This document shows positions 1-64,000 of a stretch of 64,000 nt of DNA, in pieces (position 1 is the stretch's first letter; the number at the start of each line of letters is the position of its first letter). A program made the translations under genes and the position numbers. Location of the stretch: the NCBI RefSeq assembly GCF_002970935.1, contig NZ_CP027194.1, forward strand, positions 1,178,001 through 1,242,000, read 5' to 3'. The DNA comes from Lactobacillus sp. CBA3606 (GTDB taxonomy: Bacteria > Bacillota > Bacilli > Lactobacillales > Lactobacillaceae). The notes below the pieces were generated by a model, which saw only the letters and a program-made list of their open reading frames with translations, was not told the origin of the DNA and searched no databases.

Positions 1-1
1 T

Positions 2-424
2 GCCTTCATCGGTCGCGCCGATGGTCCTGCCAATGAATGGCAAACTTTCTTTCCGGCTGCCACAGCCCGAGTTGTGCCAACCGCCAATCAAGCAGCAATC
101 CGGGCCCTAACGGCTTACTTAACTGGTAAACAGACCACCTTTACTTGTCCCTTAGATGTTAGCTACGGCACCCCTTTTCAACAGCAAGTCTGGCAAGCGC
201 TGCGCACCATTCCTTATGGTCAGACTTGGAGCTACACCCAACTTGCACATAGCTTAAACCGCCCCACCGCCGTCCGGGCCATTGCCTCAGCGGTTGGGCG
301 TAACCCGTTGCTAATCTTTGTGCCTTGTCACCGAGTCATTCGCCAAGACGGTCAACTTGGTGGTTACCGTGGTGGCTTACCCATGAAACGCGCCTTATTA
401 GCCTTAGAAAAAAGACCGTCTTGA
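2..424 (+). CDS. ogt: methylated-DNA--protein-cysteine S-methyltransferase (5' end outside window)
   Basis: Suicide repair enzyme that moves the alkyl group from O6-methylguanine to its own cysteine. The frame is open from base 2 with no stop, so the gene begins upstream; the GTG at 74 is internal. The active-site motif PCHRV lies in a context (FVPCHRVI) typical of the family, preceded by the helix-turn-helix region with YGQTWSYTQLA and followed by GGYRGGLPMKRALLALE. The C-terminal domain is complete, so only the N-terminal domain is missing. It is followed after 66 bases by an ABC transporter gene on the same strand. Family assignment is secure; ogt versus adaA-like naming is by convention. 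Confidence 0.93.
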   Translation, partial: AFIGRADGPANEWQTFFPAATARVVPTANQAAIRALTAYLTGKQTTFTCPLDVSYGTPFQQQVWQALRTIPYGQTWSYTQLAHSLNRPTAVRAIASAVGRNPLLIFVPCHRVIRQDGQLGGYRGGLPMKRALLALEKRPS

Positions 425-490
425 TTCTAATTGCAACCCGTTATAAACTATGCCATGATTAATGTATTCAAACTTATTGGGGGCAACAGC

Positions 491-1390
491 ATGCTATCGG
501 TCGCACATATTAGTAAGCAGTTCGGTACCGTTAAGGCCTTAACCGACGTTTCATTTACAGTTCATGACGGGGAAATCATGGGCTTAATTGGACAAAATGG
601 CGCTGGTAAATCAACTACTTTTCATAGTATCTTAAACTTTCTCAAATTTGACGGTCAAATTACTTGGAATGGACGGCCGTTAAATACCAGTGACTATGAT
701 CACATCGGTTATTTACCAGAAGAACGGAGTCTGATGCCCAAGCTAACAATTACTCAGCAACTGGTTTATTTGGCACGCTTAAAAAGCCAACCTGCTAAAG
801 TGACCAAAGCCCAAATTGCCCCTTGGATGACCCGGTTTGCCGTTAAAGGGCAGCCAACTGATAAAATTAGTCGGCTCTCCAAAGGTAATCAACAGAAAGT
901 CCAATTAATCAGTACCTTGATTCATAATCCCCAGTTAATTATTCTCGATGAACCCTTTAGTGGCTTAGATCCAGTTAATGCCGACTTATTAAAACAAGCC
1001 ATCATTACGGCCAAGCAAAACGGCGCCACTATTATTTTCTCCAGTCATGACATGACCAACGTCGAGGAAATCTGTGATACCTTAGTCATGTTGCGTGACG
1101 GACAAGTCGTTTTAAAGGGCTCGGTTGCTGCAATCCGCAATCAATTCGGTCGGACGCGGTTATTTGTCACCACAGATTGGTCCGCAACCCAATTAGCCAC
1201 CCTAACTGGTGTTGACACTGTTACTCCCTTAACGCCTGGGCGTTACCGGCTACAATTAGCAAGCGCAGCCGCTGGACCGGCTATTTTTGACGCCCTGACT
1301 GCCGGCCATTATATGCCGGAATTCAGTCAGCAACCACCAACACTAGATGAAATTTTCCGAACAGAAGCAGGCGAGGTCACTCATGAATAA
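491..1390 (+). CDS. ABC transporter ATP-binding protein, NatA/EcsA-type
   Basis: Cytoplasmic ATPase subunit of an ABC exporter. Walker A (GQNGAGKST), a degenerate signature (RLSKGNQQKVQ), Walker B with catalytic Glu (LIILDEPFSGLDP) and the switch His (FSSHD) are all visible. The C-terminal extension after the ATPase core matches the NatA/YhaQ type (COG4152-like). An upstream in-frame codon at 431 would give 20 more residues, but the G-rich ribosome site at 479-483 fits the ATG at 491. The permease gene overlaps its last 8 bases, so the two are translationally coupled. Substrate unknown; sodium or drug extrusion has been proposed for relatives. Confidence 0.9.
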   Translation: MLSVAHISKQFGTVKALTDVSFTVHDGEIMGLIGQNGAGKSTTFHSILNFLKFDGQITWNGRPLNTSDYDHIGYLPEERSLMPKLTITQQLVYLARLKSQPAKVTKAQIAPWMTRFAVKGQPTDKISRLSKGNQQKVQLISTLIHNPQLIILDEPFSGLDPVNADLLKQAIITAKQNGATIIFSSHDMTNVEEICDTLVMLRDGQVVLKGSVAAIRNQFGRTRLFVTTDWSATQLATLTGVDTVTPLTPGRYRLQLASAAAGPAIFDALTAGHYMPEFSQQPPTLDEIFRTEAGEVTHE

Positions 1391-2603
1391 AACTTGGATT
1401 GTCACCAGTGAAACTTTTCTCCGCCAAACCAAATCGTGGAGTTTTTTAATGTTAATTTTGATGCCGTTCTTATTTATGGGCCTAACCTTTGGGATTACCT
1501 ACGTTTCGGCACCTAATCGTGGTAGTCACGAAATTGCCGTCATCAGTTCAAATCCAACGCTTCGGACGGCTCTTTTAAAAACTAATCAAGTCACGACAAC
1601 GGCCCATTACGCCACCATTAAAGCCGCTCAAACGGCCACTTATAAAAATGACATCAGTGGTTATCTCGTATTGCAACAAACTGCTCAACACCAATTAGTC
1701 GCCACTTTTCACGGTCCGAGCGCCTTAGCCAGTTCCAATCAGGCGCAACTGCAACGTTGGTTAAGCAGGCAACAAGCCCTTTTGAATCAACAACAGGCGC
1801 ACTTAACCACCCAACAAAGGCGAGCTTTAGCACTGCAACCACAATTGAAACAGCATCTTCAAAAAAAGACGGCCGCTGACAAGACCGCCAAAACAATTTC
1901 ATTTTATCTCTTAGTGTTCTTTGTTTACTTAATTTTGACAACCTATTCGTCAATTACGGCTCAAGAAATTGCGGCTGAAAAAGGCACTAAAATCATGGAA
2001 GTCATTTTTTCAAGTACCACCCCCCGACGCTACTTTAATGGCAAAGTCTATGGCGTTTTATTGATGATTTTGACGCAACTACTGGTCTATCTCATTGGTG
2101 GGGCTGTCATCTTACAACTTGTGCCCCACAGCCCACTGCTCGCCACTTGGTGGACACAATATGCGCCAATTATCACGCAAGTCCTGCATAATCTACTCTC
2201 CATCAACTTGATTTTTGCACTCGCTGCGGTGCTCTTATATACTGTAGTTTCAGCTTTTTGCGGCGCTTTAGTGACCCGTGTTGAAGATGCCGGTAAAGCC
2301 TCGCAACCTGTGATCTATCTGAATCTACTCACTTTTTTCACTGCGATGGCTTTTCAAAACAATCCGACCAACCCATTTGTCACCATCTTTTCATACGTTC
2401 CCTTTTTCTCATCTTACCTCATGCCGTTACGGCTCATTAATGCGACGGCAACATTACCAGCTGCTAGCTTATCCTTAGCCCTGCTATTGCTAACCGTGAT
2501 TGGCAGTATGTGGTATATCGGTAAAGTCTACGGTGGCTTGATGCTACAAACGGATGAACTCGGCTTTTGGGGCAATCTAAAACGGGGCTTACATTTAAAA
2601 TAA
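1383..2603 (+). CDS. ABC transporter permease, NatB/YhaP-type (ABC-2 family)
   Basis: Membrane subunit partner of the preceding ATPase. One N-terminal membrane segment (about residues 20-42) is followed by a large extracytoplasmic, Gln-rich loop and then five or six membrane segments in the C-terminal half, the usual ABC-2/NatB architecture (COG1668). The start is the ATG at 1383, with GAGG just upstream at 1373; an upstream in-frame ATG at 1347 lies deep inside the ATPase gene and lacks such a site. 406 residues. It ends just before a bidirectional terminator shared with the convergent SDR gene. Confidence 0.88.
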   Translation: MNKTWIVTSETFLRQTKSWSFLMLILMPFLFMGLTFGITYVSAPNRGSHEIAVISSNPTLRTALLKTNQVTTTAHYATIKAAQTATYKNDISGYLVLQQTAQHQLVATFHGPSALASSNQAQLQRWLSRQQALLNQQQAHLTTQQRRALALQPQLKQHLQKKTAADKTAKTISFYLLVFFVYLILTTYSSITAQEIAAEKGTKIMEVIFSSTTPRRYFNGKVYGVLLMILTQLLVYLIGGAVILQLVPHSPLLATWWTQYAPIITQVLHNLLSINLIFALAAVLLYTVVSAFCGALVTRVEDAGKASQPVIYLNLLTFFTAMAFQNNPTNPFVTIFSYVPFFSSYLMPLRLINATATLPAASLSLALLLLTVIGSMWYIGKVYGGLMLQTDELGFWGNLKRGLHLK

Positions 2604-2608
2604 ACAAA

Positions 2609-2643
2609 AAACCGAGCCTGGAATTTTTCCAGACTCGGTTTTA
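2609..2643. terminator. bidirectional intrinsic terminator
   Basis: Stem AACCGAGCCTGG / CCAGACTCGGTT with one wobble pair and A/T tracts on both sides, between the convergent ABC permease (+) and SDR (-) genes. Confidence 0.9.
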
Positions 2644-2651
2644 GCTATTAC

Positions 2652-3395
2652 TTAGGCTTGCTTGGTTGGATAGATTGTAAATTCACTGACGTTCACTTCA
2701 GCAGGTTGATCAACCGCAAAATTGACCACGTTGGCAATGGCTTGCGGACTAATTCCAACTTGTTGGTAAAAGGCTGTCATCCCTTGCTTCGTTTCTGCAT
2801 CCGTAATCGTATCCAATAACTCCGTATTAATCGCAGCTGGATACAAGGTTGCCGTTCGAATATTGGTGCCTTCTTGGGCACTTTCCATGCGGATAACTTC
2901 CATTAAGTTACGTACCGCATACTTTGTCGCCCCATAGACACCAGCGCCAGCAAAGTTTTTAATCCCCGCAACTGATGAGGTCGTAATAATTTGACCATGC
3001 TTTTGGGCTGTAAAAATTGGCATTACAGCGGCCACCCCATTCAAGACACCCTTAATATTAATGTCAATCATGGCATCCCATTCATCCGTATGCAAGGCAC
3101 TAATTGGCGATGACGGCATAATACCAGCATTATTAAAAATCACATCTAGGCCACCGAACTTAGTTTGCGCTAAGTCAACTAAAGCCTGAACTGCCGCTTT
3201 ATCAGTCACATCGGTCACCTGATAGACCGCTTGCCCACCCGCAGCTTCAATTGCTTGAACAATTGCTTGTAACCGGGCTTCACGTCGTGCGCCCAAGACG
3301 ACTTTCGCGCCATGTTGCGCTAATAACTTGGCAGTTGCTTCACCGATACCCGATGATGCCCCCGTAATTACGACCACTTTATCTTTAATTGCCAT
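2652..3395 (-). CDS. SDR family oxidoreductase
   Basis: Short-chain dehydrogenase/reductase of classical length (247 residues). NAD(P)-binding TGASSGIG at residues 11-18, NNAG at 88-91, catalytic Ser near 140-141 and YGATK at 154-158 are intact; the ARR after the second beta strand suggests NADP preference. It is the last gene of a three-gene minus-strand cassette (cupin, carboxymuconolactone decarboxylase-like, SDR) with a strong AAGGAGG ribosome site. The cassette sits divergent from a MerR regulator and probably handles reactive carbonyl or quinone compounds; that role is inference from context. Confidence 0.93.
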   Translation of the reverse strand: MAIKDKVVVITGASSGIGEATAKLLAQHGAKVVLGARREARLQAIVQAIEAAGGQAVYQVTDVTDKAAVQALVDLAQTKFGGLDVIFNNAGIMPSSPISALHTDEWDAMIDINIKGVLNGVAAVMPIFTAQKHGQIITTSSVAGIKNFAGAGVYGATKYAVRNLMEVIRMESAQEGTNIRTATLYPAAINTELLDTITDAETKQGMTAFYQQVGISPQAIANVVNFAVDQPAEVNVSEFTIYPTKQA

Positions 3396-3407
3396 TAATT
3401 GACCTCC

Positions 3408-3731
3408 TTAGTCTTCACCAAAAACTTCTTGTGCTAACCCCATTGCTGACCACGCTTTAGCCCAACCGGCATAAAAAGCCAAATGGGTGATTTCTTCCAC
3501 AACTTCATCCTTCGTCAAACCATTTTGTTTGCCCATCTGTAAATGTGCTTTTAATTGTGGAAAACTCCCACTAGTCATTAAGCTCGCAATCGTAATCATA
3601 CTCCGATTGTGCAAACTTAATTCGGATTCCCGGGACCAAACTTCACCAAATAAAACATCATCATTTAAAGCAGCGAACTTAGGGGCAAATTCTCCTAAGT
3701 TATCGCGACCTGCTGTTTGTTTTTTCGCCAT
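3408..3731 (-). CDS. carboxymuconolactone decarboxylase (CMD/AhpD-like) family protein
   Basis: A 107-residue single-domain alpha-helical protein. The pattern NRSMITIASLMTSG, QLKAHLQMGKQNGLTKDEVVEEI and HLAFYAGWAKAW is characteristic of the gamma-carboxymuconolactone decarboxylase family (PF02627). The CxxC redox pair of true AhpD proteins is absent, so peroxidase-partner activity is unlikely. It lies 12 bases upstream of the SDR gene and 13 downstream of the cupin gene, in one operon. CMD plus cupin pairs are common in lactobacilli, usually under MerR control; the physiological substrate is unknown. Confidence 0.9.
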   Translation of the reverse strand: MAKKQTAGRDNLGEFAPKFAALNDDVLFGEVWSRESELSLHNRSMITIASLMTSGSFPQLKAHLQMGKQNGLTKDEVVEEITHLAFYAGWAKAWSAMGLAQEVFGED

Positions 3732-3744
3732 CGTTATTTCCTCC

Positions 3745-4149
3745 TTAACCTAATTGGTTGTACGTCGCATCGTCAACTTTTTCTAACCATTCGCTAGTCC
3801 CCTTTGTAATTGCAACGTGGGCAAACCAGCTGTCTTTAGTGGCGCCATGCCAATGCTTAACCCCTTCATGAATCGTAACGGCATCACCAGCATGTAATAA
3901 TTGAGCGGGCTTACCAGCTTCTTGATACCAGCCTTCACCACTCGTGACCAACAAAATCTGGAATCCATCATGATGAATATGCCAGTCATTGCGACACCCT
4001 GGTTCAAAAGTCACATTAGCGACGGTCACATCCACATTATCATCGGCAACTGCTAATCCTTGTAAGTAACTTTGCCCAATAAAGTATTGTTGATAGGCGT
4101 CGTTCTTTTCACCTAGTCCAAATACACCGCTCTTATCCGTTGTTGTCAT
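3745..4149 (-). CDS. cupin domain protein of the CMD-associated type
   Basis: Small beta-barrel protein (134 residues). Cupin motif 1 is recognisable as WHIHHDGFQILLVTSGEGWYQE and motif 2 as HAGDAVTIHEGVKHWHGA, with three His residues available for a metal. A longer frame exists upstream, but the ATG at 4149 has a GGAGG ribosome site directly in front and the upstream extension runs into the promoter, so 4149 is chosen. First gene of the MerR-controlled operon. Proteins of this group are often annotated as cupins next to CMD proteins and quinone reductases; catalytic function is unproven. Confidence 0.9.
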   Translation of the reverse strand: MTTTDKSGVFGLGEKNDAYQQYFIGQSYLQGLAVADDNVDVTVANVTFEPGCRNDWHIHHDGFQILLVTSGEGWYQEAGKPAQLLHAGDAVTIHEGVKHWHGATKDSWFAHVAITKGTSEWLEKVDDATYNQLG

Positions 4150-4194
4150 TTTTAATTTCCTCCTGAATAGTTGCTTAACTTTTACAATGTCATC

Positions 4195-4225
4195 AGTATA
4201 GAACTTAAAGTACACTTTAAGTCAA
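4195..4225 (-). promoter_or_regulatory. MerR-type promoter with operator in a 19-bp spacer
   Basis: Read on the minus strand: -35 TTGACT (4220-4225), 19-bp spacer, -10 TATACT (4195-4200). The inverted repeat CTTAAAG-N4-CTTTAAG (4204-4221; 9-bp arms when the next bases are counted) fills the spacer. An over-long 19-bp spacer filled by an inverted repeat is the hallmark of promoters activated by MerR proteins through DNA distortion. The motif resembles the one I recall for AdhR (YraB) of Bacillus subtilis. It drives the cupin-CMD-SDR operon. Confidence 0.88.
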
Positions 4226-4272
4226 CCACAAAGTCTAAACTTGTTAAATTAATTTTTCGTGGTATCATCATG

Positions 4273-4289
4273 CTTAAAGTAACTTGAAG
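4273..4289 (+). promoter_or_regulatory. second, imperfect MerR-like half-operator before the regulator gene
   Basis: CTTAAAG-N3-CTTGAAG, one mismatch from the operator in the divergent promoter, lying between a possible -10 (TATCAT, 4263-4268) and the start of merR. It may serve autoregulation; the shorter spacer makes this uncertain. Confidence 0.45.
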
Positions 4290-4303
4290 AAAGCAGGCTA
4301 ATT

Positions 4304-4738
4304 ATGGCAACTGAAATGCTCCTCCACTATTCAATTGGTGATTTTGCCAAAAAAGTTGGCTTAACCGCACCAACTTTACGATATTACGAAAATGAGGGCT
4401 TAATTGAACCGCACCGTTTAGCCAACGGGCGGCGTTATTATGAACCGGCAGATATTAACTGGGTCAAATTCTTATTACATCTAAAAGGTACCGGTATGAG
4501 TATTAGTGAACTAAAGCAATACGTGATTTGGCGGGCACAAGGCGATGCGACAATTCCACAACGGCGGGCATTACTGCAAAAAGTAAAAAATGACTTTCTA
4601 GTTCAGTTTAATGAAGTCCAACATCACTTACAGATTCTAAATGATAAGATTAATTGGTACGAAGAGAAAGAAGCTGGGGTGACGACCGATCACGAAAGCT
4701 TTGAAACTTATCTCAACCGGTTCGGTCATCAAGAATAA
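4304..4738 (+). CDS. MerR family transcriptional regulator
   Basis: N-terminal winged helix-turn-helix of the MerR type (YSIGDFAKKVGLTAPTLRYYENEGLIEP, residues about 8-35, then RYYEPADINWVKFLLHLKGTGMSI), followed by a coiled-coil dimer helix (about residues 85-125). 144 residues, no cysteine-based metal site at the C-terminus, so it belongs with the organic or carbonyl-stress MerR group (AdhR/NmlR-like) rather than the metal sensors. Divergent from the cupin operon and adjacent to its 19-bp-spacer promoter, which it probably activates. GAAAGCAGG serves as ribosome site. A terminator follows. Confidence 0.92.
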   Translation: MATEMLLHYSIGDFAKKVGLTAPTLRYYENEGLIEPHRLANGRRYYEPADINWVKFLLHLKGTGMSISELKQYVIWRAQGDATIPQRRALLQKVKNDFLVQFNEVQHHLQILNDKINWYEEKEAGVTTDHESFETYLNRFGHQE

Positions 4739-4754
4739 TTGAATACCAAAAATT

Positions 4755-4803
4755 AAAGTGCTAACTAAGACCTCTGAATTAGGCTTAGTCAGCACTTTTT
4801 TAA
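4755..4803 (+). terminator. intrinsic terminator after merR
   Basis: AAAGTGCTAACTAAG pairs with CTTAGTCAGCACTTT with one internal mismatch and is followed by a T-run. Confidence 0.88.
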
Positions 4804-4856
4804 TTAATTCACTGCATTTTACTAAGACTGCCGTATTAAGCGGCTATCCTGACCGT

Positions 4857-5087
4857 TTATCGTGGCTTTCTAAAAACGCTAACCAGCACCATACTCCCGC
4901 CAACAAGCCCGACAATGGCCGCAGCAATGACCGTGATCAATCCAAATATAACCGGATAATCCAAGGTCATGAGTGAAAACCATGCGGTAACGATTGGGAT
5001 TGGATAGCTCTGACCAATCTCAAACAGGGCCATGAGTAAGAGAACCAACCCGACTATGAACACTAATGCTTTGGTCGTACGACTCAT
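4857..5087 (-). CDS. small two-segment membrane protein
   Basis: 76 residues with two hydrophobic helices (about 7-26 and 42-68) joined by a short polar loop. No recognisable catalytic motif. It begins 15 bases after the stop of the YeaQ/GlsB-like gene and is probably co-transcribed with it. Such partners of GlsB-like proteins are common in lactobacilli and are assumed to act in envelope stress, but I cannot assign a named family with confidence. Confidence 0.7.
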   Translation of the reverse strand: MSRTTKALVFIVGLVLLLMALFEIGQSYPIPIVTAWFSLMTLDYPVIFGLITVIAAAIVGLVGGSMVLVSVFRKPR

Positions 5088-5102
5088 CGCTAGCCACCAT
5101 CC

Positions 5103-5366
5103 TTACCGTTTTTTGCGCATACCGAACACCGCTGAAACAATCAAGACTAAAATCACGGCACCTAAGATTGACGGCACTAACGCCATCCCTGCTAATGATG
5201 GTCCCCAGGTGCCTAACAATGCTTGGCCAATCCAAGCCCCAACTAATCCAGCAACAATATTCCCAAAAATCCCCGCCGGAACGTCGCGACTCGTAATTGC
5301 ACCCGCTAATGCGCCAATGATACCACCAACAATTAATGACCATAACCAACCAAACATCGCACTCAC
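5103..5366 (-). CDS. GlsB/YeaQ/YmgE family stress-response membrane protein
   Basis: 87 residues, three short hydrophobic glycine-rich helices with the pattern LIVGGIIGALAGAI, GIFGNIVAGLVGAWIGQALLG and the C-terminal VPSILGAVILVLIVSAVFGM, then basic residues. This matches the transglycosylase-associated protein family (PF04226), a misnomer: the proteins are small stress-induced membrane proteins. The AAAGGGTGAG ribosome site precedes ATG 5366. First gene of a two-gene unit. Confidence 0.9.
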   Translation of the reverse strand: MSAMFGWLWSLIVGGIIGALAGAITSRDVPAGIFGNIVAGLVGAWIGQALLGTWGPSLAGMALVPSILGAVILVLIVSAVFGMRKKR

Positions 5367-5460
5367 CCTTTCTTTTTGAAAGTTAACACTTTCTGAATAA
5401 CATTATGATAACCATAAGCTATTTTAGTTTCAACCGATTTGCTCATCCACTTACAAATAC

Positions 5461-5507
5461 AAAAAAGTTAGGCACAATGGCTTGTCACCACTGCCCCTAA
5501 CTTTTTG
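5461..5507 (-). terminator. intrinsic terminator after the GtrA gene
   Basis: AAAAGTTAGG / CCTAACTTTT stem extended by a partly paired CACAATGG/CCACTG arm, with A/T tracts on both sides; it lies 13 bases past the GtrA stop codon on the minus strand. Confidence 0.85.
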
Positions 5508-5519
5508 TGTTTACTTGAT

Positions 5520-5975
5520 TTAATCCTTTTTGAAGACTAACCATTTAGACAAGAAATAATTAGCGACAAGGGCAATCCCATGGCCGATAATTTTAGTCAT
5601 GGTGCCATTGACACCCATCAGTGAAATCCCGATCCATAAAATCAAGGCTTCAATGAAGTAAGTCGCCACCCGGGTACCATAAAAGGTTGCCACTTCCTTA
5701 GTCAAACTAACCGTTTTGTGTTGGAACACAAACATTTTATTCACGATGAATGAGAATAAAACACTCAAAAACCAATCAATTAAGTTCGCAAGTTGGTATT
5801 CAATCCCAAACATATGATAGAGCACGTAGAATAACACCACGTTAAAGACAACTGTAATAACGCCCCAGAGCGCATAGAGTTGTAGCTCATTATTAGCTTT
5901 TTCTTCAACAGCTTCGAGTTCCTCTTCAAACTCGGCTTCGGTATGAGGTGCGTGTTTTAAATCTTTATCTGCCAT
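5520..5975 (-). CDS. GtrA family membrane protein
   Basis: 151 residues; an acidic N-terminal tail (about 1-30) is followed by four membrane helices. The family pattern is clear: YALWGVITVVFNVVLFYVLY, LSVLFSFIVNKMFVFQ, then VANYFLSKWLVFKKD at the C-terminus. GtrA proteins (PF04138) are thought to flip undecaprenyl-phosphate-linked sugars or otherwise serve cell-wall glycosylation. It starts 18 bases downstream of the M20 deacylase gene and ends before a terminator, so the two may share a transcript. No glycosyltransferase partner is adjacent. Confidence 0.92.
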   Translation of the reverse strand: MADKDLKHAPHTEAEFEEELEAVEEKANNELQLYALWGVITVVFNVVLFYVLYHMFGIEYQLANLIDWFLSVLFSFIVNKMFVFQHKTVSLTKEVATFYGTRVATYFIEALILWIGISLMGVNGTMTKIIGHGIALVANYFLSKWLVFKKD

Positions 5976-5993
5976 CGCTGATTCTACCTCTCA

Positions 5994-7229
5994 TTACTGT
6001 AATAGTTTCGTGATTAATTGTTCGTATAACTTAATGAACCGTTGATACATATCTAAATCAACATATTCATTCACTTGATGCGCAGTAATGTTACCAGGTC
6101 CAAAGACGATGATTTCCATTGCAGGGTTTTTAACAATATATGACGAAGCATCCGTACCACCGGGCGCGCCGAAGTAAGGTAACGCTTGGGTCAAGACGGC
6201 TTCACCAATTTGTTTAGCAACCTGAACTAGGGTCGCATTTTCAGGCGTATGCACTGGATAGAAACTGCTTTGAATCTCTAAGGTTAACGCCGCCCCGTGT
6301 TGATTACAATCCGCAATAATTTGTTCCAACTTCGCAATAATCTTATCGTTACGCAACTCTGGAATCGTCCGGACTTTCATTGATAACTCAGCACTGGCGG
6401 GCACCGTGTTGATCTGCTCGCCACCCTTAATTAAGGTAACCACTGGAATCGTCGCACCTAAGACCGGATTAACCACCGTCTTAAAGCGATCAAAATAAGC
6501 CTGTTGTTCTTGATAGAACGTCATTAACATCTCAATCGCATTCTTACCAATCGTTGGCATCGAGCTATGGGCAGCTACCCCTTTAGCATGCACGGTATAA
6601 GTAAGTGACCCTTTGTGGGCTAATTCAATAAAATGTTGTTCCGTGGTTGGATTAGCCGCCGCCATTTTTGCCGCTGTCGCTGCATCAACACCGAGCATGG
6701 CCTGAATCGGTTTTTGACTTAAAAGTCGTTTATCAGCGCCACTTGGTTCGCCCACAATTAAGGTCTGCAAGTCATCTGCATACCCTTGTTCAACTAATTG
6801 TTCAGCGCCTAAATGCCCGTTTTCTTCACCAACCGTCGCCATCAGCCGCAAAGTCCCATGCAATGGCACATTAGCTTCTTTTAAGTTAATCATGGCTAAG
6901 ACCCCCGCCATGAGACCAGCTTTCATATCCGTTACGCCCCGGCCAAACAACTTATTATCTTTAACAACCGCCGACAAAGGACTCCCCGTCCACTTCGACG
7001 TGTCCCCTAAGGCAACCGTATCTTCGTGACCATCAAATCCAACTACCGGACCATGGCCGTCACCAATTTCTGCAACTAAACTCGTCCGCTTCGGCCCATA
7101 GTCAATTAATTTTGTTGCAATTCCATGTTGATTTAAAAGTTGCGCTAAATAGTCCGCAACTTGTTTTTCATTGCCATTAACCGTGTTCATTTTAACGATT
7201 GCGCTTAAGGCTTCGACTGCTTCATTCAT
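5994..7229 (-). CDS. M20 family ArgE/DapE-type deacylase
   Basis: Zinc-dependent amide hydrolase of 411 residues. Metal-binding and catalytic motifs of the M20 family are present: GFDGHEDTVALGD near residue 67, GRGVTDMKAG near 97, GEENGHLGAE near 134 and GEPSG near 160, with the dimerisation domain in between and the C-terminal His in FGPGNITAHQVNEYV. The sequence is closest to probable succinyl-diaminopimelate desuccinylases, which would place it in lysine and peptidoglycan precursor synthesis, but ArgE-like or peptidase roles cannot be excluded. GGGTGGAATC precedes the ATG. Confidence 0.9.
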   Translation of the reverse strand: MNEAVEALSAIVKMNTVNGNEKQVADYLAQLLNQHGIATKLIDYGPKRTSLVAEIGDGHGPVVGFDGHEDTVALGDTSKWTGSPLSAVVKDNKLFGRGVTDMKAGLMAGVLAMINLKEANVPLHGTLRLMATVGEENGHLGAEQLVEQGYADDLQTLIVGEPSGADKRLLSQKPIQAMLGVDAATAAKMAAANPTTEQHFIELAHKGSLTYTVHAKGVAAHSSMPTIGKNAIEMLMTFYQEQQAYFDRFKTVVNPVLGATIPVVTLIKGGEQINTVPASAELSMKVRTIPELRNDKIIAKLEQIIADCNQHGAALTLEIQSSFYPVHTPENATLVQVAKQIGEAVLTQALPYFGAPGGTDASSYIVKNPAMEIIVFGPGNITAHQVNEYVDLDMYQRFIKLYEQLITKLLQ

Positions 7230-7471
7230 GTTGATTCCACCCTATCTAAATTTTAGTTGTCGATAAACTGACACCCACAACTTACTCATTAGTTTGATTA
7301 CAGCACTTTTTTTACTACCGTGCAAGTCCCTACGTTTAGTTAGCCACCGTTCAAACGCTGGCATCGCTGCTATATCAACCTTACGTCGCATCTCAGTCAT
7401 TATAAAAAATTCAATTTTTTGCCATTACTTTTTTCGCTAAAACGAGTTGTGTCAACGTAAATTGAATCGAT

Positions 7472-8086
7472 TTAATCTTGATCGGCTAAATAAGCGGCTT
7501 TTTGTTGTTGCCAAGCGCTTTGGTCAGCGGCAGTAATTGGGCGGAGAACCCGACAAGGATTGCCCACGGCGACCACATTATCCGGAATCGATTTGGTGAC
7601 AATCGAACCAGACCCAATCACCACATTATCACCAATCGTGACGCCCGGATTAATCACGACATTGCCGCCAATCCAAACATCATGACCAATCGTAATTGCT
7701 CGCCCGTATTCATACTGTTCACGCCGAATCACTGGATCAATTGGATGCCCCGCAGTGTATAACCCGACCCGCGGCCCCATGAAGACATTATCACCAATCG
7801 TAATTGGGCCACAATCAACAAAAATGGCATCGTAATTAGCATAAAAGTTCTTACCAATCGTGGTATTGGTCCCGTAATCCGTATGGAACGGCGGTTCAAT
7901 ATAGCCATTGGGACCAATCTTTTTGAATAAGGCAGTTAATAATTCTTGGCGGTAGGCCCCTTCGGCTTCCGTTGTTTGACTATAGATACGGGCCAACCGC
8001 TTACCATGACGGCTTTCCTGACTAAGTTGCGGGTCTTGCGCAATATATAACTCGCCCGCTAACATTCGTGCTTTTTGTGATTTCAT
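7472..8086 (-). CDS. maa: sugar O-acetyltransferase, maltose acetyltransferase type
   Basis: Left-handed beta-helix acetyltransferase of 204 residues that moves acetyl from acetyl-CoA to a sugar hydroxyl. The N-terminal Maa domain (KARMLAGELYIAQDPQL) is followed by hexapeptide repeats; the catalytic His lies in YTAGHPIDP and the CoA-binding loop in GHDVWIGGNVVINPGVTIG. A GGAGG ribosome site lies in front of ATG 8086 and a cre-like site lies 55 bases upstream, so CcpA control is plausible. A second paralogue occurs at 14336-14908. Confidence 0.92.
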   Translation of the reverse strand: MKSQKARMLAGELYIAQDPQLSQESRHGKRLARIYSQTTEAEGAYRQELLTALFKKIGPNGYIEPPFHTDYGTNTTIGKNFYANYDAIFVDCGPITIGDNVFMGPRVGLYTAGHPIDPVIRREQYEYGRAITIGHDVWIGGNVVINPGVTIGDNVVIGSGSIVTKSIPDNVVAVGNPCRVLRPITAADQSAWQQQKAAYLADQD

Positions 8087-8140
8087 TTTTATTAGTCCTC
8101 CATTACTTAAAGTCCTGACTATCTAAAGTTAACCAGATAA

Positions 8141-8154
8141 TGACAGCGATTACA
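8141..8154. promoter_or_regulatory. candidate cre (CcpA) site
   Basis: TGACAGCGATTACA differs at one position from the classic TGWAANCGNTNWCA consensus. It sits between the divergent maa and signal peptidase genes, closer to maa. Role inferred. Confidence 0.55.
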
Positions 8155-8272
8155 ACTTCAATCCGGTTCATCACATGCCTAATTCACTTAACTTTTAAGT
8201 TTTTTTATGCTAAAAAAACCACCACTTCGTATATAATAAGACTTATACACACACTTAAGGGAGTCAAATACT

Positions 8273-8887
8273 ATGAAATCAGTTAAGAATATTATGAGTT
8301 GGGTGTTACCAGTCCTAATTGGGTTGGGCTTAGCACTGCTGATTCGACAATTTTGGTTCACGATGGTTCGCGTCGACGGGAGTTCCATGCAACCTAATCT
8401 GCAAAACAACGAACGGGTGATTGCCTTTAAAACGAGCCAAGTTAAGGCTGGCGCTGTCGTCGTCTTCAATGCCTACGGACTCGGGGATGATGCCACTAAA
8501 AACACTGTTTACGTCAAGCGGGTCATTGGGATGCCTGGCGATACTATTCGTTATTCCAGTACGGGGAAACTTTATGTCAATAACAAGTTGGTCAAACAAA
8601 CCTATTTAAAGAATACCTATCAACAAACCACAGGCTCCTTTATGGCTAACAAACACAGCCAAGTGACCGGCTGGACCTTAACTAGCTTGAGCCATGATCA
8701 AGGCTGGCAGAAGCCTGTCACGACCAATAAAGTCCCCAAAGGTTATTATTTCGTCTTAGGCGATCACCGCAGCGTCTCTAGTGACAGTCGTTACTGGGGG
8801 CTCGTTCCTAAGAACAAGATGATTGGGGTCGTCAAGGCTTGGCCTTGGCAGAATCGGCGTCAATATATTAATAGTTATCAACCGTAA
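8273..8887 (+). CDS. lepB: signal peptidase I
   Basis: Membrane-anchored serine protease that removes signal peptides. One N-terminal membrane helix (about residues 8-28) precedes box B with nucleophile Ser38 (GSSMQPNL) and box D with general base Lys82 (YVKRVIGMPGD); the C-terminal GDHRSVSSDSRYWG is box E. 204 residues, normal for a Gram-positive enzyme. AAGGGAG precedes ATG 8273 and a TATAAT -10 lies at 8232-8237. A bidirectional terminator follows. Confidence 0.95.
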   Translation: MKSVKNIMSWVLPVLIGLGLALLIRQFWFTMVRVDGSSMQPNLQNNERVIAFKTSQVKAGAVVVFNAYGLGDDATKNTVYVKRVIGMPGDTIRYSSTGKLYVNNKLVKQTYLKNTYQQTTGSFMANKHSQVTGWTLTSLSHDQGWQKPVTTNKVPKGYYFVLGDHRSVSSDSRYWGLVPKNKMIGVVKAWPWQNRRQYINSYQP

Positions 8888-8922
8888 AGAATAAACGTGG
8901 GGCAACTTTGATGCCCACTACC

Positions 8923-8972
8923 AAATAATCGCAACAAGAAGTTGATGTTATGACTTCTTGCTGCGATTATTT
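8923..8972. terminator. bidirectional terminator between lepB and the GT2 operon
   Basis: 19-bp stem with one mismatch (AATAATCGCA-ACAAGAAGT against its complement) around a 10-base loop, flanked by T-run on the right. It overlaps the stop codon of the convergent glycosyltransferase gene. Confidence 0.9.
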
Positions 8973-10301
8973 TTTTGGTTTATTTTGTAAAGATTTACGT
9001 TCCGGACTAACCCAAGTTCCCGAACCAAAGCCTAGAATCGTTTTTAGGGCTGGAATAAAGGTCGTCACAACCGTAATCGGATTAATCGCCCAGTAGAACA
9101 GCATGTAGAGGGGCGCAAAAATCAAATATTTCAATTTAGCGCCACGATGATCTAATAATAATGCCGCAATCAACTGCATAAAACCCGCAAACAGTTCAAA
9201 CGTCACGAAAATAAACGACATCATGATTCCATGAAACACCCGTTCAAAATTGCCCGTAACTAAGAAATACCCCATTAGCAGAATAAATAGGACGGTGGTG
9301 ATCAAAAAGAAAAATGACCAGACAATCGACAAAGTTGAATCAACAAACATTGAAATCTGATACCGCCGTTGAATTGGATGAAACAAAAACTTTTTAATGT
9401 TCGTTAACCAGACTTCAGTGCCCCCCTGCGCCCAGCGTTTACGTTGTTTATAGAGATCATGAATCGTTTCTGGAACGTTCATATGGAAGACAATGTTTGG
9501 GGCAAAGCGCGGCACGGCGCCGACCATCTGATGGTCCCAAGCAATACTAATATCTTCAGTCGCACGGTTTTGCCGAAAGCCCCCAACATCAATCAAAAAA
9601 CTCTTTTTATACAACGTATTAGCACCACTGTAGGCATACATGGAATCGTTCACCGATGTTTGGCTACGCTTAATAACGCCCACAATACTCGAAAATTCCA
9701 CCGTTTGCGATTTTCCTAATAATTTTGTTCGATTTTGAACATCCATATTGGCCGTTACGGCCGACGTATTCATATCACGGTCATGCACAAAGAAGTTCAT
9801 ATACTTCATGAGCGCATCCTTTTCAGGAATCGTATCCGCATCATTACTTAAAATATAATCGCCCTTGGCAAAATACATGCCAATATTAAAAGCATGGGCC
9901 TTCCCTTTATTCTTAACGATTTCAACGGTTCGTAACCGGGTATATTTAGCTTGGAGGCGTTGAATAATGGCGCCCGTTTGGTCAGTTGAACCATCATTCA
10001 TCACTAAAACTTCAAAATTTTGATAGTTCAATTCTTCAAATAAATAAGTAATAGTTTCTTCAATCATGACTTCTTCATTGTGCGCCGGAATCATAATCGT
10101 AATCATCGGTTGTACCGCTACTGGAATCGGCGTCCAATTATCATCCCGTTTATTCGTCTTTAGATATCGGTACGACAACGCCCCTGCAAACCAAAAAAAA
10201 GACCCCACTACGGGATATAAGCATAAAATCAATAAACAAATATTTAAAATAGTTTGACCCAGGGAGGCTTCAAAAATATGATCAATAAATAGATTGAACA
10301 T
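8967..10301 (-). CDS. processive GT2 family glycosyltransferase (BcsA/PgaC-like polysaccharide synthase)
   Basis: Membrane-embedded synthase of 444 residues. Two N-terminal membrane helices, a cytosolic GT-A domain and about four C-terminal helices. Substrate and catalytic motifs are complete: NDGS at 102-105, DAD at 154-156, catalytic base in TED at 248-250 and QRKRW at 286-290 (the QxxRW of processive enzymes). It should polymerise a nucleotide-sugar and extrude the chain, as cellulose, PNAG or hyaluronan synthases do; the sugar cannot be told. It is the last gene of an operon with a two-TM protein and an EAL-domain protein, an arrangement I recall for c-di-GMP-linked exopolysaccharide loci in Lactobacillus. 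Confidence 0.93.
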   Translation of the reverse strand: MFNLFIDHIFEASLGQTILNICLLILCLYPVVGSFFWFAGALSYRYLKTNKRDDNWTPIPVAVQPMITIMIPAHNEEVMIEETITYLFEELNYQNFEVLVMNDGSTDQTGAIIQRLQAKYTRLRTVEIVKNKGKAHAFNIGMYFAKGDYILSNDADTIPEKDALMKYMNFFVHDRDMNTSAVTANMDVQNRTKLLGKSQTVEFSSIVGVIKRSQTSVNDSMYAYSGANTLYKKSFLIDVGGFRQNRATEDISIAWDHQMVGAVPRFAPNIVFHMNVPETIHDLYKQRKRWAQGGTEVWLTNIKKFLFHPIQRRYQISMFVDSTLSIVWSFFFLITTVLFILLMGYFLVTGNFERVFHGIMMSFIFVTFELFAGFMQLIAALLLDHRGAKLKYLIFAPLYMLFYWAINPITVVTTFIPALKTILGFGSGTWVSPERKSLQNKPKK

Positions 10302-10317
10302 GCCGGACCGACCTCCC

Positions 10318-10851
10318 TTAATCTAAATCATTAATATCTTGGTCATCATACAAAGCCTGAATCTGATTGGTATCCAGATTTTGTTCCGGTTTAACTTGAT
10401 AATAACGTGTTTTTTCACGTGATTCAGCGTCACCAAAACGCTCATCCATAAAAGCGGCCAAGGCTTTTTTTCGCTTGTTTTGATTAATTGGATTAAAGGT
10501 AGGCCATTGTTCAACCACCCGATTACGCTTCCGATTTTGAATAATCGTCATACTAACGGCAAACAACGCGGTTAATACAAACGAGAATAGCAATAAAATC
10601 CCAATAAACTTGATCTCAAAAATACCCTCTTGGTAGGACCAGATTTGGGGAATCCGCCGGTCATATGTCGACCAAAATGAAATAATCGTAATGGTGATGG
10701 GAATAATGACCGCCGCCCAGCCGATTAAAGCAACCAAGGTTTGCCAAATTTTTAGGCCCCAATGGCCCTTTTCAAAATAAGCATCGGTATATAGTTGTTG
10801 GCGGGCAGCTTCGGTCTGCTTCGTTGATTTTGTTTGTTGCATCAGATACAT
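10318..10851 (-). CDS. two-TM partner protein of the GT2 synthase
   Basis: 177 residues, with a short cytosolic N-terminus, two membrane helices (about 36-61 and 83-107) and a basic then acidic cytosolic tail. This shape is like the PgaD/IcaD accessory subunits of synthases, though sequence similarity to those is not evident by eye. It lies between the EAL gene (5 bases upstream) and the synthase (16 bases downstream), so a complex with the synthase is likely. Start is uncertain: ATG 10851 or the ATG three codons later at 10842, which has better spacing from GAGG. Confidence 0.72.
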   Translation of the reverse strand: MYLMQQTKSTKQTEAARQQLYTDAYFEKGHWGLKIWQTLVALIGWAAVIIPITITIISFWSTYDRRIPQIWSYQEGIFEIKFIGILLLFSFVLTALFAVSMTIIQNRKRNRVVEQWPTFNPINQNKRKKALAAFMDERFGDAESREKTRYYQVKPEQNLDTNQIQALYDDQDINDLD

Positions 10852-10856
10852 CTACC

Positions 10857-11669
10857 TCACGATGACGTTTTAGTGGCCTTCGGATTAATCGGTCGGCCGA
10901 ACAAATACCCTTGCCGGATATCAATCTTTAATTGCTCCGCTAACTTTTCGTCCGCTTCATCTTCAATCCCCATTAAGATGAGATCGATTTGATTATCTTT
11001 AGATAATTTGTTCCAAAACTGTAAGTTAAGGTCCAGCCAGACCGAGGGATCGTCTTTTCGAAAACTACGCATCGAACACTTCAACGAATCCACATCTTTT
11101 AATAACCACTCAATACTTTTCAAGTTACTCAGACTGGACCCCACGTTATCAATGCCAAATGACATCCCGTACTGCCGAGCTTCATGAACCCGCCGGCGCA
11201 GCAAGGACTTATTAATCCGTTGTGGTTGAAATTGCGGTGTATATTCAATCGCTAACTTCATCGGATCAATCTTAGAAATCGCCCAGCGGACAAAATAATG
11301 AAATTCTGGACTTATAATCTGATCGTATTCTAAATTAATGGACAGCGTGATTGGTTCCGTCGGCAACGCCTGAAAGGTATCATCTAATAAAAAAATGACC
11401 CGTTGTAAGGGTAATGAATCTAATTTTTTCGGTAACGACCACGACCCATCTGGATCATGTTGCCGTAACAAACATTCATAACCAGAAACATTTCCATGAT
11501 AATCGACTTGTTTTTGAATGAAATAGCGCAACTCAATCTCATCATTTTCTAGATAATTATTAGAACTCTTACGTGAATACCAATAGTAAACAATGATAGT
11601 CACCACAAAAATAATCGCCATCATTAGCGTGATCCATAACAAATATTGTTCTAGTCGCGCTAATGCCAT
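10857..11669 (-). CDS. membrane-anchored degenerate EAL-domain protein
   Basis: 270 residues: one membrane helix (about 10-31) and an EAL domain (about 45-262). Kept residues include Glu65 of the EAL box (here ECL), Asn112 (SIN), Glu142, Asp174, Lys197, Glu236 and QGY at 253-255. Lost are the second Asp of the DDFGTG loop (IDNVGSS, Asn175) and the Glu of EGVE (Met233). EAL phosphodiesterases need the loop Asp, so this is more likely a c-di-GMP receptor or regulator of the synthase two genes downstream than an active enzyme. No GGDEF cyclase is in the window. Confidence 0.85.
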   Translation of the reverse strand: MALARLEQYLLWITLMMAIIFVVTIIVYYWYSRKSSNNYLENDEIELRYFIQKQVDYHGNVSGYECLLRQHDPDGSWSLPKKLDSLPLQRVIFLLDDTFQALPTEPITLSINLEYDQIISPEFHYFVRWAISKIDPMKLAIEYTPQFQPQRINKSLLRRRVHEARQYGMSFGIDNVGSSLSNLKSIEWLLKDVDSLKCSMRSFRKDDPSVWLDLNLQFWNKLSKDNQIDLILMGIEDEADEKLAEQLKIDIRQGYLFGRPINPKATKTSS

Positions 11670-11735
11670 TTCATCAGTCCCTATCGGTTACTAATCATTA
11701 GTAGTTAAGCCTGCCAACAATTCATATCAGACTAA

Positions 11736-11764
11736 AGTATAGGCTTTAGATTAATCCATTTCAA
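11736..11764 (-). promoter_or_regulatory. promoter of the EAL/GT2 operon with a dyad over the -10
   Basis: Minus strand: -35 TTGAAA (11759-11764), 17-bp spacer, -10 TATACT (11736-11741). The inverted repeat CTAAAG-N6-CTTTAG (11732-11749) overlaps the -10 and could be a repressor site. Confidence 0.75.
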
Positions 11765-11820
11765 CCTAATCGACTCCTATCAGTTAAATCATTATTTATG
11801 CTGTTATTACTTATGCATAA

Positions 11821-11851
11821 AAAAAGCGTTTGGCAGTCGCCCAAACGCTTC
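11821..11851 (-). terminator. intrinsic terminator
   Basis: AAGCGTTTGG / CCAAACGCTT stem followed on the minus strand by a T-run; it ends the transcript of the 153-residue membrane protein gene. Confidence 0.9.
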
Positions 11852-11863
11852 ACACCATTATTA

Positions 11864-12325
11864 TCAGTTGGTACGCCGGTCTTTCACCCAGAAATAGCCA
11901 CACACAATCGGACTAAGTGGCACTAGGATTAAGGCCATCAAAATGTTCTTAAAAAAATTAATGAAATCATCCATAAAGTCGCTCTTAGCCTCAACTTGAG
12001 GCGTTAGTGCGGTCGGTACCGGCTTAGGTTTCGTCCGCTTAGTGGTAATTGACCACGGCCGCCCTGAATCCTGAATGATTTGATCCTCATCAGGCCGCGT
12101 TTCCGGCATCGCTTTAGGGGTCTTCCGCCACACTTTAAAGACCTTCACCCAACGATACTTTACAATTGGAAATAAGATTAACGCACAAATAATGCTATAA
12201 ATCACTAATGGATTAAATTCCAGCACAATTCGACTGACTTCTTGACGTGCGGTCCCCACCATGATGATGAAAACGGCAATGGCGCCTAAAAACCAACTAC
12301 TTATTAAATTACCGGCTCGCCACAT
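11864..12325 (-). CDS. hypothetical membrane protein with three TM segments
   Basis: 153 residues. Two hydrophobic helices near the N-terminus (about 8-27 and 38-56), a basic and proline-rich cytosolic linker (about 60-110) and one helix near the C-terminus (about 125-147). I do not recognise a family. It stands alone between the EAL operon promoter and the small-gene cluster, with its own terminator. The ribosome site (AGTAGGCG) is modest. Confidence 0.65.
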   Translation of the reverse strand: MWRAGNLISSWFLGAIAVFIIMVGTARQEVSRIVLEFNPLVIYSIICALILFPIVKYRWVKVFKVWRKTPKAMPETRPDEDQIIQDSGRPWSITTKRTKPKPVPTALTPQVEAKSDFMDDFINFFKNILMALILVPLSPIVCGYFWVKDRRTN

Positions 12326-12450
12326 TGCTAACGCCTACTTTCTTAATCAGTTACGACACACTTTGCCACGGTGATACCCGCAAGAAATAAATTTTGTGGG
12401 TTATCCACAGCACAAGTGTGCCCGCCCGTTGATAACTTTTTGCATGCAAG

Positions 12451-12705
12451 CTACGATTGCCGGCGGTTCGCTCGCCGCTGGAAACCATTTCCCCAACACA
12501 CATACGGTGCAATCACCGCAATAATCACTAACGTATAGTCCACCACTGTTAAGTTCGCTGCCGCCACAATTACGACATATGCTAAGAAGATGGTCCACAA
12601 CACGGGGGCAATCCCGCCAACCCAAAAATAACGACTTGCTGAAAATACGAATTCTTCTAAAATAACTAACACAATGGCAATGCCACCTAAGGTTAATAAG
12701 TTCAA
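12451..12705 (-). CDS. small hydrophobic membrane protein
   Basis: 84 residues, almost entirely hydrophobic with three probable helices and a basic tail (FQRRANRRQS). A GTG start at 12720 is possible, but the GGAGG lies only a few bases after it and is correctly spaced (8 bases) for a TTG at 12705, so TTG is preferred. It is 27 bases downstream of the next small gene, with a DnaA-box-like sequence on each side. No family recognised. Confidence 0.6.
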   Translation of the reverse strand: MNLLTLGGIAIVLVILEEFVFSASRYFWVGGIAPVLWTIFLAYVVIVAAANLTVVDYTLVIIAVIAPYVCWGNGFQRRANRRQS

Positions 12706-12731
12706 GACGCTGACCTCCACCTGTTGATAAC

Positions 12732-13034
12732 TTATTTATTGAGTTGTTGTAACATATCCACAAAACGCCCAGTCTGACAGTTATCCACATCGTCATCCGC
12801 ATAGTAAATAATCATTTTTTGACGTTGTTCCGCCGTTAAATTGGCTTGTGACCCAAAATAAACCAGATAGACTGCTGGGGTTGGGGCTTGAAAGGTCTGC
12901 CCATAATCAGTATCCAAGGTCACCGTATACTTCGATCCTAATTGTTCACTTAAAGCGGTAATAAAGGCTTGCATCGCCTTTGGAGCCACCGTCGTTTGAC
13001 CGGCAACTACACTCGTTACAACATATACTTGCAT
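12732..13034 (-). CDS. hypothetical 100-residue cytosolic protein
   Basis: Predicted alternating beta/alpha protein with the patterns MQVYVVTSVVAG and AVYLVYFGSQANLTAEQRQKMIIYYADDD. No signal peptide or membrane segment. GGAG lies 9 bases before ATG 13034. Function unknown. Its 3' end contains a perfect TTATCCACA and its upstream region contains another, both part of the DnaA-box-like cluster. Confidence 0.68.
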   Translation of the reverse strand: MQVYVVTSVVAGQTTVAPKAMQAFITALSEQLGSKYTVTLDTDYGQTFQAPTPAVYLVYFGSQANLTAEQRQKMIIYYADDDVDNCQTGRFVDMLQQLNK

Positions 13035-13133
13035 CTTTAAAGACTCCTATTTTAATAAATTTAATGGGTTACTTTTAACTTTAATACTTATCCACAGGCG
13101 ACTCAACTCGCCAAAGTTATCCACTGGGGATAA

Positions 13134-13769
13134 CTAATTAGCGGCTAATGTGAATTGATCCCCAACTTGTGACAAGATTGTCACCGCACTATTGGCCAAC
13201 CGTTGCGCAGTTGGCTGAACTTCTGTTGTTTGCGCTAAGAACGTCCGTAACGCAAAACTATCAATGATCACTAATGCACTGCCGTGGTTGGGGGTAGCGG
13301 CGGTCACTTGATCCAAGCCGGCTTTATAACGTTGCCAGAATTCTAAGCCGTTTTCGGCTAACCCATCGGCATCATGGTCATGAATCAAATTCTGAATTTC
13401 AGTTGGCGTCTGGTCAGCCTCAAAAGCTTCCACACTAGGATAACCTAACTTAGTCGCAAAGCCAGACCACACGGCAGATTGTTCAAACCCTTCAAAGCCA
13501 CCATAAAATGGCGATCGTAACGCCGCTTTTAATTGTAACTTAGGGGCAGCTGACTGCGCAGCCAAGATAGCTTGACCAGTTTGGGCGCCACGGCTCGTAT
13601 CACTTGCAAACGCGGTATCAAATTTTACCGTTTTTAAATGTTGCCCAACGGTCTGACTGGTTTGTTGCCCAGCGGTAGTTAACGGCGTCCCGCTCCAACC
13701 TTGAAAACGATCAAGTTGGTTAAAATAAGTGGTGCCGGTGACGACCAGGTATAAAGTGATATTTTTCAT
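13134..13769 (-). CDS. histidine phosphatase family protein lacking both catalytic histidines
   Basis: 211 residues with the overall fold signature of phosphoglycerate-mutase-like phosphatases: a first beta strand, RFQGWSGTPLTTAGQQ, SDTSRGAQTGQAIL and a G-FEG segment. However the RHG motif reads VTG (LVVTGTTYFN), and the second His expected after VVxS in the C-terminal part is replaced (LVIIDSFALR). The Glu before GGFEG is also missing. It is very likely a pseudo-enzyme. Members with intact motifs dephosphorylate small metabolites or proteins; the present role is unknown. Confidence 0.85.
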   Translation of the reverse strand: MKNITLYLVVTGTTYFNQLDRFQGWSGTPLTTAGQQTSQTVGQHLKTVKFDTAFASDTSRGAQTGQAILAAQSAAPKLQLKAALRSPFYGGFEGFEQSAVWSGFATKLGYPSVEAFEADQTPTEIQNLIHDHDADGLAENGLEFWQRYKAGLDQVTAATPNHGSALVIIDSFALRTFLAQTTEVQPTAQRLANSAVTILSQVGDQFTLAAN

Positions 13770-13813
13770 ATGCGGACCTCTTCCGTTAGTTTTATATTTC
13801 TCAATAATAGCAT

Positions 13814-13849
13814 AAAAACGGGGCGCCTGGCTGGCTTCCCCGCTTTTTT
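13814..13849 (-). terminator. intrinsic terminator after the usp gene
   Basis: CGGGG / CCCCG stem with additional partly paired GCC/GGC bases in the arm and T-run on the minus strand. Confidence 0.72.
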
Positions 13850-13869
13850 AAACCTAGTTTTAAAGTTGA

Positions 13870-14313
13870 CTATCGGACAACTAGTACTGAAATCGGCGCA
13901 TGCTTCGCCATATAGGCCGCTTGCGAACCGAAATATTTACGCACACCCTGTTTTGAGATTGAGCCAATCACCAACAAATCTGGTTTAAGGGCTGGAATAA
14001 TATCCTTGACGATGGTTTCGCCAGGATCACCTTCATCAACGACCGTGTTAACATCGGCCACCCCAAATTGACGGGCTAACTTCTCGTACTGTAACACATG
14101 GTGCTCCAAGTCGGCCCGCTGACCATGAATAAAATCTTTACTCATCGCTTCATAAACATTCATGTTATCTTGTTCCAAAATTGAAACAATGGTTAACTTT
14201 GCACCATCTGTTTTAGCCCGATTAATCGCATAGCGAAAGGCTAATTGGGCATCATCTGAATCATCAACGCCCACTAAAATATGTTTAAATTCTTTAGGAC
14301 TCATTTCTGACAT
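13870..14313 (-). CDS. universal stress protein, UspA family
   Basis: 147 residues. The N-terminal KHILVGVDDSDDAQLAFRYAI and C-terminal LVIGSISKQGVRKYFGSQAAYMAKHAPISVLVVR give the ATP-binding G-x2-G-like loop and closing strand of the Usp fold. These cytosolic proteins accumulate under stress; this one is probably of the ATP-binding subclass, though the first Gly spacing of the loop is not canonical. It ends before a terminator and starts 22 bases downstream of the acetyltransferase gene, so they may be co-transcribed. Confidence 0.93.
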   Translation of the reverse strand: MSEMSPKEFKHILVGVDDSDDAQLAFRYAINRAKTDGAKLTIVSILEQDNMNVYEAMSKDFIHGQRADLEHHVLQYEKLARQFGVADVNTVVDEGDPGETIVKDIIPALKPDLLVIGSISKQGVRKYFGSQAAYMAKHAPISVLVVR

Positions 14314-14335
14314 GGTAATCCCCCATTTTGTAAGC

Positions 14336-14908
14336 TTACTTAGCCGCTGGTTTATTTTCTTTTAAAATACGGGCTGGGTTCCCCACGACAACCACGTTAT
14401 CTGGAAATGAATGGGTAACCACTGCGCCTGCACCAACAACCACGTTATTGCCTAACGTTACACCTGGCAAGACCATGGCACTACCACCGATCCACACATC
14501 ATTACCAATGGTAATTGGTGCGGTTCGTTCAGCTTCGGTCCGACGTACCGTTGGATCTAACGGATGAACTGGGGTATACAACCCGACTTTCGGTCCAAAC
14601 TTACAATCATTCCCAATCTTAACGACCCCTTCATCACAAATCGTCACACCATGGTTCGCATAAAAATGGTTTCCAATTGTGATGTTCACACCGTAACTAA
14701 ATTCAAATGTGGGTTCAACGAAAAAGCGATCTCCCACTGAACGTAAAAGCTTGCGCATTCCATCATTGCGTTGGTCATTATCAGCAAGCTGGTTATAGGT
14801 CATAATTTGGGTCCGAACAAAATTCCGTCGGGCTAATAAGAGTGGTGATTCTAGATACAGTTCACCGTTGATCATTTTTTGATACGCTGGATCATTATCG
14901 ATTTCCAT
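14336..14908 (-). CDS. sugar O-acetyltransferase, maltose acetyltransferase type (second copy)
   Basis: 190 residues, left-handed beta-helix fold. Maa domain at the N-terminus (YQKMINGELYLESPLLLARR), catalytic His in YTPVHPLDP, CoA loop GNDVWIGGSAMVLPGVTLG. Paralogue of the 7472-8086 gene with moderate similarity; the shorter N-terminus and different first repeats suggest an old duplication or a different acceptor. Probably upstream of usp in one transcript. Confidence 0.9.
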   Translation of the reverse strand: MEIDNDPAYQKMINGELYLESPLLLARRNFVRTQIMTYNQLADNDQRNDGMRKLLRSVGDRFFVEPTFEFSYGVNITIGNHFYANHGVTICDEGVVKIGNDCKFGPKVGLYTPVHPLDPTVRRTEAERTAPITIGNDVWIGGSAMVLPGVTLGNNVVVGAGAVVTHSFPDNVVVVGNPARILKENKPAAK

Positions 14909-15002
14909 GCTGAACTTCCTTTAATATTAAGATACATTAAGCATACCACACTGACCGAACTTGCTGTATGTTAACCCGCAGACTTCGCTCATTTGACCCC
15001 GG

Positions 15003-15986
15003 CTAATCAAGATTAATAACCAACTTACCAACATTTTCTCCAGCTTGCAATTGTTGTAATGCCGTCGCAGCCGCTGAAAATGGTTGTACCGTATCAATCA
15101 TGGGGGCTAACTTACCGGCCACAACGAGCTGACCAACATCATGCGCCATCACCGCCAAATCATGAATTTGTAACCCATCTTTTGACCGGTAAACCCCACC
15201 TAAGCTGGACCGAATTAATGACAGCGCCCGGTCATCTAGCTCAACCTGTTCTGGATACCCGTCACCAATAGCAACAATCTGACCATTATAAGCCATCCGT
15301 TCAGTATCCGCAGCGAGTTCAGCACCACCGATTGTATTCAGACTGATATCCACACCACGGCCTTGCGTTGCTTCTAAAACAGCCGCCGTGACGGACGTTT
15401 GCTGATAATCAATCACCGTATCCGCACCGATTTGGTCAACTAGTGCTCGTTTTCGCGCTGAAACCGTTGTAATGGTTTGTAAGCCTAATAGCTTTGCCAA
15501 TTGTAACGCCGCCAAGCCAACGGCACCTCCGCCCGCATGAATCAAGACGCTGTGTGCCGTCTTTAAGTTCACTTTTCGATATAACGCTTGATAGGCCGTT
15601 AAGTTGGCACATAAAATGGCCGCACCTTGAACATAGCTTAACTCCGCTGGCAAATGCGCCACACTTGTACTGAGCGTCACCGTATACGCGGCCAAACTCC
15701 CATTTCGCCGTAAATCGCCATGATAAAAGACCCGGTCACCGACTGCAAAACCCGTTACCGCTGACCCAACTGCGCTAACGTCTCCAGCCACGTCAATCCC
15801 AATCACATGGGGATACTGCCAATTGGCACCACCACCGGTGACGACTTTATAATCGACTGGATTTAATCCAACGGCGTGCACTTTAACCTGTAGCTCATCA
15901 GGTGCTGGCATTGGCTTTGCGACGGTTGCTATCTTTAAATCAGTTAACTTTTTTTCATTTGAAATTGTGACCACCCATGCTTGCAA
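15003..15986 (-). CDS. zinc-free MDR family NADPH:quinone reductase-like alcohol dehydrogenase
   Basis: 327 residues. GroES-like N-terminus (VHAVGLNPVDYKVV, IGIDVAGDVSAVG, VGDRVFYHG), then a Rossmann domain (VLIHAGGGAVGLAALQLAKLLG) typical of quinone oxidoreductases; the structural and catalytic zinc Cys ligands are missing. The start is a TTG at 15986 with GGGAGG 8 bases upstream; an ATG at 16007 lies inside the preceding gene and lacks such a site. Second gene of a pair with the NADP-binding protein upstream, 13 bases apart. Likely a carbonyl or quinone reductase. Confidence 0.88.
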   Translation of the reverse strand: MQAWVVTISNEKKLTDLKIATVAKPMPAPDELQVKVHAVGLNPVDYKVVTGGGANWQYPHVIGIDVAGDVSAVGSAVTGFAVGDRVFYHGDLRRNGSLAAYTVTLSTSVAHLPAELSYVQGAAILCANLTAYQALYRKVNLKTAHSVLIHAGGGAVGLAALQLAKLLGLQTITTVSARKRALVDQIGADTVIDYQQTSVTAAVLEATQGRGVDISLNTIGGAELAADTERMAYNGQIVAIGDGYPEQVELDDRALSLIRSSLGGVYRSKDGLQIHDLAVMAHDVGQLVVAGKLAPMIDTVQPFSAAATALQQLQAGENVGKLVINLD

Positions 15987-15999
15987 ATAATCGTCCTCC

Positions 16000-16593
16000 C
16001 TATTCATCTACCTGAACAAAATGCGTATTGCCTAAACCGCCACCAACCTGCATGACACTGCCACCATGACGGAGTTTGCCCAAATTAACTGGCCGAAAAT
16101 TCAATGGCCGCACTAAGGCCGCAAATTCTTTTTTAGCTGCAACATCGTCCCCGGCATAGAATAGCACGCGGCGACCGCCCGCTGCTACCTGACCTGTCAT
16201 AAATTCAGGCGGTAACGTGTTGAATGCCTTAATCACCCGGGCATTGTTAGCGGCCGCCGCCAATACTTCGCTGCCGGTTAACGGTGCCGTCTTAATTCTT
16301 TTGAAGTCAGCCGTGAATTGATTCGTCACATCGACCACGATCCGTTGGTGATAATCCGCCACTTGTGCTAAGACCCCTGGTGCTTGTTCAAATGGCACCG
16401 CAATAATGACTAGCGGCGCCTGCAAAGCGGTTGCGACAGTGACAAATTGCACATTGGCTGGGAAGTCCTTGCGCCGAGCTGCCAAGCTTGCCGGTCCTTG
16501 CCGCCGACTTAACTTAATTTGATGCGCCTGTTGTGCAAAAGTTTGTGCTAACACCGTACCGACTGTGCCAGCCCCAATAATCCCAATTTCCAT
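16000..16593 (-). CDS. NADPH-dependent F420 reductase-like / NAD(P)-binding oxidoreductase
   Basis: 197 residues with an N-terminal Rossmann motif GIIGAGTVG and NADP-preferring SRRQ after strand 2, then NNARVIKAFNTLPPEF, the hallmark of the NADP oxidoreductase coenzyme-F420-dependent group (PF03807). Lactobacilli lack F420, so the true partner is probably a flavin or quinone. Of several start codons in a row (GTG 16602, ATG 16599, ATG 16593), the ATG at 16593 has the best spacing from GGTGGG. Pairs with the downstream quinone-reductase-like gene. Confidence 0.85.
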   Translation of the reverse strand: MEIGIIGAGTVGTVLAQTFAQQAHQIKLSRRQGPASLAARRKDFPANVQFVTVATALQAPLVIIAVPFEQAPGVLAQVADYHQRIVVDVTNQFTADFKRIKTAPLTGSEVLAAAANNARVIKAFNTLPPEFMTGQVAAGGRRVLFYAGDDVAAKKEFAALVRPLNFRPVNLGKLRHGGSVMQVGGGLGNTHFVQVDE

Positions 16594-16679
16594 TATCATC
16601 ACCCACCGTTTTCATCGTTTAATTTCATTTTAGTGGAAGGTTGATTTTTATGGAAGTTTCATGCTTCATTTTGGACACA

Positions 16680-16715
16680 AAAAAACGTGGGACAACAGTT
16701 AACTTGTCCCACGTA
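16680..16715 (-). terminator. intrinsic terminator after the PatB/MalY-like gene
   Basis: Perfect 11-bp stem ACGTGGGACAA / TTGTCCCACGT with an 8-base loop and T-run on the minus strand. Confidence 0.93.
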
Positions 16716-16723
16716 CGACCTAA

Positions 16724-17899
16724 TTATTTAGCTTGATACGCCATAATCCCTGCTTGCAAGCGCTGTAAGCCATCCATTAATTCACTCGTCGGACAGGCTA
16801 AATTCAACCGTAAAAAGTGGTTGCCATCGCCACGATACACATCCCCGGCCGATAAAAATAACCCCGTCTGTTGGCGAATAAACGTCGCTAACTCGGTGGC
16901 ATCGGTCGCTAGCTGACTAATATCCAACCAAATTAAGTAAGTGGCCTGCGCCTCAATAACCGTAATTGTTGGGATATTCGCTGCAATAAAAGTCTGTAAC
17001 GTCCGTTGATTAGCCGCTATCTTGGTCCGCAATGCGGCCAGCCAAGCATGCCCCTCTTGATAAGCAGCTATGCTACCCGGAATCGCAAATGAATTGGGCT
17101 CAGCGAGTTCATCATTGTTGATGCCTCGGCTCACACGGTCCCGGATCGTCTCATCTGGAATCACCAAGGTCGCCGCATGCAAGGCCGCCACATTGAACGT
17201 CTTGCTAGGTGAAATACAACTGATACTATTGGCCGCAACCGGTGCCGTTAGTGACGCTACCGGCGTATATTGGGCGCCATTCAAGGTTAAGTCACAATGA
17301 ATTTCATCCGCCAATAATAAAACATGATACTTTAAACAGAGTTCGCCAATGCGTTGCAGTGTCGCCCGTGACCAGACAATACCAATCGGATTATGTGGGT
17401 TGCACACAATCATCATCGTTGTCAAAGGATCGGCAAGTTTTTGGGCTAAGTCGTCAAAGTCAATTTGATACTGCCCAGCGCGATTTTGTAAATCACTAGA
17501 AACCGAATGACGACCGTTATTTTCAATCGAATGATAAAAAATATTATATACGGGCGCTTGTACCAGAATGTTATCGCCAACCGCCGTCATTTTCCGCACA
17601 ATTGATGAAATCGCTGGCACAACACCAGTACAAAATAATAGCCAAGCGGTTGGCAACTGAAAGTGATGTTCTTGCCCCCACCAATTGGCGACTGCCGTAT
17701 AATACGCTGCTGGAATCTCTTCATAACCAAAAATGCCAAATGCTGCTCTTTTTTTCAATGCCGCCGTAATGGCCGGCGCAGTTTTAAAGTCCATATCCGC
17801 AATCCACATCGGTAATTCATTGGGCTTAACGTGCCACTTAGCCGAATTAGTCTGCCGGCGATCAATCACCGTTTCAAAGTCAAATGGCATGGGGATCAC
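16724..17899 (-). CDS. MalY/PatB family PLP-dependent cystathionine beta-lyase-like enzyme
   Basis: 391 residues, fold-type I aminotransferase relative. The PLP lysine lies in SPSKTFN; VCNPHNPIGIVW and LADEIHCDL carry the cofactor-binding Asn, Asp and neighbouring residues, and the C-terminal Arg in FLRLNLACP binds the carboxylate. The W-x-ADMDF motif near residue 32 is typical of the C-S lyase branch. Expected activity is beta-elimination of cystathionine or cysteine conjugates. It overlaps the DUF3737 gene by 20 bases; GTG 17899 or ATG 17890 may be used. Confidence 0.92.
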   Translation of the reverse strand: MIPMPFDFETVIDRRQTNSAKWHVKPNELPMWIADMDFKTAPAITAALKKRAAFGIFGYEEIPAAYYTAVANWWGQEHHFQLPTAWLLFCTGVVPAISSIVRKMTAVGDNILVQAPVYNIFYHSIENNGRHSVSSDLQNRAGQYQIDFDDLAQKLADPLTTMMIVCNPHNPIGIVWSRATLQRIGELCLKYHVLLLADEIHCDLTLNGAQYTPVASLTAPVAANSISCISPSKTFNVAALHAATLVIPDETIRDRVSRGINNDELAEPNSFAIPGSIAAYQEGHAWLAALRTKIAANQRTLQTFIAANIPTITVIEAQATYLIWLDISQLATDATELATFIRQQTGLFLSAGDVYRGDGNHFLRLNLACPTSELMDGLQRLQAGIMAYQAK

Positions 17900-18746
17900 G
17901 ACTTTCCGTTGTCACGCTAATCACCGTTTGATGGGGATCAATCGCGGGATCATCCATAATGATTTTTGTGATAGCTGGCGCCTGAATCCGGCCACTGATT
18001 GGATTTTTAACACTATCAATCGTTGAGACAATCTCAGCATCAATCTGACGACAGTATTCAAAGGCTAAATCCGTATTTAATAATGTACAGTTTTCCATTT
18101 TAAGCCCATCAATGTAACAGAGGCCTTGGTCACTTTCAATCGTACAATTAACCAAGCGCACGTTTTTAGAATTCCACCCAAGATACTCACCAATGATTTT
18201 AGAATCATAAACAGTAACATTTTCACAATTCCACAAAGCATCTTTCGTCATCAAAGTGGCGTGATGAATTTCTAAATTTTTGGCGCCATCAAAGGCGTAG
18301 TTGCCAACTAAGTCGAGCCCGTCTATTTTGATGTTTTCACTATTCATCCCAAAATAATCACCGGCGGCCTGAACTGAAGTCATCTCAATATCACGACAGT
18401 TCCATAAAGTTTCCTCCGCGTGTGAAAAATGGACGTGATCTAACTTAATTTGACTAGCACGCCGGAATAATTTGGGTGCTTGTAAGGTACTGTTAGTCAC
18501 CGTAATGTCATCGGTATACCAAATCCCAGAACGTCCCATTTCTTTAAAAATCGAGTTATCCACCTTGACATGCTGGCTGTACCACAATGGATATTTCCAT
18601 TCAAAGATTGACTGCACTAACTCGATCCGTTGACTTTCTTTGAGTGGCGATTCGCCCGCTGCAAAAGTACTGTTTTCAATGTGTAAATCATGCGCCTTGA
18701 ACAATGCGCGTTCACCCGTTAATCGTTGTTGTTTGATTGTTTTCAT
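17880..18746 (-). CDS. DUF3737 family right-handed beta-helix protein
   Basis: 288 residues made of repeated beta-strand units with the rhythm IxNSxF / LWNCxDIxM / NCTI, giving a right-handed parallel beta-helix as in pentapeptide and pectate-lyase-like proteins. The recurring Trp-Asn-Cys or Trp-Tyr at one corner (LWNC twice, GWN, GMN) is characteristic. No signal peptide. Function unknown. It is upstream of, and overlaps, the MalY-type gene; this pairing is one I recall from other lactobacilli and suggests a joint function. Confidence 0.88.
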   Translation of the reverse strand: MKTIKQQRLTGERALFKAHDLHIENSTFAAGESPLKESQRIELVQSIFEWKYPLWYSQHVKVDNSIFKEMGRSGIWYTDDITVTNSTLQAPKLFRRASQIKLDHVHFSHAEETLWNCRDIEMTSVQAAGDYFGMNSENIKIDGLDLVGNYAFDGAKNLEIHHATLMTKDALWNCENVTVYDSKIIGEYLGWNSKNVRLVNCTIESDQGLCYIDGLKMENCTLLNTDLAFEYCRQIDAEIVSTIDSVKNPISGRIQAPAITKIIMDDPAIDPHQTVISVTTESRDPHAI

Positions 18747-18846
18747 TTTATTAAAAATGCCCCTTTTCCAATCGACATTTGGTTATGTCTATTGATTAGT
18801 CTACTAGCTTACAGTGGGACTAAGGCAAGGGGTTTGTCTAAAAAAA

Positions 18847-18895
18847 ATTAAAAAGCGGTTGAAACTGAGATTTTCATCGCAGCTTCAACCGCTTC
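18847..18895 (-). terminator. intrinsic terminator of the ABC exporter operon
   Basis: AAGCGGTTGAA / TTCAACCGCTT, perfect 11-bp stem, T-run on the minus strand. It comes after the 44-codon gene at 18939-19073, not after the ABC genes directly. Confidence 0.9.
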
Positions 18896-18938
18896 ATTTA
18901 ACGATTACAGACGTAATCATCGAATTAAGCAAGATACT

Positions 18939-19073
18939 TTACTTAATTTTCACTTTCAGCTTAATTTTATGTGGCACCGTTGTGTCAAATGACCGTAAGA
19001 GCGCCAGTCCTAAATTAAAGCCACTCAAAACTAGCATTAAACCGGCCGTCACAATTGTTAGTTTTCGTTGCAT
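18939..19073 (-). CDS. candidate 44-residue single-TM protein co-transcribed with the ABC exporter
   Basis: Small frame between the stop of the ABC gene (19116) and the operon terminator. It has a good GGGGTGA ribosome site 5 bases before ATG 19073. The product has a basic N-terminus (MQRK), one hydrophobic helix (about residues 6-26) and a strongly basic tail ending KIKLKVKIK. No known family. The opposite strand also has an open frame here (18814-19119), but without a ribosome site. Support is position, ribosome site and plausible topology only. Confidence 0.55.
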   Translation of the reverse strand: MQRKLTIVTAGLMLVLSGFNLGLALLRSFDTTVPHKIKLKVKIK

Positions 19074-19115
19074 CCATTTCACCCCAGTTAATTTTGTCTC
19101 TAGCTTAACATGGTT

Positions 19116-20903
19116 TTAATCCGTATGCGCTGAATTTTGTAATTGAATCATATCGTAATAATACCCGTGTTGCGCCAACAAGTCGTCATTCGTCCCACGT
19201 TCTACGATTTTACCCTGATTCAATACCAGAATTAAGTCGGCCTTTTGAATCGTCGATAATCGGTGCGCAATGGCAATCGTGGTCCGATTTGCTTGAATCC
19301 GATTGAGACCAGTTTGAATCATCGCTTCTGTCTCGGTATCCACGTTGGCGGTCGCCTCATCCAGAATCAAGATTTTTGGATCCGTCACGATTGTCCGTGC
19401 AAATGAAATTAATTGTCGCTGACCAGAAGAATAACTGGCGCCACGTTCAATCACCCGCGACTGGTAGGTCTTGGGTAACTCATCAATAAAGTCATCGGCT
19501 TTAACAAACTTAGCCGCCGCCTGAACCTGCTCATCCGAAATCTGTTCGTCAAACATCCGGATATTAGAGTTAATATCGCCATAAAACATAAAGGGTTCCT
19601 GTAAAACAAGCCCCATTTTTTGCCGTAATTCTTGGGCGGGATACTCACGAATATCACGGTCATCAATTAAGACTTCACCGGCTTGAAACTCATAAAAACG
19701 CATCAAGACATTAATCGTCGATGTTTTGCCACTCCCGGTCTGTCCAACTAACGCAACAGTTTGGCCTGGTTCGGCAACAAAAGAAACATCGTTTAAGACT
19801 GGATTAACGCCATCATAGGCAAAAGTCACGTGTCGAAATTCAATCTTACCCTGCGTGATTTTTGCGGTCGGGTCGGCTTGTTGGGCCGGGGCAACGGTCG
19901 GATCATCCATCACCCGTAAAACACGTGACCCAGCGACAACCCCATCTTGAAAGTCAGATAGATTATCCATCATTTGCGTCATTGGATTATAGAAGTTATC
20001 TAAATACGTAATAAACGCATACACGACCCCGGCGGCCACGTAACCATTCAAGCCACGGACCCCAAAGAAGCCTAAAATCATGACCGTACCAAGCGCGTAA
20101 AATAGGTTAATAATCGGACTAAGTAACAATGAATTGGTACGAATCATCGCTTGCCGCGTCTTAAAGTACGCATCATTTGTCTGATCAAATTCACCGTTAA
20201 TGCGGTGTTCTTGCCGAAATTGTTGAATCACACTGACGCCAGTAATGGCTTCACTTAGCTTAGTATTTAATTCGCTTAATCGTTCCCGCATGCGCCGATA
20301 CACCCGTGAACTATACCGTTGATAATACCAGATGGTTACTGCCAAAAACGGCATAAAGACGAGTAACCATAACGCAATTTCATGGTCCGTAAAATACATG
20401 GCTAAAAATGATGAAATCACGGCAAAAAAAGCGGTAAATAACGTATTAAACAACGCCCAGAAATTGGAAAAAGACATCGTATCATTCGTTAAGCGGGACA
20501 GAATTGAGCCGCCGGGAACTTGATCAAAATACCGCATACCCATGCGGTGCAGTTTCTTAAACATCTGCCGCCGAACATTTTCCAGCATGTATTCCGCACC
20601 CATCGTACTCGTATAATTCTGGAAAAATTGCATGATGGCTCGCATCAACATCCCAAAGAAGTATAACCCGGCAAAATACCACATGATTGGTAAGGTAGCG
20701 TGTCCGACCCGCAGGTAGCGGTCAATAAACAGTTGTAACACTTTTGGCAAGTAGATATTAACTAAACTAATTAACCCGGACATCACAATCGTAATGACGA
20801 AATACCACTTAAATGGTTTGGCATACGCAAAGAGTCGCCGAATCACCGTCAATTGTTCTTTAACCGGCATACTACGTGCCCAAACTGATTGATGTTGTGA
20901 CAT
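19116..20903 (-). CDS. lmrD: ABC transporter ATP-binding/permease, LmrD-like subunit
   Basis: Half-transporter of 595 residues: six membrane helices (about 30-330) followed by the nucleotide-binding domain. Walker A GQTGSGKTS, signature YSSGQRQL, Walker B with catalytic Glu (LILDEATANVD) and the switch His are intact. In heterodimeric multidrug exporters such as LmrCD one subunit keeps the catalytic Glu and the other has Asp; this is the Glu subunit. It overlaps the upstream subunit by one base (TAATG). Multidrug export is inferred. Confidence 0.9.
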   Translation of the reverse strand: MSQHQSVWARSMPVKEQLTVIRRLFAYAKPFKWYFVITIVMSGLISLVNIYLPKVLQLFIDRYLRVGHATLPIMWYFAGLYFFGMLMRAIMQFFQNYTSTMGAEYMLENVRRQMFKKLHRMGMRYFDQVPGGSILSRLTNDTMSFSNFWALFNTLFTAFFAVISSFLAMYFTDHEIALWLLVFMPFLAVTIWYYQRYSSRVYRRMRERLSELNTKLSEAITGVSVIQQFRQEHRINGEFDQTNDAYFKTRQAMIRTNSLLLSPIINLFYALGTVMILGFFGVRGLNGYVAAGVVYAFITYLDNFYNPMTQMMDNLSDFQDGVVAGSRVLRVMDDPTVAPAQQADPTAKITQGKIEFRHVTFAYDGVNPVLNDVSFVAEPGQTVALVGQTGSGKTSTINVLMRFYEFQAGEVLIDDRDIREYPAQELRQKMGLVLQEPFMFYGDINSNIRMFDEQISDEQVQAAAKFVKADDFIDELPKTYQSRVIERGASYSSGQRQLISFARTIVTDPKILILDEATANVDTETEAMIQTGLNRIQANRTTIAIAHRLSTIQKADLILVLNQGKIVERGTNDDLLAQHGYYYDMIQLQNSAHTD

Positions 20904-22653
20904 TATTGCACCGCCCCTTCCACTTTTGTTTCAAGCTGTTGGCGATCAAACATCGCACGATACCATCCATGCTGCGCCATAAGCTCGGCATGCGTACCAC
21001 GTTCCGTAACTTGACCAGCTGACATGACGATAATTTCGTCGGCATTCATGACGGAGCTTAAGCGGTGCGCTGCAATAATTGTCGTTTTATCCGCCCGTTC
21101 GGCTTTTAAATTCGCTAAAATTTCGGCTTCAGTTTCAGCGTCCACGGCCGATAACGCATCATCTAAAATCAATAATTCTGGATTAATCAATAACGCTCGC
21201 GCAATTGCCAATCGTTGCCGTTGACCACCAGATAGTGAAATACCTTCTTCACCAACTTGCGTGTCATAACCAGCGGCCATCCCGGCAATCTGACCACTTA
21301 AATCACTTTTAGCCGCGACCGCTTCAACAGTCGCTTGACTCACTTTAGGATCAGCGAACCGAATATTTTCCCGAATCGTATTCGAAAATAGAAAGCTATC
21401 TTGTGGCACGTAGCCAATCGCTGGCAAATAGCTATCCAAAGCATAGTCTTTAATGTCATGACCACCATAACTAATCTGACCGGCATAATTATCAAATTCA
21501 CGCAAAATCAAGCGCATAATCGTTGATTTACCGGCACCAACACGGCCAACAATCCCTAAGGTTTGGCCCGCTTTTAAATCAAAATGAACTTCTTTTAAGC
21601 TAGTCCCATCATCATTAGGATAATTAAATTGATTAATTTGATAATGTAAATCACCACTTGGCCGTTGCTGCAGCCCGTCTTGACGGTCCACAATTGCACT
21701 AGTCTGATTTAACAATTCCATGACCCGATCATAAGAAGCATTGCCACGCTCCATCGTATTAAACAGCATGCCAACTGCAAACATCGGCCATACCATCATC
21801 CCTAAATACGTGATAAATGACACCAAATTACCAATCGTAATCACCTGATTAGTCACATACAAGCCGCCTAGAACAATCGTGGCTGCATATGACACCGCAA
21901 TAATTAACGTAATCGCCGGATCAAATAAGGAATCTAAAAAGTTCACGTGTCGATTAATTTTAATGGTTCGATCAACCTGCTGATCAAAGTCTGCCACGTC
22001 CGCTTTTTCTTGGCCCAACGCCTTAATCACTTTAATCCCACTAATACTTTCTTGGGCTTTATTGTTTAAGCGTGAAAAAGCCGCCTGGGAATCACGAAAC
22101 GCCACATGAATCTTACGACCCAAGTACCGTGAGACCACCGCCAACAATGGGAATGGAACCACCGCAATCACGGTCAATCGCCAATCAATCAAGGTCATCA
22201 TTGCGATTAAAGTGGTCCCACCGGTAATAATGGAATCTGCGAACTGCAAAATACCACCACCGGCGACTCGTTCAACCGCCGTTAAATCATTGGTGGCGTG
22301 CGCCATCAAGTCTCCCGTTCGATACTGTTGATAAAAGGTCGCGTCCATCTTCATAAAATGACTAAACAACCGTTCTCGCAAAGTACGCTCTAAGCCAGCG
22401 GCACCACCCCAAATTGCGTTGCGCCATAAATAACGTGTTAAATACTGGCCAACCGCTGCGACGGCAATAATCGCTAAATAGCTGGTTAGTGAGCGAGCGG
22501 TTAACGTATGCTGATTAATCCCATCCACCACATTCCCAATAATTCGTGGGGGACGACCCCAATAATAGCAGTTAAAATCAGACCAATGACGCCTGCGAGA
22601 TAAAGCTTCCATTCACGCCGAAAATACCACCCTAATTTTAGAAAAATACTCAA
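20903..22653 (-). pseudogene. lmrC: ABC transporter ATP-binding/permease, LmrC-like subunit, frameshifted near codon 34
   Basis: The Asp-type subunit (Walker B LLILDDALSAVD) of the heterodimer; Walker A is GRVGAGKST and the signature ISLSGGQRQ. Translation should begin at TTG 22653, which has GGAGG 7 bases upstream and yields the expected start MSIFLKLGWYFRREWKLYLAGV. After the Val-Val of GVVP the frame fails in a run of five C (22548-22552 on the minus strand); six would restore VVPPRIIGNVVDGINQ and a 583-residue protein. The longest uninterrupted downstream frame (ATG 22612) lacks a ribosome site and the first helix. Either a true mutation, a slippery phase-variable tract or a sequencing error. 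Confidence 0.8.
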
Positions 22654-22683
22654 TTTTGCACCTCCAACTAATGAAATTAAAAT

Positions 22684-22702
22684 TTAATGAAACAATCATT
22701 AA
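22684..22702 (-). promoter_or_regulatory. inverted repeat upstream of the ABC exporter
   Basis: TTAATGA-N5-TCATTAA, 7-bp perfect arms, 19 bases before the ribosome site of lmrC. Candidate repressor operator; regulator unknown. Confidence 0.5.
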
Positions 22703-22776
22703 TATTACCACATTCGGTGATTAGACGACCTAATGTTGTTCGAACTTGCGGGGATTGGCTCAAGTCGATTAAACAG

Positions 22777-22824
22777 AAAAAGCGGCGATAACCAACCTTA
22801 ACCTGTTGATTATCGCCGCTTTTT
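22777..22824 (-). terminator. intrinsic terminator after the YhgE/Pip gene
   Basis: AAAAAGCGGCGATAA / TTATCGCCGCTTTTT, perfect 15-bp stem with T-run. Confidence 0.93.
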
Positions 22825-22837
22825 AATTTTCTGACAC

Positions 22838-25800
22838 CTATTTACCAGCTTTCATCTGGATTGGTGCCGTTGTTGGTTCTTGGAGATTGCGCTTTTTAAG
22901 TAGGACCATTGACCCCCAAAGAAGGACCAAGGCACCAATTGTAAAGCTTAGTAACATGATAATTGAGGAGACATAGGTACTGCTGCCCCAACCACCGGTA
23001 ATTGATTGCCGGAATGCTAAGATGGAATAAGTCAATGGAAGATATGGATGAATCGCATTGAAGAACGAGTTCGTGATTTCCATTGGGAACGTCCCACCAG
23101 AACCACCTAGTTGCAACATTAGCAAGACCATCGCTAAGAAACGCCCAGGATTATCCAACAGCATCGACAAGAACATGACGATAAACATTGAGGCTAACGC
23201 AATCATAATTGCCGTGGTAAAGTAACCCACCATACTAATTGGTTTTAACCCCACAATTAACAACGCAATACATTCGATAATCGCCATTAAGACGGCCACT
23301 GGTGCGCCGACTGCAATTTTACTAAAGAACCATTGCGTCGCAGTCCCATCATCATCCGCAATCCGTCGAATTGGATAAGCAAAATTAAAGACAATCGCAC
23401 CAACATAAAGCGCTAATGACAAGACATATGGTGCTAAGGCATGACCATAATTAGGGACATAACTATAATTAGAATGCGTCAATTTCGATGGCGTCGCAAA
23501 CATTTGCGCGTTTGCACTCTTCAACGGTGTTGCATTAACCGTATCGGCGCCACTTTGTAAGGATTCCGCCAAGGTCGCATTACCCTTTTTAATCTTTTTA
23601 GTGCCGCTTAATAATTTAGGTGAATTCGTATCCAATTGATCAGCACCATCAGCTAATTGTTGCACGCCGTCAGTCAATTGGCCGGTACTCCCTTGTAAAG
23701 TCTGTAGCCCAGTATTTAATTGACTTGCCCCAGTATCCAATTGTTGGACGCCAGAAACTAAAGTTGGAACTTGGGTATTGAGCGTGTTTAAGCCGGCCGT
23801 CACCTGACTAGACCCGCCAAACAATTGCGCAACACCACTCACTAACACCGGAACTTGACTGTTCAAAGTGGTTAGCCCACCCGTGACTTGATCAGAACCA
23901 GCAGTGACTTGATTAGAGCCGGCAAATAATTGTGCAACACCCGCAACTAACGTTGGCACTTGGGTATTAAGTTGCGCATTACCAGCAGCAATTTGGCTGG
24001 CACCGCTGTTCAAGGCAGCTGAATTAGACGCCACCGTCTGGGCACCTGTGCTTAACTGACTAATTGCGCCAGTCAAGGCAGGAACAGCCCCATTAACGGC
24101 TGTCAAGCCATAGTTCAATCGACCGGCACCCGTGTTAAGTGCTGCATTTTGGGCCGTCAAAGTTTGGGTGCCCACCGTTACCTTATTGGCGCCACTTGCT
24201 AAGCCATCAATCCCGCTCGTTAATGCGGGAACTTGACTGCTCAATTCCGTCATGCCGGCATTTAACTTATCGGCACTCTGCTGAAGCACGGTTAGGTAAC
24301 TTGTAATTTGACTAGAGCCTTGGCCTAAGGTATCGACTGTTTTCGTCACACCATCTAATTCTGAGACTAACGTATTAACCCCATCTTCGAGCGTTTTAAA
24401 CTCAGTCACTAAACTAGCTGATTGACTAGACGCAGTCTGTTGTAATTTAGTCATATTGGCCGTCAAAGCCTGCGCTGCTTGTGTATTTGTCGCTGATTTA
24501 GTTGTTGTCGTCGTTGATTTCACACTTGCTAAGCTGGTTTCTAGTGCTTTAACTTGGTCATCAGTTAAATGTTGTGACGTTTTCAATGCTTCAATCTTGG
24601 CATTAATTTGTTGGGTCACATCATTATCCTGACTAGTAATCGTCGTGGCTGTTAATTGATCGACATTGGCTTGCATATCATGCATAACCGTCGCCATCGC
24701 CGTCGAATTCGTAGGTTGTGAACCGGCCGCTGATTGTTGCTCGACTTGCGCCAAGGCTTTAGCCATCTGACTCATGCTAGTCTGTAAATCCTGAATTTTT
24801 TGCTTGTTTATCTCACTTGTACTAGTACTGGTAGCATAGAGCTGATTCAACCCGTTACTAATATCCTTAATACCACCGATACCCGAACTTATACCAGCTG
24901 TCCCCTTAGCCAGCGTTTTAGCCTGGGTGGGTAAACTACTTGTTTTTGTTTGTAAGCTAGCTAACCCATCACTGACTTGTTTGGCACCATCACTAGCATC
25001 CGATACCCCGTTAGTATAGGTCGTTAAGCCATTTGCTAAGGTTTTCGAACCATCATTTAATGTTTTCACGGTCGTCGATAGTTCCCCGGTTTGGCTATTT
25101 AACGTCCGGAGACCTGATGACACTTGATAGACACCATCCGTATAACTAACCAAGTTAACGGCTAGCGCCTGTGACCCATCGGCTAAGGTCACAACGCCAT
25201 CCGCCAACGTCCCCGTCTTACTATTTAACGTCTGGAGACCGTCAGTCACTTGTTTAGACCCACTCGTGACTTGACTGGAACCACTCGCTAGCTTGGTAAC
25301 GCCACTCGCTAAAGTCCCCGTCTTACCATTTAACGTTTGTAACCCCGTCGTGACTTGTCCAGAACCATCCGCTAACTTGGTTACACCACTCGCTAAGGCA
25401 CCGGTACTATCATTTAACGTATCGAGGCCCGTTTGTAAGGCACTGCCACCATTGGCTAACTTGGCAATGCCAGCCGGTAATTGCTGCACCTTGGTGTTAA
25501 GTTCCGTCGTGCCATCCTTTAAAGTATGCACACCGGTGGTATACGTCGTCAGCCCGGATTGGAGTTCGACCCCACCGTTCTTTAGTTGCGTCGCCCCATC
25601 GGCTGCTTGGCTGAAACCCTCACCGGCCGTTTTCACTTGTTTAAACATTGCTAAGGCATAAGCTTTTGTCACGGCCGCACGGACATTTTGATTCAGTTGG
25701 GTGGCCCCAGCATCACTAATCACTTTAGCAATGTAATTCAACGACGCGTTAGTCGCATAATGCAGCTTCATGGTTTGGGGCTGCTTACTAGTTACCGTCG

Positions 25801-26149
25801 TTGCATGTTGTGAAAAATTAGCCGGAATGGTCACGACCGTATAATATTTGTGCGTTGCTAACCCGTTTTTCGCCTTTTTGGCTGAAACAAAGTGCCAACC
25901 AAGTTGGTCATTTTTCTTTAGATTAGTCACTAACTGCTCACCAACCGCAAAACGCTTGCCTTGGTAGTTAACAGCTTTATCTTGATTAACCACTGCCACT
26001 GGTAACTTCTTAGTATCCCCATAAGGATCCCAAACTGAAGTTAAAAAAAACACACTGTATAAAAATGGAATTAAAATCATGACTGCAACTGAAATCCATA
26101 GAATCTTGTTATGACGAATTGATCGCCATTCCCCGCTAATCATTTTCAA
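22838..26149 (-). CDS. YhgE/Pip domain-containing membrane protein
   Basis: 1103 residues. One N-terminal membrane helix (about 13-34) and a cluster of five or six helices after residue 930, the ABC-2-like YhgE/Pip architecture. Between them is a very long extracytoplasmic region (about 170-900) of LxxG-rich repeats with a period near ten residues, such as LASGVTKLADGS and LNTQVPTLVSGV. Homologues act as phage receptors (Pip), as secretion accessory proteins (EsaA-like) or in drug resistance. Start is TTG 26149 (AGGAAGG 9 bases upstream) or ATG 26143. TetR gene is 25 bases upstream in the same transcript. Confidence 0.92.
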   Translation of the reverse strand: MKMISGEWRSIRHNKILWISVAVMILIPFLYSVFFLTSVWDPYGDTKKLPVAVVNQDKAVNYQGKRFAVGEQLVTNLKKNDQLGWHFVSAKKAKNGLATHKYYTVVTIPANFSQHATTVTSKQPQTMKLHYATNASLNYIAKVISDAGATQLNQNVRAAVTKAYALAMFKQVKTAGEGFSQAADGATQLKNGGVELQSGLTTYTTGVHTLKDGTTELNTKVQQLPAGIAKLANGGSALQTGLDTLNDSTGALASGVTKLADGSGQVTTGLQTLNGKTGTLASGVTKLASGSSQVTSGSKQVTDGLQTLNSKTGTLADGVVTLADGSQALAVNLVSYTDGVYQVSSGLRTLNSQTGELSTTVKTLNDGSKTLANGLTTYTNGVSDASDGAKQVSDGLASLQTKTSSLPTQAKTLAKGTAGISSGIGGIKDISNGLNQLYATSTSTSEINKQKIQDLQTSMSQMAKALAQVEQQSAAGSQPTNSTAMATVMHDMQANVDQLTATTITSQDNDVTQQINAKIEALKTSQHLTDDQVKALETSLASVKSTTTTTKSATNTQAAQALTANMTKLQQTASSQSASLVTEFKTLEDGVNTLVSELDGVTKTVDTLGQGSSQITSYLTVLQQSADKLNAGMTELSSQVPALTSGIDGLASGANKVTVGTQTLTAQNAALNTGAGRLNYGLTAVNGAVPALTGAISQLSTGAQTVASNSAALNSGASQIAAGNAQLNTQVPTLVAGVAQLFAGSNQVTAGSDQVTGGLTTLNSQVPVLVSGVAQLFGGSSQVTAGLNTLNTQVPTLVSGVQQLDTGASQLNTGLQTLQGSTGQLTDGVQQLADGADQLDTNSPKLLSGTKKIKKGNATLAESLQSGADTVNATPLKSANAQMFATPSKLTHSNYSYVPNYGHALAPYVLSLALYVGAIVFNFAYPIRRIADDDGTATQWFFSKIAVGAPVAVLMAIIECIALLIVGLKPISMVGYFTTAIMIALASMFIVMFLSMLLDNPGRFLAMVLLMLQLGGSGGTFPMEITNSFFNAIHPYLPLTYSILAFRQSITGGWGSSTYVSSIIMLLSFTIGALVLLWGSMVLLKKRNLQEPTTAPIQMKAGK

Positions 26150-26174
26150 AACATCGAGCCTTCCTTCAAAGTAA

Positions 26175-26732
26175 TTAAATTGATTGTTGTTCTAGTGAGA
26201 AGAAAGTTGCCAAGGTGTGTTCAATCGCTAATTGCGTTTGCACGGACGCCCCATCAATTCCCTCACTACTGAGCCATTGCACGATACTCGTAATGGCACC
26301 ACTAACCAGATATGCCGTTAAATCTGGTTCTGCTGCGGTCCGCATCATCATGAGAACCCGATCAGTAGCCCCGGTTTGCGCAATTGTTAAAAAACAATCA
26401 TTAATGACCCGCTGCGAGCGATTATTATCGCCTTCGGTATTTGTCACCAATAAATGACGTAACACTTGCGTATGGGTCCCAATAAATTGCGCCATCACAG
26501 CGGAACCAACGGCATTTGATTGTTCCGCTGCCAGTAATTCGGCCAGCGTATGCATGACCATTTGTGCTAACAGGTTGAATTTATCCGTATAATACCGATA
26601 AAAACTACTCCGATGAATCAAAGCCTGCGTACAAATCTGCTCAACCGTAATTTGTGATATTGATCGCTGTTCTAATAATTGATACATCGCACGTTGCAAA
26701 TCCAACTCCGTACGAATAGAAATTGTAACCAC
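26175..26732 (-). CDS. TetR family transcriptional regulator
   Basis: 185 residues. N-terminal HTH (SQITVEQICTQALIHRSSFYRYYTDKFNLLAQM, about residues 24-57) with the FYRYYTDK of the TetR family; the divergent C-terminal domain binds an unknown ligand. Likely represses itself and the YhgE/Pip gene that follows. The start is poorly defined: GTG 26732 lies close to the G-rich site. Upstream sits a 24-bp near-perfect palindrome also found before the ArsR gene. Confidence 0.88.
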   Translation of the reverse strand: MVTISIRTELDLQRAMYQLLEQRSISQITVEQICTQALIHRSSFYRYYTDKFNLLAQMVMHTLAELLAAEQSNAVGSAVMAQFIGTHTQVLRHLLVTNTEGDNNRSQRVINDCFLTIAQTGATDRVLMMMRTAAEPDLTAYLVSGAITSIVQWLSSEGIDGASVQTQLAIEHTLATFFSLEQQSI

Positions 26733-26743
26733 CCCATTTTTTA

Positions 26744-26767
26744 ATTCTTATATTCGAATATTAGAAT
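26744..26767. promoter_or_regulatory. 24-bp palindromic operator upstream of tetR
   Basis: Inverted repeat with 11 of 12 pairs matched, centred on TATTCGAATA. The same motif recurs at 27163-27186 with two differences. AT-rich TATTCRAATA cores are typical of ArsR/SmtB targets. Confidence 0.72.
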
Positions 26768-26816
26768 GCAATAGACCGAAAGCAACGCTGCTCCCACGGC
26801 AACGCCTGGACTAATC

Positions 26817-27146
26817 TTACTGTAAATATGGCTTTTGCTTCAAATCTTCCCGTAACGTATGAATTAAATGTTCGACTTTAGTTAGTGGACCGTCAAAAGT
26901 CACGTGATAATAATTACGTGTCCCCTGCCGTTCAACACTGACAAAATGATGATCTTTTAACGCCTTAAGTTGATGGGAAACGGCTGGTTGTGAAATTTGC
27001 ATAATTTTAGTCAACTCACCAACTGTTAATCCCTTAGCATGCTGCGTTAACTCAATCATGATCTGCTGTCGGCGTTCGTCCGCCAGCACTTCAAAAATCG
27101 GAATTGTCTCGCGGAACTCTTTCAGTGCCGCCTCGTTTCGGTCCAT
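26817..27146 (-). CDS. ArsR family transcriptional regulator
   Basis: 109 residues. Winged helix with the core VLADERRQQIMIELTQHAKGLTVGELTKIMQISQPAVSHQLKALKDHHFVSVERQGTRNYYHV. None of the usual metal-binding Cys pairs of ArsR/CadC/CzrA is present, so it may sense something other than a soft metal. Start ATG 27146 has GAAAGGGG 8 bases upstream; a longer frame to 27176 would overlap the operator. Divergent from a small membrane protein gene and upstream of tetR-yhgE. Confidence 0.9.
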   Translation of the reverse strand: MDRNEAALKEFRETIPIFEVLADERRQQIMIELTQHAKGLTVGELTKIMQISQPAVSHQLKALKDHHFVSVERQGTRNYYHVTFDGPLTKVEHLIHTLREDLKQKPYLQ

Positions 27147-27162
27147 GTTAAAGGCCCCTTTC

Positions 27163-27186
27163 ATTCTTCTATTCAAATATTAGAAT
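27163..27186. promoter_or_regulatory. second copy of the 24-bp operator, upstream of arsR
   Basis: Matches 22 of 24 bases of the site at 26744-26767. It lies directly before the arsR ribosome site, which suggests autoregulation by the ArsR protein and joint control of the tetR-yhgE unit. Confidence 0.7.
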
Positions 27187-27282
27187 GTATCAATGTTAAC
27201 CCGAATCAATCATTTTTGCAACACTTCATTTAAATTGTCTGATTCTAAAACAACTCCTGATAATTGCGCTGTTTATTAGCAA

Positions 27283-27296
27283 TGATAGCGATTACA
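27283..27296. promoter_or_regulatory. candidate cre (CcpA) site
   Basis: TGATAGCGATTACA, one mismatch from TGWAANCGNTNWCA, 33 bases before the start of the 87-residue membrane protein gene. Confidence 0.5.
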
Positions 27297-27328
27297 ATCA
27301 AAAGTAATTAATTAGGAGGTGTCACCTC

Positions 27329-27592
27329 ATGAAACCATTACGTCAAGATGCTATTATTCAACGTTTATTACTCGTCACCGGGGTTTGGCTGATTGTACAA
27401 CTCATCCTACTCCCTTATACCTTGCATCAAAATGATACCGTATTACTTTTTTCCAGCTTTGCATTACTCGCCATTATGGTCGGTATTTTAGGGTTCGATA
27501 GTTATCGTGCTTGGAAACAACGCCTGAACTGGGCCTTTGCTGGCATTGATCTGCTACTTTTAATCGTCATCGCGAGCTTACTATTATGGTGA
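27329..27592 (+). CDS. small membrane protein with three TM segments
   Basis: 87 residues with three hydrophobic helices (about 12-28, 37-55 and 68-87). No recognised family. A near-ideal TTAGGAGGTG ribosome site precedes ATG 27329. Divergent from arsR; a cre-like site upstream hints at carbon catabolite control. Convergent with the PTS gene, with which it shares a terminator. Confidence 0.75.
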   Translation: MKPLRQDAIIQRLLLVTGVWLIVQLILLPYTLHQNDTVLLFSSFALLAIMVGILGFDSYRAWKQRLNWAFAGIDLLLLIVIASLLLW

Positions 27593-27642
27593 CCTCGTCC
27601 AATCAGCCGATTTGGCAGGAAATTCAAATCCTTTTTATGACT

Positions 27643-27680
27643 AAAAGCCCGCTAATCACTTAAGGTTAGCGGACTTTTTT
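27643..27680. terminator. bidirectional terminator
   Basis: GCCCGCTAATC / GGTTAGCGGAC stem with wobble pair and flanking A and T tracts, between convergent genes. Confidence 0.82.
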
Positions 27681-27686
27681 ACTGAC

Positions 27687-28931
27687 CTATTCTACTTTAG
27701 TTGCCGTGACTTCTTTAGTTAACATCTGTTGTTCAGCGACTTTGAAGAATGGATAATAAGCCGCACCGGCGATGACCAGTTCAATCGCTGACCAAACAGC
27801 GGCCCGCCAATCCCAACCAGTGGCCATTAGCGGTCCGATAATTGGGGGCATTGTCCAAGGAACCATCGCAACTGGGGCTGAAATCCAGCCAATGGCAATC
27901 AAGAGATACGACAAAGTAGCCAATACTAACGGCACAACGATAAATGGAATCATCGTGATGGCATTCATCACAATCGGGAACCCGAATATAACGGGTTCAT
28001 TAATTTCAAATAAGGCACTTGGAAAAGCGACTTTACCTAGGTCCCGATAAGTTTTGCTCCGCGAAAACAGCATTAAAGCGACTAAGGTAATCGTTGCACC
28101 GGTCCCGCCAACATTAACATAAAGGCTTGAAAAACCAGCAGCGGTCACATATGGTAAGGGCTGATGATGTGCCAAAGCAGTACCGTTGGCCGCTAAAAAT
28201 TGTAAGAAAATCGGGTCGGCAATCCCTTCTAGTGTCATATCACCATGAATCCCGCAAACCCACAATAGACTAACCAGTAAGGTATAAACCAGAATTCCTG
28301 GTAACGTATTCATAGCGAATAGTAATGGATGAAAAATTGTCTGGACAATCTGATTAATATCAATGTGTAGCGGCATCCGTACAACCCAGAATAATACTAA
28401 AATAACAAATCCTGGGAAAAGGGCAACGAATGAATTAGAAACTGCCGTGGGAACTCCGGCTGGCAATTTGATGACAATGTTGCGTTTAACAAAGAAATTA
28501 AAAATAGATACGGCAATAAATGCCGTAATAATGGCAGTAAATAAACCCGATGAAGCGAAGTTGGCTGTATCTAAGGTAAACTTATCATTAAAGGAACTGA
28601 TAATAAACGCCATAGTTGCCAAGCCAGCACCTGATAACGGGTCTATTTCAAGCGCTTTAGAAAGTTCATAACCAATACCAATGACAGCTAACAACGAAAT
28701 AATGCCAAATGAGCCATTAACCGCAACTCCAATCATATTAGTATATGGCTTAATAAAATTAGTCCACGCCGCAATTGGAATATTTCCAATAATTAGGAAA
28801 ACACTCCCACTAATAATGGCCGGTAAAGTGAGTACTAACCCATTCCGGACCGACACTAAATATTTATTATTCCCCACTTTAGCCATCGGTGGCATCAACG
28901 TATTTTGAAGCCAATCCATAAAATGTTGCAT
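27687..28931 (-). CDS. PTS sugar transporter subunit IIC, cellobiose/lactose (Lac) family
   Basis: 414 residues with about ten membrane helices; the phrases GNNKYLVSVRNGLVLTLPAIISGS, NPVIFGFPIVMNAI-type (here EINEPVIFGFPIVMN) and PWTMPPIIGPLMATGWDWRAAVW are diagnostic of EIIC of the Lac/Cel family (TIGR00410). It lacks EIIA and EIIB neighbours, so it must borrow them from elsewhere. Start ATG 28931 has GAGGAGGG 6 bases upstream. Substrate probably a beta-glucoside, cellobiose or related disaccharide. The terminator of a possible sRNA lies 220 bases upstream. Confidence 0.93.
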   Translation of the reverse strand: MQHFMDWLQNTLMPPMAKVGNNKYLVSVRNGLVLTLPAIISGSVFLIIGNIPIAAWTNFIKPYTNMIGVAVNGSFGIISLLAVIGIGYELSKALEIDPLSGAGLATMAFIISSFNDKFTLDTANFASSGLFTAIITAFIAVSIFNFFVKRNIVIKLPAGVPTAVSNSFVALFPGFVILVLFWVVRMPLHIDINQIVQTIFHPLLFAMNTLPGILVYTLLVSLLWVCGIHGDMTLEGIADPIFLQFLAANGTALAHHQPLPYVTAAGFSSLYVNVGGTGATITLVALMLFSRSKTYRDLGKVAFPSALFEINEPVIFGFPIVMNAITMIPFIVVPLVLATLSYLLIAIGWISAPVAMVPWTMPPIIGPLMATGWDWRAAVWSAIELVIAGAAYYPFFKVAEQQMLTKEVTATKVE

Positions 28932-28960
28932 CTGAATCCCTCCTCTATAATGGCTTAAGC

Positions 28961-29133
28961 GTAAGGGTCTCACCGGCTACTGTAAACCCTTACATTTCGT
29001 GATAAACCTATACCTATCGTTAGACTAACGTAGACCAAATTCCGCACAAGTAATTGGTACCTACAAATTTTCAGCAGACCTCATTATGTGAGCATCATTA
29101 GGATAACCTAGAACTTTTTTTACTTACCCTTAC
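28961..29133. promoter_or_regulatory. three copies of ACCCTTAC upstream of the PTS EIIC gene
   Basis: GTAAGGGT at 28961-28968 and ACCCTTAC at 28986-28993 form an inverted pair; a third ACCCTTAC is at 29126-29133. A separate perfect dyad, CGTTAG-A-CTAACG, lies at 29018-29030. Likely regulator sites for the PTS gene; identity unknown. Confidence 0.4.
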
Positions 29134-29152
29134 AGATCACTAATTTGACCAA

Positions 29153-29290
29153 CAAAAAAACGCCTAACCAATTAGTCAGACGTTCCAAGGGGATCGTACA
29201 ATCACACGATCGTATCACAATCACTGGTTGGGAGACCACTGATTGCTATGGAAAAGCCACTAGTCGTTCTGGGAAGGATTAACTAGTGAT
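29153..29290 (-). ncRNA. candidate small RNA with three UCCC motifs
   Basis: About 135 nt on the minus strand, no ORF or start codon with a ribosome site. A TTGACA -35 (29317-29322) with a weaker TAAATC -10 at 17-bp spacing precedes it. Helices: CACTAGT/ACTAGTG; a 10-bp arm AATCAGTGGT/ACCAGTGATT closed by the loop CUCCCA; GATCGT/ACGATC; then an intrinsic terminator AACGTCTGAC / GGTTAGGCGTT with T7. UCCC lies in loop 1 (CCUUCCCAG), in loop 2 and between helix 3 and the terminator (AUCCCC). C-rich loops in Firmicute sRNAs such as LhrC or RsaE pair with ribosome sites. Confidence 0.6.
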
Positions 29291-29553
29291 TGAGATTTAG
29301 ATTGTTAAGCGCTACTTGTCAATATAAAATAAAACGAATAAATTGCTATTAACGGCGGTAAGCAACGCTATGTCTAATAGTATAAACGCATTTTAAAACT
29401 TGACCAGCATCGATTCAACCAGTCTGTCGCGGAATACGACAATTTTCATAAATTGTCTTTCCAACGCAATTGAGGATTGCTGTTTTATCGCCAATGGCAG
29501 CGGTTAATGCTACAATCAATTTGTTACCATTAATCTATCTTGGAGATGACTTG

Positions 29554-30021
29554 ATGCAATCACAACTTTACCCTTATCTCACTTTTGAAAACGCCAAGAC
29601 AGCCATTGCTTACTATCAACGGGTCTTTGGTGCCACTGACATTTATCGCCTTAGTCCTAAGCCTGAACAAGCGCAACAATTTGGCCTGCCCGCTGACGCC
29701 GACCTCAATAATCTCACCATGCACGCTGGCTTTTCAATTCTAGGGACTAAATTTGAATGTGCGGATGCCTTTCAAGGAACGCCTAAACCGTCCGCACAAA
29801 TTACGCTCATGTTGGATATTAATAGTGAAGATGCGGCTAGTGCCCAAGCAGCGACTGCCTTTTATCAACGGCTCGTTGATTCCGGTGAAGTCACCATCAC
29901 CATGCCATTTGAAACGCAGTTCTGGGGTGGTAAAATGGGCCAATTCACGGATGCTTTTGGCATTACTTGGATGTTACACACATCGCCTTGGTCAATTGCC
30001 GCTGACCATCAACCCTCATAG
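29554..30021 (+). CDS. VOC family protein, PhnB-like
   Basis: 155 residues of glyoxalase/bleomycin-resistance fold. YPYLTFENAKTAIAYYQRVFGATDIYRLS and the C-terminal WGGKMGQFTDAFGITWMLH are typical of the PhnB/YjdN-like (3-demethylubiquinone methyltransferase-like) group. The start is ATG 29554, with GGAG 8 bases in front; a longer frame from 29470 has no ribosome site. Metal and substrate unknown. Terminator follows. Confidence 0.88.
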   Translation: MQSQLYPYLTFENAKTAIAYYQRVFGATDIYRLSPKPEQAQQFGLPADADLNNLTMHAGFSILGTKFECADAFQGTPKPSAQITLMLDINSEDAASAQAATAFYQRLVDSGEVTITMPFETQFWGGKMGQFTDAFGITWMLHTSPWSIAADHQPS

Positions 30022-30032
30022 ACACTTTTAGT

Positions 30033-30066
30033 AACGCTTTTGGCTAACAGCCAGAGGCGTTTTTAG
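30033..30066 (+). terminator. intrinsic terminator after the VOC gene
   Basis: AACGC with inner GGCT / AGCC and GCGTT arms, then a T-run. Confidence 0.82.
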
Positions 30067-30109
30067 TCACTAAATCCTGGCCCGTGAACAAAAGTCAGTT
30101 TGTGTCGTA

Positions 30110-30153
30110 AAAAAGATTGGCACTCATTCTCAAAACCAGAATGACCGCCAATC
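30110..30153 (-). terminator. intrinsic terminator after the nuclease gene
   Basis: GATTGGC and TCATTCT arms pair with AGAATGA and GCCAATC around a 7-base loop; T-run on the minus strand. Confidence 0.9.
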
Positions 30154-30208
30154 TCAGGTTAATACGCACAAACGAGCCAACTTTTTGGTCCTTGTGTACA
30201 CTGATTAC

Positions 30209-31138
30209 TTACTGTACCGCTTTTTTGACAAATTTATACCCGTACTTATATAACTCTTTTTCAACTTGTTTAGACGTTGTCGTCTGACTGGTTGACCGAT
30301 TAGCAGCAGTATTGGTGCTACTGTTAATTCGGTCAGCACCAGCCACCTGCATCGTCGCATCCGCTTTACCGCGTCCGGTGGCATAGTCGAAACTCACACC
30401 GGGCTCAACATTCCAAATATAAACATTGAAATTGACACTGCCATCCGTTGAAATCGCTTGTGACCAGTAACCACGTGGCATTAATTCATTCCCACGAAAA
30501 ACCGTAGTCACCCGATAGATGACTTTCTTACCTTGTTCTAAAGCCGTTCGAACTTGGTTCTCATAAATCTGCATGGTTTGCTGATTAGAATAGGCCGTTT
30601 GGGTCGCTAAGTTCTTAGGATTATCCAAGCTCCCCGCTTCACCAGCCTGATATTGCCCATCATTCGTCAAATTAAATGAAATAGTATAGGCAATTAAATG
30701 GCCCCGATTTTGCGGGTAAACCCGTTTACCATTAACCGTAATTGGTTGATTATGCCAACCTGTTGGGCTCCAGGTTTGTGCGGTACGGCCAGCAGACTTG
30801 CCTAGATTAGCCTGACTTAAATAAGCGGTATCGGTCGTTGTCCGGTTCAATTGATCGAGATTACCATAATCAATCTTTGACTTTTTCCATAAACTTGCTT
30901 GCAAGGTGCTTTTACCGCTATTAACTTTTATTGCTGCCGCACCACCGGACTGATAGGTTTGCTTTGCTAAGCTGGCATAGGTTCCCGCCACGGTCGAATT
31001 CGCCGGCGCACTTGCGGTTGTCGAGTGCGTCGAACTGGTATCACTTGTTAAGGTATCGATTGCCCGACATCCGCTGAGCACTAACATTAGCCCTAAAACG
31101 CCCAGTAATTGCCACCATCGCTGGCTTCTTTTTCTCAT
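30209..31138 (-). CDS. secreted DNA/RNA non-specific endonuclease, lipoprotein-anchored
   Basis: 309 residues. N-terminal hydrophobic stretch ending in the lipobox LSGC near residue 23, then a low-complexity linker (Thr/Ser/Ala) and the nuclease domain. The catalytic motif is NRGHLIAY (family DRGH), with Asn and Glu-containing NLATQTAYSNQQTM that coordinates the metal. Related to EndA (DNA-entry nuclease). Start ATG 31138 follows GGGGCGGGAA; an ATG at 31156 has no ribosome site. Role could be DNA scavenging or competence; no competence genes are adjacent. Confidence 0.92.
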   Translation of the reverse strand: MRKRSQRWWQLLGVLGLMLVLSGCRAIDTLTSDTSSTHSTTASAPANSTVAGTYASLAKQTYQSGGAAAIKVNSGKSTLQASLWKKSKIDYGNLDQLNRTTTDTAYLSQANLGKSAGRTAQTWSPTGWHNQPITVNGKRVYPQNRGHLIAYTISFNLTNDGQYQAGEAGSLDNPKNLATQTAYSNQQTMQIYENQVRTALEQGKKVIYRVTTVFRGNELMPRGYWSQAISTDGSVNFNVYIWNVEPGVSFDYATGRGKADATMQVAGADRINSSTNTAANRSTSQTTTSKQVEKELYKYGYKFVKKAVQ

Positions 31139-31217
31139 TATACATTCCCGCCCCATCTTTTTTAACTACTGTATCTATGATACCGTATTTTAGATAGGGG
31201 AACAAATGTTTTATTAA

Positions 31218-31763
31218 TTATTCTGACTGACGTAATTTTTTCCAATCTGTGCGTAAAATACCGTACTTCACTGAATCATAATAATGCCCCTGCCAGTAAC
31301 GCACTTGCGGCATCCGAGCTTCTAAGTTGAGCCCCACCGCAACTGCCAATTGCATCATTCGCTGATTGCCAGACCAAGTGGTTAACCCCAGATGTGGCAC
31401 GGTCATGGTTGCAAACAAATGGTCTAACCATAAGGTCAACGCTTGCCGGCCGACCTGGTGTCCCCAGACCTGATTATCATAAATAATAATTCCTACCTCT
31501 AGCCAATGTTGCAAGTCACCATCGACGAAATGATAATTAACCCCACCGACCAGTGTTCCGTCGACGGTAATAATCCAATTGCGCGGGGTTATCACCCAAT
31601 CTCTCGGCCCAATGATTGTTTCAAAATCAGTTTGCTGTGGCAATTTATCATGAAAGTACGGCCCATTCCACTTTAACCATTCAGCTTGTGGATTACTGAA
31701 GCCGCGATGCCACAACTCACTTAGTTCCGTCATTTTAACAGGACGAATCTGTACCCCCGTCAT
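31218..31763 (-). CDS. GNAT family N-acetyltransferase
   Basis: 181 residues with the RimL/SpeG-like acetyltransferase fold: the acetyl-CoA loop is around VGHQVGRQALTLWLDHLF (Q/R-x-x-G pattern seen as WGHQVGRQAL), followed by GLTTWSGNQRMMQLAVAVGL and the C-terminal EARM-PQVRYWQGHYYDSVKYGIL. Substrate unknown. It starts 16 bases downstream of the alcohol dehydrogenase gene and probably shares its transcript. Confidence 0.9.
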   Translation of the reverse strand: MTGVQIRPVKMTELSELWHRGFSNPQAEWLKWNGPYFHDKLPQQTDFETIIGPRDWVITPRNWIITVDGTLVGGVNYHFVDGDLQHWLEVGIIIYDNQVWGHQVGRQALTLWLDHLFATMTVPHLGLTTWSGNQRMMQLAVAVGLNLEARMPQVRYWQGHYYDSVKYGILRTDWKKLRQSE

Positions 31764-31779
31764 TTTTACCCCTCCTTAA

Positions 31780-32733
31780 TTAAGGTAGGACGACGACTTT
31801 ACCAAAACTATGTTGGCTCGCTAAATAAGTATGTGCCGCTTGAATCTCAGCTAATTTAAACGTTTTGACGGGGCGCACGTCAATCTTTTTCTGGGCAATG
31901 ACTTGTAACAAGGCATCTAACCGTGGTTGATCCACATCGCCCGAATAAAAACTCGTTAAATAAGCCCCATTGGGGATGCGTGTGATTGGATCGAATTGAT
32001 CTAACGTCCAAACACCACCTAGTTGACCGGTCGAGCTCACAATTCCACCTGATTGCAAATGTTGCAACGAATCAGGTACCGTCGCTGGGCCAATTAAATC
32101 TAAAACACGGTCGAAACGTTGGTCCGTCGCTAGCTTGCCGTCGGTTTCGATAACGACTTCATCAAACCCATGTGCCAACATCAACGCCTTTTTAGCCAAG
32201 CTCCGACTGCTACCGACCACTTTTAAGTCCGGTTGCATGCCATGGGCTAGCTTAGCAGCACTCACGCCGACACCACTAGTCCCACCCCGAATGAGTAACG
32301 ATTGTTGCGGCGCTAATCTTAGTCCTAGCAACGCTCCATAAGCGGTATAAAAAGTTTCGGGAATCGCTGCCAGTTCAGCCCAACTTAACGTCGTCGTTAC
32401 CGGATAAAGTTGCGCATTCGGTACCAACACATAGTCGGCATAACTGCCATCAAAGGCCCGGCCCATTTCGCCCATTATCGAGATTGCAGTTTGCCCGATT
32501 GGCAGGCGCGTTGCATCCGTGGTTTCAGCAATCACCCCGACCGCTTCAATCCCCAAGATACGTGGGAACTTAACCGATGGCGACTTGCCTTGACGCGTAA
32601 ATATCTCAGAATGATTAATCCCAAAACCTTTGACCTGCAATAGGGACCAACCAGCCTTTAAAGTTGGCTTGGATACTTCAGTATAAGTTAAAACTTCCGG
32701 CCCACCTGGCTGGGTCACAACAACTGCTTTCAT
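31780..32733 (-). CDS. zinc-free MDR family NADP-dependent oxidoreductase
   Basis: 317 residues. GroES-like domain (VKGFGINHSEIFTRQG, LGIEAVGVIAETTD), then Rossmann motif LIRGGTSGVGVSAAKLA, typical of quinone oxidoreductases (zinc-binding-dehydrogenase-type catalytic Cys absent). Good GTGGAGG ribosome site before ATG 32733. Its promoter carries a perfect 7-3-7 dyad, so a dedicated repressor probably controls it. Confidence 0.9.
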   Translation of the reverse strand: MKAVVVTQPGGPEVLTYTEVSKPTLKAGWSLLQVKGFGINHSEIFTRQGKSPSVKFPRILGIEAVGVIAETTDATRLPIGQTAISIMGEMGRAFDGSYADYVLVPNAQLYPVTTTLSWAELAAIPETFYTAYGALLGLRLAPQQSLLIRGGTSGVGVSAAKLAHGMQPDLKVVGSSRSLAKKALMLAHGFDEVVIETDGKLATDQRFDRVLDLIGPATVPDSLQHLQSGGIVSSTGQLGGVWTLDQFDPITRIPNGAYLTSFYSGDVDQPRLDALLQVIAQKKIDVRPVKTFKLAEIQAAHTYLASQHSFGKVVVLP

Positions 32734-32749
32734 ATGACTACCTCCACTT

Positions 32750-32775
32750 GTAACTATTTTAGTTACATTAATTAT
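32750..32775 (-). promoter_or_regulatory. TATAAT promoter with a downstream dyad
   Basis: -10 TATAAT (32770-32775) on the minus strand with a possible TTGCGT -35 at 16-bp spacing. GTAACTA-N3-TAGTTAC (32750-32766) covers the transcription start and is a good repressor operator candidate, of the style used by HxlR or MarR proteins. Confidence 0.68.
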
Positions 32776-32823
32776 AACGAAAAGTGCGCCAGACGCAAGT
32801 CCAACACACTTTAATTCACTTAT

Positions 32824-34329
32824 TTAGTTCAGATGATGCTTTATATTCAAGCTATGTTGGCGTCGGCGGCCAACGCGGGACTGCCGAAAACCGAATACAT
32901 TGATGACTAAACCTAACACCAGTAACCCGAAAGCCAACCCCATAATGTGATGCAAGCCTGTATATAAGATTGCCCGCATCGCAGGTATCAACTGTACCGG
33001 TAACGTTCGCGCACTGGTCGCATCACTCAACTGATTCAACATCGTCATGGTGATGTTGCCATGTGCTTGCCGGACCCCCGTCGTTAATGCTTGGTTTAAG
33101 ACGACACTATAGATCGACGCCATAAAAGTCTGCCCTAGCATCCGCACCAACAGACTAAACGACGTCGCAATCGGCACATCGCGGTGTGCCGCCTGTTGTT
33201 GCACGCTCACTTGCAAAACTGTAAAACAAATCCCAATTCCGGCCCCTTGAAAGGCACCGGCTAGCAACAACCACCCATAACTCGTGTGCGCACTTGCTAC
33301 CACCAACAGCCCACATGAGATTAGCAAACTGGTAAAGCCAATCATGACAATCCGCCGTGTCGACCAGTTACGATCTAAGTTGGAACTCCATTGTGCACCC
33401 ATAAAGTTCGTAATTGATCCCGGAATCTGGGTCACACCACCGATCACTGCAGTGGTACCTAATAACCCTTGCGCCCACATTGGCACGTAAACGTTGAAGC
33501 CCACAAAGAAACCATAAATTAAAAAGAACATCCCAAAAGCTGCCACTAAATACCGGTTTTTAAATAAACGACTCGGAATAATCGGATCACTGGCCCGCCG
33601 TTCAACCACCAATAAGGCCCCTAATAGGCCAACCGCCAGGACTAGAATCAAGCCCACCCCCAAAGGGGCAATTTTACCGATCATTTCAATACCAACCAGT
33701 AGACTCACTAACCCACTCGTTAAACACATGGCACCTAAATAATCGACTTTCAAATGTGTTGCCGTGAGCTTAGGCGCTTGGTACAACCAATGAATGATTG
33801 CAATCGAAGCGAGACCAATTGGCACATTAATATAGAAGACCCAGTGCCAACCAAAGTTATCCACAATAAAGCCACCCACTAAGGGTCCAATAATTGCAGC
33901 GGTACTAAAACTGGCAGTAACATACCCAAATACCTTACCGCGTTTGACCGGATCTTGATAAATTTCCGCATAAATAATATACGGAATCGCAGTCATCCCC
34001 CCACTGCCGACCCCCATTACGGTCCGGGCAATAATCAGAAAGATAATATTAGGCGCTAAGCCTTCCAGCAAAGCCCCCAAAACAAAAATCAATGTTGAAA
34101 TCTGATACGCCCGTTTATTACCTACCCGCTCGCCAAACTTACTCCAAAGTGGCGTGGTTACGGCACCCCCTAATAAAAACACCGCAACAATCCACCCCAT
34201 GAGCTGAATCCCATGTAAATCACTAATAATTGCCGGTAACGCTGTACTAATAATGGTACTGTCCAAGCCATTCATCGCATTGGACAGCAGTAATGCAATC
34301 GTCACAATCATAACTACCCTTTTTGACAC
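32824..34329 (-). CDS. MFS transporter, DHA2 (EmrB/QacA) family
   Basis: 501 residues with fourteen membrane helices. Motif A (WSKFGERVGNKRAYQ), motif C-like glycines and the characteristic opening ALLLSNAMNGLDSTIISTALPAI mark the drug:H+ antiporter-2 family. A multidrug exporter is likely. The GTG at 34329 has GGGAGG 7 bases upstream; the in-frame TTG at 34344 lies before that site. It is not clear that it shares a transcript with the downstream dehydrogenase, which has its own promoter. A perfect TTATCCACA at 33857-33865 lies inside it, a lone match. Confidence 0.92.
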   Translation of the reverse strand: MSKRVVMIVTIALLLSNAMNGLDSTIISTALPAIISDLHGIQLMGWIVAVFLLGGAVTTPLWSKFGERVGNKRAYQISTLIFVLGALLEGLAPNIIFLIIARTVMGVGSGGMTAIPYIIYAEIYQDPVKRGKVFGYVTASFSTAAIIGPLVGGFIVDNFGWHWVFYINVPIGLASIAIIHWLYQAPKLTATHLKVDYLGAMCLTSGLVSLLVGIEMIGKIAPLGVGLILVLAVGLLGALLVVERRASDPIIPSRLFKNRYLVAAFGMFFLIYGFFVGFNVYVPMWAQGLLGTTAVIGGVTQIPGSITNFMGAQWSSNLDRNWSTRRIVMIGFTSLLISCGLLVVASAHTSYGWLLLAGAFQGAGIGICFTVLQVSVQQQAAHRDVPIATSFSLLVRMLGQTFMASIYSVVLNQALTTGVRQAHGNITMTMLNQLSDATSARTLPVQLIPAMRAILYTGLHHIMGLAFGLLVLGLVINVFGFRQSRVGRRRQHSLNIKHHLN

Positions 34330-34435
34330 CGAACTGCCTCCCAAAATAAATTAAAAATAATTCTAAAATAACCCATTGCTTTTAGGTTACACTATTTTAG
34401 CGTCAGGAGCCATCACGTTTTCTGAAAACTAAGCG

Positions 34436-34474
34436 TAAAAAAAGTCACCATCCCGGCTGAAGGGACAGTGACTT
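34436..34474 (-). terminator. intrinsic terminator of the suf operon
   Basis: AAGTCAC with TCCC / GGGA and GTGACTT arms; T-run on the minus strand. It lies 80 bases after the SufT-like gene. Confidence 0.88.
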
Positions 34475-34554
34475 AAACGACTAAGCGTGTTTAACTCTGA
34501 ACAAGACTTACTATAACGCATGGAACGCGTTTCAGGTCAAGCCAAATTAACGGT

Positions 34555-34863
34555 TCAAACCCCTAAAGTTAAGCGCGCGACTCTAGACATCCGGGCAATC
34601 GACCAAGCAGGTTCCCAAACAAGGTCAATCGTCACGGTCGTTACGCCAGCGATTGTAATCATCGCCGCAGTAATCCGCTCCGATAAAACGGCCGTTAATG
34701 GACAGCCCATCATCGTTAACGTCATGGTCACCACACAATGGCCTTGCGTATCTGTGGTCACCCCATAAATCAATCCGAGGCTCACCAAATCAACCCCTAA
34801 TTCAGGATCAATAACGGTCGCTAACTTGGCTAATCCGATCGTTTCAAAGCTTTCTGCTAACAT
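34555..34863 (-). CDS. sufT: MIP18 family (SufT/DUF59-like) Fe-S assembly protein
   Basis: 102 residues. DPELGVDLVSLGLIYGV and TMTLTMMGCPLTAVL are the two core motifs of the metal-sulfur cluster biosynthetic family (PF01883), with the single conserved Cys in MGCP. It sits as last gene of the suf operon, its ATG directly abutting the sufB stop. SufT relatives help mature Fe-S proteins under high demand; here it is missing the longer C-terminal CxxGC seen in some. Name is by context. Confidence 0.88.
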   Translation of the reverse strand: MLAESFETIGLAKLATVIDPELGVDLVSLGLIYGVTTDTQGHCVVTMTLTMMGCPLTAVLSERITAAMITIAGVTTVTIDLVWEPAWSIARMSRVARLTLGV

Positions 34864-36258
34864 CTATCCAATCGACCCTTCCATTTCAAAACTAATCAAC
34901 CGATTCAATTCAACCGCATATTCCATCGGTAACTGTTTGGTAAACGGCTCAACAAAGCCCATAATAATCATTTCTGTGGCTTTGGCTTCTGAGATACCCC
35001 GACTCATTAAATAATAAAGTTGGGCTTCGGAAACCTTGGACACCTTGGCCTCATGTTCCATCGAAACGTTGCCATTGAGAATTTCATTATATGGAATCGT
35101 ATCACTCGACGACTGGTCATCCATAATAATCGTATCGCATTCAACATGCGCAAAGGACCCATCCGAGTCACGTCCAAAGCGAACGGTCCCCCGATAATCG
35201 ACCGCCCCACCATCTTTCGCAATCGACTTGGAAACAATCGAAGAAGTGGTCTCTGGCGCATTATGTAGCATCCGGGCCCCCGTATCTTGATCCACCTGAT
35301 GCCCTGCGACCGCAATCGAAAGCATCGTGCCATGCGCACCGCGACCATTCAAATAAACAGCGGGATATTTCATGGTGAGTTTCGACCCTAGATTACCATC
35401 GACCCATTCCATCGTTGCTTGTTCTAAAGCTTGCGCACGCTTGGTTTCAAGACTATACACATTGTTAGACCAATTTTGAATCGTCGTATAACGACAAGTG
35501 GCCCGCGCCAAGACATTAACTTCCACCACTGCGGCATGGAGGCTATTGGCATCATAGTTCGGTGCGGTGCAGCCTTCCACATAATTCAAACTTGCGCCTT
35601 CGTCGACAATAATGAGGGTGCGTTCAAATTGACCAGTATTGGCCGCATTGAGCCGAAAATAAGCCTGAATGGGCGTCGTTACTTTGACCCCTTTGGGCAC
35701 ATAAATAAAAGCCCCCCCTGACCAGACGGCCGCATTGAGCGCCGCATATTTATTAGCCGTTGGTTTAACTAATTTGCCAAACCATTGCTTAAATAACGCG
35801 GGATATTGCTGTAAGGCCGTATCAGTATCCGTAAAAATAATGCCCGCTTTTTCAAACTCAGCTTGCATCCGGTGATAGACAACTTCCGACTCATACTGCG
35901 CACTAGAACCGGCCAAATAAGCGCGTTCAGCAGCCGGCACACCTAAGCGATCAAAGGTGGCTTTAATCTTAGGTGGGACATCCGCCCAATCCCGGTATGA
36001 CTGATCTGTGGCTTTTTGAAAGTAATGTAAGTGGGCCATATCTAGCCCAGACAAATCTGGGCCAAATGCGGGTTGTGGCATTTTTAGATAAATTTCATAC
36101 GCCGCTAACCGTTCCGCCAGCATCCAGGCCGGTTCATGCTTCTCGGCTGAAAGCTGCCGAATAACCGTCGGATTTAAGCCCACGCCCGTTGAAAAGACCG
36201 GGGTCACGTCATCATGGAAGCCATAGTCATAATGGTCCGCCGTTAACTTATCAGTCAT
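34864..36258 (-). CDS. sufB: Fe-S cluster assembly protein SufB
   Basis: 464 residues; scaffold subunit of the SufBCD complex on which clusters are built. The C-terminal block [22 protein letters not shown]-type, [35 protein letters not shown] and [18 protein letters not shown] are diagnostic. The start is ATG 36258, just inside sufU; GTG 36267 is an alternative. Fourth-to-fifth gene of the tightly overlapping operon, so translation is coupled. Confidence 0.95.
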
Positions 36259-36703
36259 GAGTTGCACCCACTAACTGCGTCAATAATTGGTCCGCGGCGT
36301 GCCAAGCTAAAGTGGCACACCGAATCCGAGTTGGAAAGGCGGCGACGGTGCCCAGAATTGCGGCATCACCCAGGGCCTGTCGCATGGTTGCGGTGATTGG
36401 CGTCCCCGTAATCACTTGTGAAAAGGCGGCGAGCCTTGCTTGCGCTTGGGCCACCGACTGTTGATCCAAACACACCGTTAACATACTGGCGGAGGCTTGT
36501 GAGATGGTACAGCCACTGCCAGTAAAGCTAATAGCCTGAATCTGATCCGCTTTAACGACTAACTGGACCGTCAATACGTCGCCACAAGTCATGTTGCGTA
36601 ACGTTACGGCTGGCGCTGCCGGTAAGATTGCTCGGTGGCGGGGAGACTGAGCATGCGCTAAGACCACCGTTTGATATAAATCTGCTAATTTTAAAACCGT
36701 CAT
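36251..36703 (-). CDS. sufU: SufU, zinc-dependent sulfur relay protein
   Basis: 150 residues. The zinc/sulfur residues are visible: Cys in NMTCGDV (with the CGD Asp), Cys in [14 protein letters not shown] and Cys in RIRCATLAW. It receives persulfide from SufS and passes it to SufB; in Firmicutes it is zinc-bound rather than a true scaffold. Overlaps sufS by 4 bases and sufB by 8. Confidence 0.94.
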
Positions 36704-37917
36704 TTTTCGAAAAACTCCTTCACCGTGACTAAGGTTGCTAATAAACGGTCAACTTCAGCTAATGTATTGTAAAACATCATGCTAGCTCGCACGGTTGCAG
36801 TGGTATGCAACGCTTGCATCAACGGCTGCGCACAGTGTTGACCAGCTCGGACTTCAATGCCAGCCAAATCCAAGCCAGTCGCCACATCGTGTGGATGGAC
36901 CCCCGGCAGATTAAAAGCCACGACCGGGCCATGCTTAGCCACCGTCGTTGGACCATAGACTGTCGCAGGCAGGGCCGCTAAGCCCGCCAGTAAGTGGGCC
37001 GTCAATTGCCGTTCTTGCGCTTGAATTGCCGTAAAGCCAACCTGCTGTAAATAGGTCACCGCTGCACCTAATCCAATCACCCCACTAATATTCGGGGTCC
37101 CCGCTTCAAAACGCTGCGGTATTTCAGCCCACGTGGTTTGCGCCCAAGTCACTTGGTCAATCATTTCACCACCAAATTGAACCGGCGTTAATTGAGTGAG
37201 TAAGGCGAGCTTGCCGTATAACACGCCTACCCCGGTTGGACCCAATACTTTATGACCCGAAAACGCATAGAAGTCCACATCTAGTGCTTGAACATTCACC
37301 GGTTGATGGGCGACGGCTTGCGCCCCATCAACCACAATGATAGCCCCATTTTGATGTGCTAAAGTTGCTAATTGTTGAATCGGATTAGTGACCCCGAGGA
37401 CATTTGAGACATGCGCGACAGCCACAATTTTCGTCCGTGTTGTGATTTTTTTAACGGCATCATTCCAATCCAGTTCGCCCGTCGTCGTCAAACCGATCAC
37501 TTTAAGACAGGCACCATGCCGCTGGGCCAATTGCTGCCAAGGCACCAAATTACTGTGATGTTCCATCATGGTCACGACGATTTCATCCCCCGCTTTGATG
37601 ACTTGCTCGCCGTAGGTTTGGGCCACCCAATTTAGACTTTCCGTGGTTGACCGGGTAAAAAAGACCGTTTCACGTTGTGGGGCGCCAATCAACGCTGCCA
37701 CTTGGTCACGCACAGCTTCATATTGGGCGGTCGCCGTCGCCGCTAACGTGTAATTTCCCCGATGAACATTAGCATTACTTGTTGTATAGTAAGCCGTTAT
37801 TGCCTGAATAACCGCTTGGGGCTTTTGCGACGTGGCCGCATTATCAAGATACGTTAAGGGAGCACCGTTGAGTTGGGTCGCCAAAATAGGAAAATCAGCA
37901 CGATAATTAAGTTTCAT
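36700..37917 (-). CDS. sufS: cysteine desulfurase SufS
   Basis: 405 residues, PLP enzyme that takes sulfur from cysteine. PLP lysine in FSGHKVLGPTGVGVLYG, active Cys in RAGQHCAQPLM near the C-terminus, and cofactor residues in TRSTTESLN and VDGAQAVAHQPV are intact. Overlaps sufD by 11 bases. Typical length and class II SufS features. Confidence 0.95.
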   Translation of the reverse strand: MKLNYRADFPILATQLNGAPLTYLDNAATSQKPQAVIQAITAYYTTSNANVHRGNYTLAATATAQYEAVRDQVAALIGAPQRETVFFTRSTTESLNWVAQTYGEQVIKAGDEIVVTMMEHHSNLVPWQQLAQRHGACLKVIGLTTTGELDWNDAVKKITTRTKIVAVAHVSNVLGVTNPIQQLATLAHQNGAIIVVDGAQAVAHQPVNVQALDVDFYAFSGHKVLGPTGVGVLYGKLALLTQLTPVQFGGEMIDQVTWAQTTWAEIPQRFEAGTPNISGVIGLGAAVTYLQQVGFTAIQAQERQLTAHLLAGLAALPATVYGPTTVAKHGPVVAFNLPGVHPHDVATGLDLAGIEVRAGQHCAQPLMQALHTTATVRASMMFYNTLAEVDRLLATLVTVKEFFEK

Positions 37918-39181
37918 CAGTTAGCCGCCTTTCAATTAACGCCATGAGCGCCGTTTGTAACTGTGACGACTGCAACCCTGTAATGACCCCGGCTAAAAAG
38001 CCGCGTATCACCAATCGTTCGGCGACGGCGCGTGGTAGGCCACGACTCATTAAGTAATACAACTGTTGTTCATCGACCCGACCGACACTGGCCGCATGCC
38101 CCGCTTCGACATCATTTTCATCAATTAATAAAATTGGATTGGCATCACCACGCGCAGTTGAGGTCAACATCAAGAGTCGATTTTCTTGATTCGCTTGGGC
38201 ACCATGCGCCCCCTTAACAATATGACCAATCCCATTAAAGATTAACGTGGCTTGCGCTAAAATAACCCCGCGCTGCACAATTTGGGCGACAGTTTGTGGG
38301 CCAACATTAGTGACCCGCGTATTTAAGCCTTGGGTTTGCTGACCATTGGCAACAGCAATCGTTTTGACCGTCGCCTGTGCACCTTGGCCGTTCAAAGTTG
38401 TCTTAAAATCACCAATGATGCGACCGGCATTCATTTCGGCCAGCTCCCAATCTAATTGCGCATCTGGCGCCACGACACCGCGCCGACTGATATACGCTGT
38501 CGCAGCCGTATTCAACTCATCCAAACCGGCAAATTCCACCTGGCTATTGGCAGCCGCTACAACCTCCACTAAATGGTGAACCGTCGTGGGCTGGGTTCCA
38601 AGCGACTGCAAACGCTGCACAACTTTAACGTGAGCACCCGAACTAGTAATCAGTAAGCTCCGTTGCACCACGTGAGCTGGCTGCCGCTGATCAACGAGTT
38701 GCAGAATTTCAATCGGTTCCTCAAGTTGAACGTTGGCAGGAATGTAAAGAAAAAAGCCGTTGGTCATGAGTGCCGTATTCCAAGCGCCAAACTTATCCTC
38801 ATCAACCGCCATCGTCCGTGCTAAATACGGCTTGACTAAATCACCATGGGTTCGAATGGCCGACCTTAAATCTGACAGAATCACCCCTTGGCGCAGGGCT
38901 GCGATTGGCAAGGTGAGCTGGATTGTGGTTGCCCCAACAGCATAAAATTGTTGCGTCCGCCCTAAAGTTGCCAAGGGCCCCATGGGAGCGGCAACCTCGG
39001 TCTGGCTCGGAGCCGCCGACTCAAATAATGACCAGTCGGCATATGCGATTTTTTCAAAACGCGGCGCTGGTAATTTTAGCGCGGCGGTAACGGCCTGAGT
39101 TCTTAGGGCCAATAACCAAGCTGGTTCTAGTTGTGCACGTGAATATTGTTGGACACGGCTAAGTAAATTAGATTTTGCCAT
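37907..39181 (-). CDS. sufD: Fe-S cluster assembly protein SufD
   Basis: 424 residues, beta-helix scaffold partner of SufB. The C-terminal segment [29 protein letters not shown] with the conserved His is clear. It is one base into sufC (TAATG). Together with SufC2 and SufB it forms the assembly complex. Confidence 0.94.
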   Translation of the reverse strand: MAKSNLLSRVQQYSRAQLEPAWLLALRTQAVTAALKLPAPRFEKIAYADWSLFESAAPSQTEVAAPMGPLATLGRTQQFYAVGATTIQLTLPIAALRQGVILSDLRSAIRTHGDLVKPYLARTMAVDEDKFGAWNTALMTNGFFLYIPANVQLEEPIEILQLVDQRQPAHVVQRSLLITSSGAHVKVVQRLQSLGTQPTTVHHLVEVVAAANSQVEFAGLDELNTAATAYISRRGVVAPDAQLDWELAEMNAGRIIGDFKTTLNGQGAQATVKTIAVANGQQTQGLNTRVTNVGPQTVAQIVQRGVILAQATLIFNGIGHIVKGAHGAQANQENRLLMLTSTARGDANPILLIDENDVEAGHAASVGRVDEQQLYYLMSRGLPRAVAERLVIRGFLAGVITGLQSSQLQTALMALIERRLTDET

Positions 39182-39972
39182 TAGTTTTCATCATCCGTTA
39201 GCGTCACCGTTAAGCCTAAGTCATCACGCAAACCGGCATAGCCCTCAGCCTCTAAAGTTTTGGCTAACGTGGCATCACCGGTTTTAACGATTTTGCCGCC
39301 CATCATCACATGAACAAAATCTGGAACGATATAATCCAACAACCGCTGATAATGGGTAATCATTAACGTCCCAAAATCTGGACTTCGCATGGAATTAACC
39401 CCTTTTGCAACTACTTGCAATGCATCAATATCCAAGCCGGAATCAATCTCATCTAAAATAGCAAATTTAGGTTGAATCATTAATAACTGTAAAATTTCAT
39501 TGCGCTTCTTCTCACCGCCCGAAAAACCGGCGTTCAAGTAGCGTTCGGCCATTGCTGACGGCATATTAAGCAAAGCTAAGTTCGACTCTAATTGCGCCAA
39601 AAAGGCCGTTACCGCCAATGGCTGATTTTTGGGTCGCCGCGCATTGATGGCCGCCTGTAAAAAGGCCATATTTGTGATTCCTTTAATTGCCGCAGGATAT
39701 TGCATCGCTAAAAAAAGGCCTGCCCGCGCCCGTTGATCCACCGTTTGCGTTAATAAGTCTTGACCATCTAATTGCACTTGTCCGCTCACCACGTGATAAG
39801 CCGGATCCCCCATAATCGTCGCTGCCAAAGTTGATTTACCAGTCCCATTAGGGCCCATAATTGCATGCGTTTCACCAGTAGTCATCGTTAGATTAACGCC
39901 GGTCAAAATCAAGCGTTCCTGATCATTTTCTGTCACAGTTACCTTTAAATCCTTAATCACTAAAGTGGACAT
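39181..39972 (-). CDS. sufC: Fe-S assembly ATPase SufC
   Basis: 263 residues, ABC-type ATPase of the Suf complex: Walker A GPNGTGKST, Walker B ILDEIDSGLDIDAL and signature FSGGEKKRNEI, the last characteristic of SufC. First gene of the operon sufCDSUB-T. There is no Fur- or IscR-like site that I can identify upstream; a TATACT lies at 40073-40080 on the minus strand but lacks a clear -35. Confidence 0.95.
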   Translation of the reverse strand: MSTLVIKDLKVTVTENDQERLILTGVNLTMTTGETHAIMGPNGTGKSTLAATIMGDPAYHVVSGQVQLDGQDLLTQTVDQRARAGLFLAMQYPAAIKGITNMAFLQAAINARRPKNQPLAVTAFLAQLESNLALLNMPSAMAERYLNAGFSGGEKKRNEILQLLMIQPKFAILDEIDSGLDIDALQVVAKGVNSMRSPDFGTLMITHYQRLLDYIVPDFVHVMMGGKIVKTGDATLAKTLEAEGYAGLRDDLGLTVTLTDDEN

Positions 39973-40259
39973 TCAGTTTCCCCATTTCTAACTGGTTACC
40001 CGTCGATAACTACTCTATCTAGTTAGTCTTTAACAACTGACCACCAGTCCTTGTGTCAAAATCCAATAGTCATAGTATACGTGATTTGCAAAGGTTTAGG
40101 GACTTCGGTTGTGAACAAGTCAATTGCCACAACTCACCATTACCCGCATTAAACAGTCACAATTTGTACGCCGAATTAAGCTGAGCACCACTTTGCGACA
40201 ATCCAACACCATCTAAGCCCTTAATGCTGATAACTAACCCAATTTTTTTTACGGCCAAC

Positions 40260-40437
40260 AAAAAAGACTTAAGCCAATTAGCCCAAGTCTCTCATTACCG
40301 GTTCTCACCGACCCAATTCATGTCGTACCCCTATGTGCCCCGTTATGACCCTGCCATTCCGAGCGATGTTTTAAGCTGCATTCAAAACTGTTATTGCGAA
40401 CAGTTTTGAAAATAATATGTAAAGCCGTACTGTTGCG
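40260..40437 (-). ncRNA. candidate structured RNA upstream of suf, G-rich
   Basis: About 178 nt on the minus strand between CPBP and suf, without a convincing ORF. A TATACT -10 lies at 40445-40450. It has a perfect 12-bp hairpin (40381-40410, arms TTCAAAACTGTT / AACAGTTTTGAA), a central region with four GGG/GGGG runs (about 40313-40356), a CGGT-gaga-ACCG hairpin (about 40298-40309) and the terminator AGACTT / AAGTCT (40265-40290) with T6. It does not match any riboswitch, 6S, SRP, RNase P or tmRNA consensus that I know. Its terminator and tail resemble those of the 29153-29290 RNA. Confidence 0.52.
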
Positions 40438-40529
40438 TAATCCTAGTATACCGAGAATGCGTTGCGAATTGGTAACACTAAGATTACAAAAACATTACAG
40501 CCAGTCAAAATAACCCTAAAAATTTTTAA

Positions 40530-41741
40530 TTAGGCCTTTAAATGCAAGCGATTATCGACTTGTGATTGCATTAAACGGCGGCGTGAGCCGGTTAGTAAAT
40601 AACCGGTCACTAGCCCAAACACTAGCACCAAAAACGCTAAAGTTTCCCATTCGAACAGGTCTGGCTTAGTCATCGTTTGTGAGCCCGAAGCCATCATACT
40701 TAAAATATCGGTCAGCGCATGAATCACGATGGGTACCAGTAAGCTACCCGAATATAAATAACTAACTGCTAAAAAGCAGCCTAATGCCGCCGCAAAAATC
40801 ATTTGTTCCAGCGTTGCTGAAAGGGCCTGACCACTTAATATATTCGTCAAATGCCAGGCGCCAAACAAACCACTGCTCAAAAAGATGGCCCATTCTAGCT
40901 GATGTTTTCGCGCTTTAAATGCCCGTAATAATAAAGCTAACACGGCAAAACGGTAAAGCCATTCTTCAGCAATGCCAGGTTCCAAACCACCTAAAAACAA
41001 CTGCCATGAAACTGACTTCATGTGAAAATCAAAAGTGGTAAACGCGGTTGCCCACGAACTACCCACCCCATAGGCATTCCAGATAACAAAAAAGCCAGCC
41101 AAAATGCCAATGAAAGCTAACTGCCCCCAGTTCACCCGGGGTTGTAACCGCCACGTTGGCCAGTTAAATTGCCACGACCGCATTAAAACCCCAACGGTCA
41201 CCACAAACCCTAAAGCCCCTAAGATGCCACTATTCCCCACTAGCTTAAACACTGCGGGCGCAGTTAATCCCGGTAATTCTAGCATCGTCATCTGCGCACT
41301 CAAAACACCAGAAAAAATAACCGAAATCAACATTAAAATCCGCCCTAACACGGATTCAATCGGCCGAGTGACCACGTACGCGACCGGCACAAACAACACC
41401 ATCAGCAACGCGAACCCCACCGCTACTAATCCTTGTTGATCTAAAAACGATACTTTGCTTAACATCAGTATTAAATTCGCCACTAACAGCGGTAAGCTCA
41501 AAAATTGCACAATCGTTTGAAAATAGTGATTGAAGCGGCGAAAACGACGCCAATGCGTTGCTAACGGCTGGGTCTCAAAAGTTGGCAAAACGGCGCCCAA
41601 TACTAACATGATAAGTAACATCCCACCCACATCAAAAGAATTCCCACCGACCATAAATAAATTCACAAATACTGCCCCAACTAATCCAATCAATTGCCAC
41701 AGATACCAGCGGCGTAATGACCGTTCCACATATGGTGTCAT
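40530..41741 (-). CDS. CPBP family intramembrane metalloprotease (Abi-like)
   Basis: 403 residues with about ten membrane helices. The glutamate zinc-ligand motif EEWLYR and the later His motifs AWHLTN and HALTD are in the right order for the CPBP (CAAX prenyl protease/bacteriocin-immunity) family. In lactobacilli such proteins often give bacteriocin immunity, but no bacteriocin gene is nearby. Start ATG 41741 with GGGGGA upstream; a TTG at 41759 would add six residues. Confidence 0.9.
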   Translation of the reverse strand: MTPYVERSLRRWYLWQLIGLVGAVFVNLFMVGGNSFDVGGMLLIMLVLGAVLPTFETQPLATHWRRFRRFNHYFQTIVQFLSLPLLVANLILMLSKVSFLDQQGLVAVGFALLMVLFVPVAYVVTRPIESVLGRILMLISVIFSGVLSAQMTMLELPGLTAPAVFKLVGNSGILGALGFVVTVGVLMRSWQFNWPTWRLQPRVNWGQLAFIGILAGFFVIWNAYGVGSSWATAFTTFDFHMKSVSWQLFLGGLEPGIAEEWLYRFAVLALLLRAFKARKHQLEWAIFLSSGLFGAWHLTNILSGQALSATLEQMIFAAALGCFLAVSYLYSGSLLVPIVIHALTDILSMMASGSQTMTKPDLFEWETLAFLVLVFGLVTGYLLTGSRRRLMQSQVDNRLHLKA

Positions 41742-41840
41742 AAAAAAAGAATCCCCCAATCTCGTAATGAATTAATCATACCAGACTGAGCGATTCGAAA
41801 GTTCATATTTTGTTTATTATTCGGTTAGGCCAACCTAATC

Positions 41841-43463
41841 TTAGTACAGATCACTCACTTGACCTTGGATAGCTTCATGATTAAGGTATTCATCATACGT
41901 GGTATCACCGCGGTCAACTACCCCTTTAGCACTCACTTCCACAATATGGTCCGCAATCGTTTGAATAAATTCGTGGTCATGCGAGGTAAAAATCAACGCG
42001 CCAGTAAACTCAATCAAACTGTCATTTAATGCCGTGATTGATTCCAAGTCCAAATGGTTTGTAGGATCGTCTAACAATAAGACATTCGCGCGGCTAAGCA
42101 TCATCTTAGATAACATTCCCCGGACTTTTTCGCCCCCAGATAACACATTCACTTTACGTTGCACGTCTTCACCAGAGAAGAGCATCTTCCCTAAGAATCC
42201 CCGCAAGAATGTGTCATCACTCTCTTCTTTAGGCGCATATTGTCGTAACCAATCAATAATCATCAAATCTGAATTGGTAAATTCATCATTGATATCACGA
42301 GGTAAATACGTCCGTGAAGTCGTTTGCCCCCAAGTTACAGTCCCAGCATCGGGGGTCATGGCGCCGCCGATAATTTGCATTAACGTCGTCGTTGCCACAT
42401 CACTGCGGCTAATTAAAGCCGTCTTTTCATTGGGCCGCAACGTGAAACTGATATTATCAAGAATCTTAACGCCGTCGATTGTTTTCGAGACATTTTCAAC
42501 TTTCAACAAATCATTCCCAATCTCACGTTCTGGGGTAAATTTGATGAAGGGGTATTTACGTGATGATGGCTTAATATCATCTAACGTAATCTTTTCCAAT
42601 TGCTTCTTCCGTGAAGTTGCTTGCTTAGATTTCGAGGCATTCGCACTAAACCGCGCCACGAATTCTTGTAATTCTTTAATCTGGTCCGCCTTTTTGGCAT
42701 TAGCATTCGCTTGTAACTTGGAAGCCAATTGACTAGATTCCATCCAAAAGTCATAGTTTCCCATGAATAACGTAATTTTACCAAAATCAACGTCACACAT
42801 ATGGGTACAAACTTGATTCAAGAAATGGCGGTCATGAGAAACGACAATGACGGTCTTGTTATAATCGGCTAAAAAGTTTTCTAACCAACTGATTGACTGC
42901 ACATCTAACCCATTGGTCGGTTCATCCAATAACAGAACATCCGGATTGCCGAATAAGGCTTGGCCTAAGAGGACTTTCACCTTTTGTGGTTCCGTTAATT
43001 CACTCATCTTCAAGTGTTGCATTGCTTCATCAATGCCTAAGTCTTGTAGCATCTGGTCAGCTTCGGATTCAGCATTCCAGCCGTCCATTTCAGCAAATTC
43101 ACCTTCAAGTTCAGCAGCTCGTAAGCCATCCGCATCCGTAAAATCAGCTTTGGCATAGAGTGCATCTTTTTCAACCATGATTTGATATAACTTTTCGTGC
43201 CCGCGAATCACCGTTGCCAAGACTTCTTCATCATCAAAAGCAAAGTGATTTTGGTTTAAGCTCGACATCCGTTCGTTAGGTCCCATCGAAACGGTCCCAC
43301 TACTTGGTTGTAACTTACCTTCCAAAATCTTTAAGAATGTTGATTTACCAGCACCATTAGCGCCAATAACCCCATAACAGTTCCCAGGGGTGAATTTTAG
43401 ATTAACATCATCATAAAGTTTACGCGTTGAAAATTGCATGCTCACATTGTTTACGGTTAACAT
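41841..43463 (-). CDS. ABC-F family ATPase with a degenerate second nucleotide site
   Basis: 540 residues, two fused nucleotide-binding domains, no membrane part. NBD1: Walker A GANGAGKST, Walker B LLLDEPTNGLD, signature LTEPQKVKV (altered). NBD2: Walker A reads SRSDVATTT, without the lysine, Walker B ends LLLDDPTNHLD (Asp for Glu), signature LSGGEKV intact. So the composite site made of NBD1 Walker motifs and the NBD2 signature is complete and the other is dead. Overall YbiT/YkpA-like, in a family of ribosome-associated ATPases. ATG 43463 follows GAGAGGTA. Confidence 0.9.
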   Translation of the reverse strand: MLTVNNVSMQFSTRKLYDDVNLKFTPGNCYGVIGANGAGKSTFLKILEGKLQPSSGTVSMGPNERMSSLNQNHFAFDDEEVLATVIRGHEKLYQIMVEKDALYAKADFTDADGLRAAELEGEFAEMDGWNAESEADQMLQDLGIDEAMQHLKMSELTEPQKVKVLLGQALFGNPDVLLLDEPTNGLDVQSISWLENFLADYNKTVIVVSHDRHFLNQVCTHMCDVDFGKITLFMGNYDFWMESSQLASKLQANANAKKADQIKELQEFVARFSANASKSKQATSRKKQLEKITLDDIKPSSRKYPFIKFTPEREIGNDLLKVENVSKTIDGVKILDNISFTLRPNEKTALISRSDVATTTLMQIIGGAMTPDAGTVTWGQTTSRTYLPRDINDEFTNSDLMIIDWLRQYAPKEESDDTFLRGFLGKMLFSGEDVQRKVNVLSGGEKVRGMLSKMMLSRANVLLLDDPTNHLDLESITALNDSLIEFTGALIFTSHDHEFIQTIADHIVEVSAKGVVDRGDTTYDEYLNHEAIQGQVSDLY

Positions 43464-43587
43464 TAAAATACCTCTCTTTTTTGACTGTTGGCAGTCCTAC
43501 CAACGAATTGATGCCCAGCGCCAAGGGCTACCTTGGCCGCCATTGACCTATTTTAACGAACTAATTTCAAACATCCAGTACAACAAT

Positions 43588-43620
43588 ATAAAAGAGGTCA
43601 GGACTTAAATCCCAGCCTCC
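43588..43620 (-). terminator. intrinsic terminator after the HAD gene
   Basis: GAGG-N2-GG / CC-N3-CCTC stem with T-run on the minus strand, about 85 bases after the HAD stop codon. Confidence 0.68.
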
Positions 43621-43703
43621 AGTCGTTGCCATCTAGTTGAAGTGTAGCATGTTAACCGCCCTTTTGGCAATCAAAAGGCGAGTACTTTTCTGAAAATTAG
43701 TCA

Positions 43704-44501
43704 TCATTTTCGTAAAATCTCATTTTCAATATAAGTTAAAACGCCATCTTCGGTATTACCGGTCGTAATTGCATCCCCTTTAAGTTGCAGTTCGACCGGG
43801 GCATTGCCCATCACGACACCGGTATGCACATATTGCAACATCTCTAAATCATTCGTACCATCACCAAACGCCACCATCTCAGCCGGCGCAATACCTAACT
43901 GTTCACCTAATAACCGTAAGGCCCATCCTTTATGTAATCCGGGCTGAATTAAATCCAAACTCCCTTGCCCACCGGAAGCGGGGACTGCCAGACCGGACAA
44001 TTTTGGCGTCAACTCATACACTAACTGGTCGGTTCGCTGTGGGGGACAAATTATATCGAACTTAACGACCGGATCAGTGACCGTCCGCAAATCAGCTACC
44101 CGCTCTAAGTCAACATAATATGCGGCCATTGCCGCCACAAAATCAACATCAGCATTTTTTAGCACGTGGACGGTGCGAGTCCCACATAACGCCAGCTGGA
44201 CTTCCGGATAAGCCGCCAACACTTGTAGAATTTGCTGCGTGACAGCTGGACTAAAAGTCGCCGCAGTTAACCCCGCTTGCGATTGCATGAGTTCGGCGCC
44301 ATTACCACCAATCAGCCAAAGGGCCGGATAGTCTTCAAAAAAAGTCGCCAGTTCGACTGCTTGGTGACCACTCGCAATCACGAACTGAATACCTTGCTGT
44401 TGTAAGGCGGCATAGTCACGCGCAAAGCGTGGCCGATTATAATCACCCTGATTATTCAGAAACGTCCCATCCATATCCGTTGCAATTAATTTTACTGTCA
44501 T
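43704..44501 (-). CDS. Cof-type HAD family hydrolase
   Basis: 265 residues. Nucleophile motif ATDMDGT (Asp9, Asp11), the Thr/Ser of motif II in VIASGH, Lys of motif III and the GDGTNDLEML metal motif at the C-terminus are present with the IIB cap domain in between. These are phosphatases of sugar phosphates, riboflavin intermediates or related compounds. Singly transcribed, terminator downstream. Confidence 0.92.
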   Translation of the reverse strand: MTVKLIATDMDGTFLNNQGDYNRPRFARDYAALQQQGIQFVIASGHQAVELATFFEDYPALWLIGGNGAELMQSQAGLTAATFSPAVTQQILQVLAAYPEVQLALCGTRTVHVLKNADVDFVAAMAAYYVDLERVADLRTVTDPVVKFDIICPPQRTDQLVYELTPKLSGLAVPASGGQGSLDLIQPGLHKGWALRLLGEQLGIAPAEMVAFGDGTNDLEMLQYVHTGVVMGNAPVELQLKGDAITTGNTEDGVLTYIENEILRK

Positions 44502-44620
44502 CTCGTCGCATCCATTCGTTACGATTTATCGCCTCAGTTACCCTCACAGCGTACAGTTATTCCGGATACAGTGCAACCCTTTTCAGCCATGATGTTGTAT
44601 TCGCTTCCATTAGCGGCCCA

Positions 44621-44647
44621 AAAAGCTTGGGTTTTCGCCCAAGCTCA
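44621..44647 (-). terminator. intrinsic terminator of the DUF2207 gene
   Basis: AGCTTGGG / CCCAAGCT stem with short loop and T-run on the minus strand. Confidence 0.88.
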
Positions 44648-44672
44648 AGATCAACTTCCTTGACTGTCGTCG

Positions 44673-46505
44673 CTAAAAAGCGCCACCGCCAGAACCGCCA
44701 CCGAAACCACCGGAGCTACCGCCGGAGAAGCCGCCAGAGCCACCACTAGGGGAGCTTGCGTTGCTCGACGCATCTAAAGCACTTGAGAAGCTAGCGCCTA
44801 AAGTTCCAGATAAATCAAAATCGAAACCGTCCCCAACAAAGAAGAGTGGGTAATAGCCCCCTAATCCAGTTGCCAATGCTGGTGTGCCAAAGTCTAATTC
44901 CAACTTAGCAGCGACTTGCTTTGCCAAGCCAAAGGCCGCAGCATACGGCAAAATCTGTTCCCATAAGATGAGATCACCAATATCGGCCGTGTTAAAATGA
45001 CCGATATCTTTTAACATTTGTCGAAAACCAGTGATTTGATTGACTAATTCTAAGCCAGTATCCGTATTAATAATAATTTTTCGGTAATTAACAATCGCCA
45101 CAAGCCAACTGCCTAACGTCACTACTGCGGTCACAAGGCCAGTTAATCCCATCACTTGTGGGCTAATCAACCAGCCAGCTCCGGTAGTCACGACGCTTAA
45201 AATCGTGACTACCGTGGCAAAGCCTAACCAACGATGCCGTAATGCATAATTAGGCGCATCTTGGTACACCGCAACTTGCGTATCAATTGTCTGTTGCCAT
45301 TGACTGAACCATCGGCTAAGACGTCCTTTTTTATCCCGTTTACCAAAAGCTTTCAGTTGCGCCAAATCAAACGTTTCGGCCGGCGCCAATTGATCAAAAC
45401 AGTGGGCTAAAAACGAATTAGTTATCGGTCGTAAACGCGTCAGCTGCACTTGCGGTTGGCGTTTACCGGGTAACGTTGTGAGCTTGATTTCTTTAGCTGC
45501 AGCCGCTTGTAAAATTTCGGCTGACAACGCATCCGTATTCGGTGATGCCGTTCGCCATAATGACTGCGCCACAGCTGGTGGAACGGCCGGTACATCGAAA
45601 GCATGTGGGATTGGCACTGGCCGGACATGTGGTGTCGCCCGATGACGCCAGAACCACCAACTATAACCACCAATCGTGACTACTAAGACCCCGATGGCTA
45701 GCCCGTATAGCCCCCAGTAAAGTCGCTGTTGGCGTTGTCGCTTGGCATTGGCTGCCTGTGCCAACTGTGCTTCTTGTTTTTGGACCGCTGCTAACCGTTT
45801 TTTCGTACTTGTCCGCTGATTAGTTGGCGTCACACTAGTTGGAAAGACCAGATGAGTCTCCACAAACGTGTTCGCCGGATTATACGCTAAGGTGATCAAG
45901 ACTCGCCCATCAGCCTGATTAACAACCGTCTTACCGCTGAGCGGTCCATGCGTCCACCCTTGCAACGCAGTGACTGACTTGGCTGGTAACTGAATGGTTA
46001 GCCGGACTTGCCGCAACGGTTCATCCCAACCAGTACCGATAATCTTCCAGTTTAGTTCGGCGGTATCTTGATAGTTCGTCACAACACCTAATAAACGGTA
46101 CCGATAAACCACTCGCAACTGATCATCGGCTTTAACGGTTCGATACAATTTCACCCGCAATTGTTGGTTAGTTTGGGTTAATTGATACGTATTATCCGCG
46201 CCAGTCTGCGCGGCTTGTACCGTTTGCGTCATCCTACCATTAAGTTGCGTCGTCACTCCTTGAAACTGGGCACCTTGAATCCCACGTAAATCCTGCACAT
46301 TAAAGACCCCATGATAATCATCGTCGAAATCATAAGTCATCGCTTGTGTCACTTCCGCGCTACCATCTTTTTGAATGTCCACCTGCGTGTCATAATGACT
46401 GATCCGATAGTCGGCCAGTGCATGGATGGGTTGCCAATTCAACGTCATGATGCCGACCATTAACCCAGCTAAAAGCCCCCACCAAAGCATTGTCTGTCGT
46501 CGCAT
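44673..46505 (-). CDS. DUF2207 domain-containing membrane protein
   Basis: 610 residues. Signal-anchor helix at the N-terminus, extracytoplasmic DUF2207 domain (about 30-220, HYDTQVDIQKDGSAEVTQAMTYDFDDDYHGVFNVQDLRGI), a basic linker, a membrane helix (about 268-288), a soluble stretch and two further helices (about 425-475), ending in a Gly/Ser-rich tail (SGGSGGFSGGSSGGFGG). Function unknown; the family is widespread in Gram-positives. Start ATG 46505 with GAGGGG 6 bases upstream; 46526 would be a TTG before that site. Confidence 0.9.
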   Translation of the reverse strand: MRRQTMLWWGLLAGLMVGIMTLNWQPIHALADYRISHYDTQVDIQKDGSAEVTQAMTYDFDDDYHGVFNVQDLRGIQGAQFQGVTTQLNGRMTQTVQAAQTGADNTYQLTQTNQQLRVKLYRTVKADDQLRVVYRYRLLGVVTNYQDTAELNWKIIGTGWDEPLRQVRLTIQLPAKSVTALQGWTHGPLSGKTVVNQADGRVLITLAYNPANTFVETHLVFPTSVTPTNQRTSTKKRLAAVQKQEAQLAQAANAKRQRQQRLYWGLYGLAIGVLVVTIGGYSWWFWRHRATPHVRPVPIPHAFDVPAVPPAVAQSLWRTASPNTDALSAEILQAAAAKEIKLTTLPGKRQPQVQLTRLRPITNSFLAHCFDQLAPAETFDLAQLKAFGKRDKKGRLSRWFSQWQQTIDTQVAVYQDAPNYALRHRWLGFATVVTILSVVTTGAGWLISPQVMGLTGLVTAVVTLGSWLVAIVNYRKIIINTDTGLELVNQITGFRQMLKDIGHFNTADIGDLILWEQILPYAAAFGLAKQVAAKLELDFGTPALATGLGGYYPLFFVGDGFDFDLSGTLGASFSSALDASSNASSPSGGSGGFSGGSSGGFGGGSGGGAF

Positions 46506-46568
46506 AAGCTGCCCCTCGTTTCCCAAATTTAGCTCAATTTTACCACATTGCCTTGGACTGCCCTAACC

Positions 46569-46880
46569 TTATGATAAGTGTTGCTCACGGTCGGTTAAAA
46601 ATTGCGTTAAGGCCTGATCAATATCAATCCCAGAACGGTCAGCTAGCACCACTAGCCACCAAATACTTTCGGCCAATTTACTGGCTAAATCAGCGCTAGC
46701 CGGTGTTTCTGGCCAGCTGTTCGTCTGATTCATCACTTGCCGGCCAACTAAGCCCGCATCCGTCAAAAAGGCCAACGCATCTTGTTCTAAGGTCCACGGG
46801 TGACCGTCCTGCTGCTGTTCTAATTGATGATAGGCGGCGCGAATTCGGTGACTCCGTTGTGCTAAAGCTTCAATATCCAT
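46569..46880 (-). CDS. MazG-like nucleotide pyrophosphohydrolase-related protein
   Basis: 103 residues, all-alpha. The pattern PWTLEQDALAFLTDAGLVGRQVM with LAESIWWLVVLADRSGIDIDQALTQFL matches the MazG-like fold with an EExxE-like metal helix reduced here (DALAFLTDAG, AESIWW). Probably a dNTP-binding or hydrolysing protein, though some metal ligands look weakened. Single gene, divergent from uvrA-like. Confidence 0.72.
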   Translation of the reverse strand: MDIEALAQRSHRIRAAYHQLEQQQDGHPWTLEQDALAFLTDAGLVGRQVMNQTNSWPETPASADLASKLAESIWWLVVLADRSGIDIDQALTQFLTDREQHLS

Positions 46881-47031
46881 TAGTTAATCCCAACTTTCTG
46901 ATTTTCATCCCTCAAGCATACCATATTACGTGGTTCGATTAGGCTAAGCCTTACCATAGGCAAGCAACTGTCAAATGTTGTAGCATAGAGAAGTGTGACC
47001 GATTACGTCGCCGAAAGGAAGTTCCGACTAC

Positions 47032-49539
47032 ATGTCAAAAACAACTATTCCAACTCATATTAAAGTTCGGGGCGCCCATGTTAATAACCTAAAAAATTTG
47101 GACGTCGATATCCCCTTAAATGCCTTCGTTGCCATCACCGGCCGCAGTGGTTCCGGTAAATCTTCATTAGCCATGGGTGTTTTGTATGCCGAAGGCGCCC
47201 GGCGCTACCTAAATGCCCTCTCAACCTTTACTCGGCGCCGCATTAATCAAGTCGGCAAAGCTGCCGTAGATTCAGTACAATACTTGCCTTCAGCCCTAGC
47301 ACTCCGTCAACGGCCCCAAGTCCCCGGCGTCCGTTCGACAGTCGGGACGATGTCTGAAAGCCTAAATATTTTACGGTTAGTCTTTTCTCGCTTGGGGTCG
47401 CCGGTCTGTCCGAATGGTCACCGCTTAAAACCAACCTTACAAATTGCTGAAAATATGGGCCATCTCGTCTGTCCCGTCTGCCAAGCTCACTTTACGGCTT
47501 GGGGTGCAGAGGACTTTGCTTTCAATTCTAATGGGGCTTGTCCTACTTGTGGCGGCTTAGGTGAAGTCCGCCAGATCGATGCTGACTTATTGATTGCCGA
47601 TCCAACTCAAACAATTCGTGACGGCGCCGTGGCAGCTTGGCATTTACCAGGCCGTAACTTCATGCCGATTGTAGCCAATGCGCTTGGTATCCCCATCGAT
47701 GTTCCTTATCAAGACCTCAGCCCAGCTGACCAAGATAAAGTTTTACACGGACCAAAACAAACTGTCGCCATCAATATTCCCAGTGCCAAAGGTAAAATTT
47801 TTCATATGGATAATGCCGTTTACGAAAATGCTTTTGCCGCCGTGGAAGACAGCTTAGCAACCAGTAAAAACGAGCGCACGATTACGCGCTTAAATCGTTT
47901 CTACACTTTTGCGACCTGTCCAGCCTGTCACGGGACTCGCTTTGATCCTAAATTAATGACACAACACCTAAACGGCCAGACCATTGCGTCGGTTAGTGCC
48001 ATGACCATCGCTGACTTAAATCACTTTGCGACTACCATTGTCGCTTGGTTGCCGGCCAACATGCATCAACTGGGCCAGTCCTTAATTGATGAACTCTTAC
48101 TGAGTTTACAACCGATGACTGACTTAGGCTTAGACTATCTCACTTTAGACCGCCCAGGCGCCACCCTGTCCACTGGAGAACTCCAGCGAATTCAATTAGG
48201 TCGTACCTTGCGTAGCGCAACGACCGGTGTGCTTTATGTGTTAGATGAACCCTCAGTCGGTCTACATCCAGCCAACGTCCACGGGCTAATCAAAGCCTTT
48301 CGAACTTTGGTCCAACAAGGCAATTCCGTCGTTGTCGTGGATCACGATACTAGTATTATCGCAGCTGCCGACGATGTGATTGAAATTGGTCCAGGTGCCG
48401 GTAAACATGGTGGCACCGTCATTGATCACGGCTCGGTTGATGAGATTAAGCGTCAACCGACTTCGATGATTGCGCCCTTCTTAACCGGGCGGGCAACGCT
48501 AAGAACTCGCCCAGTCTTAACCGACCAAGAACTCTGGCATCAAGGACAATTATCGATTGAGGTGACGCACCGTTTCAACATCCAAGATGTGACTGCTCAA
48601 CTACCTAAGAATCGCCTTACCACTATTACGGGCATGAGTGGTGCTGGCAAGACGACGCTAATTTTAGATAGTCTGATTCCGGCCATTCAGGCAACCGCCC
48701 ACCACCAGCCCTTACCAAAACATGTCACCCAATTTGAAAGTGGTCAGCTACATCATGTGGTCACAGTAGATTCCGTCCCCGTTGGTAAAAATGTCCGCTC
48801 AACAGTCGCCACTTATACCACGATTTTAGATCAGCTTCGGCGCTTGTTTGCAGCTACTCCCGCCGCGAAAGCCCAAGGTTGGACTGCTAGCCGCTTCTCT
48901 TACAATGTGGCAGCAGGCGCTTGCCCCACTTGTGGCGGTACCGGTCAAATTTCGTTAGATGTTCAATACCTCCCAGATATTACGGAAGTCTGCCCACAAT
49001 GCCATGGTCGCCGCTATAATCAAGCGACCTTAACGGTTGACTGGCACGGTAAAAATATTGCGGCAATCCTCGCTTTATCCGTTGATGAGGCGCTCCCTTT
49101 CTTTAAAGGTGAAACGAGTATTGAAAATACCTTGCAAATTTTACATGCCATGGGTTTGGGCTACTTACAATTAGGCGAAAGTACGCCAGCACTATCTGGT
49201 GGTGAGGCCCAACGTTTAAAGTTGACTGCTAAGATTGGTAAACGCCAAAACGGCACTCTATTTGTCTTCGATGAACCGTCAGTCGGCCTGCATCCGTTAG
49301 ATATTCAGCAACTTGTGCAAGTTTTTGACCAGCTCATTCACCAAGGTGCCACTGTCATTGCAATTGAACATGATCTAGACGTCATCGCTAACGCAGATTA
49401 TGTCATTGATATGGGCCCAGCTGGCGGGATTAATGGCGGTCAGATTGTCGCAACGGGGACCCCGCAAGCAATTAGTGAAAATCCGCATAGTATCACTGGT
49501 ACCTATTTGAAAGAACATTTAGCTCGTTTTCAAGCTTAA
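47032..49539 (+). CDS. UvrA paralogue (excinuclease ABC subunit A-like ATPase)
   Basis: 835 residues, shorter than housekeeping UvrA (about 940). Two ABC ATPase domains with Walker A GRSGSGKSS and GMSGAGKTT, two UvrA signatures (STGELQRIQLGR, LSGGEAQRLKL), and zinc modules with CPNGH, CPVC, CPTCGG, CPACHG, CPTCGG and CPQCHG. UvrA-like proteins of this length lack part of the UvrB-interacting insertion and are often tied to antibiotic or DNA-damaging-drug resistance rather than general repair. AAAGGAAG ribosome site; isolated gene with its own terminator. Confidence 0.88.
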   Translation: MSKTTIPTHIKVRGAHVNNLKNLDVDIPLNAFVAITGRSGSGKSSLAMGVLYAEGARRYLNALSTFTRRRINQVGKAAVDSVQYLPSALALRQRPQVPGVRSTVGTMSESLNILRLVFSRLGSPVCPNGHRLKPTLQIAENMGHLVCPVCQAHFTAWGAEDFAFNSNGACPTCGGLGEVRQIDADLLIADPTQTIRDGAVAAWHLPGRNFMPIVANALGIPIDVPYQDLSPADQDKVLHGPKQTVAINIPSAKGKIFHMDNAVYENAFAAVEDSLATSKNERTITRLNRFYTFATCPACHGTRFDPKLMTQHLNGQTIASVSAMTIADLNHFATTIVAWLPANMHQLGQSLIDELLLSLQPMTDLGLDYLTLDRPGATLSTGELQRIQLGRTLRSATTGVLYVLDEPSVGLHPANVHGLIKAFRTLVQQGNSVVVVDHDTSIIAAADDVIEIGPGAGKHGGTVIDHGSVDEIKRQPTSMIAPFLTGRATLRTRPVLTDQELWHQGQLSIEVTHRFNIQDVTAQLPKNRLTTITGMSGAGKTTLILDSLIPAIQATAHHQPLPKHVTQFESGQLHHVVTVDSVPVGKNVRSTVATYTTILDQLRRLFAATPAAKAQGWTASRFSYNVAAGACPTCGGTGQISLDVQYLPDITEVCPQCHGRRYNQATLTVDWHGKNIAAILALSVDEALPFFKGETSIENTLQILHAMGLGYLQLGESTPALSGGEAQRLKLTAKIGKRQNGTLFVFDEPSVGLHPLDIQQLVQVFDQLIHQGATVIAIEHDLDVIANADYVIDMGPAGGINGGQIVATGTPQAISENPHSITGTYLKEHLARFQA

Positions 49540-49550
49540 AAGCGTGTATC

Positions 49551-49597
49551 AAAAAATGGCGACAAGAATTCGCAAAATTCTTGTCGCCATTTTTTTA
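49551..49597 (+). terminator. intrinsic terminator after the uvrA-like gene
   Basis: AAAAATGGCGACAAGAATT arm with a perfect complement and T-run; loop CGCA. Confidence 0.94.
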
Positions 49598-49765
49598 TTG
49601 GCATTCTTTTCTAACTAAACTAACAGGTAACTTAGTTTGGTACTTTAGTTAACTAGACATATTCTTTTACCTTTTTCGTAGCTGAGATTAATATTTAATT
49701 TGAATTAGATTAAAATATGATGTATTTTTAAATCTAATAAACAATTTGACACGGAGGCTGCGGAG

Positions 49766-50686
49766 ATGAAAAATGTAACTCGAATTTTAACATTAAAAAA
49801 TGGCTATCACCTTTGGTCACATACAACTAACCTAGGTGGCAAAACTAAACTGCTGTGTCTCCATGGTGGTCCTGGTGATACTCACGAAGTTTTTGAACGT
49901 TTCGGTCCAGAACTAGCTGCCCTAGATATTGAAGTGACCATGTATGACCAGCTAGGTTCTTGGTATTCGGACACTCCTGACTGGGACGACCCTACGATTC
50001 GCGCAACCTATCTCACCGAGACCTATTACTTAAAAGAAGTCGAGGAAGTCCGCCAACTATTAGGCTACAACCGCTTTTTCCTAGCTGGACACTCTTGGGG
50101 AGGCATGCTGGCGATGACTTATGCCGCCCAACATCAGGCACAGCTACAAGGCCTCATCATCATTAGCATGATTGATAATATTCCAGATTATTTGACCCAC
50201 ATTCAAGCCATTCGTGCGGCCGAATTCTCACCAGCAGAGAATGCTTTCATGCTTGATATTGAGCACCGCGGACAATGGCAGAATCCACATTACCGCCACT
50301 TGATTGCCCAACTCTACCACGGTTATGTGAACCGCCGCACACCAGCGCAACTCTCACACCAGCTCGATATTCAGGCTAAGCCCGTCTATCACCATTTTCA
50401 GGGAGACAATGAATTCGTCGTAGTGGGAGATTTGGGCACTTGGGATTTTTCGGCGCAACTAAAGACCATCAAATTACCGACACTCCTATCATTTGCTGAT
50501 CATGAAACCATGCCCTTAAGCACGGCTAAACGCATGCAGCAAGCGATGCCCAATGCCCGCCTGGTTGTCACGCCAGCTAGTGGTCATAATCATATGGTTG
50601 ATAATCCAACCGTCTTTTTTACAAATCTAAAAAATTATTTTCTAGATTTACGTCAAGGTCAGTTTCACCCAAATAAGGAGGTCTAG
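49766..50686 (+). CDS. pepI: proline iminopeptidase-like alpha/beta hydrolase
   Basis: 306 residues. Oxyanion motif HGGPG at 33-37 and nucleophile Ser110 in GHSWGG are as in prolyl aminopeptidases (PepI of Lactobacillus). It releases N-terminal proline from peptides. GGAGG with 8-base spacing before ATG 49766. It is 3 bases upstream of an amino acid permease gene, so peptide hydrolysis and amino acid transport are probably co-expressed. Confidence 0.9.
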   Translation: MKNVTRILTLKNGYHLWSHTTNLGGKTKLLCLHGGPGDTHEVFERFGPELAALDIEVTMYDQLGSWYSDTPDWDDPTIRATYLTETYYLKEVEEVRQLLGYNRFFLAGHSWGGMLAMTYAAQHQAQLQGLIIISMIDNIPDYLTHIQAIRAAEFSPAENAFMLDIEHRGQWQNPHYRHLIAQLYHGYVNRRTPAQLSHQLDIQAKPVYHHFQGDNEFVVVGDLGTWDFSAQLKTIKLPTLLSFADHETMPLSTAKRMQQAMPNARLVVTPASGHNHMVDNPTVFFTNLKNYFLDLRQGQFHPNKEV

Positions 50687-50689
50687 TCG

Positions 50690-52057
50690 ATGGCTGTTAA
50701 TCACGTTCCTAGTAATCACGCCGCTAATTTAAGCGACTTTGGCTATCAGCAAGAGCTCGACCGCACTTTATCCGTCAAAGATTTGGTCATTTATGGCTTA
50801 ATCTTCATGGTCCCCATTGCACCCATGGGGATTTACGGTTCGGTCATCGCGGCTTCGCGGGGCATGATTGCCCTAACCTATGCCATCGGGATGGTTGCGA
50901 TGTTTTTCACCGCATTAAGTTATGGGCAATTATCGCAAGCCTTCCCAGTTGCCGGTTCCGTCTACACCTATGCAAAATTAGGGCTCAACCAACTCGTGGG
51001 ATTTCTCTCCGGGTGGATGATTATTTTAGACTATATTTTTGTGCCAGCATTACTTTACATTATCGCAGCCAATTCACTAAAATCACTGTTACCCGCAGTG
51101 CCAACTTGGATTTGGCTACTCGTCTTTATTGCGATCAATACCCTGATTAATGTCCGTGGGATTGAATTTACAGCCATCGCCAATCGCATCTTTTTGGTGG
51201 GTGAGTTAATCGTCCTAGCCTTTTTTGTTGGCTTAGGCATTTACGGCCTATTGCATGGGGTGGGTAACGGCTTCACCCTCAAGCCGTTCTATGATGCCCG
51301 TCAATTCAACTTGAACTTTGTCATGACCGCAACTTCAGTGGCTGTTCTTAGTTTTTTAGGCTTTGATGGCATTAGCACCTTAGCTGAAGAAACGACCGGT
51401 GGTAATCGGGCCGTGGGGCGTGGCATCATGTGGTCACTCATGTTAGTCGGCGTCTTATTCATCGGCCAAACCTATCTAGCGGCATTAATCGTGCCAAACT
51501 GGCACACTTTCAGCAACCTCAATACCGCTTTTTACGTGGTTGCGGGGAAAGTGGGCGGTCCCTTTCTCACCAACCTCACAACAATTGCGACGATTCTATC
51601 GTGGGGCTTTGCGAACGCCTTAGCAGCTCAAGCAGCCATTTCACGAATTTTATTCGGGATGTCACGGGATCATAATCTCCCCGCCGTCTTAGCCAAAATC
51701 CATCCCAAATATAAGACGCCCTATGTCAGTACCTTACTTGTAGCCGGTATTTCCTTGATTGTCGGACTTAGCTTCATGAATAATAGTTCGGTATTGTCAG
51801 AAATCGTTAATTGTGGCGCTTTGACCGCCTTTTTGGTGATTCACGTGGCCGTCATTAACCACTTTCTGATTAAAGGACACTCCCATGATTACTGGCACCA
51901 TCTGCTCGTGCCGGTCATCGGGTTTACGATTATTTTATTCGTCATGCTCAATCTTAATCTGCTCGCTAAAATCATCGGTGCTATTTGGCTCGTGATCGGA
52001 TTAAGTTATTATGGTGGCTTACGGCTCACCCAGCATCATACTGAAATGAAACTATAA
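50690..52057 (+). CDS. APC family amino acid permease
   Basis: 455 residues with about twelve membrane helices. The first helix phrase VKDLVIYGLIFMVPIAPMGIYGSVIAASRG and the GFDGISTLAEETTGGNRAVGRGIMWSL segment place it in the APC superfamily. Substrate unknown, possibly the amino acid or amine released by the upstream peptidase. Transcribed with pepI (GGAGGTC ribosome site at 50675-50685). Confidence 0.92.
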   Translation: MAVNHVPSNHAANLSDFGYQQELDRTLSVKDLVIYGLIFMVPIAPMGIYGSVIAASRGMIALTYAIGMVAMFFTALSYGQLSQAFPVAGSVYTYAKLGLNQLVGFLSGWMIILDYIFVPALLYIIAANSLKSLLPAVPTWIWLLVFIAINTLINVRGIEFTAIANRIFLVGELIVLAFFVGLGIYGLLHGVGNGFTLKPFYDARQFNLNFVMTATSVAVLSFLGFDGISTLAEETTGGNRAVGRGIMWSLMLVGVLFIGQTYLAALIVPNWHTFSNLNTAFYVVAGKVGGPFLTNLTTIATILSWGFANALAAQAAISRILFGMSRDHNLPAVLAKIHPKYKTPYVSTLLVAGISLIVGLSFMNNSSVLSEIVNCGALTAFLVIHVAVINHFLIKGHSHDYWHHLLVPVIGFTIILFVMLNLNLLAKIIGAIWLVIGLSYYGGLRLTQHHTEMKL

Positions 52058-52080
52058 CGTTGCGATAAAACAACCACTTG

Positions 52081-52134
52081 GACGAAAAAAACACCGCAAG
52101 AATTTTGTGAATTCCTGCGATGTTTTTTTTCGTC
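52081..52134. terminator. long bidirectional terminator
   Basis: GACGAAAAAA-ACACCGCAaGAATT pairs with its complement across a short loop, with T-runs on both ends; serves the permease (+) and the UMF1 gene (-). Confidence 0.9.
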
Positions 52135-52153
52135 ATTTAATTATGACAGTGAA

Positions 52154-53410
52154 CTAACTTTTTGGCGTTGGTTGTTGACTTAGATACGGTAAAGCCATGA
52201 AAATGACTAACCCAATTAAGAATAAAATGCTTAATGAGGCCGCACCAATCGTTGATTTTCCAGTCATCTGGGTCACGATTCCTACCAAGACCGGGCCCAT
52301 GACTGCGGAGAATTTCCCTAGGATATTATAAAAGCCAAAGAATTCACTCCCCGACTGTTTCGGAATTAAGCGTCCAAAGTACGACCGACTCAAGGCCTGA
52401 ATACCGCCTTGGCTAGTGCCCACTAAGACAGCCAAAATCCAGAAATCAGTCGCAGTTGAAAGCCGTAACGCATAAAGACAAATCCCAAAATAAATGATAA
52501 TTCCAATAAGAATTCCGGTCCGCGTCGACGTTTTACGGGCTAACCACCCATACAAAATCGAAAATGGAAACGCAACTAATTGAACAACTAGTAAAACCAG
52601 CATTAAAGTAGTCGTGGTAATCCCCATATCCATCCCAATGGACGTCGCCATCGTAAAGATCGTATCTACCCCATCAATATAGAAGAAATACGCCACTAAA
52701 AACCAGGCGGCTGCCCGATATTTTTTAATGTGTTTCAAAGTTGACCAGACGCGCTTAAAGCTGGCTGCCACTGGATGCGCATTCGCTTTTAAGGCATAGA
52801 CTTGATGGACATTTTTTAATAATGGGATATAGAAGATAATCCACCAAGCGGCCGCTAACGCAAAACTCCAACGAGCCACGCCATAACTTGATAGCTGTCC
52901 AAACCCATTGGTCAATTGTAAGACCAAGAATAGGATAAAGGCCAAGACGCCGCCCAGATAGCCAAACCCATAGCCATAAGCGGATAACCGATCCATCTGA
53001 TTATCCGGTGCCACATCGGTTAGGAAACTATCGTAGAATAAATTACCCCCAGAATACCCAATAATCGACAGGATATAAATCCCCAATAACCATTGCCAAG
53101 CTCCGGTCGGCATCACACTCAACCCTAAGGTCATGAGCATTCCCACCATTGAAAAAATATTAAGTAACCGTTTTTTAGCTTTCGGATAGTCTGCCAAGGC
53201 GCCGAGCACGGGCGCTAGAATAGAGACTAACAACGTCCCCAGACTATTCGCATAACCCCAATAGGCAGTTGCATTAGCTGGGGTGACGCCACTACTTTGC
53301 GCGACCGCTTTAAAATAAACCGGCAACACCGCCGTCGTCACAATAATCCCATAGCCAGAGTTGGCCCAATCATAAAAGATCCAACTCCACTGCTGCTTAT
53401 TAAACTTCAT
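52154..53410 (-). CDS. MFS transporter, UMF1 (Atg22-like) family
   Basis: 418 residues with about twelve membrane helices. The opening WSWIFYDWANSGYGIIVTTAVLPVYF and loop APVLGALADYPKAKKRLL are characteristic of UMF1. Substrate unknown, in fungi amino acids from the vacuole. Start ATG 53410 has AAGGAGGG 5 bases upstream and lies 11 bases inside the phosphodiesterase gene; an in-frame codon at 53434 is less likely. Confidence 0.88.
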   Translation of the reverse strand: MKFNKQQWSWIFYDWANSGYGIIVTTAVLPVYFKAVAQSSGVTPANATAYWGYANSLGTLLVSILAPVLGALADYPKAKKRLLNIFSMVGMLMTLGLSVMPTGAWQWLLGIYILSIIGYSGGNLFYDSFLTDVAPDNQMDRLSAYGYGFGYLGGVLAFILFLVLQLTNGFGQLSSYGVARWSFALAAAWWIIFYIPLLKNVHQVYALKANAHPVAASFKRVWSTLKHIKKYRAAAWFLVAYFFYIDGVDTIFTMATSIGMDMGITTTTLMLVLLVVQLVAFPFSILYGWLARKTSTRTGILIGIIIYFGICLYALRLSTATDFWILAVLVGTSQGGIQALSRSYFGRLIPKQSGSEFFGFYNILGKFSAVMGPVLVGIVTQMTGKSTIGAASLSILFLIGLVIFMALPYLSQQPTPKS

Positions 53411-54707
53411 CCAAGCCCTCCTTAAAAATGCCATCTAAACATTTACCAGGGAGCGACTCGTTAAAATGTAACCCTAATAATCGGGCAAACGTCGGCGCCT
53501 CATCAACTAAGTTCGCTTGTTCAATCGTCACCCCAGCCTTGACTGCCGGACCGTTCAACACCAAGGTTGTCTGATAATCAGGCTTCGTTGGGTCATACCC
53601 ATGAACACCATGATAACGATCTGGTTGACCTAACGTCGCTGGATGGACCGGTTCAACTACTGCTGGTCGCCGGCTCTCATCCGTAAAGTAATACCCGGCT
53701 TCAGCTTCTACCATGAAGGTACACGTAGGGTCAGCCCCTCTTTGTGCAGCCTGTTTGCCATCAATAATCGTTTCCACGCCAGTAACTTGACTAATCAGGG
53801 CTTTTAACCGCGCTAAATCATCAAAATCGCGCGTATAAATATAAGTCGCCCCATCAGCGGTCTTCGCCATGACGGACCAATCATCTTCAAAGGTCTGGTC
53901 AGGCCGCGGGGTTAACCACCCCTGTTGTGCAAATAACGTATTCAGATGAATCATCTGATCAACATTAATCTGATAATGATCTCCTAAAATCGCAAAGTTC
54001 GTATCCGCAAACGTGCCCGCAGCTTTAGTGGCTTGAATTAATTGACCAACATGGGCGTCTAACCGCCGTAAGGCCGCCATGGCTTCCTTAGAACGGACCC
54101 CATAGCGATGCCGCATACTGTCCATATCGACTAAATGAATTAACGTCAGCTTGGGCTGCTTATGTGTGATCGTATCCACTGCACATGCCGTAATAAACTC
54201 ATCTAGTTGGGGCTGTTTAATGCCATGCCGCAAATGACCATAACGATGGTTCATTTGTAATAAAAATAATGGTGAACTCGCCTTTAAGGAGACTAAAACT
54301 TGGTTAGTCCAGATGCGATTTGGAAAAATTTCCGCTAAATTGTATGTAATTTTACTACCAGCCGTCACTGGCCATAAAAAAGCGGCCGTGGTCATTTTCT
54401 TTTGTCGCGCTAAATCATACAAAGTCGGGACTTTTACATCTTTTTGATACCAATACCAGTCTGGTGACCGCCGTTGTGGTTGTAACTTGGTATTGTTCAC
54501 AATCCCATGTGTGCTTGGATATTGACCCGTAATGATTGTTGTATGTGATGGATAGGTCAACGTTGGATAAATCCCCGTCACAGCTTTAACCCAAGCGCCA
54601 CCCGTCATTAATTGATTTAGAACTGGTAATTCTGCTTGATGCTCGCGGAGGTCGCGAAAGCCCAACGCATCTAACGAGATTACCACTAAATGCTGATTTG
54701 TTGCCAT
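53400..54707 (-). CDS. type I phosphodiesterase/nucleotide pyrophosphatase-like alkaline phosphatase superfamily protein
   Basis: 435 residues. Metal and nucleophile pattern of the NPP family: VVISLDALGFRD (Asp), YPTLTYPSHTTIITGQYP (nucleophile in the TYPSH region), then ILGDHYQIN and HGYDPT. Cytosolic by lack of signal peptide. It overlaps the MFS gene and may act on a nucleotide or phospholipid head group transported there; this is speculative. Confidence 0.9.
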   Translation of the reverse strand: MATNQHLVVISLDALGFRDLREHQAELPVLNQLMTGGAWVKAVTGIYPTLTYPSHTTIITGQYPSTHGIVNNTKLQPQRRSPDWYWYQKDVKVPTLYDLARQKKMTTAAFLWPVTAGSKITYNLAEIFPNRIWTNQVLVSLKASSPLFLLQMNHRYGHLRHGIKQPQLDEFITACAVDTITHKQPKLTLIHLVDMDSMRHRYGVRSKEAMAALRRLDAHVGQLIQATKAAGTFADTNFAILGDHYQINVDQMIHLNTLFAQQGWLTPRPDQTFEDDWSVMAKTADGATYIYTRDFDDLARLKALISQVTGVETIIDGKQAAQRGADPTCTFMVEAEAGYYFTDESRRPAVVEPVHPATLGQPDRYHGVHGYDPTKPDYQTTLVLNGPAVKAGVTIEQANLVDEAPTFARLLGLHFNESLPGKCLDGIFKEGLDEV

Positions 54708-54850
54708 GTTTACCGCCCCTTTGTAACGTTTTAATACTTGAAATTATACCGCAGAATAGCCACCGGTGTCAGCCAATTCTAAGTCAAACTGGGTTTAACT
54801 AAGCAAAAGGTGGCGCGTTAGTCACCGCCAATCGCCCCCCCTTTTTGCCG

Positions 54851-54881
54851 CAAAAAAGCGTTTGGAGACAGCCCAAACGCC
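54851..54881 (-). terminator. intrinsic terminator after the esterase gene
   Basis: GCGTTTGG / CCAAACGC stem, T-run on the minus strand. Confidence 0.88.
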
Positions 54882-54892
54882 AGTTGCTTCAT

Positions 54893-55723
54893 TTAAATTT
54901 CGTCTGCCAAAAACCCTTGTCGCTGTAGCCATCGTACTGCCAATGGTACCCAATGGGCCGCTTGGTCGTCTAAATATTTCGCTTTGTGCGGTTTTTTCGT
55001 CACGTGGTTCGCTAAAGCCAGACCATGAATACCACTGCCAAAAAGATGGTATTCAGTTGCAACGCCCGCTTGTAACAACGCTTGAACATACTGAATTGAA
55101 TTTAGTGCTGGGACTAACGCATCCGTGGCCGTTTGCCAAACAAAGGCCGGCTTCGTGGCGGCCGTAACTAACTTTTGTGCGGCCCATAAGGTTTGATCTG
55201 GCGTTATTTTTTGGCGCTCCGCCGCCGTGGCTGGAAAACCAGCCGTCAAATCAATTACCGGATACCCTAGAATAACCGCCGCATGGTGCCCCGTATATTG
55301 ATCTAACTGATAGCGCGCTCGTAAGGTTGGCGTTGTTGCCACCCCATTGAATGCCGCTACTACCTGACCGCCCGCTGAAAATCCCGTTAAAATAATTCGC
55401 TCAGGATCAACGTGGTGTGCTTGGGCCTGACTAGTGACCCAGGCAATCGTCTGGGCGACTTGCTGTAGGGCTCGCGGATAAACGGCCGTCGTCGCCGTGG
55501 CTAATTGATACTCTAAAACCACCGTATGCATGCCTTCTGCCATAAACCGGGTGGCAATTGGTGCCTCCTCACGTCCCGAATGAAACGTAAAACCACCACC
55601 GGGACAAATAATCATCACCGGATAAGCTACCGGTGTGTCAAAATCAGTAATTTGGTCTAACCAAGTTGCCGTCACTTGAAATGGCTGACCATCACTCATT
55701 AAAGTATGTTGTTCGACTTGCAT
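54893..55723 (-). CDS. alpha/beta hydrolase (HSL/acetyl-esterase-like)
   Basis: 276 residues. Oxyanion motif CPGGGF (HGGG variant), nucleophile in GFSAGG, and a late FGSGIHGLA carrying the catalytic His. Best guess is an acetyl-xylan or carboxyl esterase of the BD-FAE type. Strong promoter and a perfect cre lie just upstream; the GntR gene is divergent, so expression is probably under both CcpA and GntR. Good AGGAGGG ribosome site. Confidence 0.88.
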   Translation of the reverse strand: MQVEQHTLMSDGQPFQVTATWLDQITDFDTPVAYPVMIICPGGGFTFHSGREEAPIATRFMAEGMHTVVLEYQLATATTAVYPRALQQVAQTIAWVTSQAQAHHVDPERIILTGFSAGGQVVAAFNGVATTPTLRARYQLDQYTGHHAAVILGYPVIDLTAGFPATAAERQKITPDQTLWAAQKLVTAATKPAFVWQTATDALVPALNSIQYVQALLQAGVATEYHLFGSGIHGLALANHVTKKPHKAKYLDDQAAHWVPLAVRWLQRQGFLADEI

Positions 55724-55741
55724 CCTTTTCCCTCCTAGTCT

Positions 55742-55756
55742 TGATTACGCTTACAT
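55742..55756 (-). promoter_or_regulatory. cre (CcpA) site at the esterase start
   Basis: On the minus strand ATGTAAGCGTAATCA matches WTGNAANCGNWNNCW at every position. It overlaps the end of the -10 and the transcription start, an arrangement that gives catabolite repression. Confidence 0.75.
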
Positions 55757-55784
55757 TATAATGACAATTCTAACTGGCTGTCAA
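55755..55784 (-). promoter_or_regulatory. esterase promoter
   Basis: Minus strand TTGACA (55779-55784), 18-bp spacer, TATAAT (55755-55760). Consensus in both boxes. Confidence 0.82.
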
Positions 55785-55788
55785 TTTT

Positions 55789-55830
55789 TGTTCGAATAAA
55801 TATTTAAATTTGTTCGGATATTTATTTAAA
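55789..55830. promoter_or_regulatory. two direct repeats, candidate GntR operators
   Basis: TGTTCGAATAAATATTTAAA at 55789-55808 and TGTTCGGATATTTATTTAAA at 55811-55830. The first 16 bases of the former recur exactly at 56742-56757. They lie between the divergent esterase and gntR promoters. Confidence 0.7.
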
Positions 55831-55885
55831 AAAGCTTATTTTTTGTTATAATGAAACTAATAATTAACTTCATGAAGGTGACATC

Positions 55886-56608
55886 TTGACTAAAAATACT
55901 TTTGAAACAATCTATCAAACATTGAAAGACCGCATTTTACAAGGAACCTATAGCATTAAAATGCGACTCCCCATCGAAGACGACTTAATCACTGAATTCG
56001 ATAGTAGTCGCTACGCCGTCCGCAAAGCCATCAAAAAACTTGCTGATGAAGGCTTGGTTTATAGCGTCAAAGGACGCGGCGTCGTCTTATTAGAACATAC
56101 CTCACAAACACAACAGTTCAATCTTAGTTTGGGAAAATTAACCGGCATTCAGGCCATCAACGCTGACCGTCACTTAGACTACCAAACCAAATTAGTGAGC
56201 TTCAAACAAATCATCGTTGATCAAACTTTAAGCCGGCAGACCGCTTTTGAAGTTGGCATTCCCGTCTATGCCATTCAACGGGTTCGCCAATTCAACGGGA
56301 CCGCTGCCGTCATTGACTTGAACTATTTCAATGCGCAATTAACCCCCGGGATTACCGCTGAGATTGCGCAAGCTTCCATCTATGACTACTTACAAAATGA
56401 GCTAAAAATCAAAATTGCTGTCGTTAAACGCATGTTGCGCGTCGATACGGCCCTGGCTATTGATTTTGACCAACTTGCTTTAGGAACCAATAATTGTGTC
56501 GGCAATATGATTAGCATTGGTTTTAATGATGCTGGCCGTCAATTTGAATATACAGAATCTCACTTCATTCCAAACGAATTTGTGTTCACACAACTCATTC
56601 GTAATTAA
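55886..56608 (+). CDS. GntR family transcriptional regulator with UTRA domain (HutC type)
   Basis: 240 residues. Winged HTH at the N-terminus (RLPIEDDLITEFDSSRYAVRKAIKKLADEGLVYSVKGRGVVL) and a UTRA effector domain (about 90-235). The start is a TTG at 55886 with GAAGGTGA upstream. A TATAAT lies at 55847-55852. The UTRA domain usually binds a sugar phosphate or similar small molecule. Probably controls the divergent esterase and, through a shared site, the RNA at 56789-56936. Confidence 0.92.
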   Translation: MTKNTFETIYQTLKDRILQGTYSIKMRLPIEDDLITEFDSSRYAVRKAIKKLADEGLVYSVKGRGVVLLEHTSQTQQFNLSLGKLTGIQAINADRHLDYQTKLVSFKQIIVDQTLSRQTAFEVGIPVYAIQRVRQFNGTAAVIDLNYFNAQLTPGITAEIAQASIYDYLQNELKIKIAVVKRMLRVDTALAIDFDQLALGTNNCVGNMISIGFNDAGRQFEYTESHFIPNEFVFTQLIRN

Positions 56609-56625
56609 ACTTTACCAACGGTTTC

Positions 56626-56662
56626 AAGCTAAGTTGCCATTTGAGCAACTTAGCTTTTTTTG
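56626..56662 (+). terminator. intrinsic terminator after gntR
   Basis: AAGCTAAGTTGC / GCAACTTAGCTT, 12-bp stem, 7-base loop, T-run. Confidence 0.94.
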
Positions 56663-56741
56663 CGTCAAACCGGGCTATTTCACACCTGATTGAAGTGCCA
56701 CAACAAATCATTCTGATTAATTCATATTATTTTGGCTTATA

Positions 56742-56783
56742 TGTTCGAATAAATATTGACTATTTAGTTTAACCGGCTATAAT
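56742..56783 (+). promoter_or_regulatory. strong promoter carrying a third GntR-type motif
   Basis: -35 TTGACT (56756-56761), 16-bp spacer, -10 TATAAT (56778-56783). The 16-bp motif TGTTCGAATAAATATT (56742-56757) overlaps the -35 and is identical to the one at 55789. Repression by the GntR protein is therefore likely. Confidence 0.75.
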
Positions 56784-56788
56784 TATTA

Positions 56789-56936
56789 TTATAAAAGCTA
56801 ATGGGGGTTAGCTTTTGTACCACACAATCAACCTGATTGTGGGTATGATCGGGGACCAAAGAATTAGGGCTGGTCAAGGGAGTTTAACAACAATAAAAAT
56901 GGTCGCTAGATAGCGCGTATCTAGTGACTATTTTTA
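56789..56936 (+). ncRNA. candidate four-hairpin regulatory RNA under GntR-type control
   Basis: About 148 nt with no sensible ORF. Hairpin 1: AAAAGCTAA / TTAGCTTTT with loop UGGGGG (56793-56816). Hairpin 2: CACAATCA-ACC-TGATTGTG, perfect (56823-56841). Hairpin 3: GACCA / TGGTC (56854-56875). Hairpin 4: intrinsic terminator (56895-56936) sharing the region just past the stop of the adhesin gene on the other strand. G-rich unpaired stretches (GGGGACC, AAGGGAG). It may act on mRNAs with C-rich sequences or be antisense-linked to the adhesin 3' end. Confidence 0.62.
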
Positions 56937-56950
56937 TGCCATCGGCGTAT

Positions 56951-59900
56951 TTAGTGACGCCGACGACGCTTAACAATCCCGAAACGTCCTAGGAATCCAG
57001 TTAACGCTAGCAAACTCAACCCCAACCACTGCAACGCCGGTTGATGGGCATCACTCGTTTGCGGTAATTTGGACTTTGCGGTCACCACTGGCGTTAATTT
57101 CACCAGTGGTGCCGCCGTTGCAATCGCCACTTTAGGTTCAACCGTTGCAGTTGGCGTTCCCGTTGCCGCTACCTTAACGGGAACATAACTGAAGACCCGT
57201 TGTTGCGGTTGGCTCGTATACTGACCGGTTATGATTGGCGCCATGCCAGCAACCAACTGATACCCTTTAAATTTAGGTGCTGCAGCCTGATACATCGTAG
57301 TCGTCGGTCCGGTCAACGTTTGACTTGGCCGTAATGTTTGGGTCGTCCCCGCTACTTGATAGCCAACCGTCACTTGACCAGTAGTGGTTGGTACCGGTTG
57401 AGTAGCTGGTTGATAAGTGACCGTCAATGCAACATTTGGACTAGTGCTATCAATTGGAACGGCAGCAACTTGTGGTAATTCAGCTTGATAATGACTGACT
57501 GCCGGTGACACTTGCGCTGAAAATACAACTGGCGCCATTTGAGCTACCCAATCGCTATATGTCACGGCGCCGGTAACTTGATCAACTTGCGCCTGCCGTG
57601 TAAATGTCACTACTTGCGTAACAGTTGGTGCTGCTAACCGGCCATCGGGATACTGGTATTTAACGGTTTCAGTGATTGAACGCTGCAACGTCAGATTAGC
57701 CGGTAATTGATCGCCCGCTTGGAATGTTTTCACCTGATGCGCTAAAGCAATTAAGTAATTCCCCGTCGCCGTTGGTTGCGCATAAATATCACCATTCGTC
57801 GGATAATCACTAGCCACTAACCGATAACCAGCTGCCGTATAAGCCTGAATGCTTGTCGTTGGTCGGTAACTTGCTTGACTTTGGTAAGGCCCGGTCAACG
57901 TGGTTGTCTTTAAGACTTGACCAGTGGTCGTGTCAACATATTGAACCGTACGTTGCACGGGGATTCCTTGATATTGATAGGTGATCGTCCCTGCTGGCAA
58001 TGCTAACGTCCCACTAGCTGGTGCACTATTAGCCGCTAACGTTGCAGCCGTATAATTCGTAAGCTTTAGTGGCGCACTGGTATACGCATCGCCAACATTG
58101 CCATGAATCGTCGTCGCTGGCGCAATGGGTAACCCTGCCGCATTCACATAGCTAACCGTTAAGCCCCCGGCAACCACCGGTGTTAACCGATAACTAAACG
58201 TTAACAGCTGAGGATTCTGGGTATAACTTCCGGTTGGCGAACTGGTGTCATCCGGCACCAATGTATAATGTGGCACCACCGTATTCGCAGTAAAATTATA
58301 AGCTTCACCAATTGTTTTGCCAGGAATCACGGTGGTTGGTTGAATCAGCTTATCCGTATCAACGTCGACATATTGAATCGCAACTTGGGGCGCCTTTTGC
58401 CAGTATGCCGCTTGATAAATCATACTATCGTAGCGGAACGTAATATTATTTGGATAGTTAATGTTAATATAATCGGCACGATTTCCGAGTGTGTTGGCAA
58501 TCCCACGAAACCCATATGCAAACCAATTAGCATTAGGAACGGCGGGATAAGCCGTTGGAATCTCGAAAAGACCATTTCCTAAATTAGTTAATGGTGTTTC
58601 AGTCACTGGGGTTGCGCCATTATTCCAAGTATTTTCATATCGATCAGCTAATGCTTCACCTTGAAAACCAGTGATTGGTGTTGCCTGGAAACGTCCCGGT
58701 TGCCCAATCACAAAGTTAACCTGAATGGGCACATTCAACCGTTGCCCAATCGCAACGACATAGGCCATCTTAGTGAATTTGCCTAGTGATGAAAAATCTG
58801 ATAATGAATTATCATTAAGATTGAATGATTTATAAGTTGAATTTTCATCAATTTTAGTTAACCACGGTGCGATCTGGGCCAATTGGGCATTCGTCATCCC
58901 ATCTGGATTATTCTGATAATCATGAGTGGCCGCTACAGTCGATCCAATTAATTGCACCTCATTAATAGCACTAGGATCAATTTGTTCTAGCGGTGCTAAG
59001 TTAACAGCTGCCATATCATGCACCATGATTGTTACTTCGCTAAAATGATCATCAATTAGCGGTGTTAAATCAATATTAGGTGTATTATATTGCGTCACGA
59101 GTCTAATCAGTGCCGTACTTGGCAAATAGCGTAGATACTGCATGCCAGCTAATGAGCCAGTCACTATTAACGTATCATTATCGGTCCCGATTGCTAATGT
59201 CGTCCCTTTAAAATTACGGATATCGCCTACCGTAATTGGTCCGGTAACTCCTAATCCAGTCTGAACAGCTTGTTCAATTCCAGGATCGTTGAACGTGACT
59301 ACGGTCGCATCAGGCACCGCAGTCGTCGCACTACTGGTAGCTGTCGCATCAGCGCTAGTGGCATTGCTGGTTGCGGCGGTACTATTAGTCATCGTGGTTG
59401 TGGCACTAGTCGTTAAACTACTGGTCGCCGTGGACGTCGGTGCACTAACTGGTGCCATAGTTGCAGTCGTCGTCAAGCTACTCGTTGCGGCGGTACTGCT
59501 AGCCAAAGTAGCCGTCGCATGGGTCGTCAGACTACTCGTTGTCGCTGAAGTGGTCGGACTGGCTGCTGAAGTGGCACTCGTGGTCAGACTGGTTGCACTT
59601 GTCGCACTAGTTGTTGTGGTAGCTGTCGTCTTAGCGGCTGAACCAGCACTCGTTGTGGCACCGCTAGTACTCGTTGACGAACTAGTGGCATCACTGGCGA
59701 CAGTCGATGTCGCTGTTGACGCTGGTTGACTAGCGGCACTCGTTGTTGGCGCCTGCACCTCAACCTTGGCACTGGTTGTCAAACTAGTTGGCGCAACGGT
59801 AGCCGTCGTTGTGGTCGCCGCCTTAGCACTGACAGGTTGCATTAAACTAGTCGTACTTAAAAAAGCCCCGCCAGCTAAAACAATGATGACTGTGCACCAC

Positions 59901-59977
59901 TGCTTTCCAGTTTTATACATTCGATAATGAGTTTGCACTTTTTGAAAGCGTTCTAATTGTTTGATTCGCATTCGCAA
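56951..59977 (-). CDS. LPxTG-anchored mucin-binding (MucBP) surface protein
   Basis: 1008 residues. KxYKxGKxW signal peptide (HYRMYKTGKQW near residue 17), Ser/Thr/Ala-rich stalk (about 50-230), a leucine-rich-like domain (about 232-520), a series of MucBP-type modules (from about 527, 608 and 673, then about 770 and 870) and the sortase signal LPQTSD near 970 with hydrophobic helix and KRRRRH tail. It should be exported and linked to the wall, binding mucus. Start TTG 59977 or ATG 59971, both after AAAGGGG. Repetitive Ser/Thr region is probably glycosylated. Confidence 0.9.
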   Translation of the reverse strand: MRMRIKQLERFQKVQTHYRMYKTGKQWCTVIIVLAGGAFLSTTSLMQPVSAKAATTTTATVAPTSLTTSAKVEVQAPTTSAASQPASTATSTVASDATSSSTSTSGATTSAGSAAKTTATTTTSATSATSLTTSATSAASPTTSATTSSLTTHATATLASSTAATSSLTTTATMAPVSAPTSTATSSLTTSATTTMTNSTAATSNATSADATATSSATTAVPDATVVTFNDPGIEQAVQTGLGVTGPITVGDIRNFKGTTLAIGTDNDTLIVTGSLAGMQYLRYLPSTALIRLVTQYNTPNIDLTPLIDDHFSEVTIMVHDMAAVNLAPLEQIDPSAINEVQLIGSTVAATHDYQNNPDGMTNAQLAQIAPWLTKIDENSTYKSFNLNDNSLSDFSSLGKFTKMAYVVAIGQRLNVPIQVNFVIGQPGRFQATPITGFQGEALADRYENTWNNGATPVTETPLTNLGNGLFEIPTAYPAVPNANWFAYGFRGIANTLGNRADYININYPNNITFRYDSMIYQAAYWQKAPQVAIQYVDVDTDKLIQPTTVIPGKTIGEAYNFTANTVVPHYTLVPDDTSSPTGSYTQNPQLLTFSYRLTPVVAGGLTVSYVNAAGLPIAPATTIHGNVGDAYTSAPLKLTNYTAATLAANSAPASGTLALPAGTITYQYQGIPVQRTVQYVDTTTGQVLKTTTLTGPYQSQASYRPTTSIQAYTAAGYRLVASDYPTNGDIYAQPTATGNYLIALAHQVKTFQAGDQLPANLTLQRSITETVKYQYPDGRLAAPTVTQVVTFTRQAQVDQVTGAVTYSDWVAQMAPVVFSAQVSPAVSHYQAELPQVAAVPIDSTSPNVALTVTYQPATQPVPTTTGQVTVGYQVAGTTQTLRPSQTLTGPTTTMYQAAAPKFKGYQLVAGMAPIITGQYTSQPQQRVFSYVPVKVAATGTPTATVEPKVAIATAAPLVKLTPVVTAKSKLPQTSDAHQPALQWLGLSLLALTGFLGRFGIVKRRRRH

Positions 59978-60465
59978 ACTCGCCCCTTTCTCAAAACCTA
60001 ATTCATCGTCTGTTGCCCTACTTTAATCTAAAACTCAATCCCCTAATCACTTACTTTCACCCCTTAGGTTTACCATGGTCTTGTGGTAGATACAACGCCG
60101 CGACGACAACTTTCACCACCAATCTGATTTAATCAGGGCCGATGTTGTTAGGAAAACTTCTTAAGCAACTAAGTTAGTTTATAATTAATTTCATACTGAA
60201 AATATGATTAGTTTAGCAATGCCGTAACCGATACCATTCGTGTCATAATTCATTTAATATCGCTTTAAATCAACTGTCACAAGCCCCATAGCAACTAGCA
60301 AAAAACATGCTGGTTAGTTGTTCAGCTTCAAAAGTCGATCTAACTAACACCTTATTAAACTTATTAAATAAGTCTAATAATCAAACTAAATCATTTATTT
60401 TATGCTTAGCTGGTGAATTCATCCCATAATAATTGCTGATTAGCCAGGTTTTCCCTATACTATTA
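59978..60465. other. AT-rich intergenic region upstream of the MucBP adhesin
   Basis: No ORF with a credible start; the leader of the adhesin gene and its promoter should be here, but no consensus -35/-10 pair is convincing to me. Contains several TTAGTT-type short repeats without clear order. Confidence 0.4.
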
Positions 60466-60597
60466 CTCATAAGCCAGCCATTTTATAATCAATATTTGTT
60501 AAGAATGGCTTTCGCTTAGCCGACATGAAGGTCAAGGAGTTAACTTTGGGGATAACTAAAACAAGCTCGGGCCAATTGGCTCAAGCTTGTTTTAGTT
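60466..60597 (+). ncRNA. possible small RNA convergent with the second adhesin gene
   Basis: Plus-strand promoter TTGCTG-N17-TATACT (60433-60461) followed by about 130 nt without an ORF, containing the hairpin GCCATT / AATGGC and ending at the terminator 60556-60597. Just before the terminator it has GGTCAAGGAGTTAAC, nearly the same as GGTCAAGGGAGTTTAAC in the 56789-56936 RNA. Weak support alone. Confidence 0.35.
60556..60597. terminator. long bidirectional terminator
   Basis: AACTAAAACAAGCT / AGCTTGTTTTAGTT arms, plus inner GGCC/GGCC-like CCAATTGG loop. Terminates the adhesin gene and possibly the convergent RNA. Confidence 0.85.
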
Positions 60598-60608
60598 CTA
60601 AGATTTAT

Positions 60609-62882
60609 TTAATTACGATGATGCCATAGTGCGACACTACTTAATAGTATTGCACCAATCATGCCAAGGATGGTGACCCATTGTGATTGGTTTTCGTTAG
60701 TTTGCGGTAACTGCGGTCCATTCACCGCTTGCATCGCGGTCACAACCCGGGCTCGTAAAGCAACCAGTCGTTTTAACATCGCTACTCGCGTTGCCGACTG
60801 CGATTGCGTTTGGGCTTGCTTAATTAATTGATCAATCTTCGCTAACAATACGGTCTCATCAGTCAGTTGATCTGCTTGGGGTTCAACTAAAATATTTTCA
60901 AACTCAGTTGCTAATTCGGCCTCAACTGTTGGGGTCAAAATCGTGACATCTTCTAATTCGGCAGCTTCCTCATCCACCGCTGCTGCAGCATTCTCTTCCG
61001 TCGTGGTTTCAGATGTTGGCCCTTCATCAACATCATCTGGTTCAGAATCAGTTGCCGGTAATTCCACGTCAATCATTGGTGGCACGGCTGTTTCATAGTC
61101 TGGTTCCTCTGGTTCAACCGGTGGTAATTCCACGTCAATCATTGGTGGCACAGCTGTTTCATAGTCTGGTTCCTCTGGTTCAACCGGTGGTAACTCGGTA
61201 TCGATAATTGGCGGCACTGGTTTCTCGTAATCCGGGGTTTCTGGTTCAACCGTCGGCAGGTCAACATCAATCGTTGGTGGCACCGGTTTCTCGTAATCCG
61301 GAGTTTCTGGTTCAACCGTTGGCAGGTCAACATCAATTGTTGGTGGCACTGGTTTCTCGTAATCTGGATGATCAGGGTCATTTTCATTATCGGTATTATC
61401 TTGTAAATCCCACCGATGAGTTTCAGCGTTTACGACGACCTGATTGGCAATTATGTTCCCATCTAGATTTTGATTAGCGACAATTTCGGCCATCGGTGCT
61501 AACACGCTGCCTTGGAATGGACGATCAATTGAAATCATCTCCGTAACTAAGTGGTCACTAGCCGTGTCATCGTGAAAGTTCCACAACAAGTGATTATCCC
61601 CAAAGTCTTCAGTTTCCTGATTATTGCGATCAGTGCCATCATCATAAATCACTTTAATCTGTGAATTAACATGATATTCAGCAGTCCCACCGGTCGCCAC
61701 ATTAATGAGCACCGTCTGCCCATCTTTATCCGCTGACAATCCCGTAATCGTTAGCGGTGTACTCGTTGTCAATACTTCTGCCGCTAGATTAATGACAATC
61801 TTGCCATCAGCATCTGGTGCAATGTCACTGACATCAATCACCCGCTGATTATGATCTGAAAAATCAGCATTCGTATAAGTCGCTACCGGTGATTGTTCAC
61901 CAAGCTGAACATTCAACGCTGCTAGCTTGGCAAATTCTTCGTCAAAATCAATATAAACATTTCCCGTCTTGTCTTGATAAACTTCTTTAGCGAGCAAATG
62001 ATCAATATCGACCCCATTCACCTTAGGCCGATTGGGATTGCTTACATCAACGTCAACATTTTCACCAAAAATCACTTTATTCTCCCGCGTGTCACCGGCC
62101 GAGACGAAGGAGCTATTCGCAATCGTTGTGATATTTTGAATATATGAAATATCTTTATCTAATAATTCTTCAATGATACTCGTCCCAAAATTAACGTTCC
62201 CCGATAGATTGGCGACGGCAATATTCCCATTAGTATGCGCATTTAATTCAGCTTCACGCGCAAAGACATGAAACTGCGAAGCAACACCCAATAAATTATG
62301 TAAATCTGGATAGTCATCGGTCACCGTCCCCCCGGACTGAACAGCATCATTGGCTACCGGTGTGACTGTCGTTTTAGTCGCTGGTAACGCTGACGCAGTA
62401 GTCACGGACTGATGACTCGCCGCTACAACTGCACTAGCGCTACTAACTGACATACTGCTAGCACTGGTCGCAACACTACTGGTGGCTTGGCTAGCTACTG
62501 GACTAGTGGCCGACGACGAAACTGAAGTAGTTATTGCACGACTACTAGTGGCTGAACTTGCGCTCGTTGTTGTTGGTTGGCTGGCACTGGTCAGACTTGT
62601 CTGACTGGTTGCACTCGTTGCGCTTACTGAACTCGCACTTGAACTGGCAACGCTACTGGTGCTCACACTGGCCTTGGTACTCGAATCACTAGCAACGGCA
62701 GTTGGCGCCGCCACGGCCGTCTTAGTCGTCGCAGTTATCGTACTAGTTGCAGTCGCCTGACTAGTCATTGTGTCAGCATTAGCAGTAACCGCCATTCCAC
62801 TTAATCCAGCAATCACAGCACATGTAAAAACCCAGCGACGACCAATTTTATACATCTTAAAATGCGTTTGTTTACTTTCCAT
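60609..62882 (-). CDS. LPxTG-anchored choice-of-anchor A family adhesin
   Basis: 757 residues. KxYKxGKxW signal (HFKMYKIGRRW near residue 8), a Ser/Thr/Ala-rich stalk (about 38-165), a folded domain (about 190-500) with the YPDLHNLLGVASQFHVFAREAELNAHTNGNIAVANLSGN opening that I associate with choice-of-anchor A/collagen-binding adhesins, five 22-residue repeats (about 507-616), a Glu/Ala-rich helical part and the sortase signal LPQTNE near 722. RBS GGGTGA with ATG 62882. Wall-anchored adhesin; ligand unknown. Confidence 0.88.
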   Translation of the reverse strand: MESKQTHFKMYKIGRRWVFTCAVIAGLSGMAVTANADTMTSQATATSTITATTKTAVAAPTAVASDSSTKASVSTSSVASSSASSVSATSATSQTSLTSASQPTTTSASSATSSRAITTSVSSSATSPVASQATSSVATSASSMSVSSASAVVAASHQSVTTASALPATKTTVTPVANDAVQSGGTVTDDYPDLHNLLGVASQFHVFAREAELNAHTNGNIAVANLSGNVNFGTSIIEELLDKDISYIQNITTIANSSFVSAGDTRENKVIFGENVDVDVSNPNRPKVNGVDIDHLLAKEVYQDKTGNVYIDFDEEFAKLAALNVQLGEQSPVATYTNADFSDHNQRVIDVSDIAPDADGKIVINLAAEVLTTSTPLTITGLSADKDGQTVLINVATGGTAEYHVNSQIKVIYDDGTDRNNQETEDFGDNHLLWNFHDDTASDHLVTEMISIDRPFQGSVLAPMAEIVANQNLDGNIIANQVVVNAETHRWDLQDNTDNENDPDHPDYEKPVPPTIDVDLPTVEPETPDYEKPVPPTIDVDLPTVEPETPDYEKPVPPIIDTELPPVEPEEPDYETAVPPMIDVELPPVEPEEPDYETAVPPMIDVELPATDSEPDDVDEGPTSETTTEENAAAAVDEEAAELEDVTILTPTVEAELATEFENILVEPQADQLTDETVLLAKIDQLIKQAQTQSQSATRVAMLKRLVALRARVVTAMQAVNGPQLPQTNENQSQWVTILGMIGAILLSSVALWHHRN
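61035..61364 (-). repeat. five tandem 66-bp repeats inside the adhesin gene
   Basis: 22-residue units of the form DYE[KT]xVPPxIDV[DE]LPxVEPExP; units 1-2 nearly identical at DNA level, units 3-5 diverged. Acidic proline-rich stalk. Copy number may vary between strains. Confidence 0.92.
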
Positions 62883-63134
62883 CCTTTTTCACCCAAAATT
62901 CTACTTTTATTGTGTAAATATCTTTCAACCTAACATCATTTTCACGCTTTTCTCAAAAACAATCAAGCCGCTCAGATAACTTCATTCAGATAAAACGATT
63001 ATTTTTTATTAACCGTAAAGGCAACAGTCCCAACGATTTAGGCTGTTCATTACTAGTCGTAATTAATCATCATAACACTATAGTTATCGACGACTGATAA
63101 TTCAGCAACAGGGTGTTTTCAAAATAGTTTTCAA
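62883..63134. other. intergenic region upstream of the choice-of-anchor A adhesin
   Basis: About 250 bases with no ORF. It must hold the promoter of the adhesin gene; no strong boxes seen. Confidence 0.4.
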
Positions 63135-63262
63135 CAAAAAAAGCCGATGGTCGCGTCCATCGACTTTCAAACTATTCTAGGTGGTAACGTCAAGTTCACC
63201 TGACTCTTAAGCGTTAGTACTCTGACTAACTTACCCGAAACAAGTGCCTGTTACCCTGATGC
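63135..63262 (-). ncRNA. possible structured RNA downstream of rsgA, or its 3' UTR
   Basis: Minus strand. Outer helix GGTAAC (63250-63255) / GTTACC (63183-63188) encloses GTTAGT-N6-ACTAAC (63213-63230), a UCAGG/CUUGA hairpin with UGAA loop (63190-63203) and a further short hairpin; the terminator AAAGTCGATGG / CCATCGGCTTT with T7 closes it (63136-63167). A TTGACT is at 63294-63299 but the spacing to TACACT (63269-63274) is 19, so a separate promoter is doubtful. Confidence 0.35.
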
Positions 63263-63317
63263 AAATTCAGTGTAACAGCTGAAACGCTTTTCTAGTCAAG
63301 CAAAAATTTAACTTTGT

Positions 63318-64000
63318 TTACTTATTCTTTTTAAACTGGCGCACCATTTGTTTCATTTCACGCTTACTCCCAAACATCCGCTTAATTTTCTGGGCTTCCA
63401 TTTGGCGAGAATTAAGTCCTTCATAGGCCATTTCACGTTGTAACTTTTGATAACTGTTGAATCTGGCCGACGTTATATCGCCCGCTGTTATCGCCGCCTG
63501 AACTGCACAGCCCGGTTCGTTAGTATGGGTACAATTGCGGAATTTGCATTGCGCCGCCAACGTCGTAATGTCTTCAAAAGTCTTCGCTAAGTCACCGGTG
63601 TACAATTGCAATTCCCGCATGCCCGGTGTATCAATCACCATTCCACCAGTCGGTAATAATAATAATTGTCGGGCAGTCGTCGCATGCCGCCCCTTATCAT
63701 CATCTGCTCGAATCGTCTTAGTTGCCAAGCGGTCCTGACCTAATAGCCGATTAATCAGCGTTGATTTTCCCACTCCCGATGACCCGACTAACGCTACCGT
63801 TTGACCGGCGCCCAGATAGGCTCGAATCTCAGTTTCCCCAACCTCAGTTGTCGCTGAATAAGGAATAACGTCAACGCCCATGCTAACTTCAGCCAACTCA
63901 GCTAATTTTGCTGCTAGATCCGTGCATAAATCAGCTTTGGTTAGGACAATCACCGGAGTTGCCCCACTATCCCACGCCATTGTTAAGTAGCGCTCAACGC
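63318..64000 (-). CDS. rsgA: small ribosomal subunit biogenesis GTPase RsgA (5' end outside window)
   Basis: The frame is open to the window edge, so the N-terminal OB-fold part is missing. Visible: NKxD-equivalent LTKADL, the P-loop GSSGVGKST, DTPG, and the zinc motif CKFRNCTHTNEPGC characteristic of this circularly permuted GTPase. It checks maturation of the 30S subunit. The C-terminal tail KRMFGSKREMKQMVRQFKKNK is basic as usual. Lactobacilli often have two such proteins; which one this is cannot be decided. Confidence 0.93.
   Translation of the reverse strand, partial: VERYLTMAWDSGATPVIVLTKADLCTDLAAKLAELAEVSMGVDVIPYSATTEVGETEIRAYLGAGQTVALVGSSGVGKSTLINRLLGQDRLATKTIRADDDKGRHATTARQLLLLPTGGMVIDTPGMRELQLYTGDLAKTFEDITTLAAQCKFRNCTHTNEPGCAVQAAITAGDITSARFNSYQKLQREMAYEGLNSRQMEAQKIKRMFGSKREMKQMVRQFKKNK

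Follow-up and report, generated by a model that had tools for sequence, protein, structure and literature searches.

Does the minus strand around 29153-29290 of the window, i.e., the whole stretch of 64,000 nucleotides analyzed here, encode a regulatory RNA in its own right, and if so, of which kind and by which mode could it act? A sequence-only reading had proposed a candidate sRNA of four helices in 138 nt with three exposed UCCC motifs and a design like that of LhrC or RsaE. The source strain was compared with its same-genus relatives, the genus name Lactiplantibacillus being deduced from named close relatives of the neighboring PTS protein. Lactiplantibacillus species are food and gut bacteria for which few regulatory RNAs appear in the literature searched, and the titles and abstracts of a partial collection on this genus describe no such RNA.

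A DNA search for homologues within the genus resulted in an alignment of 15 sequences (A2), from which the covariance model R1 was built. R1 gave full-length matches of 83 to 231 bits in all 21 Lactiplantibacillus species, with one copy each at the same locus, and its positions 1-220 align end to end with the gene listed in Table 1 as well as in the 20 other species. Among about 286 other Lactobacillaceae, the model found no credible copy (best score 21 bits, five weak matches), nor did it find one in some 244 further genomes from the order, a set partly overlapping the former (best scores 27 and 25 bits; the 27-bit match turned out to be a terminator look-alike on inspection). The sRNA gene thus belongs to the core of the genus and, as far as tested, is restricted to it. 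Several further matches were discarded: the weak second R1 matches in L071 and L072 and a weak match in L119 reflect chance resemblance to a stem or terminator, and BLAST matches covering only the terminator (L016-L023) belong to terminators of unrelated genes. A repeat or mobile element was ruled out as well, with a single copy in the 2.56 Mb genome and no match in plasmids or phages.

The homologues also share their surroundings. A nuclease gene adjoins each of them on one side, with or without a glyoxalase-like gene in between, and a cluster of a small ORF, ArsR, and TetR genes lies near the other side wherever the available sequence extends that far; in L061, L062, and L068, the downstream side differs. 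Convergent to the sRNA is an ORF of 87 amino acids without Pfam match (27329-27592), which is kept in many relatives and missing in others. A further observation concerns contig C4 of the same genome as L071, probably a plasmid, where a match to the Bacillus-plasmid RNA family of Rfam (RF01691; 62.5 bits, L071:1944-2004) was noted.

The RNA is predicted to be highly structured. Already the minus-strand fold of 29153-29290 reaches -45.7 kcal/mol, compared with -29.2 +/- 3.6 kcal/mol for shuffled sequences (z -4.57; 0/200 as good), in line with the four helices described earlier. In the alignment of all 21 sequences, 94.9% of the helix cells pair, vs. 24-47% with slid partners, and both partners have changed in 22 of the 47 pairs. 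The covariation score reaches 0.396, whereas shuffled alignments give 0.231 and slid partners no more than 0.130. A MAFFT alignment, which was not fitted to the model, likewise yielded 95.7% of pairing cells and 15 pairs with double changes. Helix P1 has 97.9 and 100% of cells paired and five doubly changed pairs; P3 has the lowest share among the helices (80.7%). The postulated terminator with its run of seven T was also recovered by the terminator scan.

An alternative partner for the 3' part of P4 exists in several species, namely the P1-P2 junction (29190-29311). Duplexes between the two segments are more stable within species than between species (-6.5 vs. -5.3 kcal/mol; 0/5000 permutations as good), in a test that is inflated by relatedness and includes some species without the junction. 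This pairing may represent a conformational alternative and is considered here as a lead only.

Table 1. Predicted features of the sRNA gene and its neighborhood (positions in the window).
Feature	Coordinates	Strand	Remarks
sRNA gene	29154..29372	-	likely transcript ~216 nt; start near 29372, end ~29157-29154
Operator-like element GACA-N12-TGTC-N9-GACA	29425..29457	-	~18 bp upstream of the -35; three half-sites
-35-like CTGGTC (weak)	29402..29407	-	relatives have CTGGCA or CTAGCA; spacing to the -10 17 bp
-10 box TATACT	29379..29384	-	invariant in 21/21 species
Helix P1	29308..29369	-	10 + 6-7 bp; bulge ACCGCC at 29359-29354; missed in the sequence-only reading
Hairpin P2	29257..29289	-	loop 1 CCUUCCCAG at 29277-29269; 95.4% paired, 3 pairs double-changed
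Unpaired linker UUUUCCAUA	29247..29255	-	between P2 and P3; identical in 20/21 species
Hairpin P3	29217..29246	-	loop 2 CUCCCA at 29234-29229; double changes in 5/6 pairs
Hairpin P4	29192..29211	-	93.7% of cells paired, no double change
AUCCCC (supposed third UCCC)	29189..29194	-	UCCC only in the source species and G001; ACCCU elsewhere
Intrinsic terminator	29154..29186	-	13-bp stem + 7 T; 9/12 pairs double-changed; terminator scan agrees
PTS EIIC gene	27687..28931	-	outside the sRNA unit
Second copy of the operator-like element	27220..27252	-	in the ArsR-TetR operon promoter; other direction TGTY-N9-GACA-N12-TGTY
ArsR-family regulator gene	26817..27146	-	Pfam HTH_5
TetR-type regulator gene	26175..26732	-	TetR_N E 1.4e-4, just under the cut-off; candidate binder of the shared element

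The 5' end had to be revised. The TTGACA hexamer at 29321-29316, previously taken as promoter, is accompanied only by a weak -10, reads TTAGCA or TTAACA in homologues with pairing kept, and forms the 3' arm of the conserved helix P1 by pairing with GUUAAU. The invariant TATACT at 29384-29379, and not TTGACA, is likely the -10 of the sRNA; together with the -35-like hexamer, it is followed in all relatives by the conserved sequence CATAGCGUUGCUUAACCGCCGUUAAU, the last part of which forms P1. Because this conserved promoter sits 63 bp upstream of TTGACA, we infer five hairpins and a length of about 216 nt for the RNA, whose first quarter the earlier proposal had missed. An RNA of only about 135 nt starting from TTGACA at 29321, be it a primary transcript, the product of a second promoter or a processing product, would fit the perfect -35 hexamer in the source species and the fact that RsaE is known in a 5'-processed form (PMC6435200). 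Nevertheless, the hexamer is unconserved and forms a stem arm, the promoter scan detected no pair of promoter-like boxes at this site of the minus strand, and the invariant TATACT lies further upstream, so that we regard a shorter form as improbable.

Two further readings were considered. If the RNA encoded a small protein, either solely or as a dual-function RNA, it could draw on short ORFs of 12-40 codons present in some species, but no start, position or length is common across species, and the substitutions track base pairing instead of codons. Consistent with the earlier statement that the region is non-coding, no ORF of at least 50 amino acids exists on its minus strand and no small ORF is common to the 21 homologues; a coding role is accordingly highly improbable. 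The other reading, a cis-acting leader or attenuator of the downstream gene, is suggested by the shared strand with the PTS gene here and with ArsR in species lacking the intervening small gene. However, the PTS gene follows the sRNA only in the source species and is absent from the locus in relatives, including the nearest one (G001), in which the gene downstream is convergent, a layout shared by several other species. Since relatives keep the sRNA without the PTS gene and G001 and others have a convergent gene in its place, a role as PTS leader is excluded, which also settles the objection, raised along with the original proposal, that the RNA could be merely such a leader; the PTS gene has been added in the source species or its lineage. 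In some species, ArsR is next downstream on the same strand as the sRNA, but it has its own promoter and operator. Furthermore, the terminator is always present without any sign of an antiterminator, and a constant association with one downstream gene is not seen. A cis-acting leader is therefore largely refuted and retains only a marginal probability. When the 40 leaders of the window are ordered by their pairing with the sRNA loops, the PTS leader comes only 10th. Within this leader, an inverted repeat (GTAAGGGT...ACCCTTAC) was noted around 28993-28961.

The existence of a stand-alone structured RNA at this locus can be regarded as close to certain. The comparison moreover strongly supports a stand-alone regulatory RNA of no known family, because it is found in synteny in 21/21 species, carries compensatory changes, features its own promoter and terminator, and lacks any Rfam match. 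In Rfam, no match was obtained in the window at gathering score, none in 28900-29600 even with E values of up to 5, and seven relatives likewise lack a match at gathering score, which confirms the initial impression that the RNA does not obviously match a known family.

A further feature of the RNA is its set of C-rich unpaired motifs. Loop 1 has UUCCCA in 21/21 species; loop 2 has UCCCA in 20/21, with L070 carrying UUCUUA instead. Two of the three exposed UCCC motifs initially described are thereby conserved, whereas the third is confined to the source species and G001, and its first bases fall within the P4 stem. Besides the loops, the ACCGCC bulge of P1 and the linker between P2 and P3 are near-invariant. 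Mean unpaired probabilities of the five motifs amount to 0.95 (bulge), 0.87 (loop 1), 0.68 (linker UUUUCCAUA), 0.94 (loop 2), and 0.83, compared with 0.40 for the whole RNA. The most rigid element of the RNA is CUUAACCGCCGUUAAU, which is not a UCCC motif and for this reason may have a role in binding a protein.

The UCCC loops of LhrC have been proven to bind targets by pairing with ribosome sites (PMC4132741), the same has been proven for the C-rich motifs of RsaE (PMC6435200), and UCCC occurs in 48% of the bona fide sRNAs of S. aureus (PMC5826253). LhrC1-5 of Listeria resembles the RNA described here as a stand-alone sRNA with more than one CU-rich UCCC site, located in loops and in a single-stranded stretch, its own terminator, and a regulated promoter (PMC4132741). 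In contrast, LhrC comprises 111-114 nt in five near-identical copies under control of LisRK (PMC4132741), vs. about 216 nt and one copy here, has three UCCC sites where only two are conserved in our sRNA and the third is found in two species, and differs in fold, sequence, and upstream element; a scan of all Rfam families matched the sRNA to none of the covariance models, LhrC included. RsaE/RoxS of Staphylococcus and Bacillus shares unpaired C-rich motifs, the single gene, and the near-invariant motif sequence (PMC6435200, PMC5826253). It is, however, only about 100 nt long and conserved across distant Firmicutes, whereas the sRNA has no copy outside the genus in the about 286 and 244 genomes searched, and neither an Rfam RsaE match nor conservation across Firmicutes was found for it. 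Similarly, RsaC, SprD, and other UCCC-type sRNAs of S. aureus expose UCCC, frequently more than once, in their unpaired parts (PMC5826253, PMC4132741), but no relation in sequence or structure was found to the sRNA with its own five-hairpin architecture. With respect to the functional class of UCCC-type trans-acting sRNAs, the sRNA is, as judged by sequence comparison alone, a stand-alone gene with its own promoter and terminator, and it exposes conserved UCCC in its loops. The LhrC/RsaE-like label hence holds as an analogy of design and fails as family membership, given the lack of an Rfam match and the different length, copy number, and UCCC count. The best reading is a real and new family within a known kind of RNA, resembling LhrC and RsaE in its presumed working and belonging to neither. 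The UCCC design would then extend to a new genus, and this single-copy RNA in all 21 species tested would provide a new family for which a calibrated model, predicted ends, and short invariant motifs are at hand, along with an operator-like element that is shared.

As a whole, the data are best explained by a single-copy, trans-acting sRNA of the genus core with about 216 nt and ribosome-site pairing, which we consider reasonably probable; the anti-Shine-Dalgarno mode itself, based on analogy, is favored with nearly the same confidence. Here, the loops CCUUCCCA and CUCCCA would pair with G-rich Shine-Dalgarno regions, probably with assistance from ACCCU, from the linker UUUUCCAUA, and from ACCGCC in the bulge, and this pairing could lower the translation of a set of mRNAs. 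The link to envelope stress mentioned in the sequence-only reading finds no support in these data. Target searches did not bring out any particular mRNAs. The loop-2 complement UUGGGAG occurs at 34 genome sites 3-10 nt before ATG, 12 of these starts having long ORFs, and is not enriched among Shine-Dalgarno-like WWGGGAG sites (22/93, vs. 43 for AAGGGAG); the loop-1 complement gave five sites, none of them convincing. Among five leaders compared without a neutral baseline, UUGGGAG is kept in 19/19 species for glyQ, 16/20 for rpoN, 7/18 for pepV, 10/19 for L097, and 0/20 for clpB (the names glyQ and rpoN were assigned by reading the protein sequences). Within the window, the leader of an MFS transporter gene (TTTTGGGAGGCAG, 34329-34344) is complementary to loop 2 and ranks third best of 40.

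6S and CsrB-type RNAs act through protein binding, by sequestration or as scaffold. An RNA acting mainly in this way, with the C-rich loops and the ACCGCC bulge as protein contacts, could account for the extreme conservation of primary sequence over five separate unpaired sites, for a bulge and linker unlike anti-Shine-Dalgarno seeds, and for the fact that no target class stood out. Yet the motifs differ among themselves, as opposed to CsrB-type RNAs, in which one and the same motif recurs, and UUCCCA and CUCCCA match experimentally proven seeds of other Gram-positive sRNAs; protein binding as the main mode is thus rather unlikely. Doubtful as a whole is a local circuit in which one locus-specific regulator controls the sRNA and the ArsR-TetR operon via a shared three-half-site operator absent elsewhere from the genome, while the five near-invariant motifs (one of them in the bulge) bind several partners and a switch between P4 and the long-range helix is possible.

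Transcription of the sRNA is probably set by a regulator binding the three-half-site element upstream of the promoter, which would also control the neighboring ArsR-TetR operon. Nearly all species have the element upstream of their sRNA gene, a few of them in a slightly deviating form, and it is also present where the divergent glyoxalase-like (VOC) gene is absent; at up to one mismatch, 0.13 occurrences would be expected in the window. Together with the copy in the operon promoter, it forms the only pair of sites with zero or one mismatch to their joint pattern in the 2.56 Mb genome. As both sites served to define the pattern, their perfect match is given by construction and the absence of others is the informative part; two-mismatch sites elsewhere in the genome were no more frequent than in the reversed control. 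Furthermore, the ArsR promoter carries the element within one mismatch (spacing 12 or 13) in 13 of 15 related and hence non-independent species, compared with 0.3% of shuffles. A locus-specific regulator likely acts on this shared element. Next to the ArsR start lies a separate ATTCNAATATTNGAAT palindrome, which we take to resemble known ArsR operators. Since ArsR itself probably uses this palindrome, the TetR-type protein encoded in the same operon would be the first candidate for the shared element. The ArsR and TetR genes are followed by a gene for an ABC-2 type membrane protein of 1103 amino acids (22838-26149), which has a long repetitive middle part and resembles phage infection proteins.
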